From the NCBI GenBank assembly GCA_945888435.1, contig CAMCZW010000016.1, positions 1 through 36,844 of the forward strand: a DNA stretch of 36,844 bases, written 5' to 3'. A model generated the notes under the pieces. That model was not told the origin of the DNA and did no database searches. It saw only the letters and a program-made list of their open reading frames with translations. A program made the position numbers and the translations under genes. Positions 1 to 36,844 of the stretch are shown one piece after another (positions within the stretch are counted from its first letter, which is position 1; the number at the start of each line of letters is the position of its first letter). The stretch comes from a bacterium UBP8_UBA817 (GTDB lineage Bacteria > Margulisbacteria > Marinamargulisbacteria > SXXA01 > SICP01).

Positions 1-522
1 CAGTATCCGCTGACCGACCCTTCTGCCATGATGGGGATTCTTAATAACCTATTTTTTAAAGAGCCGCGCATTCAAAAAATGATTACTGGAACTTACATGG
101 TGATTAACCTTAAAACGCGACAGCTGATGGTTTCTAGTGCAGGTGGAGAAGCGCCCCTTATTCGCCATTTGGATGGGACTATTACGCGCTTAAATAACGA
201 CGGTAGCCCGTTACAGATGGATGAAGATGAGATTTATACCTGTACTGAATTTCAATTAGCGCCGGGGGATATTGTGCTTTGTTATACGGATGGCCTTTTT
301 GATCATGAGCTTTTGGATGGCACTCCTTTGATTCCCTTTGATGAAGTGACGGATGAGAACGAGATGACGACTTATACTTACCATTATGATCATATTGAGA
401 AGTGGCTTAAAGCGAGACCTAAAAGCAAAAAAGATATTGCCGACTATCTGGCGGGTAAAGTAAGTGGGAGCTGTCTGCCAGGGAAGGACGATATGACGAT
501 TTTAGCGGTTGAAATGGTGTAG
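1..522 (+). CDS. SpoIIE/RsbU-type PP2C serine phosphatase, C-terminal part (5' end outside window)
   Basis: The reading frame is open from base 1, so only the C-terminal ~173 residues are present. Visible PP2C/SpoIIE marks are a TGTYMVINLKTRQL strand followed by an SAGGEAPL segment (the usual 'saGh.P' motif), GDIVLCYTDGL (the acidic metal-site region, with D in TDGL), and a terminal DDMTILAVEM strand with the metal-binding DD. The family dephosphorylates anti-sigma-factor antagonists or similar regulators, often fused to sensor, HAMP or receiver domains that would lie upstream of this window. The partner switch is not visible here. An internal ATG near base 28 is not the true start because coding similarity runs through it. 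The family call is firm; the target is unknown. Confidence 0.85.
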   Translation, partial: QYPLTDPSAMMGILNNLFFKEPRIQKMITGTYMVINLKTRQLMVSSAGGEAPLIRHLDGTITRLNNDGSPLQMDEDEIYTCTEFQLAPGDIVLCYTDGLFDHELLDGTPLIPFDEVTDENEMTTYTYHYDHIEKWLKARPKSKKDIADYLAGKVSGSCLPGKDDMTILAVEMV

Positions 523-579
523 ATATGAAAGTTAAATCTTAATTCCGCTTGGTTTTTTACTGTGTAAAATGATGTCTAT

Positions 580-612
580 ATGCAATTTTATACTAAAGGT
601 GTAAAATTGCAT
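580..612. repeat. 11-bp perfect inverted repeat before the AAA ATPase gene
   Basis: ATGCAATTTTA at 580-590 pairs perfectly with TAAAATTGCAT at 602-612 across an 11-base loop. The loop holds AAAGGTG, the only ribosome-binding-like motif before the GTG start at 615. It could be an operator, or an mRNA hairpin presenting the binding site in its loop. It has no following T run, so a terminator for the upstream gene is less likely. Confidence 0.55.
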
Positions 613-614
613 TT

Positions 615-1853
615 GTGAGCCAATCCATTAAGATTAAACGCTTCTATTTCGACAAGCTGGTTGAAGAACGCTATCGGTATGAAGCGTCGATTTTGATTGG
701 ACCTCGTCAGGTTGGTAAAACCACGTTGTTATTCGATTTAAAACGACGATTTGAATCTGAGAATCAATCTGTTTTGTATTTAAATCTTGAAAACCCTTTA
801 GATTTTCAAAAACTCCCTTCTGATGAAGCCAGCCTTATTCGCTTTCTTATGGAATATCAGGTTATTTTGATTGATGAATTATATTATATTGAGAATATTT
901 CTCGGATTTTTAAAATTATCGTCGATACCGCCAAACAAAACAGTCCAGACGGTCCTTACATCAAAATTTATGCCTCAGGGTCATCTGCAATTGATATCCA
1001 TACGCATCTCCACGAAAGCTTGGCTGGGCGTCGACTGATTACACAAATTTTTCCTCTCACCTTTTCTGAATTTCAACTTGCTTTTCCTCAAAAAAGCAAT
1101 GCAGTTTTACTTGAGGACTTCTTAACGTATGGAGGACTACCGGGGTTACTCTCGGTTCCCTCAACGGAAAAAACCCGATTATTGCAAGAAATGCTCGAAA
1201 CCTATATTCAAAAAGATGTTAAATCACTTGTGAGAGAAGAAAATATTCGTGCCTATAACCACTTATTAGTCTTGCTGGCCCAGCAACAGGGACAACTTAT
1301 CTCTATCCATAGTTTAAGCAAAGAAATTGGACTTAATTCAGGGACTACTGAAAAATATTTGAGTATTCTTGAAAAAACATTTGTGATTTATCGCCTGCAT
1401 TCTTATGCCAAAAATCTTGCTAATGAACTTAAAAAATCTCAAAAAATTTATTTTTATGATTTGGGAATTCGAAATATTATCTTACAAAACTTTCAAAGTG
1501 CATCTAAGCGAGATGATTATGGACTTGTGCTTGAGTCTTTTGTGCTGACGGAAATGATGTCTACACGCCTCCCCGAAGTTCAAATTCGATTTTGGAGAAC
1601 TCGAAATCAGCAAGAAATTGATTTTATTGTTGTCAAAAACCAAATTCCCCACCCTATTGAGGTTAAAAAACAATATCGAAATCACCTTTCCAATATCAAA
1701 AAAACCTTTACCGCCTTTTTTACACATTACCCAGAAGCACCATACGGGACAATTGTGTCATTTAAAGATAATGAGATATCCACTCTACTTGAAGATCGCC
1801 TTAGAGTATGTGATTTTTGTGAGGGTCATTGCCATAACCTTGCAAACTCATAG
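615..1853 (+). CDS. AAA_14/DUF4143-type ATPase
   Basis: A 412-residue protein with the layout of the large, functionally obscure AAA_14-DUF4143 family. The Walker A motif GPRQVGKTT lies near residues 29-37 and the Walker B motif ILIDE near 84-88. An arginine-rich GRR segment and a winged-helix-like middle region follow. The C-terminal domain carries FWRTRNQQEIDFIV and then PIEVK, the spacing of a PD-(D/E)XK nuclease-like fold (D then E-x-K). The family often stands alone and moves horizontally. No function is assigned beyond ATP binding. The start is GTG at 615, preceded by the inverted repeat at 580-612. It converges on metG with a 25-bp gap. Confidence 0.85.
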   Translation: MSQSIKIKRFYFDKLVEERYRYEASILIGPRQVGKTTLLFDLKRRFESENQSVLYLNLENPLDFQKLPSDEASLIRFLMEYQVILIDELYYIENISRIFKIIVDTAKQNSPDGPYIKIYASGSSAIDIHTHLHESLAGRRLITQIFPLTFSEFQLAFPQKSNAVLLEDFLTYGGLPGLLSVPSTEKTRLLQEMLETYIQKDVKSLVREENIRAYNHLLVLLAQQQGQLISIHSLSKEIGLNSGTTEKYLSILEKTFVIYRLHSYAKNLANELKKSQKIYFYDLGIRNIILQNFQSASKRDDYGLVLESFVLTEMMSTRLPEVQIRFWRTRNQQEIDFIVVKNQIPHPIEVKKQYRNHLSNIKKTFTAFFTHYPEAPYGTIVSFKDNEISTLLEDRLRVCDFCEGHCHNLANS

Positions 1854-1878
1854 TCTGACTATCAATTTGCAAGGATTC

Positions 1879-3519
1879 TCAGTGAATGGTCTCGCAAAAT
1901 GCGATTTTCTTAACAACGTCTAAATCCAACCTCGTGGCCAAATGCTGATACGCATTGACCTTATGCCCTGCGACTAGATCGCTTTGGAGGCTATCCCATG
2001 TGAGGGGTTGGATATTCAAAAAGGTTTCAACACCTTGTGCGATGTTGGGGATAACCGGTTTTAAGTAGGTGGTTAAGTGCTTGAGTGCGGTGAGACCTGC
2101 GCTGGCTGTTTGGGCGGCGGCGAGGGGGTCGGTTTTGACTTGGTCCCAGGGCGCTTTAGTGTCGATAAATTGATTGGTTTGGTCGGCGAGTTCCATGATG
2201 ACGCGCATGGCTTTGTGGGTTTCTAGTGAGGTGTAGAGAGATTTGATGGTGTCGCTTTGGGCTTTGATATTGGAGATGAGGGCCTCGCCTTCTGGAGTGA
2301 GGGTGGCGATGGTGGCGTCGCATTTTTTGACGAGGATGCTTGCGAGGCGGCTGCCGATATTGATGAGTTTGTTGACGACATCAGCGTTAACGCGATTAAC
2401 GAAATCAGTGAGGTTGAGATCCACGTCCTCGACGGTGTCGCTGAGTTTGGCAGCGTAATAATATCTGAGGAATTCTGGATTCAAGTGCTCAAGATAGGCT
2501 TTTGCTGTGATAAATGTGCCGCGGCTTTTGGACATTTTTTCGCCATTAATCGTTAAAAATCCGTGGACATGAATGTAATCTGGCAATTTAAATTGAGAGA
2601 CTTTGAGCATAGCTGGCCAGAATAAGGCGTGGAAATATAAAATGTCTTTTCCGATAAAATGATGGATTTCGTAGTCCCCATTCCAGAGTTCATCGATGGT
2701 GATGTTATTTTGTTTTCCCCAAGCTTGGGCGTTTGCGATGTAGCCAACTGGGGCATCTAGCCAGACATAAAAATATTTATCTTGAGTGCCGGGGATTTTA
2801 AATCCAAAATACGGCGCGTCCCTAGAGATATCCCAGTCTTTTAGGCCGGCGTCGAACCATTCCCTGAGTTTATTTTTGAGTTCGGGTTTTAATTTTCCGT
2901 TGGTAATAAAGTCTTTTAAAAAGGATTCGAAATCTGACAATTTAAAAAAGTAATGCTCAGATGGTTTGATAATTGGGGTTTGGCCACTGACCGCAGATAC
3001 AGGATTAATGAGATCTTTAGGAGAATAAGTACTTCCGCATTTTTCGCACGAATCACCATATTGGTCGACGGCTTTGCAGGTGGGGCAAGTCCCTTTGACG
3101 AAGCGATCCGGCAAAAACATATTGGCTTCGGGATCATAGAGCTGCTCGATTTCTTTGGCGTAAATGGCGCCGGCATCTTTGGCACGGGTGTAAATGAGCT
3201 CGGAGAGGACTCTGTTTTCGTCGATATTAGTGGAGCCATAATGGCTAAATTCGATGCCAAAGGCTTTGAAGTCGTCGATGTGCTCCTGATGGATTTGGGT
3301 GATGAGTTCTTCGGGAGTTATTCCTCGGGCCTTTGCGGAGAGCATGATGGGCGTGCCATGAGTGTCGTCTGCGCAAATGTAGACGCAGGTGTTTCCAATG
3401 AGTTTTTGAAATCGGACAAAAATATCGGTTTGGATATATTCGACCAAATGGCCTAGGTGGATTTGTCCGTTGGCATAGGGCAATGCGCTAGTAACGAGTA
3501 CTTTTTTGGGAGATGTCAT
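1879..3519 (-). CDS. metG: Methionyl-tRNA synthetase
   Basis: Charges tRNA-Met with methionine in the cytoplasm. The protein opens with the typical [14 protein letters not shown] and has the HIGH-type motif HLGH (residues 21-24). A four-Cys zinc knuckle follows (C145, C148, C158, C161), then KMSKS at 328-332 and an anticodon-binding helical domain. At 546 residues it lacks the C-terminal tRNA-binding domain found in some long MetRS. I chose the ATG at 3519, which overlaps the tyrS stop as ATGA. An in-frame ATG at 3540 would add seven residues (MVKSDPL) that do not look like the family. The pair tyrS-metG is probably co-transcribed and translationally coupled. Confidence 0.97.
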
Positions 3520-4706
3520 GAGGGGATCACTTTTAACCATCGCCGTTTTCCGGCCTTAATAATCGATTCGGCTTTGGGATCAATAAGAGTAAATGGATCA
3601 GTTACTTTTTCCTGATTTACAGAGACTCCCCCTTGGCTGATGAGGCGTTGAGCTTCTTTTTTTGAGACGGCCATTTGGTGAGTAGTGAGAAGATCATCGA
3701 GGCGGGTTGGCGCTTGGAGTGTGGTTTCTGGCATGTCGCTTGGGATTTCTTGATCTGAAAATACTCGGCCAAATTCGGTTTCTGCGTCATTGGCCGCTTG
3801 CTCGGAATGCAGCATCGTGACCATTGTTTTGGCTAATTTGAGTTTAAATTGTTTTGGATTTTCTCCTGTAGTCATGGCGGATTCCATTGCTTTAATTTCG
3901 TCATTACTCACCTGGGTCAGTAGTGAAAAATATCGGGTAATGAGGTGATCTGGAATGGACATCAATTTACCGAACATGTCTTTGGGGACATCTAAAATGG
4001 CGATGTGATTGGCGAGAGATTTACTCATTTTTTGATGACCGTCTAAGCCTTCTAAAATTGGAAGGGTGATGACGCCTTGAGGCTTTTGGCCAAATTCTTT
4101 TTGGAGATGGCGTCCCATGAGAAGGTTAAAAGTTTGATCCGTGCCTCCGATTTCGACATCGTTTTTGAGATGGACAGAATCATAGCCTTGAAGCAATGGA
4201 TATAAAAACTCATGAATAGAAATTGGCTGATTGTTTGAAAAGCGCTTAGTAAAATCGTCTCGTTCTAACATTCTGGCGACAGTGACTCTTGCGGATAACT
4301 GGACCATTTCTTTGGCGCTCAATTTACCTAGCCAATCGCTGTTGTAAACGACGGTGGTTTTGGTTTTATCTAAAATTTTAAATAATTGAACTTGATATGT
4401 TTTGGCATTTTCGATGATTTGAGCCTCATCCAATGGTTTTCTGGTTTCGGATTTTCCGGTGGGATCTCCAATCATAGCGGTAAAGTCGCCAATGATAAAA
4501 ATGACTTGGTGCCCCATTTCTTGTAGAACTCGTAATTTATTGAGGATAACCATATGGCCTAAGTGTAAATCCGGCGCAGAGGGATCTGCCCCAAATTTAA
4601 TGGTCATTTTTTTTTCGGTAAGTTTGCTTAAAAGATCATCTGGAAAGCAAGTCTCTATACCTCTTGAGAGGGGGTCATTGATCATATTATTTTCATTGGG
4701 GGGCAT
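3516..4706 (-). CDS. tyrS: Tyrosyl-tRNA synthetase
   Basis: Charges tRNA-Tyr. The class I signatures are [15 protein letters not shown] (HLGH at 48-51) and KMSKS at 226-230. An S4 RNA-binding domain occupies roughly residues 335-390 ([16 protein letters not shown]). The N-terminus and [10 protein letters not shown] wording match the TyrZ-like (H. influenzae-type) subgroup rather than E. coli TyrS. Length 396 is normal. The start is uncertain between ATG 4706 and ATG 4685 (MINDPLSRG); neither has a clear SD. It is divergent from the PBP gene across a 163-bp gap and overlaps metG by 4 bases. Confidence 0.96.
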
Positions 4707-4730
4707 GTTTTTGGATAAGTTGTGTCATAC

Positions 4731-4759
4731 TTCTATTTTTCCTGTTCAATTGTTACAAT
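4731..4759 (+). promoter_or_regulatory. Putative sigma70-type promoter for the PBP gene
   Basis: TACAAT (4754-4759) is a good -10 with a weak TTCTAT 17 bases upstream (4731-4736). The -10 lies inside a short palindrome, ATTGTTACAAT. It would give a transcript starting near 4766, about 20 bases before the strong Shine-Dalgarno at 4788-4793. The same gap must also hold the tyrS promoter on the other strand, which I could not place. Confidence 0.4.
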
Positions 4760-4787
4760 GAACAGCCCAAAAAAGCATATCAAGGTT

Positions 4788-4793
4788 AGGAGG
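4788..4793 (+). promoter_or_regulatory. Perfect Shine-Dalgarno AGGAGG with no canonical start codon in range
   Basis: AGGAGG stands alone upstream of the PBP gene. No ATG, GTG or TTG follows within 4-14 bases in the PBP frame. The in-frame codons at a usable distance are CTG 4804 and ATT 4807. The frame is open back to a TGA at 4759-4761. This site may mark a non-canonical start that adds ~22 residues to the protein. Confidence 0.5.
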
Positions 4794-4869
4794 CTGGTTC
4801 AAGCTGATTTTTAGAAGTCGCCATTCGATTGGAAAGGTATCAAAACGGTCTCCGAGAGCCGCCGGATCT

Positions 4870-6840
4870 GTGGGTTATGCTCGTCATAAATCCAAGAAAA
4901 AGATGACTCATTTTTTTAGAACGCTCCTTACCTATGGCCTTGGGCTTGGTATTGCTGGCGGCTTAGTTTTATGGGGAACAGTGCTTTATCTTGGGACAAC
5001 CCTCCCTGATATCGATAGCATTAATACATACATCCCCGCAGAAACGACTAAAATCATGTCCCAAGATGGGGTGATTTTGGCGGAACTTCATCGAGAAGAA
5101 AATCGGATTTCAATTCCGATTGATAAAATTTCTCCAATCCTTCAAAAGACAGTTGTGGCCATGGAAGATTCTAGTTTTTATGATCATAACGGACTCGATT
5201 ATTTTGGAATTTTAAGGGCTATTTATAAAGATGTGTTGGCGGGTAGTTTTGTGGAAGGCGGTAGCACGCTGACTCAACAGCTCGCGAAAAACCTCTTTTT
5301 TACCCGTCAAAAAAAGATTACTCGTAAGATCTCTGAAGCCATTATGGCGATCAGAATTGAAAACCATTACACCAAAACCGAAATTTTGGAGATGTACCTT
5401 AATCAAGTGTATTGGGGGCATAATGCGTATGGAATTGAATCGGCTTCCCGATATTATTTTGGAAAAACCGCTCAGGAGTTGTCGCTATCCGAGTCGGCCG
5501 TTCTGGTGGGAATGCTCAGTGGACCTGAACTTTATAGCCCGTATCGTAATTTTAAAGCCTCAAAAAATCGTCAGCGATTAGTCCTTAACCGGATGGTTGA
5601 AACCGGCCTCATTACACGGGAACAGGCGGATGATGCGTATCTGCAAGAGCTTAAGCTTCGTGAGAGGACTAAATTAAGATACAAAGCACCCTATTTCACA
5701 TCTTATATCGTTAAGCAATTAGTCGCGATGTATGGTGAAGAGGCGATCTACACCTCCGGAATGAAGGTGTACACGACCCTTCGATATGATTATCAAAAAG
5801 TCGCGGAAGCAGTGGTTGAAAAGTATGTGGCAGAAGCCCATGGGCCTCTTGAACTAGGCAGCACCGCTAGCCCTAATTTTAGCCAAGCGGCAATTTTAGC
5901 GATTGATCCAACCAATGGATATATTGTCACGATGCACGGCGGTGCCGACTTTTTGGGTAATATGTTTAACCGGACGACTCAAGCCATGCGTCAGCCGGGA
6001 TCGGTATTTAAGCCTTTTGTCTACTTAGCTGCTCTTGCTAAAGGATACACACCTAATTCTCATATCGAGGACAGCCCTGTTACGTTTAGTACATTTCAAG
6101 GACCTTATTCTCCAAAAAACTATACCAATGATTACTCTGGGTCCATTACCTTACGACGTGCGCTTGAAAAATCGGTCAATACTGTTGCCATTAAATTAAA
6201 TCATTCGATTGGCCCAGAAACTGTTGTGGCCACCGCGAGAAAATTAGGCATTACCTCTAAAATTCGCCCTGTATTGTCATTACCGCTCGGCGCCAATGAA
6301 GTTACGATGCTTGAATTGGTATCCGCTTATGGCGTACTGGCCAATGAAGGGTATCGCGTTGAGCCTTTTGGAATCATCCGAATTGAAGACCGAGATGGCG
6401 TTGAACTTTACCGTCATCACCCCGCCCAAGCCCAAGTCTATGATGCCAACTTGATTTCAACCCTTGTCGATATGATGAAAGGGGTCGTCATTAATGGTAC
6501 CGGACAAAATGCCAGACTTCCCCGTCCGATGGCGGGTAAGACAGGGACAACCTCCGATTACCGAGATGCCTGGTTTATTGGATTTATTCCTCAGCTAGTT
6601 GCTGGAACCTGGGTTGGCAACGATGACAACTCACCAATGAATAAAATTACTGGCGGTGGCATCCCAGCCTTAATGTGGCGCGATTTTATGAAAGAAGCCG
6701 TATCTGACATCCCCCCTCGGGACTTTAGGCCTCCACGCGGACTGAGGCCTGTGATTGTGGATAAGACGCGAAAAGAGTCTGAGGCCTCAGAAGCGCCTAA
6801 AAAATCAACCGACAAAGTTATTGAATTTTTTGGAGAGTAA
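4870..6840 (+). CDS. mrcA: Class A penicillin-binding protein (PBP1A family)
   Basis: Bifunctional peptidoglycan glycosyltransferase and transpeptidase anchored in the inner membrane. Counting from GTG 4870: a basic cytoplasmic tail, a single membrane segment near 20-43, then the GT51 domain with the catalytic glutamate in AMEDSSFYDHNG (E99) and GGSTLTQQLAKN (130-141). The transpeptidase has SVFK (S378), SVN (435-437) and KTGTT (557-561). At 656 residues it is short for PBP1A, lacking long inserts, and ends in a basic/acidic tail. The start is unclear. GTG 4870 and ATG 4903 lack SDs, whereas AGGAGG at 4788-4793 points to an upstream in-frame CTG/ATT. trxB follows after 5 bases, so the two are probably one operon. 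Confidence 0.93.
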   Translation: MGYARHKSKKKMTHFFRTLLTYGLGLGIAGGLVLWGTVLYLGTTLPDIDSINTYIPAETTKIMSQDGVILAELHREENRISIPIDKISPILQKTVVAMEDSSFYDHNGLDYFGILRAIYKDVLAGSFVEGGSTLTQQLAKNLFFTRQKKITRKISEAIMAIRIENHYTKTEILEMYLNQVYWGHNAYGIESASRYYFGKTAQELSLSESAVLVGMLSGPELYSPYRNFKASKNRQRLVLNRMVETGLITREQADDAYLQELKLRERTKLRYKAPYFTSYIVKQLVAMYGEEAIYTSGMKVYTTLRYDYQKVAEAVVEKYVAEAHGPLELGSTASPNFSQAAILAIDPTNGYIVTMHGGADFLGNMFNRTTQAMRQPGSVFKPFVYLAALAKGYTPNSHIEDSPVTFSTFQGPYSPKNYTNDYSGSITLRRALEKSVNTVAIKLNHSIGPETVVATARKLGITSKIRPVLSLPLGANEVTMLELVSAYGVLANEGYRVEPFGIIRIEDRDGVELYRHHPAQAQVYDANLISTLVDMMKGVVINGTGQNARLPRPMAGKTGTTSDYRDAWFIGFIPQLVAGTWVGNDDNSPMNKITGGGIPALMWRDFMKEAVSDIPPRDFRPPRGLRPVIVDKTRKESEASEAPKKSTDKVIEFFGE

Positions 6841-6845
6841 TTCTT

Positions 6846-7802
6846 ATGAAACCGATTGAATCAGTTGTTATTATCGGATCTGGACCGGCTGGTCATGCGG
6901 CTGCGATTTATGCAGGACGCGCCCGACTCTCCCCTCTTATGTTTGAAGGTGAAATGGCGGGTGGAGTTGCGGCTGGCGGTCAATTAACCACAACAACGGA
7001 TGTTGAAAACTATCCTGGGTTTCCAAAGGGGATTTCGGGGCCTGAATTGATGATGCTTATGAGAGAGCAATCCGAGCATTCGGATACACGTATTCTTACC
7101 AAAACAGTTGATCGGGTTAATTTTTCAGTAAGTCCGTTTGAGATCGTTGTTGGCGACGACATTGTTTTGGCCAAAACAATCATTGTGGCTACCGGCGCTA
7201 CCGCAAAACGACTTGGGGTTAAAGGGGAAGATCTCTTTTGGCAAAAAGGGGTTTCCGCCTGCGCAGTGTGTGATGGAGGACTTCCTTTATTTCGCAATAA
7301 ACCTTTAATTGTGGTTGGCGGCGGAGATACTGCATGTGAAGAAGCCCATTATCTTACTAAGTTTGCGTCTCATGTCACGATGTTGGTTCGTAAAGACGAG
7401 TTACGTGCATCCAAGACCATGCAGCACCGTGTATTATCAGACCCTAAAATTACCGTTCTTTGGAATACGGAGTTATTAGAAATTATTGGCACAGGATTAA
7501 TGACTCATGCGAAAGTCATTAATAATATTACCCAAGAAGATTCTATTTTGGATGCGAGTGGATTATTTTACGCCATTGGTCACACGCCAAACACTGCATT
7601 TTTAGAGGGTCAGCTAGATCTTGATCCAGCAGGATATATTAAGACAATCCCAGGGTCTACGATGACAAATGTTGACGGCGTTTTTGCGGCTGGCGATGTT
7701 CAGGATCATGTTTACCGACAAGCGATTACATCTGCAGGTACCGGCTGCATGGCGGCCTTAGATGCGGAACGGTTTTTATCGAATAAAGCTCACTCGAGCT
7801 GA
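6846..7802 (+). CDS. trxB: Thioredoxin reductase
   Basis: NADPH-dependent flavoenzyme that reduces thioredoxin. The FAD-binding motif GSGPAGHAAA lies near residues 11-20, the redox pair CAVC at 139-142 and the NADPH-binding motif GGGDTACEEA at about 158-167. A closing GVFAAGDVQD FAD segment follows, then the family ending with an ATSAGTGC-like motif. At 318 residues it is the normal low-molecular-weight type. SD GGAGAG lies about 8 bases before ATG 6846. Its 3' end overlaps the convergent lgt gene by 13 bases. Confidence 0.96.
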   Translation: MKPIESVVIIGSGPAGHAAAIYAGRARLSPLMFEGEMAGGVAAGGQLTTTTDVENYPGFPKGISGPELMMLMREQSEHSDTRILTKTVDRVNFSVSPFEIVVGDDIVLAKTIIVATGATAKRLGVKGEDLFWQKGVSACAVCDGGLPLFRNKPLIVVGGGDTACEEAHYLTKFASHVTMLVRKDELRASKTMQHRVLSDPKITVLWNTELLEIIGTGLMTHAKVINNITQEDSILDASGLFYAIGHTPNTAFLEGQLDLDPAGYIKTIPGSTMTNVDGVFAAGDVQDHVYRQAITSAGTGCMAALDAERFLSNKAHSS

Positions 7803-8569
7803 ACTCTTTTATGGATTAGGATTGCTACCCCACATCCAATCATAACGATTGAGAGTAATTGCCCCATTGTCATCAGATTATCCAAAATGAGTCCGAGTTG
7901 CGGGTCTGGCTGCCTGAAAAACTCTAATATCACTCGACAAGTGCCATACCCAATCAAATAATGTCCAAATAAGTCGCCTGGCCTCAGCGACTTTCTTTTT
8001 TTGAGCGTGTTTAAGATTAAAAATAGGACAAGCCCTTCAAAAAAAGCCTCATATAACTGAGAGGGGTGTCGTGGAAAGAGGTCTTGGTGAGGAAAGATCA
8101 TTGCCCATGGAACATTGGTAATTTTCCCGACTAATTCTCCGTTGATAAAATTGGCCAACCGTCCAAAAAAAATCCCAAATGTAGATCCAAGGCCCAATTG
8201 ATCCAGGAGTACCCATGCTGGTTTTTTGTGTTGCCTCGCAAATAATATAGTTCCTATCAACGCACCAAGTGCGCCTCCATGATAAGACATCCCGCCCTTC
8301 CATACGGCGACCATATCGCCTAGATTTTGGAGGTAATAGGCTAATCCATAAAATACGATATACCCAACTCGCCCACCTAGAATAACGCCCATCATAATCC
8401 AGGTCATCCAATTGACGATGTCATCTTGGGTAAATCCGATTCCTTTTAGCGTCTTTGACACCCAATGAGTTCCCAAGAGAGCTCCGGCCAAATACGCGAG
8501 TCCGTACCAGCGAATAGAGACTGGTCCGACGGTAGCTAAAATAGGATCAAATTTTGGATAGGGCAACAT
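7790..8569 (-). CDS. lgt: Prolipoprotein diacylglyceryl transferase
   Basis: Inner-membrane enzyme that transfers diacylglycerol from phosphatidylglycerol to the lipobox cysteine of prolipoproteins; the lipoprotein gene at 36525 is a likely client. The protein begins MLPYPKFDPILATVGPVSIR, the standard Lgt start, and has about seven hydrophobic segments. It carries SYHGGALGA, RLANFINGELVG (the Lgt signature with conserved N and E) and HPSQLYEAFFEG. I use ATG 8569 (259 residues). An in-frame start at 8629 would add 20 unlikely residues and run into fliH. There is no SD. A -10-like TACAAT ends 9 bases upstream. Confidence 0.95.
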   Translation of the reverse strand: MLPYPKFDPILATVGPVSIRWYGLAYLAGALLGTHWVSKTLKGIGFTQDDIVNWMTWIMMGVILGGRVGYIVFYGLAYYLQNLGDMVAVWKGGMSYHGGALGALIGTILFARQHKKPAWVLLDQLGLGSTFGIFFGRLANFINGELVGKITNVPWAMIFPHQDLFPRHPSQLYEAFFEGLVLFLILNTLKKRKSLRPGDLFGHYLIGYGTCRVILEFFRQPDPQLGLILDNLMTMGQLLSIVMIGCGVAILIHKRVQLE

Positions 8570-8578
8570 AGTATAGGT

Positions 8579-8608
8579 ATTGTATAATGGCGGTATGGTT
8601 CTGTTCAA
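8579..8608. promoter_or_regulatory. Very compact divergent lgt/fliH promoter with overlapping -10 hexamers
   Basis: The two start codons are only 25 bases apart. On the plus strand TATAAT (8583-8588) ends 6 bases before the fliH ATG at 8595. On the minus strand TACAAT (8579-8584) ends 9 bases before the lgt ATG, with TTGAAC 18 bases further upstream (8603-8608) inside the fliH coding sequence. The -10 elements overlap by two bases. Both transcripts would start at or within a few bases of the start codon. No convincing fliH -35 was found. Confidence 0.5.
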
Positions 8609-9692
8609 AGGTTCGTATTCTAAAGTCATACGCGGGCAGTCGTCGTCTCGTAGAAAAGTCTATTTAACGCCACTTCAGGATTTCACCCCACCGCCACCTC
8701 CCGTTGAATTATTTCCTTCGTTTCCAGATACTCCTGTGTCTATTTCAGATGCTAACCCAACCTATACGCCACCGACGCCATCGCCAACGCAGCATTTACC
8801 TAACTTTGATCAAGAACGGTCCCGCCTTCATTCGGAGTTATCCGACTATCGCCAAAATGTTCTCCACCAAGTGGATACTGAATTAGCCCAGCGCCGTGCC
8901 CAGTTTCAAGTACAACTGGATGCCGAGTATGCCTCTCAAATGCAAGCAGGCTATAACGAAGGATTACAACGGGCTCAGCAAGAAACTCAGGCGCAGCTCT
9001 CCTCATACGCCGCATCTTTCATGACGACATTTAAAGACTTGAAGGCTCAAAGTGCCGCCCTCGAAGAATCTGCGAAAGAAGATATTATCGCCCTTTCTGT
9101 CCATGCCGCCGAGCGGATGATTACGTCTCAGCTCACTCTGTCTCCAGCGATTATTCGGGATATTGTGGATGATGCGATGCGCCGTATTACAGATAAAAAT
9201 AAAGTCATTATCCGGGTTAATCCCCACGATAGCGTGTGGCTCAAAGATCACCGTGAATGGCTAGATCACTATTCTCAAGATGTGAAAGAAATGATTATTC
9301 AAGAAGACGACAAAGTTGAGCAAGGAGGTTGCATTATTGAAACCAAGTTGGGATACATTGATTCGTCGATTAAATCTAAAGTTGCAAGCATTGAGCTTGC
9401 CCTTCGTGCCGCCCATGAAGAAGAAACTCATCATCTTCGCCCTGCGGCTGGACCTTCGGTTTTGGTTCCTTTCATCCCGATCCCATCTCCTCTAGAGCCG
9501 ATTGCAGAAGAGGAAGAGGAAGAGGAAGAGGAAGATTTCGACGATGATTTAGAAGAAGATCTCGAAGAAATTGAAGATGACCCTGAATCTGATTCTGATG
9601 AAGAAGAAAATAATAAAGAAGAAGAAGAAGAAGAAGAAGAAGAAGAAGAAGAAGAAAAAGATGATGATGATTTCTCATTTGATGGGATTTAG
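8595..9692 (+). CDS. fliH: FliH/SctL-type export ATPase regulator with acidic tail
   Basis: Stator-like partner of the export ATPase FliI in the flagellar (or injectisome) type III apparatus. The order is a proline-rich N-terminus, a charged coiled coil, GYNEGLQRAQQET (the FliH GYxxG segment), then the conserved FliH/YscL core ending GGCIIETKLGYIDSSI. Beyond the normal family end come ~65 unusual residues, nearly all Glu/Asp, including 13 consecutive Glu. I use ATG 8595; TTG 8580 is also in frame but less likely. There is no SD. It lies three bases before fliI. FliH versus SctL cannot be settled from this window, since no other flagellar or injectisome gene is present. Confidence 0.82.
   Translation: MVLFKGSYSKVIRGQSSSRRKVYLTPLQDFTPPPPPVELFPSFPDTPVSISDANPTYTPPTPSPTQHLPNFDQERSRLHSELSDYRQNVLHQVDTELAQRRAQFQVQLDAEYASQMQAGYNEGLQRAQQETQAQLSSYAASFMTTFKDLKAQSAALEESAKEDIIALSVHAAERMITSQLTLSPAIIRDIVDDAMRRITDKNKVIIRVNPHDSVWLKDHREWLDHYSQDVKEMIIQEDDKVEQGGCIIETKLGYIDSSIKSKVASIELALRAAHEEETHHLRPAAGPSVLVPFIPIPSPLEPIAEEEEEEEEEDFDDDLEEDLEEIEDDPESDSDEEENNKEEEEEEEEEEEEEKDDDDFSFDGI
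9506..9656 (+). repeat. GAA/GAG-rich microsatellite in the fliH 3' end
   Basis: A coding purine-rich tract. It starts with alternating GAA/GAG codons near 9506-9531 and ends in 13 uninterrupted GAA triplets at 9618-9656. Slippage in whole triplets would change tail length without breaking the frame. Confidence 0.9.
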
Positions 9693-9695
9693 GAT

Positions 9696-11000
9696 ATGTC
9701 CATCCTTCATATCCCCCCTTACTTAAAAGCAATTGATAAAGCCGACTTATTACGGATAGTAGGTAAAGTTGTTCGTGTCGTCGGATTGGTCATTGAAGCT
9801 CAACTTCAGGGAGTTTGTATTGGGGAACTTTGTCGAATTGAGATGAAGGACCGCTCTATTTTTTCTGAAGTGGTTGGATTTAAAGAGGAGCAAGTATTAC
9901 TGATGCCCTTGGGCGGCTTGGCCGGAATTCAACCTGGAAGCAAAGTATATGCCACCGGAATGCCTTTACGTGTCAAAGTTGGCCCGAAACTATTAGGCCG
10001 TATTTTGGATGGTCTTGGCAACCCGATTGATGGAAAAGGTGAGATTGAGTGGGAAGCCCTTTACGATATCGATCAAAATCCTCCCGATCCGATTAAGCGT
10101 CCACGTATCTCTAAAGTGCTTAAGACCGGAGTTAAAGCTATTGATGGCCTTCTGACGATGGGCCGCGGCCAACGTATTGGTATTTTTGCGGGATCAGGCG
10201 TGGGTAAAAGCACATTAATGGGGATGTTAGCCCGAAATTGCGAAGCGCAAGTCAACGTGATTAGCCTTGTTGGAGAACGTGGCAGAGAAGTTAAAGATTT
10301 TATTGAGGAATCTTTGGGCGAAGAAGGCCTAAAAAAATCGGTTGTGATTGCAGCGACATCGGATAACCCACCGGTTGTTCGGTTAAAAGGTGCGATGGTA
10401 GGAACTGCTGTTGCGGAATATTTTCGAGATCAGGGTAAAGATGTCCTTTTTATGATGGACTCAGTGACCCGATTTGCCATGGCTCAGCGGGAAATTGGAC
10501 TAGCCACCGGAGAACCTCCGACGACCAAGGGATATACCCCTTCTGTATTTGCGATGCTTCCACGATTAATGGAAAGGGCTGGAACCTCTGACAAGGGAAC
10601 AATTACCGCTATTTATACCGTATTGGTTGAAGGCGGTGACATGGACGAGCCCGTCGCCGACGCCGCAAGAGGCATTTTAGATGGCCATATGGTACTGTCT
10701 CGAGATTTAGCGGCACGTAACCATTACCCCTGTATCGACATTAGCCAAAGTATTAGTCGATTAATGAGCGTTGTGGCGGAATCTCCTCATAAAAAAGCAG
10801 CCGGCAAATTAAGAGAAGTATTGGCCCAGTACTCTGAAGCCGAAGATTTGATTAATATTGGGGCCTACGTCAAGGGAAGTAACCCCAAAATTGATTTTTC
10901 GATTGATAAGATTGATGGGGTTAATCATTTTTTACAACAAACTACCGATGAAAACCCTTCTTTTGAGTCATCCATTCAAAATTTATCAGGAATGTTTTAA
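9696..11000 (+). CDS. fliI: Flagellar/type III export ATPase
   Basis: F1-ATPase-beta-like ATPase that unfolds and delivers export substrates. The N-terminal beta-barrel covers about 1-95 and the ATPase core follows, with Walker A AGSGVGKS (165-172, K171), GERGREVKDFIE, Walker B LFMMDSVTRFA and the family signature PCIDISQSISR. The C-terminal helical domain is normal. At 434 residues it is typical of FliI/SctN. It starts 3 bases after the fliH stop, with only a weak AGGAT before ATG 9696, so translation is probably coupled. Gene order fliH-fliI-fliJ favours a flagellar system. Confidence 0.94.
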   Translation: MSILHIPPYLKAIDKADLLRIVGKVVRVVGLVIEAQLQGVCIGELCRIEMKDRSIFSEVVGFKEEQVLLMPLGGLAGIQPGSKVYATGMPLRVKVGPKLLGRILDGLGNPIDGKGEIEWEALYDIDQNPPDPIKRPRISKVLKTGVKAIDGLLTMGRGQRIGIFAGSGVGKSTLMGMLARNCEAQVNVISLVGERGREVKDFIEESLGEEGLKKSVVIAATSDNPPVVRLKGAMVGTAVAEYFRDQGKDVLFMMDSVTRFAMAQREIGLATGEPPTTKGYTPSVFAMLPRLMERAGTSDKGTITAIYTVLVEGGDMDEPVADAARGILDGHMVLSRDLAARNHYPCIDISQSISRLMSVVAESPHKKAAGKLREVLAQYSEAEDLINIGAYVKGSNPKIDFSIDKIDGVNHFLQQTTDENPSFESSIQNLSGMF

Positions 11001-11005
11001 TTTAA

Positions 11006-11482
11006 ATGGCTCACAAAGCTAAAAAATCCAAACGCTTTAAATATAATCTTCAAACACTCCTTAAAGTAAGAGAAATCCGTAAAAAACAAGCAGAAGAAGT
11101 CTATAACGAAGCTAAGAGACAACTTGAAATTGAACGTAAAAAAGAAGAGGAGCTTCGTCAAAAAGAGATTTTAGCGTATGCCGAATTTAGAGAGTTTATG
11201 ACGAGCGGCGACCTGGGTGATGTTGGCGAAATAAATCGCCATAAAGTCCATGTGGAAAAGGCAAAGCAAGCGATATTAAAACAGCTAGAAATTATTCAAC
11301 AAGCGATTGAAAAAGTAGAAGAAGCTCGGCTTGAGCTCGTAAAATGTCTTAAAGATCAAAAGATTATTGAAAAAGATAAAGAACATAAACGAGAAGCATG
11401 GCGAAAATTAATGGATAAAGAAGCTGGTAAATTTTTGGATGACATTGCAAGTGTCGGCTTCGTAAAAAAAACAAGAGAGTGA
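11006..11482 (+). CDS. fliJ: FliJ/SctO-type coiled-coil export protein
   Basis: A 158-residue protein, almost wholly charged coiled coil. It opens FKYNLQTLLKVREIRKKQAEE, the FliJ pattern (aromatic, then LxxLLxVR). FliJ is the central stalk of the FliI hexamer and helps escort chaperones to the export gate. Its place directly after fliI, 5 bases downstream, supports the call more than sequence alone, because FliJ proteins are poorly conserved. No SD is visible before ATG 11006. A hairpin overlapping the stop codon probably ends the operon. Confidence 0.85.
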   Translation: MAHKAKKSKRFKYNLQTLLKVREIRKKQAEEVYNEAKRQLEIERKKEEELRQKEILAYAEFREFMTSGDLGDVGEINRHKVHVEKAKQAILKQLEIIQQAIEKVEEARLELVKCLKDQKIIEKDKEHKREAWRKLMDKEAGKFLDDIASVGFVKKTRE

Positions 11483-11499
11483 TCCGAAGACCACTCTCT
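11474..11499 (+). terminator. Hairpin at the end of the fliHIJ operon
   Basis: AGAGAGTG (11474-11481) pairs perfectly with CACTCTCT (11492-11499) across a 10-base loop and overlaps the fliJ stop. Only a loose T-rich stretch follows, so it may be a weak intrinsic terminator or an mRNA 3'-stabilising hairpin. Confidence 0.5.
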
Positions 11500-11523
11500 C
11501 ATGTTTGAAGTTTATTATTTTAA

Positions 11524-11616
11524 TTAGATTTCTAGGTCAGAAGAGTCAAAAAAGAATTCGTCTCTTAGCTCTGGATATGTGTCAAATAATTCGCCATCTA
11601 ATTGAAGTTCGTACAT
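11524..11616 (-). CDS. Small acidic ORF (30 aa), possibly a frameshifted 47-aa gene
   Basis: Reads MYELQLDGELFDTYPELRDE and ends FFFDSSDLEI on the minus strand. A GGGGG tract (11627-11631) lies 10 bases before the ATG. The frame stays open upstream. A perfect SD (AGGAGG, 11674-11679) followed 5 bases later by ATG (11668) opens a frame that stops after three codons (Met-Trp-Gly). Removing one G from the GGGG at 11661-11664 would join that start to this frame and give 47 residues beginning MWDNRNIKTR. So this is either a short gene with an internal start or a 47-residue gene with a one-base insertion. No family is recognised. It occupies most of the 213-bp gap. Confidence 0.45.
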   Translation of the reverse strand: MYELQLDGELFDTYPELRDEFFFDSSDLEI

Positions 11617-11700
11617 TTTATTATTTCCCCCGTATTGTCGTGTCTTGATATTACGGTTATCCCCACATTGAAGCCTCCTAAAACATTTAATTTTTGTGTT

Positions 11701-11728
11701 TTGTTTTTACCGCTTATGGGCTTATACT
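11701..11728 (+). promoter_or_regulatory. Putative sigma70 promoter for the barrel-protein gene at 11759
   Basis: TTGTTT (11701-11706), a 16-base spacer and TATACT (11723-11728) sit 30 bases before the ATG, giving a leader of about 24 bases that contains GGAG (11750-11753). Confidence 0.55.
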
Positions 11729-11758
11729 GTACTAATCACCTTATATGATGGAGTTGTT

Positions 11759-12973
11759 ATGACATTTCGTTCACACTTTTTAGCTATTCTTGCCTTGCTG
11801 TGCATTACTTCCGTACCTAGTATTGCGAAAACAACCTATGACCTGGCTGAATTTACATCGGCTAGAACCAATGTATTTGCGGGCCCAGTGGTGATCGATG
11901 ACGAGACTTTTTTCAAAGTATCACTTAGCCCCGACTTTAAAATTGGCGGACTTGAGCTTGGTTTTGACTTAAATATTTATACGGCTGAAGATCTTCCAAA
12001 TGATTTAAATACAGTTGTTTTAAGACGAATTAAATATGATTACGAAGAAGCTGCAGGCATTGAAGCTGGGCGACTACAACATGTGACATTAGGTCATGGG
12101 CTTTTGATGGATAATTATGACTCTGGCAGTTTTGGATCTTATGAATACAGTAATGAAAAAGCTGGAGTTAGAGGCTATATCGACTACTCACCGCTTCGTG
12201 TTGAAGCTCTTTATACAGCTAGTGAAGTATTAGGAACCCGGTTAGTTTATACCGTTGAAGATAGTATCTTACTTGGAGCGCCACTTGCATTTGGAGCCAC
12301 GTTTATCCAAGATAATAATGGGATTAACGCAATCAGTGATGGTATCAGGGTGTCAAGGCCAGAGAAAAAATCATGGTCAGCCGATGTCTCTGTCCCTATT
12401 GCAGGCAAGTTTTTAACAGCCTATACCGAGTATGCGGAATTACTTAATAATGAAGAGGCATCGGGTGACCCCACAGGCAAAGGCGCTTCATTAGGATTAC
12501 GTGGTCAAATTTTTGATATCTTTAGATACCGCACAGAATATCGATCTTTAGGAGCTGGATTTATCCCTGCCTATTTTGATCAAAATTATGAGGCCACATC
12601 AGTTACAAATGATCCTATTCAAGATAAAGAAATTCAAGGCTATTTACTTGGCGCCGGAGTTGATTTAGGTAGCCAATTTAAAATTAATGCAACTTACGAA
12701 GACTACGAAGATGCAGACCCAATTGTCTCTGCTGGAGTTGGCTGGAAAGCTATTGCAGGGGTTACTGGGGTTGTTAATTACGCAGAGTCATTTGGCGGCA
12801 ATGACAGTGCAGTTTTATCAAGTGATTTATTGATTAACTCATCTGGCACACTCTCATATCTAGTTCACTTTAAGCGTGTCTATCATCCAACTGGCGAAGA
12901 AACTGATTCTTATAACGTTGGTGTCCAAGCTAATTTAAATAATTTTTTCAAACTCCCATTTTTTGGTAACTAA
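11759..12973 (+). CDS. Exported outer-membrane beta-barrel protein, porin-like
   Basis: ATG 11759 with GGAG 5 bases upstream gives 404 residues. It starts with a signal peptide (MTFRSHFLAILALLCITS, cleavage likely after PSIA). The mature part alternates aromatic and polar residues in beta-strand runs rich in Gly/Tyr/Asp, with no long hydrophobic segment, as in outer-membrane barrels; it ends near LPFFGN. An in-frame start at 11696 would place ~21 residues before the signal peptide and is unlikely. I do not recognise a specific family and make no substrate call. It has its own promoter (11701-11728) and terminator (12988-13018), so it is monocistronic. Confidence 0.7.
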   Translation: MTFRSHFLAILALLCITSVPSIAKTTYDLAEFTSARTNVFAGPVVIDDETFFKVSLSPDFKIGGLELGFDLNIYTAEDLPNDLNTVVLRRIKYDYEEAAGIEAGRLQHVTLGHGLLMDNYDSGSFGSYEYSNEKAGVRGYIDYSPLRVEALYTASEVLGTRLVYTVEDSILLGAPLAFGATFIQDNNGINAISDGIRVSRPEKKSWSADVSVPIAGKFLTAYTEYAELLNNEEASGDPTGKGASLGLRGQIFDIFRYRTEYRSLGAGFIPAYFDQNYEATSVTNDPIQDKEIQGYLLGAGVDLGSQFKINATYEDYEDADPIVSAGVGWKAIAGVTGVVNYAESFGGNDSAVLSSDLLINSSGTLSYLVHFKRVYHPTGEETDSYNVGVQANLNNFFKLPFFGN

Positions 12974-12987
12974 TTAACACTCACTCC

Positions 12988-13018
12988 CAGCGCCTCTCTG
13001 TTCTAAAGAAAGGCGCTG
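12988..13018 (+). terminator. Intrinsic terminator after the barrel-protein gene
   Basis: CAGCGCCTCTCT (12988-12999) pairs with AGAAAGGCGCTG (13007-13018) over 12 positions with one mismatch and a 7-base loop. A short T stretch follows at 13026-13029. Confidence 0.65.
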
Positions 13019-13026
13019 ATCTAGGT

Positions 13027-13055
13027 TTTACAATGCCCATTAATACCGTTATTAT
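13027..13055 (+). promoter_or_regulatory. mnmG promoter, nearly leaderless
   Basis: TTTACA (13027-13032), an exact 17-base spacer and TATTAT (13050-13055). Only 9 bases separate the -10 from ATG 13065, so the mRNA leader would be about 2-4 bases, and no SD is present. Confidence 0.55.
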
Positions 13056-13064
13056 CTTTTGCCT

Positions 13065-14921
13065 ATGATAAGCGAAATAGTGTTTGATGTGGTTGTTGTT
13101 GGCGGTGGCCACTCTGGGATTGAAGCGGCGTTAGCGGCGGCCCGTATGGGATGCAAGACCGCCATGGTCACCCTTGAAATTGATAAGATTGGCGTGATGT
13201 CATGTAACCCTTCCATTGGGGGGCCTGCGAAAGGTCAGATTGTTGGTGAGCTGGATGCTTTGGGCGGCGAAATGGGTCGCGCGGCCGATGAAACCTTTAT
13301 GCAGATGAGGGTTCTTAACCGATCTCGAGGTCCTGCAGTTCAATGTCTTCGAGCTCAAAATGATAAGTATCAATATAATGCATATATGCGGACTAAATTA
13401 CTTAACACCCCAAACCTGACGGTTATTGAAGGTGTGGTAGATGAGCTATTAGTGGATGACGCCAGAATTGTCGGACTTCGGCTTGGTGATGGAGCTACCT
13501 ACGATTGCAAAACACTGGTCATTACCACTGGCACTTTTTTGAAAGGCTTAATGCATACCGGAATGACGAATACAGCCGGTGGCAGAGTTGGTGAAAAGAG
13601 CGCATTATTTTTATCAGACTCTTTAAAAAAGCTTGGATTCAAGCTCGGTCGACTCAAAACGGGCACTCCTCCACGCCTTCACCATGCGTCGATTGATTAC
13701 TCTAGAATGTCAGAACAGCCTGGTGACCCAGAATTGCTCAGATTCTCATTTAGAACCCCAGTTCATACTCGACATCTCAATCAGGCGCCTTGTTATTTGA
13801 CCCATACCAACCCAGCAACTCATGAGCTTATTTTGGGGAATCTGGATAAGAGCCCAATGTTTACTAAAGTGATTAAAGGCGTAGGTCCCAGGTACTGTCC
13901 ATCGATTGAAGATAAAGTATTTCGATTTAAAGACAAAACCTCCCATCAGATTTTTATTGAGCCAGAAGGATGGGATACGCCCGAGAGATATCCTCAAGGA
14001 TTAAATACGTCGATGCCAGCGGATATTCAAGAACAATTTTTAAAAAGTATTGTTGGCCTTGAAAATGTTGAGATCATTAAAATGGGATATGCGGTGGAAT
14101 ATGATTTTGTTTACCCTAGTCAATTACTCCCTACTCTAGAAACTCGCCTTATTAAAAATCTCTATTTGGCAGGTCAATTAAATGGAACTTCTGGCTACGA
14201 AGAGGCTGCTGGACAAGGAGTTTTAGCAGGGATAAATGCCGGCGCACGTGCTCTTGGAAAGCCCGATTTTATTTTAAAAAGAGAAGACTCCTATATCGGA
14301 ACAATGGCCGATGACTTAATTACTAAGGATATTACCGAACCATACCGAATGCTTACTTCGCGGTCTGAATATCGATTATTACTTAGGCAAGATAATGCGA
14401 TTTTTAGATTAGGCGAACGAGCGCATGAGTATGGATTAATTACGGATGCGGATATTGCAACAATACGTCATCAAAAATCTCAGATTGATTCGCTAGTTCA
14501 TCAATGGAAAAAGCAATTTACCAAAGCCCCCCTACTGGAAATATTTTCGCTTCAATACCCGCAGAGTTTGGCGAGCGTTTTTCGCCGTCCAGAAGTGACC
14601 ATTGATACACTAATCCAGCTTGGATTTGTAAATGAAGCCGACCGAATGATCAGCCAGCAGGCTTTGGTTGAAGTAAAATATGAAGGCTACATTGATAAGC
14701 AATCCAAGGAAGTTCAAAAAATTGAGAGATATGAATCTAAATTAATTCCTGTAGATTTTGATTTTTCTGCGCTTAAGGGACTTAGAAAAGAATCTCTTGA
14801 GCAATTTCAACGACACCGGCCCAAGACGATTTTTGATGCGAAGCGGATTGCAGGGATTAATCCTGCTGACATCATGATATTAATTACATACTTTGAAAAA
14901 TACCGCATGAAAAATCCATAG
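13065..14921 (+). CDS. mnmG: tRNA uridine-5-carboxymethylaminomethyl modification enzyme MnmG (GidA)
   Basis: FAD-dependent partner of MnmE that modifies the wobble uridine of certain tRNAs. The FAD-binding motif VVVGGGHSGIEAALAAARMG lies near the N-terminus. MSCNPSIGGPAKGQ, GRLKTGTPPR and the C-terminal GYEEAAGQGVLAGINA motif are all family signatures. I use ATG 13065 (618 residues); TTG 13059 is also in frame. rsmG follows after 14 bases. The mnmG-rsmG-parA-parB neighbourhood is a classic origin-proximal arrangement, although here parAB lies on the other strand. Confidence 0.97.
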   Translation: MISEIVFDVVVVGGGHSGIEAALAAARMGCKTAMVTLEIDKIGVMSCNPSIGGPAKGQIVGELDALGGEMGRAADETFMQMRVLNRSRGPAVQCLRAQNDKYQYNAYMRTKLLNTPNLTVIEGVVDELLVDDARIVGLRLGDGATYDCKTLVITTGTFLKGLMHTGMTNTAGGRVGEKSALFLSDSLKKLGFKLGRLKTGTPPRLHHASIDYSRMSEQPGDPELLRFSFRTPVHTRHLNQAPCYLTHTNPATHELILGNLDKSPMFTKVIKGVGPRYCPSIEDKVFRFKDKTSHQIFIEPEGWDTPERYPQGLNTSMPADIQEQFLKSIVGLENVEIIKMGYAVEYDFVYPSQLLPTLETRLIKNLYLAGQLNGTSGYEEAAGQGVLAGINAGARALGKPDFILKREDSYIGTMADDLITKDITEPYRMLTSRSEYRLLLRQDNAIFRLGERAHEYGLITDADIATIRHQKSQIDSLVHQWKKQFTKAPLLEIFSLQYPQSLASVFRRPEVTIDTLIQLGFVNEADRMISQQALVEVKYEGYIDKQSKEVQKIERYESKLIPVDFDFSALKGLRKESLEQFQRHRPKTIFDAKRIAGINPADIMILITYFEKYRMKNP

Positions 14922-14928
14922 GAGTGAT

Positions 14929-14942
14929 GTTTCACATGAAAC
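14929..14942. promoter_or_regulatory. parS: parS-like site 1, at the rsmG start
   Basis: GTTTCACATGAAAC matches the ParB-binding consensus GTTTCACGTGAAAC at 13 of 14 positions, differing in one central base. It contains the rsmG start codon (14936-14938). The same variant occurs at 17189-17202 and, inverted, at 18873-18886. Confidence 0.75.
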
Positions 14943-15499
14943 CAATAGTTTATTCTGATGCGATTAATCGCTATATTGAATTATTAAAAGAATACAATGA
15001 GACGACGAATATTTATTCGAAATCGGCGTATGATAAATTGGATTTTCATATCCAGGACTGCATTACACTGGCCTCGTTAATTGGTAACCCCACCACCCTA
15101 GTAGACATGGGGTCGGGGTCGGGATTGCCGTCCGCTATCTTGGCGATTATGCATCCTAAGTGCAAAGTGATTGCAGTGGAATCTAAGGGGCGGAAAGCGG
15201 CCTTTTTGAATTTAGTTAAATCAGATTTGGACTTATCTAACTATGAAGTGGCACAAGAAGATATTAATCAATTGATGAGAATGAGGCCTTTGAAACCTCA
15301 TATTATTACTGCGAAGGCATTTGCGCCTTATGATAAAGCCATTGAAATTGCCTCTAAAATAGCGGCGCCTGGATGTGAGCTTTGGATACCAATTAGTCAG
15401 GTCCAGCATGAAGCGCTTTCGGCGATTCCGAAACCTGGATTTAAGCTTGTTAAGGTTGATGGCACTGGATTTTTTTATTTGAAGAAGAAGTGGGTTTAA
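14936..15499 (+). CDS. rsmG: 16S rRNA (guanine-N7) methyltransferase RsmG (GidB)
   Basis: SAM-dependent methylation of a guanine in the 530 loop of 16S rRNA. The SAM motif DMGSGSGLPSAILA lies near residues 57-70, with IAVESKGRKAAFLN after it and the ITAKAFAPYDKAIE segment typical of RsmG. Three in-frame starts are close together. AGGAG (14920-14924) is 11 bases from ATG 14936 but only 2 from ATG 14927, so 14936 (187 residues) is preferred. A parS-like site lies across the start codon, so ParB bound here could also touch rsmG expression. It follows mnmG by 14 bases. Confidence 0.93.
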   Translation: MKPIVYSDAINRYIELLKEYNETTNIYSKSAYDKLDFHIQDCITLASLIGNPTTLVDMGSGSGLPSAILAIMHPKCKVIAVESKGRKAAFLNLVKSDLDLSNYEVAQEDINQLMRMRPLKPHIITAKAFAPYDKAIEIASKIAAPGCELWIPISQVQHEALSAIPKPGFKLVKVDGTGFFYLKKKWV

Positions 15500-15520
15500 G
15501 GGCTTAACTCTTATTTAGGA

Positions 15521-15742
15521 TCCGTTCGGGCCCTTCGATACATCCGCCGCCGCTGACGCTGTGGCGGACACTCAGGGACCTTTTGGATTGACCTCTCTTG
15601 GATTGTATTCAGTAGAAAGGTTGGGATTTCGGGGACATTTGATGACTTTGTTTGAGCTCACTGATTTTCTGCCAGGCAGTAGACTGAGTAGACCCCTGAG
15701 TGTCCGCCATAGCTTTAGCGACGGGGGATGTATCGAAGGGCC
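15521..15742. repeat. MITE-like repeat, copy 1
   Basis: A ~222-bp element repeated at 16954-17176 in the same orientation with roughly 90% identity by eye. Its ends form a long interrupted terminal inverted repeat. The outermost 17 bases are perfect (15529-15545 with 15726-15742). After a short unpaired stretch, a 20-base arm with one mismatch ends in ACTCAGGG on the left and begins CCCTGAGT on the right. No transposase is present. A ~60-codon open frame inside is shared by both copies but has no SD and looks incidental. No target-site duplication was found by eye. Confidence 0.75.
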
Positions 15743-15809
15743 TTAACCGGTTGAGAGTTTAGGATCGTAGAAATTGCTATCCGGATCTTGTTTGGATTTC
15801 ATTTAAAGT

Positions 15810-15843
15810 GGGTATCTATCCTATATGGGTATCTACCATATAA
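15810..15843 (+). promoter_or_regulatory. Tandem 17-bp direct repeats overlapping a -10
   Basis: GGGTATCTATCCTATAT (15810-15826) is followed directly by GGGTATCTACCATATAA (15827-15843), 14 of 17 identical. The second copy runs into TATAAT (15839-15844), a perfect -10, with no clear -35. This looks like a regulated promoter with a two-site operator for the methyltransferase gene at 15876. Confidence 0.5.
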
Positions 15844-15875
15844 TTGTACTTAATTAATTTCTTAGGAGCCTCTTT

Positions 15876-16823
15876 ATGACTATCAGACAAATACCCTCCA
15901 TACAGAGCCATGCCAAATTTTTTCCATCTAGAGAGAATCGAAGATTAAATCAGGCGATTGATGCCTACAATTCCGCTACCCCCCCCCAGAAGACGTCCAC
16001 CTATCGGCGTCTTCTACAACAGATAATTTCCTACAAAAATAGTCATCCTGGCAGAGCTGAAGAGCTTGATGCCTTAGTTATCCAGCTTAATGCTAAGCAC
16101 CCCTCATCGCCATCGCTTCAAATAGGCGACTCGCTTGATTATCCCACTTATCCAAAGCCTGTATGGGATCTTGCCTTGAATACAAGTCAGGCTATGCCAT
16201 TGACCGGTATAGAATTAGAGAATTTTAAAAAAATTATTCCCCCTCGCCCCACACCACCCAAGCCTCTACCGCAACCCCCTGATTTTGATAAGGATATTCA
16301 CAGGGGAAGGTCAAATTTTTTTGCTAAATCACTTGGTATCCGCCCTGATCATCACATATTAGATGTTGGATGCCGCACAGGACATGGGGCTTATGCATTT
16401 TCTAATCAGGCTGAATTTGTATTAGGGGTTGAAATTGATCTTTCTGAATTAGAGAAGGCAAGAAAAACCTTTCCAGAAACGGATCGCCTACAGTTTACGT
16501 CTCAACGTCTTGAGGATCTGGCAGCTGTTACAGAAAATAAAGGCCGCTTTGATGTGATTACTATATTTTTATGTGATAGCGAATTATGTAACAATAAGTC
16601 CGCTGCCAAGGCTATTTTTGAGCTTTTAAAAAATGGGGGCAGAGTCGTTTTGACTTCTGAATTTACGCTCCCAAAAATCGAAAGTCCAATGTCTAACGTT
16701 TTTTCCAACCATATTATGAGTAACGGAGCCTTCAAGAAAGAGGCCAGCATAGTAGAATGCGTTAATACCTATGAGACCTTTATGCAGTACACATTAACAA
16801 AATCCCCTAACTATGCTTCGTAA
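15876..16823 (+). CDS. Class I SAM-dependent methyltransferase with unrecognised N-terminal half
   Basis: The last ~170 residues form a Rossmann methyltransferase domain: motif I ILDVGCRTGHG at 161-171, the acidic end of strand 2 at GVEID, then FDVITIFLC and NGGRVVLTSE. Residues 1-150 match nothing I know. They are polar, proline-rich near 118-137 (PPRPTPPKPLPQPPDFDKD) and helical before that. The substrate is unknown. AGGAG lies 7 bases before ATG 15876. The gene is bracketed by two MITE-like repeats and sits between rsmG and parB, so it appears inserted into an otherwise conserved block. A short 19-bp tandem repeat follows its stop. Confidence 0.7.
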   Translation: MTIRQIPSIQSHAKFFPSRENRRLNQAIDAYNSATPPQKTSTYRRLLQQIISYKNSHPGRAEELDALVIQLNAKHPSSPSLQIGDSLDYPTYPKPVWDLALNTSQAMPLTGIELENFKKIIPPRPTPPKPLPQPPDFDKDIHRGRSNFFAKSLGIRPDHHILDVGCRTGHGAYAFSNQAEFVLGVEIDLSELEKARKTFPETDRLQFTSQRLEDLAAVTENKGRFDVITIFLCDSELCNNKSAAKAIFELLKNGGRVVLTSEFTLPKIESPMSNVFSNHIMSNGAFKKEASIVECVNTYETFMQYTLTKSPNYAS

Positions 16824-16837
16824 TTGTAAATAAAAAA

Positions 16838-16875
16838 TAAAAGGGGTCGGAGCAAATAAAAGGGGTCGGAGCAAA
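16838..16875 (+). repeat. Two perfect tandem 19-bp units after the methyltransferase
   Basis: TAAAAGGGGTCGGAGCAAA occurs at 16838-16856 and again at 16857-16875, followed by GGTACCGGAGCC. It resembles the GGGGTC-type short repeats seen around REP/RAYT-type elements, but no RAYT gene is here, so that link is only inference. Confidence 0.8.
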
Positions 16876-16953
16876 GGTACCGGAGCCATGTTAGCCTTTT
16901 ACACCTCATTTCTTAAAAATTTACTGTATATACGTGGTTATTTTTGGCTTGGC

Positions 16954-17176
16954 TCCGTTCGGGCCCTTCGATACATCCGCCGCCGCTGACGCTGTGGCGG
17001 CCACTCAGGGACCTTTTGGATTGACCTCTCTTGGATTGTATTCAGTAGGCATGTTGGGATTTCGGGGGCATTTGATGACTTTGTTTGAGCTCACTGATTT
17101 TCTGCTAGGCAGTAGACTGAATAGGGCCCTGAGTACCCACCATAGCCTTGGCGACGGTGGGCGTATCGAAGAGCCC
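16954..17176. repeat. MITE-like repeat, copy 2
   Basis: Second copy of the element at 15521-15742, same orientation, about 223 bp. Its terminal inverted repeats are less perfect than those of copy 1 (for example GTGGGCGTATCGAAGAGCC at the right end), so it may be the older copy. It ends 12 bases before parS-like site 2 and 27 bases before the parB stop. Together the two copies bracket the methyltransferase gene. Confidence 0.75.
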
Positions 17177-17188
17177 TACACCTTTAGC

Positions 17189-17202
17189 GTTTCACATGAA
17201 AC
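17189..17202. promoter_or_regulatory. parS: parS-like site 2, just after the parB stop
   Basis: GTTTCACATGAAAC, identical to site 1 and in the same orientation, one base beyond the 3' end of parB. Confidence 0.75.
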
Positions 17203-17203
17203 A

Positions 17204-18058
17204 CTAACTTAGGTTGAGGGCGTGACAAATTTTTTCGAATTGAGCGGGGGTGGTATATCGGATTTCGATCTTACCCTTATTGGGAGTACCCTTGATTTTG
17301 AAGCGGGCGTCGTAGTGATGAGATAGGACGTCTTCAAGCTCTTTGAAGAGCGCGAGCTGGGTGCCCGCGTCGCCTTTTTGCTGCTTGTGATCGGCGACGG
17401 CTTGCTCGAGCTCTCGGACATTGAGACCTTGAGTTTTGATTTGTTCGAGCTGATTAATCATATCTTCTTCATTATCGAAGGAGAGGAGAGAGCGCGCATG
17501 ACCCTCGCTGATTTCGCCACGCTCTAGGGAATCCTGTATGGATTTTGGGAGCTTGAGGAGACGCAGAGTATTAGTGACTGCGGAACGGCTTTTGCTGAAC
17601 ATATCACCGAGCTCTTGATGGTTGATTTCGAATTCATCGATGAGGCGCTGATAGCCCTTTGCTTCTTCGATGGGATTGAGGTCTTCACGATCTAAGTTTT
17701 CGATGAGGGCGATTTTGAGGGAATCGCGGTCGGTCATCTCTCGGACGATAGCAGGGACTTTATCCATACCTGCGATTTGACAGGCGCGGTAGCGACGCTC
17801 GCCAGCAATGAGCTCATAGCCATTTTTGACTCTGCGAACGATGACGGGCTGGGCGAGGCCGTGATTTTTAATTGATTTGGCGAGATGCTCTAAGGCTTCT
17901 TGGTCGAAGTGGCCTCGGGGCTGATATGGATTTGGGCAGATTTCGGCCACGGGAATATTGATGACCGTTTTTCCTGATGCGAAGTAATTTTTGGGAATTA
18001 AGGCCTCTAGACCCCTTCCTAATTTAGGCATCTCTTTTTTTACTGATACTTCACTCAC
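17204..18058 (-). CDS. parB: Chromosome-partitioning protein ParB (Spo0J)
   Basis: CTP-dependent DNA clamp that loads at parS and spreads to organise the origin region for segregation. The N-terminal LGRGLEALI is the ParA-stimulating peptide. NPYQPRGHFD and GERRYRACQIAG are the CTPase motifs, with ENLDREDLNPIEEA between them and the HTH. The HTH is around ELGDMFSKSRSAVTNTLRLLKLP and a C-terminal dimerisation domain follows. At 284 residues the length is normal. The GTG start at 18058 overlaps the parA stop by 8 bases; ATG 18031 (MPKLGRG) is an alternative. Three parS-like sites lie within 4 kb. Confidence 0.96.
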   Translation of the reverse strand: MSEVSVKKEMPKLGRGLEALIPKNYFASGKTVINIPVAEICPNPYQPRGHFDQEALEHLAKSIKNHGLAQPVIVRRVKNGYELIAGERRYRACQIAGMDKVPAIVREMTDRDSLKIALIENLDREDLNPIEEAKGYQRLIDEFEINHQELGDMFSKSRSAVTNTLRLLKLPKSIQDSLERGEISEGHARSLLSFDNEEDMINQLEQIKTQGLNVRELEQAVADHKQQKGDAGTQLALFKELEDVLSHHYDARFKIKGTPNKGKIEIRYTTPAQFEKICHALNLS

Positions 18059-18815
18059 GATTCATGACCTCCATGGCTAATTGATAATAGGCTTCCGCAC
18101 CCGCTGACTCTGGACTGTAGAGTGCAATTGGGAGCCCGTGGCTAGGCGCTTCTGATAATCGGATATTTCTTGGGATTACGGTTTCGAAAACCAAATCCTT
18201 AAAAAATCGCCTTGTATTATCCACTACCTGACGATTAAGAGTGGTTCTTTGATCATACATGGTTAGGACAATGCCTGAAATTTCTAAATCAGGATTATGG
18301 TAGTTCTTGATCATAGTTAGAGTGCCTACCAATCCGGCGATTCCTTCTAATGCGAAGTATTCACACTGGACGGGGATTAATGCTTTATCTGAGGCGACCA
18401 AGGCATTAAGCGTTAACAATCCCAGGGACGGGGGGCAATCAATAATAATGTAATCATAAAACTCTTTGAGAGGAGACAGGATATTTCGCATGCGGCTTTC
18501 GCGACCCTCTAATGCGACCAGCTCGACTTCGGCACCGGCCAGATCTCGATTGGAAGGGAGAATGTGCAAACGCTCAAAAGGAGTTGGACATAGGACCTGA
18601 TCTAGTTCTGCGTCGCCCATTAATAGATGGTAGACCGACGTGTGAATCTCATCCGGCTTTAACCCAATACCTGAGGTAGCGTTGGCCTGAGGGTCAAAAT
18701 CAACGAGCAGCACGTGCTTACCCGCCTCACTTAAAAATGCGGCAAGGTTGATTGTGGTCGTGGTTTTACCCACCCCACCCTTCTGATTAACAATTGAGAA
18801 AATTCGACATTCCAT
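18051..18815 (-). CDS. parA: Chromosome-partitioning ATPase ParA (Soj)
   Basis: Deviant Walker-A ATPase that drives origin segregation and, in some bacteria, regulates DnaA. KGGVGKTTTTINLAA is at residues 12-26, with LLVDFDPQANATSGIG and the Walker B IIDCPPSLGLLTLNAL. At 254 residues it is the short Soj type without an N-terminal HTH. ATG 18815 has no SD, and a -10-like TATATT ends 7 bases upstream. It overlaps parB by 8 bases and is divergent from the KaiC-like operon. Confidence 0.96.
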   Translation of the reverse strand: MECRIFSIVNQKGGVGKTTTTINLAAFLSEAGKHVLLVDFDPQANATSGIGLKPDEIHTSVYHLLMGDAELDQVLCPTPFERLHILPSNRDLAGAEVELVALEGRESRMRNILSPLKEFYDYIIIDCPPSLGLLTLNALVASDKALIPVQCEYFALEGIAGLVGTLTMIKNYHNPDLEISGIVLTMYDQRTTLNRQVVDNTRRFFKDLVFETVIPRNIRLSEAPSHGLPIALYSPESAGAEAYYQLAMEVMNRE

Positions 18816-18822
18816 AAATTGA

Positions 18823-18828
18823 AATATA
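18823..18828 (-). promoter_or_regulatory. Putative -10 of a leaderless parA promoter
   Basis: TATATT on the minus strand ends 7 bases before ATG 18815. The -35 region is poor (TATCTT). The placement matches the other start-adjacent -10s in this window. Confidence 0.35.
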
Positions 18829-18872
18829 TCATTTTGCGACCCCGAAAGATAACCAATTTTTTGTGTTCAAAA

Positions 18873-18886
18873 GTTTCATGTGAAAC
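18873..18886. promoter_or_regulatory. parS: parS-like site 3, in the parA/kaiC-like intergenic region
   Basis: GTTTCATGTGAAAC on the plus strand is the exact reverse complement of sites 1 and 2. It lies between the divergent parA and KaiC-like promoters, so bound ParB could influence both. Confidence 0.75.
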
Positions 18887-18913
18887 ATTTTAATCCATTC
18901 ATATAATCACCAT

Positions 18914-18941
18914 TTGTTTGCTGTTTTTTGTTTGCTATACT
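18914..18941 (+). promoter_or_regulatory. Promoter of the KaiC-like operon, extended -10, nearly leaderless
   Basis: TTGTTT (18914-18919), a 16-base spacer and TGCTATACT with the extended -10 TG; the hexamer is 18936-18941. ATG 18950 follows 8 bases later without an SD. Confidence 0.55.
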
Positions 18942-18949
18942 TTTTTTAC

Positions 18950-19660
18950 ATGATTAAAATTCCAAGCGGCGTTGAAGGACTAGATAAATTACTTTCGGGA
19001 GGATTTCCGAAAGGCCGTGGCTATTTGATTGCAGGGGAACCTGGAACCGGAAAAACCATTTTAACGCTTCAGTTTTTGCTTGCCGGCGTCCAGCAGGGAG
19101 AGCGAGTCCTTTTTGTATCCATCGATGAAAAGCCTGAACATATCATTATGGATATGGAATCGTTGGGGTGGAATATCAGACCCCACCTTGAATCTGGCGC
19201 ATTTCAAATTTTAGATGTCACCTCTTACTTTGGAACCTCTGCTCAACGACCAGACTCTATTATCCCTAATGAAAAAGTGGTTGAAGATATTATTGGATTC
19301 ATTAAAAAGTCTGGCGCTACCCGCATCGGAATTGACCCTGTATCCCCTTTGGTATTTGCAGAACGCAAAGTACCTGAAGTCACGGACTATATCCGGAAAC
19401 TAATCTCTTCATTAGAAGACTTACCAAATTGCACGACATTATTAACGTCATATGTTCCGGTTGGATCTGACAAAGTTAGCCAACATGGGATTGAGGAATT
19501 TGCAGCCTCTGGAATTATCTTATTAAGATTTGCTCGAGTTCATAATAAAAATATTCGGACCATTTGGGTGCGAAAAATGAGAGGAACTCGTATTGACCTC
19601 TCTGAATACAGCTTTGAGATCCTGCCAGAACGGGGCGTTGTGCTGAGACAGCCAATTTAG
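18950..19660 (+). CDS. Single-domain KaiC-like (RecA-superfamily) ATPase
   Basis: A 236-residue protein in the KaiC/RadA-like group. IKIPSGVEGLDKLLSGGFPKG is the usual KaiC entry, with Walker A GEPGTGKT at 29-36. VLFVSIDEKPEHI has the acidic pair D59-E60 at the KaiC catalytic glutamate position, so one Glu is retained. Walker B lies near IGIDPVSPLVF. It ends with a FEILPERGVVL strand like KaiC modules. It is not a circadian KaiC, since it has one domain and no kaiA/kaiB are seen. ATG 18950 is chosen; an upstream in-frame start at 18914 overlaps the promoter. The next gene begins 4 bases later, so the two are one operon. Confidence 0.85.
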   Translation: MIKIPSGVEGLDKLLSGGFPKGRGYLIAGEPGTGKTILTLQFLLAGVQQGERVLFVSIDEKPEHIIMDMESLGWNIRPHLESGAFQILDVTSYFGTSAQRPDSIIPNEKVVEDIIGFIKKSGATRIGIDPVSPLVFAERKVPEVTDYIRKLISSLEDLPNCTTLLTSYVPVGSDKVSQHGIEEFAASGIILLRFARVHNKNIRTIWVRKMRGTRIDLSEYSFEILPERGVVLRQPI

Positions 19661-19664
19661 GCCC

Positions 19665-20786
19665 ATGGCGACGATTTTAGTAGTCGATGACGATGCTCAT
19701 ATTAGAACATTAGCGGAAGCCATTTTTAAGTCGGCTGGGTATGATGTTGTTTTGGCCGCAGATGGTGTTGAGGGAGTCGACCAAGCTTTCAAGTTTTTAC
19801 CTGATTTGATTTTAACGGATATCAACATGCCCAATAAAAATGGGTTTGAACTTTGCAAACAAATTCGGCAATCAGATGAACTTAAACACACACCCCTCAT
19901 CATGGTGTCGGCGATGGGCGATGATTACAATAAACTCACCGGATTTGATGAAGGGGCCGATGACTATGTCACCAAGCCATTTAATATTGAGGAATTAAAA
20001 GCACGCGCGAAATCTTTGCTGGCACGGCACCGTCGTACGGAACCGGCTCCGAGGATTATTGTCGACCCAATTCTTGAACCCGAAATCGTTTCTCATCTTG
20101 ATTTTATCCCGACGGGAATCCCTAGTCTGGATGATTGCTTGTCCGGAGGATTGCCTCGTGGATCTAATATTTTGCTAGTTGGCCCAATTGGAAGCGGAAA
20201 ATCGAGCTTTTCGAGACAGTTTATGATTAACGGTCTTTTGGCCAACGATCCATGCTTGTTTGTGGCGCTGGATGACTCTCCTCAATTAATCCAGAAGCAA
20301 TTTTCACAAGCCCTCCCCCACTCTATGACGGATTATGAGAACTCCTCTAATTTTAGACTGGTGGATGCCTATTCGTGGTCTACGATGCTACCTTCTCAGG
20401 ATCATGAGCGGTTTTCGCTGACGGGGACTTTGGACTTGAATCAATTGTCTGGGGCAATTTCGGATGCGGGTAATGAACTGGGGCAGTCTGTTCAGAAAAA
20501 ACGAGGCGGACGACGTGTGATTGATTCGATTTCCAGCTTATTGGTTCATTTTGAATTACCGGCGGTGCAGCGCTTTATTTCTCAGATTGCGAGGACTTCG
20601 CTGGCGTTTGGAGATGTGACGACTTTGTTTGTTTTGGAACAAGGGACAGCGTCAGATCAGGTGTTGAATAATATTAAGTATTTGATGGATGGCGTGATTG
20701 AATTTGATCAGCAGGAAGGACGGAGAGCCGTGCGCGTTGCCTCCATGAAATGGGTACGCTCTAATCCTGAATGGCAGTGGATGTAA
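19665..20786 (+). CDS. Response-regulator receiver domain fused to a KaiC-like ATPase
   Basis: Residues 1-124 are a CheY-like receiver: acidic pocket DDD at 8-10, phosphoacceptor D52 in LTDINMPN, S82 and K104 in YVTKPF. After a short linker, residues ~145-373 form a KaiC-like module: TGIPSLDDCLSGGLPRG, Walker A GPIGSGKSS (173-181) and a Walker B-like RRVIDSISSLL. Where KaiC has catalytic glutamates this protein has LDDSP (D203-D204), so hydrolysis may be weak or absent. The likely logic is a phosphorylation-controlled ATPase acting with the upstream KaiC-like protein, but the kinase and output are not in the window. The 3' end overlaps the convergent LysR gene by 26 bases. Confidence 0.85.
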   Translation: MATILVVDDDAHIRTLAEAIFKSAGYDVVLAADGVEGVDQAFKFLPDLILTDINMPNKNGFELCKQIRQSDELKHTPLIMVSAMGDDYNKLTGFDEGADDYVTKPFNIEELKARAKSLLARHRRTEPAPRIIVDPILEPEIVSHLDFIPTGIPSLDDCLSGGLPRGSNILLVGPIGSGKSSFSRQFMINGLLANDPCLFVALDDSPQLIQKQFSQALPHSMTDYENSSNFRLVDAYSWSTMLPSQDHERFSLTGTLDLNQLSGAISDAGNELGQSVQKKRGGRRVIDSISSLLVHFELPAVQRFISQIARTSLAFGDVTTLFVLEQGTASDQVLNNIKYLMDGVIEFDQQEGRRAVRVASMKWVRSNPEWQWM

Positions 20787-21690
20787 GCTCTTCAAATGCC
20801 TCCATCACTAACCCCCTCAACCACTGGTGAGCCGGACTTGCGTCCGTCCGTCGATGCCAAAGACACTTCACTGGCATTGCTTTCAATGGAAAAGGCGCTT
20901 TAAACACCCGCAACGGAAAGTGTGCGGCAAAGATATCTGCTGTGCGACTAGTCGTGGTCGCTATGAGGTCTGTCTGAGACACCGCAATCGGCATCGATAA
21001 ATAATACGGAACCTTCAGAACGATATTTCGCATCACCCCCAAGTCAGCCAACCCTTGATTAACCGATCCATTTGCCCCATCCTCCACCCGAACCGCCACA
21101 TGCCGCTCCTTGAGATACATTTTAGTCGTTAGTCGATTTTTAATTCTGGGATGATGAGCACTCACCAAAACAACGCAACGATCATCAAATAGTACCGCCT
21201 CGTGAAAATGTTCCGGGGTTTGATCCATATAAAACCCCAGGATCAAATCAACTTGGTCTATCTGTGATGGATCATTAAGCGTCGACCAAGGCAATATCTC
21301 AAATGTGATGCCAGAGCAACCCACTGGCATCCTTCTCATAATTTCAGGCAAGAGCACCGCGCTAGAATAGTCCGACATAATCACTTTAAATATAATGGCA
21401 TCGCATTTGGGATCAAAGACCAAAGGGCAAGCGAGTATCGACCCCAGCTCTTTCAAAATGGGACGAATCTGCTCTGCCAGTTTCAACGCAACAGGGGTCG
21501 GAACCAGCCCCTTTTCCCCAGGAACCAGCAACGGGTCTGAAAATAATTTCCGCAACGATTTAAGCGCCACACTCATCGCAGGTTGAGTTACACCAACCTT
21601 CTTTGCGGCATGAGACACATGACGCTCCTCAATCAAGGCCCTGAAATAAACGAGCAAATTAAGGTTAACCGACTGAAGTGGAAATGTCAT
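20761..21690 (-). CDS. LysR-family transcriptional regulator
   Basis: The N-terminal winged HTH (NLNLLVYFRALIEERHVSHAAKKVGVTQPAMSVALKSLRKLF) is the standard LysR domain. A linker helix and a substrate-binding-like domain to residue ~300 follow. At 309 residues it is normal. The ligand is unknown. It resembles the NodD/SyrM-like subgroup in its HTH wording, which I note without certainty. LysR regulators commonly control a divergent neighbour, here the unrecognised gene at 21792; the AT-rich 101-bp gap with TATAAT-like stretches would hold the operator. It has no SD before ATG 21690. Confidence 0.9.
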   Translation of the reverse strand: MTFPLQSVNLNLLVYFRALIEERHVSHAAKKVGVTQPAMSVALKSLRKLFSDPLLVPGEKGLVPTPVALKLAEQIRPILKELGSILACPLVFDPKCDAIIFKVIMSDYSSAVLLPEIMRRMPVGCSGITFEILPWSTLNDPSQIDQVDLILGFYMDQTPEHFHEAVLFDDRCVVLVSAHHPRIKNRLTTKMYLKERHVAVRVEDGANGSVNQGLADLGVMRNIVLKVPYYLSMPIAVSQTDLIATTTSRTADIFAAHFPLRVFKAPFPLKAMPVKCLWHRRTDASPAHQWLRGLVMEAFEELTSTAIQD

Positions 21691-21791
21691 TTTAATAAAA
21701 AAATCATATAATAATTATACTTTCTATTAATTTTTAATATTAGTCAATTAAAAATAAAATGATCCTAAGTTTATCCTAGGAGAGTTTATTC

Positions 21792-22955
21792 ATGAGTGCT
21801 TCAGTTCCCACAATCAGTTCTATTCGATATCAAGCTCAGCTATTGGAGCTTCCCAGTTCAGCAGTAAGACAAGCTTCACCCACCCCAATTCTACAATTCC
21901 CCACAATCTCTCCGCCATTCAATATACTTACTTCACATTTCCAAACCGCCAGAACCGATGCTGAAACCATCATGTCCATGACCCCCGTTCCACAGAATTT
22001 ATTTTTAACTGAAGGGAAAACCCCTCTAGAAGCCCGCCTTCTCACCGTCGGAAAAGAAATCCATGATGCAGCTAAAGACGCCTATACCCGAATTGCCCAA
22101 ATGATCCTATTAATCAAGAATCCACAGTCGACACTTCTGGGGATATCAGAGATCGCGATCCAGGAGGCAAAAACAGTGGTTTTTAAAGCCATCGACTCGA
22201 TCGGACCTACTCATGGTGGAGTGGTGGCTCGACTGTCGATCACGATGATCGGGATCATTCATCGAAGCATTAATGACGCTACACTCTCCGATGACATATC
22301 AGGCCCTGCCCTTAAGGCTATTCAAAGTTACCTCAAAATTCTAATGAGCGAATTCCCACCAAAAGGAAAAGAGATCATGATGACATTTACTGATGTTTAC
22401 GAGGATACCTTAAGCAACGTGAGCAAGTCTGACGCCATGAAAGCCTCTGAAAAATTTGAGATGATCAAAATATTGTGGGAAGATCCCCTCTATTTTTCAG
22501 GAGATCTCACCCATATTATGAAACTAAATGAACATCTGCAAACGGCAGCGGCTCTACTTGGAGTTAAAGAAGTAAGTGAAAGCCCACGAAATCCACACCA
22601 TATCACTCCTCATATCTGTCTGTTGAACGAGGCCCTAACACAACTCAAATTGGCAGTTGGAGCCTCCGATACGGAAGCACCTCCCGCTCATATTCGAGGC
22701 ATCGAGGGAAATTCCCAGATCATCACATCAGCGGTTGCCGTCCTCAAATCCCATGGACAACCCGCCATTTCAGAAACGGATCGAATACGGAGTTTGGCTG
22801 GTACTGAGATATGGGAGCTCACCGCTAATTTTAGAACGGCCTTTTTATCAGGATTAATTGTTGCCAGCGGAGGCCCTACGAAAATAAAAAGACCAGCCCC
22901 TGTTTATTCCCGTCCATGTCATCGGAGAAATATGCCACAACGAAGAGGCTCATGA
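21792..22955 (+). CDS. Unrecognised helical protein, C-terminus altered by a frameshift
   Basis: I do not recognise this protein. It is 387 residues as read, with a polar proline-rich N-terminus, then mostly amphipathic helices with no membrane segment or signal peptide. The last ~21 residues are out of character (Pro/Arg/Cys-rich, ending RRNMPQRRGS). The reading frame one base over continues as good coding sequence from 22891 to a TAA at 23116-23118, giving 75 residues. One fewer A in the AAAAA at 22886-22890 would join them into a 441-residue protein. CTAGGAGAG precedes ATG 21792 by 11 bases. It is divergent from LysR, its likely regulator. Confidence 0.6.
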   Translation: MSASVPTISSIRYQAQLLELPSSAVRQASPTPILQFPTISPPFNILTSHFQTARTDAETIMSMTPVPQNLFLTEGKTPLEARLLTVGKEIHDAAKDAYTRIAQMILLIKNPQSTLLGISEIAIQEAKTVVFKAIDSIGPTHGGVVARLSITMIGIIHRSINDATLSDDISGPALKAIQSYLKILMSEFPPKGKEIMMTFTDVYEDTLSNVSKSDAMKASEKFEMIKILWEDPLYFSGDLTHIMKLNEHLQTAAALLGVKEVSESPRNPHHITPHICLLNEALTQLKLAVGASDTEAPPAHIRGIEGNSQIITSAVAVLKSHGQPAISETDRIRSLAGTEIWELTANFRTAFLSGLIVASGGPTKIKRPAPVYSRPCHRRNMPQRRGS

Positions 22956-23118
22956 CGCAAATCAAAGCATTAACTTCAAAAATCTAGAGGAAGAAAGCAC
23001 CTATATCGAGGGCATTATGGCAGTCCGAAATAGTCTACTGCCATTTTACAGCGAGTTAAGAGCCACCATGACCTTAGCCCTTTCAACACTGACCCTGCGG
23101 TCACTATCTACATCTTAA
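22891..23118 (+). pseudogene. Out-of-frame 3' part of the 21792 gene
   Basis: Frame +1 relative to the upstream gene encodes DQPLFIPVHVIGEICHNEE and continues as a charged helical segment (ESTYIEGIMAVRNSLLPFYS) to TAA at 23116-23118. There is a stop in this frame at 22885-22887, so the shift must fall in the A run 22886-22890. This could be a base-calling error, a real mutation, or programmed slippage; the short A5 run makes the first two more likely. Confidence 0.65.
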
Positions 23119-23148
23119 TACCTCTATAGGTATATGCTCTACGGGCGA

Positions 23149-24420
23149 TTAATGGGCCTGGAGTAGATGGATGGTTTGGTCGCGCTTGGAGCCGACGGAT
23201 ACCATGCCGATTCGGACGCCGCTTACGAGTTCGATGTGGCGGACGTAGTCTTTGGCGTTTTCGGGTAGCGCGTCGAAATCGGTGAGGCTGGAAATATCTT
23301 CTGTCCATCCTGGATGCTCTTCGTAAATTGGTTTTGCGGATGTGAAATCATCGACATCTAAGGGGAACTCGGTGATAAGTTGGCCTTCGATTTCGTAGCC
23401 GACACAGATTTTGATGCTTGGAAGTCCGTCGAGGACATCGAGTTTAGTGAGACAAATTTCGGTCATTCCGTTAACTCGGATGGCGTATCTGAGCGCGACC
23501 ATGTCGAGCCAGCCGCAGCGTCTTGGACGTCCGGTGGTGGTGCCGTATTCACAGCCTTTTTCTCTGAGACGAAGACCTGTTTCGCAGTGAAGCTCTGTTG
23601 GGAATGGGCCTTCTCCAACGCGGGAGACATAGGCTTTTACAACGCCTAGGACTTCATCGATTTTGTGAGGGCCGATACCTGCGCCAACACATGCGCCGCC
23701 GGATACGGGGTTAGATGATGTGACGAAGGGATAAGTGCCATGGTCTACGTCGAGCATGGTGCCTTGTGCGCCTTCGAGGATAATATTTTTATTTTGGTCG
23801 ATCGCTTGGTTAATGAAGAGCGATGTGTCGATGACAAAGGGGGCTAGTTTTTTGCCTAATTCATGACATTGATCAATGATCCCTTCGATATCAAGCTCAT
23901 GATCTGGAAGCAAAAGCTCCCATTGGTGTTTTCTAATTTTTTTAGCCAGACGCTCTCTGCACATTAAGTCCATGATTCGGACGCCGGATCTGGCGACTTT
24001 ATCGGTGTATGTTGGTCCGATACCGCGACCAGTGGTGCCGATTTTTTCTTCGTGGCGCTTGGACTCTTGGCGATTATCGAGAAGTTTATGGAATGGGAGA
24101 ATAACGTGAGCGATACTGGATACTTTGAGTTGGTCGGAAGTGACGTAGACACCTTGTTTTTTGAGGGTTTCGATTTCCCCAAAAAAGACTTCAGGGTCAA
24201 TAACGACGCCGTTTGCGATAACGCAGCAGCATTCTTTGTAAAGGACGCCTGATGGAATGAGGTGGAGTTTAAATGTTTTGTCGCCTACAACGACAGTGTG
24301 ACCTGCGTTGTTGCCGCCTTGGTACCGGACAACTAAGTCCATGTGCTCGGCTAGAATATCCGTGATTTTGCCTTTACCTTCGTCTCCCCATTGGGATCCG
24401 ACAATTACCTTTACCGCCAT
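23149..24420 (-). CDS. purA: Adenylosuccinate synthetase
   Basis: First committed step from IMP to AMP: IMP + Asp + GTP to adenylosuccinate. The N-terminal GSQWGDEGKGKITDILAE is the GTP-binding signature with the catalytic Asp. GNNAGHTVVVG, GRGIGPTYTDK, EGAQGTMLDVDHGTYPFVTSSN and TTTGRPRRCGWLD are all family motifs. At 423 residues it is complete. It lies 65 bases downstream of the ThiD2-ThiE gene on the same strand. ATG 24420 has no obvious SD. Confidence 0.98.
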   Translation of the reverse strand: MAVKVIVGSQWGDEGKGKITDILAEHMDLVVRYQGGNNAGHTVVVGDKTFKLHLIPSGVLYKECCCVIANGVVIDPEVFFGEIETLKKQGVYVTSDQLKVSSIAHVILPFHKLLDNRQESKRHEEKIGTTGRGIGPTYTDKVARSGVRIMDLMCRERLAKKIRKHQWELLLPDHELDIEGIIDQCHELGKKLAPFVIDTSLFINQAIDQNKNIILEGAQGTMLDVDHGTYPFVTSSNPVSGGACVGAGIGPHKIDEVLGVVKAYVSRVGEGPFPTELHCETGLRLREKGCEYGTTTGRPRRCGWLDMVALRYAIRVNGMTEICLTKLDVLDGLPSIKICVGYEIEGQLITEFPLDVDDFTSAKPIYEEHPGWTEDISSLTDFDALPENAKDYVRHIELVSGVRIGMVSVGSKRDQTIHLLQAH

Positions 24421-24485
24421 CTAGTACTCGCTTTATGTAATCTAATTTTTACCCGTCATATTAAGAAGACGCGCGGTTTTGGATG

Positions 24486-25460
24486 CTAGCATGATTTTAT
24501 TTTTTTTAAAAGTAAGGGGATGTCTTCATAAGCCCTGATGAGTCCAATTATCGGGGGATTAAAGGGAATGAGCTGGTCAATATTACTCAGATTTACACCG
24601 CCGATTGCGACATAGGGGATGCGGAGTTGGGAGGCTGCGGCTTTGAGATAATCGAAGCCGATGGCATCTCGGTTGGGCTTGGATGGCGTTTTCCAGAGAG
24701 GGCCGACGCTGACGTAATCTGCGCCTTGGGATTGAGCGGTGAGACCTTGATCTAGTGTGTGGGTAGTTTTGCCGATGAGTTTGTGAGGGCCAAGTAATTG
24801 GCGTTGAAGTTGGATGGGTAAATCATCTTGGCCTGTGTGGAGACCGTCGGCATCGACGGCGAGCATGATGTCGATGTGATCGTTGATGAGGAAGGGGATT
24901 TGGGCTGCTTGGGGGAGTTCTTTTAATTTTGATTTTAGGGCGATAGCCTTTTCATAGATCACTTGCTTTGAATTTTGCTTGTCTCTTAATTGAATTATGG
25001 CTGCGCCTAATTGGATGCTATCCATTAAGTGACCGATGTCGTCGGAGATGGCATAAATTCCGCTTGGGACGGGCTTTTGGTAGAGGGGAAGGAGTATCTC
25101 CTTTTCTAGGGTGTAGAGATCGTATCTCATGCGATTAAAGGCGGAATCGCCGGTGTATTCTTCCATGACGCGGAGGGCTTGGGTGATGCGCTTGAAATTA
25201 GCGGTGAGGATATCGATGAGAGACTGGCGTTTGGCGGGGATTTCGTAGGCCCGCATGTCTTGGGCGACATCGCGAACGTTGAGGAGTTGGTGGGGCTCTG
25301 TTATTTTGAGTGCGATTTGTTTTCGGAGTTGGGAGAGGGCCTCAGTTTGGGGTTTATTTTGACTGATAAACCGAGTGTATTCTTCGATGACTCTTAAGCC
25401 CTCTGAAATTCTATTGAGGTTCGCATCGATAATACTATAGGGAAAGGACGCATTGATCAT
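24486..25460 (-). CDS. thiE: ThiD2-ThiE fusion: HMP-P kinase-like domain plus thiamine-phosphate synthase
   Basis: Thiamine biosynthesis. Residues 1-~125 match the ThiD2-type N-terminal domain known from cyanobacterial ThiE proteins (IDANLNRISEGLRVIEEY, and again ANFKRITQALRVMEEY), which in that family phosphorylates HMP-P to HMP-PP. Residues ~130-324 are ThiE, coupling HMP-PP to the thiazole: IQLRDKQ, LINDHIDIMLAVDADGLHTGQDD, YVSVGPLWKTPSKP, AIGGVN. The usual G-x-S-x-H motif reads GKTTHT here, a conservative change. The fusion would channel HMP-PP directly. It is divergent from the unrecognised gene at 25515, with 54 bases between starts. Confidence 0.88.
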   Translation of the reverse strand: MINASFPYSIIDANLNRISEGLRVIEEYTRFISQNKPQTEALSQLRKQIALKITEPHQLLNVRDVAQDMRAYEIPAKRQSLIDILTANFKRITQALRVMEEYTGDSAFNRMRYDLYTLEKEILLPLYQKPVPSGIYAISDDIGHLMDSIQLGAAIIQLRDKQNSKQVIYEKAIALKSKLKELPQAAQIPFLINDHIDIMLAVDADGLHTGQDDLPIQLQRQLLGPHKLIGKTTHTLDQGLTAQSQGADYVSVGPLWKTPSKPNRDAIGFDYLKAAASQLRIPYVAIGGVNLSNIDQLIPFNPPIIGLIRAYEDIPLLLKKIKSC

Positions 25461-25466
25461 TGCTTT

Positions 25467-25495
25467 ACGGTAAAATTGATGAGCTCTACAGTCAA
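25467..25495 (-). promoter_or_regulatory. Possible thiE promoter, start-adjacent
   Basis: Minus-strand TTGACT (25490-25495), a 17-base spacer and TACCGT (25467-25472), ending 6 bases before the thiE ATG. The -35 is good and the -10 is poor, so this is tentative. No thiamine riboswitch is visible in the 54-bp gap. Confidence 0.3.
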
Positions 25496-25514
25496 GTAAG
25501 GAATTAGAGGAAAT

Positions 25515-26294
25515 ATGTCAGTTAGCTTCAATCGAAATACATCCACATCATCGCTACAACGCCCTGGATCTAATAAATCCGCGGGGGCCGAGGATAGTTT
25601 AGGCAAGCCAATCGGTGGCCTAATGCGCTTTGGTGAAAACTATAAAGAAGCAGGATACCCTGGCGAAGACGGCAGCCCTAAAGATCCCTTTTATAACCAA
25701 CGCAATCAAGTTGATATCCGCGAACTGAATGATGAAGCCATTATGTGGGCCAAGCATGCCCTAGGTGAGCTTCCATTACGGACTTATGCACATGCCTTTG
25801 ATTCTGGTTATCTTCTTCAAGATATTTTAAAAACATTAAGACGTTATAAAATCGTTTATGAATGGTGGGTGGTTCAGGTGCCCAGGTTGGATGTGTTACA
25901 GCATCTTTTGGAGAAACACGTGCCAATGGCCATGAAATCTAACCCTGAGGTTGCGGCGTCGGATGTGACGCTAACGGTGTTTAGAATGTTGCTTAATCGT
26001 AGGCATTTATTGCCAGGTGGTGTTATTGGAATGGTGGATCCTCGAATTTGGGGATATGACATGCCTGCCATTAACATGAAAGTGGTTATCCCGAAATTGA
26101 TTCGAGAAAAGATTTTGAATGACTCTCTCGAAATTATCGAAATCCCTCCTCGCGAATGGTTTGAAAGCCAGTTTGGCAAGGAAGGCGGATCTAAAATTAG
26201 ACTTTATTTGTGGTCCAGACGGAACCATGTGGTGGTAGGAGCTGCGGCTCAATCTGGGAATAAGAAAGGGTTTCTTTGGTTTGGGAAGGGGTAG
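25515..26294 (+). CDS. Unrecognised cytoplasmic protein, 259 aa
   Basis: I do not recognise this family. The first ~60 residues are polar and look disordered (Ser/Gly/Pro-rich). Residues ~70-240 look folded, with helices (HAFDSGYLLQDILKTLRRYK, VIPKLIREKILNDSLEII) and a conserved-looking aromatic core (EWWVVQVPRLDV, DPRIWGYDMP). The C-terminus ends in a Gly/Lys tail (KKGFLWFGKG). There is no signal peptide or membrane segment. AGAGGAAAT before ATG 25515 is a good SD. Coding-like composition and SD make it a real gene. It stands alone between the divergent thiE and the metal-type cassette. Confidence 0.7.
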   Translation: MSVSFNRNTSTSSLQRPGSNKSAGAEDSLGKPIGGLMRFGENYKEAGYPGEDGSPKDPFYNQRNQVDIRELNDEAIMWAKHALGELPLRTYAHAFDSGYLLQDILKTLRRYKIVYEWWVVQVPRLDVLQHLLEKHVPMAMKSNPEVAASDVTLTVFRMLLNRRHLLPGGVIGMVDPRIWGYDMPAINMKVVIPKLIREKILNDSLEIIEIPPREWFESQFGKEGGSKIRLYLWSRRNHVVVGAAAQSGNKKGFLWFGKG

Positions 26295-26364
26295 GCAACT
26301 CTCTCTAAGTGGGGATGAAGAAGTAATCCTGGTAAGACTTCGTTAAAAGGAGAATAATGACGTC

Positions 26365-26715
26365 ATGAACCGCCGGTTGTTTATTTTTGGATGTTTGCTC
26401 GTATTAGGGTTGGCGCTTATTTGCCCAAGCCTTTGCATGGGTAGTGCTTTGGCAAATGCAGATGCTCATTCATGCTGTTCGACATCGTCACCGTCTGCCA
26501 ATGAAACGGGATGTACTACACTTTGTAGTTTGCATCAGGATCTTTTGGTACCTGGTTATGTCGATGTCCCACAACTGGATGTTTATTGTTTTGCAGTAAT
26601 TCCGTTTTCGCTACTTTCTCGGACTTCAGAGTTTTATTTTTCTGCTTGGGTGTCCGATGTTATCCATCCGCCTGGGCATTTGGTTTTTTTAAGGACTATT
26701 CGACTCCTCTGTTGA
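26365..26715 (+). CDS. Small exported Cys-rich protein (CopL/DUF2946-like)
   Basis: A 116-residue protein with a long hydrophobic signal or anchor (FIFGCLLVLGLALICPSLCMG). A Cys/His cluster follows (HSCCSTSSPSANETGCTTLC) and the C-terminus reads PPGHLVFLRTIRLLC. This layout is like small exported metal-associated proteins near copper or mercury genes, and the neighbours agree, but the family call is loose. AGGAG at 26349-26353 is 11 bases from ATG 26365 and 3 bases from an upstream ATG (26357), which encodes only Met-Thr-Ser and ends as ATGA on this start. A palindrome ATGACGTCAT covers both starts. Confidence 0.5.
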   Translation: MNRRLFIFGCLLVLGLALICPSLCMGSALANADAHSCCSTSSPSANETGCTTLCSLHQDLLVPGYVDVPQLDVYCFAVIPFSLLSRTSEFYFSAWVSDVIHPPGHLVFLRTIRLLC

Positions 26716-26767
26716 TTTTTTTTAGGCTTTTCTAAAGTCTATTTTTAATTTATAGGAGGCGTTTATT

Positions 26768-27373
26768 ATGCGATTTTTAATGTCCTTGTTTGCCTTGCTT
26801 TCATGGACGAGCTTGGTTGTCGCAAATCCAGTGATCTACCAAGGGGGTCGGATGATTGATACTGTGGTGGATTCAAACTCTACAGATATCCAGTGGTTTT
26901 ATAGCTTAACTTCCCGGCAGGCGGTGGGGTATCGGCACATGCAATTTGCTTCAGCACCTAAGCCTCTCCATTTGGCTCAGGTGAACTTGCTTGCAAAACG
27001 ATGGAATAAGCCAGACTCCCAGGCCAATATCTATGTAATGACGGGGATTGGGGTGCAGGACGAGACGTTATCGCCTTATTTAGGGGCTGAAACGGATTGG
27101 GAAAGTCGTCGGTTTTATATTGCGGGGATTGCTGAGCAGTTTTGGACGGATACCCCCTCTACTAAACTTAAGTTAAGGGCTGGTGTTGCACCTTATGTGG
27201 CTGAGCTTGATTCCTTGCATACCTGGTTTATTTTGCAAGCAACGCAAATGTCTGCAGGAGAAGAGTCCGAGCAATGGGTATTGCCGATGATTCGGTTATT
27301 TAAAGGGAATGTTTTGACTGAGTTTGGATCGAATGGGAATGTGCATTTTATGTCTTTTAGAGTTCATTTTTAA
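26768..27373 (+). CDS. Exported beta-rich protein of a metal-type cassette
   Basis: A 201-residue protein with a clean signal peptide (MRFLMSLFALLSWTSLVVA, cleavage before NPVIYQGG). The mature part is alternating beta-strands ending in a C-terminal aromatic (FRVHF), as in outer-membrane proteins. Tyr/Trp-rich strands (IQWFYSLTSRQAVGYRHM) fit a small barrel. The function is unknown. Its place between the Cys-rich protein and the HMA protein suggests metal handling. TAGGAGG lies 9 bases before ATG 26768, one of the strongest SDs here. Confidence 0.55.
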   Translation: MRFLMSLFALLSWTSLVVANPVIYQGGRMIDTVVDSNSTDIQWFYSLTSRQAVGYRHMQFASAPKPLHLAQVNLLAKRWNKPDSQANIYVMTGIGVQDETLSPYLGAETDWESRRFYIAGIAEQFWTDTPSTKLKLRAGVAPYVAELDSLHTWFILQATQMSAGEESEQWVLPMIRLFKGNVLTEFGSNGNVHFMSFRVHF

Positions 27374-27384
27374 GGAGAGTTATT

Positions 27385-27714
27385 ATGAAAAAATTAGCAG
27401 TTATTTTGAGTATGGTTATTGGGTTTAGTTTTCCGATTATTGGTATTGTGGCTGAAGTTAAGGAGGTCCAGCCTGCGGTATCTCAAAAGCTCACACGTCC
27501 GATTACGGTTCAGGTCAATGGGCTTGTCTGTTCGTTTTGTGCACAAGGGATTAAAAAACGGTTTATGACTTTGGCCCCGGTACAGTCTGTTCTAGTGAGT
27601 TTGGAAAAGAAGACGGTCCTGATTACACTTAAGCCTAATACGGTTTTGTCCGATCAGATGATTCAATCGACGGTGAAAGAGGCCGGGTATGTCACAGTGA
27701 GAATTGAAAGATGA
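27385..27714 (+). CDS. Exported heavy-metal-associated (HMA) domain protein
   Basis: A 109-residue protein: signal peptide (MKKLAVILSMVIGFSFPIIG), then a ferredoxin-like HMA domain. The metal-binding loop is NGLVCSFCAQGIKK, with a CxxC pair. The fold closes with KKTVLITLKP and IQSTVKEAGYVTVRIE. It resembles MerP-type periplasmic carriers in layout; the CSFC version occurs in copper or mercury carriers, and the metal is not determined. The stop overlaps the next start (ATGA at 27711-27714), so it is coupled to the membrane protein downstream. Confidence 0.8.
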   Translation: MKKLAVILSMVIGFSFPIIGIVAEVKEVQPAVSQKLTRPITVQVNGLVCSFCAQGIKKRFMTLAPVQSVLVSLEKKTVLITLKPNTVLSDQMIQSTVKEAGYVTVRIER

Positions 27715-28082
27715 AAAAAATTATCCATCAAAGCAGTGTCATCGTAACCCTTTTGAGTTCTGGGACTACGCTGATTTGCTGTGCGATTCCGGCGATTTTG
27801 GTGCTGTTGGGCGCGGGGTCAACGGTGGCAGCATTGGTTGGGGTGTTTCCTCAATTGGTGTGGTTATCCGAGCATAAAGCCTGGTTGTTTGGATTTGGCG
27901 GTGTGATGTTGGTCACCTCTCGTTATTTGAGCCTTCGTCCGGCGTCTTGTCCGATTGATCCGGTTTTGTCTGAAAATTGTCGGCAGACTCAGCGCTGGTC
28001 GGGGGTTTTGTGGTGGATTAGCGCGGTCCTTTATCTTATTGGGCTTGGAGTCGCTTATGTGCTTCCGGTTTTAATCTCATAA
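27711..28082 (+). CDS. MerT/MerC-like small membrane protein
   Basis: A 123-residue protein with about three to four membrane segments. A Cys-Cys pair lies in the first (TTLICCAIPAILVLLGAGSTVAALV), as in mercuric-type transporters. PQLVWLSEHKAWLFGFGG and a final helix (GVLWWISAVLYLIGLGVAYV) follow. The metal is unknown; pairing with the upstream HMA protein suggests that protein hands metal to this one for uptake or export. Its ATG overlaps the upstream stop by four bases. Confidence 0.7.
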   Translation: MKKIIHQSSVIVTLLSSGTTLICCAIPAILVLLGAGSTVAALVGVFPQLVWLSEHKAWLFGFGGVMLVTSRYLSLRPASCPIDPVLSENCRQTQRWSGVLWWISAVLYLIGLGVAYVLPVLIS

Positions 28083-28584
28083 TTTTCGGATCAAGGAAGT
28101 CGGCGCTTTATTTTTTAAACTGGGGATTATCTCTTTTGGCGGACCGGTTGCTCATATTGCCATTATGGAAAACGAAGTGGTGGCCAAACGCCAGTGGATG
28201 AGCCGTGAGCATTTTTTAGATTTAGTGGGGGCTACCAATCTCATTCCAGGGCCCAACTCAACCGAGATGGCAATTCATTGTGGTTACCATCGTGCTGGCA
28301 AGTCGGGGCTGTGGATTGCTGGATTGGCGTTTATTTTGCCATCTGTGCTGATTACTCTGGTGATTGCATGGTTCTATCAAGCATATGGACAGCTGCCTGC
28401 GGTGGCGCCTTTTTTGGCAGGCATTAAGCCGGTTATATTTGTGATTATTTTGGATGCGGTATTTAAATTTGGGGAAAAGGCCCTGAAAAAGTGGGAGATG
28501 GGATTTATTGGAGTAGGTGTCGTCCTGGGAGTTCATGTTGGGATTAATGACATTATTCACTCAAAAGAAATCATCACTACATAG
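28075..28584 (+). pseudogene. chrA: Chromate transporter ChrA, N-terminal half, no usable start codon
   Basis: The frame is open from 28075 and encodes the full ChrA start region (KEVGALFFKLGIISFGGPVA and HIAIMENEVVAKRQW), then NLIPGPNSTEMAIHCGYHRAG. No ATG, GTG or TTG lies in frame before ATG 28165, which is inside the conserved first domain. ATC 28090 is the only near-cognate codon at the expected place. The half ends at TAG 28582-28584, short of the usual inter-domain linker. ChrA has two homologous halves, and here they lie in different frames, so the gene is probably broken. Confidence 0.75.
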
Positions 28585-29059
28585 CGTTTCACCGGTTGCT
28601 TTGCACTTATTTTGGGTGTTTTTAAAGGTCGGTTCAGTGTTATTTGGAAGCGGGTATGTGTTGTTTGCCTACTTAGATACCGAATTCGTCCAAAATTTAG
28701 GCTGGCTTACTCGATATCAATTAATGGACGCCATTGCCGTTGGTCAGTTTACTCCGGGGCCGGTGTTATCTTCCGCGACATTTATTGGATATCAGATTCA
28801 TGGGCTATGGGGAGCTTTGGTGGCGACAGCGGGTATTTTTTTACCTTCTTTTATTTTTGTTTTGATTCTTAATCCCTGGATACCCAAATTGAGAAAATCT
28901 CCACGGGCCTCTGCATTTTTGGATAGCGTGACGATGGCGTCTGTCGCGTTAATGGCCTGTGTCGCCGTATCGTTGGGGGGTGCCGTGGTTGGGCTTGTAT
29001 TAGAAAGTCACCACTTTATCGCTTTCTTTAACAAGGTCGTACATATCTTTCATAGTTGA
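28517..29059 (+). pseudogene. chrA: Chromate transporter ChrA, C-terminal half, in a different frame
   Basis: Real coding similarity begins near 28568 (VSPVALHLFWVFLKVGSVLFGSGYVL); the preceding ~17 codons shadow the first half. FTPGPVLSSATFIGYQIHG is the second ChrA repeat motif, followed by hydrophobic helices (LWGALVATAGIFLPSFIFV). The shift from the first half falls around 28565-28584, and the linker is shorter than in intact ChrA. A split pair of short-chain ChrA proteins is a possible alternative, but the missing start upstream argues for decay. Confidence 0.65.
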
Positions 29060-29102
29060 GAGTGGACACATTTCGGATTCGGATTGATCTATCGTGTGCC
29101 CC

Positions 29103-29666
29103 TTATTTTTGAAATAATAGTCCGTAATGATAAGGCTTTAAATCGGTTTGAGCTAATTGATTAAATCCTGCTTGCGTGGCCCAGTTGATGCATTGCTCAG
29201 GTTTTGGGCGAATCGCTATTGATGGGCCTCTTGGCGTACTGGGGTCATAGTTCCAGTGAATGATGCCTAATTTCCCACCAACTTTTAATATGCGATAGGT
29301 TTCTTGAAGTAAAGCAACTGGGCTTTCGATATGCAAGAGATTGAAGGCCATGACATAGTCTGCACTTGAGTCTTGCAGTTTCATTCCATGATCTACAAAA
29401 TCTCGCAATTCCGCTTGGATATTGGATAAATTATCTTGCTGCGCACGTTGCTTAAGTTGAGTGATTAGATCTCGTTCGATATCAAACGCGATAATATTAC
29501 CGGATATCCGTTTGGCTACCGGAATTGTAAATGTTCCATAGCCCGCGCCTAATTCAACTACAGTCATCAATGAAGACGTGATTTCAAGACTTTCCAAAAT
29601 TTTGGGGATATCAAAAAATGTCTCCCACATATGTTGCTCTGGCATCCCACTTTCACGGCCTTTCAT
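29103..29666 (-). CDS. Class I SAM-dependent methyltransferase
   Basis: A 187-residue methyltransferase. Motif I VVELGAGYGTFTIPVA is followed by IIAFDIERDLI (acidic end of strand 2), SADYVMAFNLLHI and ILKVGGKLGIIHWNYD. It resembles the ubiE/arsM-like group of small methyltransferases; the substrate is unknown. Its ATG overlaps the fic stop by four bases (ATGA), so the two are translated together. It ends 43 bases from the chrA remnant. Confidence 0.8.
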   Translation of the reverse strand: MKGRESGMPEQHMWETFFDIPKILESLEITSSLMTVVELGAGYGTFTIPVAKRISGNIIAFDIERDLITQLKQRAQQDNLSNIQAELRDFVDHGMKLQDSSADYVMAFNLLHIESPVALLQETYRILKVGGKLGIIHWNYDPSTPRGPSIAIRPKPEQCINWATQAGFNQLAQTDLKPYHYGLLFQK

Positions 29667-30487
29667 TGTTTTGACTCAATCTTCCAAACGCCTCTTTCTC
29701 TGAAGGCGGGAATTGTTTGTCTACGGGCGGCGTTAAGTAACTTAGTAGGGTTTTCATTTTGAGATCTTGCAAAGTCGGTTAGGGGTTGGATAGCGCCGCC
29801 TTTTAAATAGGCAATGCGTTTATGAAGGGATTCCATCAAGGCAAGAGCAAAGATGTGGGCCATTGTTTTGGATGTTTTTTGATTTCTATATTCAGAAAAA
29901 GCACTGTAGTAGAGCTTTTTTTCTTTATTTCGAATAATGATTGGTGGCAAATTAAGCCGTAATAATTGAAAATTAATCAAAATCCGTCCTATGCGGCCAT
30001 TTCCGTCATTAAAAGGATGAATGGTTTCGAAATCAAGATGGAATAAGGCGATTTTTTCAAGATAGTGGGATTCTAAATCATTTGAATAATCATAAATCAA
30101 ATTTTCGATAAGCCGAGTGATTTGCTCTGGTGCGGGTGTGTTTTTATTAATATTGGTCAGCAGCATGAGGTGGAGTACATTGATAAATTCTGAAGACAGC
30201 CTGGTTTCTTGAGCTTTTGGTCGCAGGTATTCCATGACTGTTGCTAAATTTTTAGCCTCGAATACTTCTCTTAAATCCAAATTTCGAGACACTTCCATAT
30301 CCAGAAGGATTTTCTCTGTTTCATTAAGTGTCAGAGTGGAATTTTCGATGGCGTTGGAGTTATAGACGGACTCTGTGATTTCGGCTTCATCAATGAGTTG
30401 AAGTAAGGAGTATTTCCCTTCTTTTAATTGATCAAAGAGTTGCTTTAACTCCTGTAGGCGTTTTCTTGTTTGCAAAGTGACAATCAT
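29663..30487 (-). CDS. fic: Fic-domain protein (AMPylase-type), N-terminal inhibitory motif
   Basis: Fic proteins transfer AMP or a related group from a nucleotide to a target side chain. The core HPFNDGNGRIGR lies at residues 157-168 with catalytic His157. SNAIEN at 44-49 fits the (S/T)xxxE(G/N) inhibitory motif, so this is a class II Fic holding its own inhibitory helix. The C-terminal ~40 residues (FARSQNENPTKLLNAARRQ) look like a winged-helix segment. ATG 30487 has no SD and a strong promoter whose -10 ends 7 bases upstream, so the mRNA is probably leaderless. The target is unknown; the downstream methyltransferase is coupled. Confidence 0.92.
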   Translation of the reverse strand: MIVTLQTRKRLQELKQLFDQLKEGKYSLLQLIDEAEITESVYNSNAIENSTLTLNETEKILLDMEVSRNLDLREVFEAKNLATVMEYLRPKAQETRLSSEFINVLHLMLLTNINKNTPAPEQITRLIENLIYDYSNDLESHYLEKIALFHLDFETIHPFNDGNGRIGRILINFQLLRLNLPPIIIRNKEKKLYYSAFSEYRNQKTSKTMAHIFALALMESLHKRIAYLKGGAIQPLTDFARSQNENPTKLLNAARRQTIPAFRERGVWKIESKQ

Positions 30488-30494
30488 AGTTTAA

Positions 30495-30523
30495 ATTATA
30501 CTTAATTCACGATAATTTATCAA
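30495..30523 (-). promoter_or_regulatory. Strong leaderless promoter of fic
   Basis: Minus-strand TTGATA (30518-30523), an exact 17-base spacer and TATAAT (30495-30500). The start codon follows after 7 bases, so transcription should begin at or next to the A of the ATG. Confidence 0.65.
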
Positions 30524-30536
30524 AAAAACGTGAATT
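30504..30536. repeat. 8-bp inverted repeat around the fic -35
   Basis: AATTCACG (30504-30511) and CGTGAATT (30529-30536) flank the -35 of fic and abut the murG stop. Possible operator for fic, or a weak hairpin at the end of murG. The 17-base loop makes the operator reading more likely. Confidence 0.4.
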
Positions 30537-31621
30537 TAGTTTAATTTTCGATTAGATTCACGGATTATTTTGCAGATTTCCTCTGCAGGAGAGTTTGCTT
30601 TTTGAGGGGGGGGCTGTTGCTTGGCTAACGCTGTAATGGCTTGGGCGATAGTCTCCCAGGTGAGCTGGGTGTCGGTGATGATTTGGGAGGGATACTCAGC
30701 GCTGTGTGCGATGGCGTTGGCGGTTTGGTGGTCGTCTTTGGCGTGGGGGAATGGAATGAGGATGGCCTTTTTTTGGAAGTGGGCGAGCTCGGCGGTGGTG
30801 GTGGCCCCGGATCTGGCGATGACGATACCTGAAATATGGTAGAGCATGTCCATGGCTTCGCAGTAGGGGAGGATGACTTGCTGACCGGTTTTGGATATCC
30901 ACATATCCAGATGCGACTCCTTTTCCCAATAAGGGGAGGGGATGAGTTGGGTGACGAGCTGCGGATATCCGGTTTGGCCTACGATATGGATGAAGGGAAT
31001 ATCCTGATCGATGAGATGAGCATAATTGGCGCTGATGACATGATTGATGTGGCGTGCGCCTTGGCTGCCCCCAAATATTAATAACGGCGGCTTTTCAAAT
31101 TTAATGCTTGAAATGAATTGGCCGGTCTTGTCTTTGGCGAATTGGGTACGGATAGGGTTACCCACATGAGTTGTTTTTTTCTGAGGAAATAGGGGCCGAG
31201 TGTCTTTGAATGCTGTAAAAATATGCGTAGCGAATCTTGCGAAAAGCAGATTGGTTCGGCCAGCGATGGCGTTTTGCTCAAGAAGATAGAGCGGAATCCC
31301 TTTGATGATGGCAGCGATGGAAGCAGGAATCGTACTAAACCCGCCAGTAGAAATCACACAGGATGGCTTTAGTTTTATGAGGAGAAGAAAGGCTTTAATG
31401 ATGGCTGGGATGAGTGCTAATTTGTTTTTATCGCTCACCATAATTGCGGTAAATGGATAGTGGTATTTGGGAATGATTTTGGCGTCTTCTCGTGTAGAAG
31501 TGCCGATGAAGTGGATTTTTTGGCCGCTGGCTTGGGTGATGGTTTGGGCCAGCGCGATTGCGGGGTAGATATGCCCGCCCGTACCGCCACAGGTCATGAC
31601 GATAGGCTTGAGGTTATCCAT
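30536..31621 (-). CDS. murG: UDP-GlcNAc:lipid I N-acetylglucosaminyltransferase
   Basis: Makes lipid II on the inner membrane face. TCGGTGGHIYPAIALAQ near the N-terminus, GGSQGARHINHVI in the middle and SGATTTAELAHFQKKAILIPFPHA are the MurG donor-site motifs. I use ATG 31621 (361 residues, MDNLKPIVMTCGG); GTG 31630 would add three. Both overlap the ftsW stop. Last gene of the minus-strand mraY-murD-ftsW-murG run. No murC follows; fic comes next. Confidence 0.96.
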   Translation of the reverse strand: MDNLKPIVMTCGGTGGHIYPAIALAQTITQASGQKIHFIGTSTREDAKIIPKYHYPFTAIMVSDKNKLALIPAIIKAFLLLIKLKPSCVISTGGFSTIPASIAAIIKGIPLYLLEQNAIAGRTNLLFARFATHIFTAFKDTRPLFPQKKTTHVGNPIRTQFAKDKTGQFISSIKFEKPPLLIFGGSQGARHINHVISANYAHLIDQDIPFIHIVGQTGYPQLVTQLIPSPYWEKESHLDMWISKTGQQVILPYCEAMDMLYHISGIVIARSGATTTAELAHFQKKAILIPFPHAKDDHQTANAIAHSAEYPSQIITDTQLTWETIAQAITALAKQQPPPQKANSPAEEICKIIRESNRKLN

Positions 31622-32771
31622 GGAGGCCACGGTGAAGTGGGTGCGCTATTGGAGCTTCAGCCTCTGGTTTTGTGTGGAGATAACTTGTGTTTTGAGAAAT
31701 ATTTAAGATAACGCCCGCATAAAACATGGAGACGACGAAGGCCGTGCCCCCAAAACTGATAAAGGTTAGGGGGATTCCGGTGACGGGGAGGAGGCCAATG
31801 ACGCATCCGATATTGATGACCCCTTGCAACACCAGTGTTAAGGTGAGTCCCGCTGCGAGGGTTTGGAGATACATGTCGGTTTGGCGTTTGGCGATTTCCA
31901 TACCGCGCTTAAACATCAGCCAAAATAAAAAGATGGTTAAACTGGCAAAGATTAAGCCCCCTTCTTCGCAGACAATTGAAAAAATAAAATCTGCATAATG
32001 GAGAGGCAGGTAGGCGTATTTTAGCTTGCTTTCGCCTAATCCTTGTCCAAAAATACCCCCAGATCCGATGGCAATGAACGACTGGATAATGTGGTAACTG
32101 ATTCCCAAAGGATCATCCCATGGAGAGAGAAAGGTTTTGACTCGTTTCAATTGGTAAGGATTGGCCAAAATACTTAAAGTGGCCATCCCAATACCCCCGC
32201 CCACTAGCGTTATGATTTGCTTATGAGGAATCATATTGATGTACATGAGCAGGATGAAAATTCCTCCAATCAAGACGGTATTCCCCAAGTCCGGCTGCTG
32301 AGCCAAGAAAAAGACGGGTATCGCTAAAATGAGCATGGCGGGTAAAAATCCGCTTTTAAACTTTTTGAGCTGGCTGAGCTTTTTATTGCTAAAAAAGACG
32401 CCGGCATACACGATAATCCAAAATTTAAGGATTTCAGTCGGCTGAAATTGGATTCCCAAATTTAACCACCGTCTTGCCCCGGCAATCGACACCCCTAAGC
32501 CCGGAATCATCGTCATGGCCATTAAAATAACCGACAAAATATATCCATGAAGGGCCCATTTTTTATAGAATTTAGTAGGGAGTTTGATAGCGACGGCCAT
32601 GGCAATGATCCCTAAAATGGTAAATATCATGTGTCGTTTAATGAAATAATAGCCGTCCTTATAACTCATCAGTCCGATGGTCGGGCTAGTGGAGAAAATC
32701 ATGATGATTCCGATTGAAATCAACCCAATTACCGCAAGAAGAAATACGATATCAACGGGTTGTTTTTTCAT
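31614..32771 (-). CDS. ftsW: SEDS-family peptidoglycan polymerase FtsW
   Basis: Integral membrane glycosyltransferase of the divisome or elongasome. About ten membrane segments, with GARRWLNLGIQFQPTEILKF (the SEDS signature with the W-x-x-x-Q-P-(S/T)-E pattern), DFIFSIVCEEGGLIFA and GIPLTFISFGGTAFV at the end. I use ATG 32771 (385 residues), which overlaps the murD stop as ATGA and has GGAG 8 bases upstream. ATG 32789 would add six residues. RodA is an alternative by family, but the cluster position favours FtsW. Confidence 0.93.
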   Translation of the reverse strand: MKKQPVDIVFLLAVIGLISIGIIMIFSTSPTIGLMSYKDGYYFIKRHMIFTILGIIAMAVAIKLPTKFYKKWALHGYILSVILMAMTMIPGLGVSIAGARRWLNLGIQFQPTEILKFWIIVYAGVFFSNKKLSQLKKFKSGFLPAMLILAIPVFFLAQQPDLGNTVLIGGIFILLMYINMIPHKQIITLVGGGIGMATLSILANPYQLKRVKTFLSPWDDPLGISYHIIQSFIAIGSGGIFGQGLGESKLKYAYLPLHYADFIFSIVCEEGGLIFASLTIFLFWLMFKRGMEIAKRQTDMYLQTLAAGLTLTLVLQGVINIGCVIGLLPVTGIPLTFISFGGTAFVVSMFYAGVILNISQNTSYLHTKPEAEAPIAHPLHRGLHG

Positions 32772-33994
32772 TTCTTGAGCTCCAGACATTTTTTAATTTG
32801 ATTTTGGACTTCTTGCTTAAATTGTCGTCCCCGATCTTCATAATTTTGAAATTGATCAAAACTGGAGCATGAGGGAGAAAATAGGATGATTTCTGATTTT
32901 CTAGCTACTTTTAATGAGTGTTGAATCGCTTCACGGAGTGTATCACATTGATGAATTGGGATGCCTGAAGTTTGAGAATCTGAGTTAAATACGGTGATAA
33001 ATCTATTTTTAATTTCTCCAAAAACGATGACCGATTTCACATGGGCCACAATAGGATTGATTAATGGCTCTAGAGGGAGCTGCTTGTCGTATCCACATAA
33101 AATGAGATGAATGGGGGCGGTGAAGGACTGAATGGCCATGATGGTAGAGTCTGGATTGGTAGCCTTGGAGTCGTTGTAGATTTCAATCCCTAACGGATTT
33201 GGAATGGGCTCTATTCGGTGTTCGACACCTGAAAATGTCGCGAGGCGCGTGTCGATGATATCGGTAGGGAGGCCATAAATTTGGGCGGCCAAGTATGAGG
33301 CGATGGCGTTTTCCTGGTTATGCTTTCCTTTGAGTTGAATGGTCGTTGTTTTTTGAGCGAGAGGATGGGAGACAGAGTAAGGGACTTTTTGTGTGGGATA
33401 GTCTGCAATATAGCGTTGGATATAGGGATCATTCTCTAGGTAAATGACATGGTTTTTGGCAGTGGTGTTTTGGAGGAGCCTTGCTTTTTGGGTGGCGTAT
33501 TCGTCCATGGTTCCGTGGCGCTCCAGGTGATCGGGCGTGATGTTGAGCATGACGGAGATATCGGGTGTGAAATAGTGGGATTGCTCGATTTGATAGCTGC
33601 TGACTTCGACGACGACGGCAGGGTATTTTGTTGAGGGATCCACGGCAGAGATGAGGGGGATGCCGATATTTCCAAATGCGGGGGCCTGGATGAGGTGAGA
33701 TATCCAAGAGGTGACGGTGGTTTTTCCGTTGGTACCGGTCACCGCAATGAGTGTAGGAAGAAGGTTGAAGTGGCGAAGCAAAAGAACGGCTAAATCGATT
33801 TCGGATATCCACTCGACATCATGATTTGGGAACTGGCTTGGCGGAATCCCCGGGCTGGTGACGATTACCGTGGCCTCGTTTAAATCAAAAATGGGGATAG
33901 CGAGTCGGACTAAGGTTTCTTTGACCGCTTTAGCCGTCACGCCTTCTCCCAAGATACCTATTTTTTCGCTGAGAATATTTGTTATTGGAGACAC
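32768..33994 (-). CDS. murD: UDP-N-acetylmuramoyl-alanine--D-glutamate ligase
   Basis: Adds D-Glu to UDP-MurNAc-L-Ala. TGTNGKTT at 86-93 is the Mur-ligase ATP loop. EVSSYQIE and NITPDHLERHG follow, then ATNPDST with the C-terminal domain. At 408 residues it is slightly short, mainly in the N-terminal UDP-binding domain. The start GTG 33994 overlaps the mraY stop by 13 bases, so translation is probably coupled. Confidence 0.96.
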   Translation of the reverse strand: MSPITNILSEKIGILGEGVTAKAVKETLVRLAIPIFDLNEATVIVTSPGIPPSQFPNHDVEWISEIDLAVLLLRHFNLLPTLIAVTGTNGKTTVTSWISHLIQAPAFGNIGIPLISAVDPSTKYPAVVVEVSSYQIEQSHYFTPDISVMLNITPDHLERHGTMDEYATQKARLLQNTTAKNHVIYLENDPYIQRYIADYPTQKVPYSVSHPLAQKTTTIQLKGKHNQENAIASYLAAQIYGLPTDIIDTRLATFSGVEHRIEPIPNPLGIEIYNDSKATNPDSTIMAIQSFTAPIHLILCGYDKQLPLEPLINPIVAHVKSVIVFGEIKNRFITVFNSDSQTSGIPIHQCDTLREAIQHSLKVARKSEIILFSPSCSSFDQFQNYEDRGRQFKQEVQNQIKKCLELKK

Positions 33995-34887
33995 AGAACA
34001 ACTCCAATGACGAGGGCTTGAATGGCTGCAAATAAACTGACAATTTGGACTTCGGTTAGGCCTAACAATTCAAAATGGTGATGAAGAGGACTCATTAAAA
34101 AGACTCTCTTGCTGGTTTTTTTATACCAGGTGACCTGGATGATGACGGAGAGGGCTTCGATAATGTAAATCGCGCCCACCCACATGACCATCATGACATT
34201 GGTTGTCATCGCGATGGACGTCATTAGTGCGCCCAAGGCGAGAGATCCTGTATCTCCCATAAAAATCTTGGCGGGACTCCAGTTCACGACTAAAAACCCG
34301 AGGAGAGCGGCGATCGTCACCTTAATTAATGGCCAGTAAAAGGGAAGCACATGGGCTTGCTCCAAAAAAATCGCCATCCCGAGAAGCGAAATAATCGTGA
34401 GGGTCGATAGTAGCCCGTCCAACCCATCGGTTAAATTGGTAGCATTGGTGGCCCCTACAAAAATAATGACATAAAAGACGCCCTGCCATATCGAGTGAAG
34501 CGGGGTGATAAATAGGTGCAAGGTGAGTACCAATGCCGCGCTGACTACCCCCTGTAATACTAGCTTTTCCGTGACACTTAACCCTTTATTTACTTTTTTG
34601 GTGAGGGATTTGAAATCATCTGCAACCCCAATCAGGGCAAAAACTAATGTGCTGATCATGCACCATGCAATCGTGGGGGAGGGTTTTCCGTAAGCCATCA
34701 CACCAATGACAATAGCCGTGATAATCCCTAATCCACCAAAGCTGGGCACCCATTTTTTTTGCTGATGGCTATCGGGGCTCAAGGTGTAAATAGGCTGAAA
34801 GAGTTGATATCTTTGAAAAAGATGTATGAGCATATTTTGTAAGACAACAGATAAAACTAGGACTAAGTAAAAAATATAATCAGACAT
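33982..34887 (-). CDS. mraY: Phospho-MurNAc-pentapeptide translocase
   Basis: Integral membrane enzyme making lipid I from UDP-MurNAc-pentapeptide and undecaprenyl phosphate. PSFGG, ADDFKSLTKK (the DD pair), NATNLTDGLDGL, FMGDTGSLALGA and PLHHHFELLG are the MraY signatures. At 301 residues it is shorter than the ~360 of E. coli, missing part of the N-terminal helices. First gene of the four-gene cluster; murF and murE are not upstream, where a barrel-protein gene ends 35 bases away. Confidence 0.95.
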   Translation of the reverse strand: MSDYIFYLVLVLSVVLQNMLIHLFQRYQLFQPIYTLSPDSHQQKKWVPSFGGLGIITAIVIGVMAYGKPSPTIAWCMISTLVFALIGVADDFKSLTKKVNKGLSVTEKLVLQGVVSAALVLTLHLFITPLHSIWQGVFYVIIFVGATNATNLTDGLDGLLSTLTIISLLGMAIFLEQAHVLPFYWPLIKVTIAALLGFLVVNWSPAKIFMGDTGSLALGALMTSIAMTTNVMMVMWVGAIYIIEALSVIIQVTWYKKTSKRVFLMSPLHHHFELLGLTEVQIVSLFAAIQALVIGVVLCLQ

Positions 34888-34922
34888 GGTTGAAAATACT
34901 CCAATAAACAGAAGGGGATTAT

Positions 34923-36377
34923 TTAATATTGTACCCTAATCATTGCTTCAATTTGGGCTATTTTTATTTTATCTTGATACCGATACGACTGACTACGGGC
35001 CGTTATCGTCGGCTCTTGGTAAGAATATCTTATCCCATAACTCACCTTTTGTTGACTTTTTGGTGCGGCAACTTGAACTCCAATCAGTATAAATGGAGAT
35101 GACGAGATCTGCTCATCAGCATTGAGATATCCAAGCTGGTCTAAGCGACTTGAGGCTTTTATATCAATGTCGTTGTGGTTAATGGAATATCCGCCGCCCA
35201 GTTCTAGGGTTAGCCACTTTGATACCGGCGTATTCCAAATGCCATAGATTGGGAGTGAGGTGTATCTGCCAGCGCTCACTACATCAACCTGATTTTGCCC
35301 ACTGAAATATCCAAGCCCAACGGTCCCTCGATTAGAGTGCAGCTCTATAAGAGGCCCTGTGGCAGCTTTCCAGTGATTAAGCGGAACTCGATGGTCTAGC
35401 GCAATAATGGGGGTTATCTTAGGACTGCTCTCCTGAATCATCAAATCACTCTCTGGGGTGTTAGAGGTTGCCCTCTTAAACTGATAGGTCATCCCCATTG
35501 TTAGTGCCCAATGCTCGCTCAAGCTTCTTTGGTCCAGCTCGGCAATCGGACCCTTTGGTCCTTCGGAAGTATCTTGGTAACGTGATTGGGATTGCCGACC
35601 GGTGGCCGTCATATTTTGATAGACATAGCTTAGGTTTCCTGAGAGATTTTCGCTTAGAGGGTATGTTAGCCCAAATTTCCACTGATAACTCTGGCCGATT
35701 AGGCTTCCGGTAGCCAGTTTTGATCGGAGCAGATGATCATCCCTGTCGGATACCCACACATAGGGACTGTATCCGTACTCTATTTGCATGCTTAGCTTGT
35801 CTTTGAGAGGCTGGTCGATGCCAAATTCCCAAAATGGAGTTAGTTGCGAATGGCTGTATGTAATTACTTTTCCGCTTTTGGTAATTGGGGGCTTACTTGG
35901 ATCATTGGGGTAAATCTGAGTGACATTTGATGCGGCAAAGGCTCGTTGGCTTGCCATTAATCCGATGCCGGTCCAGTAATTTTTAGTGAGACGATACTGC
36001 GACTTTACATTAATCTCCCACAGATCCACAGTGGCATCGCTTTTAGAAAAAATATCAGGATTTTTTGAATTTGAGGATAGCCAGTCTGAGTCCTCTAAAA
36101 ACCCCGAATTGCGATTAAGGTTATGAATTGCTGACAATTTAAAATTTATTTTCTCATAAATCAGCATATCTACGTCAACTTTTGCAACAATCACATCCAT
36201 CGGAAATCTAAGCTCACTGACTGGAAAATGGAATGGGATACTGAGATCGTTTGCATCTATCCTTCCGCCAATTTGGTAGGTAGTTTCGCCGTGATAAGGC
36301 CCTAACTGCAGCTGAATAGAGGAGGCTGCCACCGATCCTGACATCAGAAATAGAATTAGCACCTCCTTTAATCTCAC
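34923..36377 (-). CDS. Exported outer-membrane beta-barrel protein
   Basis: A 484-residue protein from GTG 36377, which has AGGAG 7 bases upstream (36385-36389). TTG 36395 is an in-frame alternative without support. The signal peptide is MRLKEVLILFLMSGSVAA. The mature part is long alternating strands rich in Tyr, Ser and Gly, ending in RVQY with a C-terminal aromatic, as barrel proteins do. No Pfam-like family is recognised and no substrate is proposed. A second SD-like AAAGGAGGT lies inside the signal-peptide codons. It is divergent from the lipoprotein gene. Confidence 0.65.
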   Translation of the reverse strand: MRLKEVLILFLMSGSVAASSIQLQLGPYHGETTYQIGGRIDANDLSIPFHFPVSELRFPMDVIVAKVDVDMLIYEKINFKLSAIHNLNRNSGFLEDSDWLSSNSKNPDIFSKSDATVDLWEINVKSQYRLTKNYWTGIGLMASQRAFAASNVTQIYPNDPSKPPITKSGKVITYSHSQLTPFWEFGIDQPLKDKLSMQIEYGYSPYVWVSDRDDHLLRSKLATGSLIGQSYQWKFGLTYPLSENLSGNLSYVYQNMTATGRQSQSRYQDTSEGPKGPIAELDQRSLSEHWALTMGMTYQFKRATSNTPESDLMIQESSPKITPIIALDHRVPLNHWKAATGPLIELHSNRGTVGLGYFSGQNQVDVVSAGRYTSLPIYGIWNTPVSKWLTLELGGGYSINHNDIDIKASSRLDQLGYLNADEQISSSPFILIGVQVAAPKSQQKVSYGIRYSYQEPTITARSQSYRYQDKIKIAQIEAMIRVQY

Positions 36378-36524
36378 CCTAACGCTCCTAAGCAACTCTC
36401 TTTATACGTCACATTTTTAATATAAAATATGATATCAACAAGTTATTCATCATGAAATAATAATTTTATTTTTTAGTTAACAATGGTATCTTTTGTAAGA
36501 GACTGTAAATTGGAGGCGTTGGGA

Positions 36525-36844
36525 ATGTTAAATTTTAAATCGGGCATCATGAGTTTAGTGGGGATCTCTTGTGTCGCGCTTGCCTTAACCGGCTGCGGCA
36601 AAGCCAATCCATCTAATAATCATGCCGAAACCGGTAGCCTGTCCCCATCCCATCAAAATGCGGAGGGCGGCGCACTGTATCAACAGTATCAACGTCAGTT
36701 TCCAGCTAATCTTGAGTCCATCACTGCCGAGGAATTAATGGCAAAGTGGCCTAATGCAGGATTTATTGTCCAATCTGCTGACGGCACTAAAGAAACTGTT
36801 TTTGCTACAGTGGAGGTATATACTGAAGTTGTTAATCGGGTTGA
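36525..36844 (+). CDS. Putative lipoprotein, 3' end outside the window
   Basis: Open from ATG 36525 to the last base, 106 codons, with GGAGG (36512-36516) 8 bases upstream. A signal peptide (NFKSGIMSLVGISCVALA) ends in the lipobox LTGC with the Cys at residue 24, so Lgt would modify it. The following ~30 residues are polar and disordered (KANPSNNHAETGSLSPSHQ), then a globular start (LESITAEELMAKWPNAGF). The gene is truncated here and its family is not recognised. Confidence 0.7.
   Translation, partial: MLNFKSGIMSLVGISCVALALTGCGKANPSNNHAETGSLSPSHQNAEGGALYQQYQRQFPANLESITAEELMAKWPNAGFIVQSADGTKETVFATVEVYTEVVNRV

Follow-up and report, generated by a model that had tools for sequence, protein, structure and literature searches.

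A receiver-KaiC fusion paired with a KaiC-type ATPase in Margulisbacteria points to a signalling switch rather than to a circadian clock or a segregation device

What is the role of two adjacent bacterial genes that encode KaiC-like ATPases, one of them fused to a two-component receiver, when these genes lie next to a chromosome partition operon? The question is raised by a Margulisbacteria genome (1.36 Mb in 27 contigs), and more precisely by contig C16, whose 36,844 nucleotides were analysed as a whole and are called here the window. On its forward strand, kaiC1 (18950-19660, ATG start at 18950) encodes a single-domain KaiC-like ATPase of 236 amino acids (MIKIPSG...). It is followed after 4 bases, on the same strand, by rec-kaiC (19665-20786), whose product of 373 amino acids is made up of a CheY-like receiver and a KaiC-like domain. 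A preliminary description of the locus had reported this arrangement, with an acidic pair D59-E60 in the first protein and D203-D204 in the second, and the coordinates, the Pfam matches and the residues all agree with it. It had also proposed that the fusion has lost catalytic glutamates, that the two proteins form a regulatory hetero-oligomer and that the operon might be linked to segregation or the cell cycle.

Both proteins belong to the KaiC/RecA-like ATPase superfamily (PF06745) by score, Walker A, Walker B and fold. KaiC1 matches the KaiC family with an E value of 8e-60 (202.5 bits for a cut-off of 26.6). It carries a Walker A motif G29EPGTGKT36, a Walker B aspartate D129 and an intact K-x-R trans motif (K209-M-R211). 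Its AlphaFold2 monomer (pLDDT 84) is nearest to KaiC CI and to a designed KaiC, with TM scores of about 0.72-0.81 by query length. In REC-KaiC, a Response_reg domain (residues 4-115, E 1e-28) is joined by a linker (about 127-143, of low confidence in the model) to a PF06745 domain (residues 148-361, E 2e-30, 106.3 bits for the same cut-off of 26.6). The ATPase domain has a Walker A motif GPIGSGKS and a Walker B aspartate D287, and S360-M-K362-W363 replaces the K-x-R trans motif. The model (pLDDT 83.5) is nearest to PH0284, with a TM score of 0.78 by target length. The receiver had been described as complete on the basis of D52, S82 and K104. These residues are found together with D8 and D9, so that the acidic pocket, the phosphoacceptor aspartate, the S/T and the lysine of a response regulator are all there, each conserved in at least 90% of the orthologues.

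The two proteins differ in their acidic pair. A catalytic E-E pair is a mark of canonical KaiC (PMC5520375, PMC6989803). Aligned with solved KaiC and RecA, D59-E60 of KaiC1 (context FVSIDEKPEH) and D203-D204 of REC-KaiC (context FVALDDSPQL) both fall on this pair, and neither protein has E-E. This excludes a canonical, cyanobacterial-type KaiC, but not membership of the KaiC/RecA-like superfamily. It is the leading residue of the pair that corresponds to the catalytic glutamate of RecA, and this residue is an aspartate in KaiC1 and REC-KaiC alike. The contrast between the two proteins therefore lies at the second position only. Hence, the idea of lost catalytic glutamates stands as a D-E versus D-D contrast but not as a loss unique to REC-KaiC, and KaiC1 may itself be slow because of its first aspartate. 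Published mutants give an idea of what such changes may do. Replacing E by Q at both glutamate pairs of KaiC3 abolishes the ATPase (PMC6989803), and RecA E96D keeps ATP binding with a changed hydrolysis (PMC5240526). By analogy, a protein that binds ATP and hydrolyses it poorly is plausible in this fold, although proteins that carry D-D or D-E naturally may have adapted to it. REC-KaiC probably behaves in this way, since D-D is combined with S-x-K in place of the trans K-x-R.

Does the operon encode a clock? In KaiC1, E182-E183 align with the KaiC phosphosites, and the matching positions of REC-KaiC are not S/T. KaiB (PF07689) is absent from this genome and is found in only 1 of 56 Margulisbacteria genomes. 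The genome has no two-domain KaiC either, its other PF06745 matches being RadA and RecA. Thus, the KaiC-fold ATPase is all that is shared with the KaiABC circadian clock, which is ruled out because KaiB, a two-domain KaiC and the phosphosites are all missing. A reduced KaiC timer or clock would fit the superfamily of both ATPases and the structural closeness of KaiC1 to the KaiC CI ring, yet the same absences make it extremely unlikely. Hence kaiC genes in non-cyanobacterial bacteria need not mean a clock. In a genome of family f21 (L118 = G031:C58, L109), KaiB is encoded next to a KaiC-type sequence, apart from the KaiC1/REC-KaiC pair.

The pairing itself is conserved. Of the 56 genomes, 26 encode a full-length orthologue of REC-KaiC, the remaining matches of the search being ordinary receivers or distant forms, and in all 26 carriers a KaiC gene is directly adjacent to rec-kaiC. 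In one of them (G014), rec-kaiC is split over two contigs and kaiC1 lies beside its 5' part. Most of these gene pairs are separated by -4 to +5 bases. KaiC1 matches below 1e-15 occur in 27 genomes, namely the same 26 and G015, in which a lone KaiC1 (D-Q) follows ruvCA with no adjacent REC-KaiC. Acidic pairs are strongly maintained, D59-E60 being unchanged in 20 KaiC1 proteins and D203-D204 invariant in the 26 REC-KaiC orthologues. In the latter, the P-loop and Walker B are also invariant or nearly so, and the trans-motif position reads S/H/T/N-x-K-W, never K-x-R. We regard the composition and the conservation of the module as established, as well as its two-component character in terms of domain content and receiver residues. 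The pairing announced in the preliminary description thus recurs in all the Margulisbacteria carriers, and D-D is a conserved signature. In one relative, L089, REC-KaiC keeps a glutamate (D-E) and KaiC1 has D-V. The genome of L089 has a second KaiC1-like gene (D-E) elsewhere, beside clpB, and an additional KaiC-like gene, this one with D-D, is present in G058.

It is highly improbable that D-D reflects nothing more than the decay of a paralogue that had become redundant. Changes from E to D at catalytic positions could be read in this way, and family f7 really is decaying. Its pair is strongly diverged, with D-K in KaiC1 and E-T or E-P in REC-KaiC, it lies beside purA in two of three genomes, and in G010 the P-loop lysine of REC-KaiC is gone. 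However, D203-D204 and many other positions do not vary among the 26 orthologues, which share about 50-60% identity. D-D is also found in Planctomycetota and in most Myxococcota-type relatives.

In Marinamargulisbacteria (f19, f23), the cluster has three genes, encoding a KaiC (K-S or K-D), a REC-KaiC (D-D) and a further KaiC (E-E). This trio (L048-L051, L055, L056) adjoins a divergent gene for FapA (flagellar assembly/beta-solenoid) and is followed downstream by hisZ, hisG, a gene of the EPSP synthase family and hisD. A link with motility was rejected, since neither flagellin nor, at the threshold used, PilT was detected in the genome of the window.

Is the operon part of the segregation machinery? 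On the reverse strand, parA (18051-18815) is the divergent neighbour of kaiC1, with parB (17204-18058) behind it. A parS-like 16-mer, AGTTTCATGTGAAACA (18872-18887, forward strand, 2 mismatches), lies between parA and kaiC1, as had been noted. The window contains three sites of this kind (14928-14943, 17188-17203 and 18872-18887; 0.01 expected), and these palindromes cluster near rsmG-parB-parA, as expected around parAB. TATAAT at 18902-18907 (forward strand) is a candidate -10 box of the operon by consensus match only, and the -35-like hexamer of the candidate kaiC1 promoter (18880-18885) overlaps the parS-like site. The count of promoter-like sites in the region shows no clear excess over shuffles.

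A single regulatory unit for segregation or the cell cycle, formed by ParAB/parS with KaiC1/REC-KaiC, would account for this overlap and for the divergent parA found in seven genomes of three families (f1, f11, f13). Nevertheless, we consider it very unlikely. Among the 22 informative loci, parA is adjacent in 7 only, and a segregation role is not supported for this reason. In the 15 other genomes with a readable upstream gene, the neighbour is not parA (a contig end is reached in 4 more); the neighbours there include purA, ruvCA and fapA/hisZG. Indeed, purA is a more widespread neighbour than parAB (f1, f7, f8, f11, f13, f14). Nor is the position of parS kept. In the relatives, parS sites lie inside parA, rec-kaiC, parB or mnmG, or beside rsmG, and none of the parA-adjacent relatives has parS between parA and kaiC1, in the kaiC1 promoter. 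The parAB/parS linkage of a ParABS partition unit is thus not conserved around the pair, and in other phyla histidine-kinase genes lie with it. The suggested tie to segregation or the cell cycle falls, and we regard the independence of the module from clock and segregation machinery as established. Overall, the evidence points to a signalling switch, previously undescribed, rather than to a circadian clock or a segregation device.

Several smaller features of the neighbourhood may be recorded. In relatives of family f13, the rec-kaiC gene itself contains a parS that is perfect or nearly so. In sister genomes G001 and G002, purA directly follows rec-kaiC and rsmG and parB are adjacent. In the window, two genes stand between rec-kaiC and purA (within 20761-22955): one for a regulator of LysR type, which resembles BsrA/LelA/LeuO at scores below the cut-offs, and one for a 387-residue protein with zero Pfam or NCBIfam matches. 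A 315-residue protein with a C-terminal methyltransferase domain (15876-16823) lies between rsmG and parB.

Related operons occur in other phyla, a distribution that is a lower bound because the contig scan used two peptide patterns. MAGs of Myxococcota/"Deltaproteobacteria" encode KaiC1 (D-E) with REC-KaiC (D-D), and in all the sampled Myxococcota-type loci the two genes are adjacent with near-zero spacing. At several of these loci, the pair is followed by a gene for a receiver/HATPase protein and then by that of ClpB; in L084 and its relatives, a REC-HATPase gene lies next to rec-kaiC. L155, with D-E/D-S, is an exception to the acidic pattern. In Planctomycetota (L081/L082, L189/L190), a histidine kinase and a receiver are encoded with REC-KaiC (D-D), L081/L082 having PAS-HisKA-HATPase kinases and a lone receiver next to it and L189/L190 showing this gene order by sequence. 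None of these four loci has an adjacent KaiC, and in two of the genomes no stand-alone KaiC is evident. Hence, a hetero-oligomer is not obligatory everywhere, and a D-D REC-KaiC can do without KaiC1, at least there.

The Planctomycetota loci bear on the physical relationship of the two proteins. REC-KaiC alone might be a phosphorylation-controlled ATP-binding oligomer, with KaiC1 as an ATPase of the same operon that is linked to it in function but stays physically apart. These loci without KaiC1 speak for such an arrangement, and so does the age of the two ATPase domains, which are old, separate clades. In a tree obtained by a short search, with long branches flagged by the program, the ATPase domains of REC-KaiC group in a single clade apart from KaiC1 (SH-aLRT 100). 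The arrangement remains rather unlikely in view of the strict adjacency and near-zero spacing in the 26 Margulisbacteria carriers and in all the sampled Myxococcota-type loci, and of a strong covariation of distances. Once RecA distances are regressed out, pairwise KaiC1 and REC-KaiC distances give a partial r of 0.93 over 22 genomes, of 0.72 without f7, and of 0.53 without f7 and the genome of L089. The permutation p value is 0.0005 in each case; the only control is RecA, an imperfect one, and chromosomal adjacency may add to these values. In f7, the two proteins have both diverged far, and together, a joint decay that also argues against separate action. At the level of sequences, the covariation supports what would be expected of partners.

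We come back to a mixed assembly. With a probability of about one half, kaiC1-rec-kaiC encodes the output module of a two-component system, made up of KaiC-type ATPases that most likely form a mixed oligomer, which is probably a ring like that of KaiC. Both the mixed oligomer and a weak hydrolysis by REC-KaiC are suggested by residue conservation, pairing and covariation, and phosphorylation would gate the complex. REC-KaiC would be a response regulator with an ATP-binding domain of KaiC/RecA fold as its output domain, and KaiC1 the stand-alone KaiC-type ATPase from the same operon with which it would assemble. KaiC1 would bring a glutamate-containing acidic pair (D-E) and an intact trans K-x-R, and REC-KaiC would hold ATP via its conserved P-loop, with D-D and S-x-K giving slow or zero turnover. 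A histidine kinase would phosphorylate D52, thereby altering assembly of the complex or ATP turnover, and a downstream partner would read the ATP state of the complex. No histidine kinase gene lies beside the operon in this genome, which encodes several such kinases, at C19:8435, C9:26901 and C1:36104 for example. Some of the kinase genes elsewhere in the genome have no neighbouring regulator, among them that of a HAMP-PAS-HisKA-HATPase protein.

A more specific version can be put forward only tentatively. It supposes a heteromeric KaiC-type ring in which, for each operon, only one kind of subunit has a glutamate in the acidic pair, the receiver subunit being an ATP-binding, hydrolysis-poor regulator, so that two-component phosphorylation would set the state of a RecA-fold ATPase. 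D-E/D-D is the rule for KaiC1/REC-KaiC, next to the patterns of the Marinamargulisbacteria trios, of L089 and of f7. The pattern is not rigid, because of L089 and L155, and a strict rule of exactly one glutamate per operon is only suggestive given the second D-E gene in the genome of L089, the second D-D gene of G058 and the broken P-loop in f7.

Known KaiC-type systems resemble the module in part. Single-domain ATPases of the KaiC superfamily (PF06745; PH0284 2dr3, KaiC CI 4tlb) share the fold, the P-loop and Walker B, and the K-x-R trans motif is kept in KaiC1; in contrast, the pair has D-E or D-D instead of E-E, a receiver fusion and a consistent pairing in Margulisbacteria. The iKaiC families (MEDS, PF14417; DUF7504, PF24336) also have altered catalytic residues, and REC-KaiC passes the DUF7504 cut-off (31.2 versus 27 bits). 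However, its P-loop and Walker B are conserved, PF06745 is a far better match (106 bits) and MEDS gives none. Archaeal KaiC-like ATPases have been proposed to be signalling hubs (Makarova 2017, as cited in PMC5847659), and six genera of Methanosarcinaceae carry KaiC-REC fusions (PMC5847659). These fusions likewise join a KaiC-type ATPase to a phosphoacceptor receiver, a likeness by description, whereas the receiver of the present module lies at the N-terminus, its hosts are bacterial and a second KaiC is paired. No description of the bacterial paired form was found in the open-licence literature searched, and a route by which two-component phosphorylation feeds into KaiC-like ATPases is, as far as we found, not established. 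In the module, a KaiC domain bears the receiver directly, and the protein is paired with a KaiC-type ATPase whose catalytic residues differ. The module is thus a small, expressible system for asking whether receiver phosphorylation controls KaiC-type assembly.

Finally, some genes around the relatives in other phyla may be noted. In Myxococcota-type MAGs, clpB lies behind the kaiC1/rec-kaiC/kinase operon at L084 and L086, and at L131 behind a lone KaiC1-like gene whose C-terminus is extended. In L081, from a Brocadiales MAG, the gene at 3357-6995, directly upstream of the receiver and REC-KaiC, encodes a fusion of an ammonium transporter with PAS-HisKA-HATPase and receivers, and in L082 a protoglobin-PAS kinase occupies the same place. 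These kinases suggest that the module receives nitrogen and gas/redox signals.
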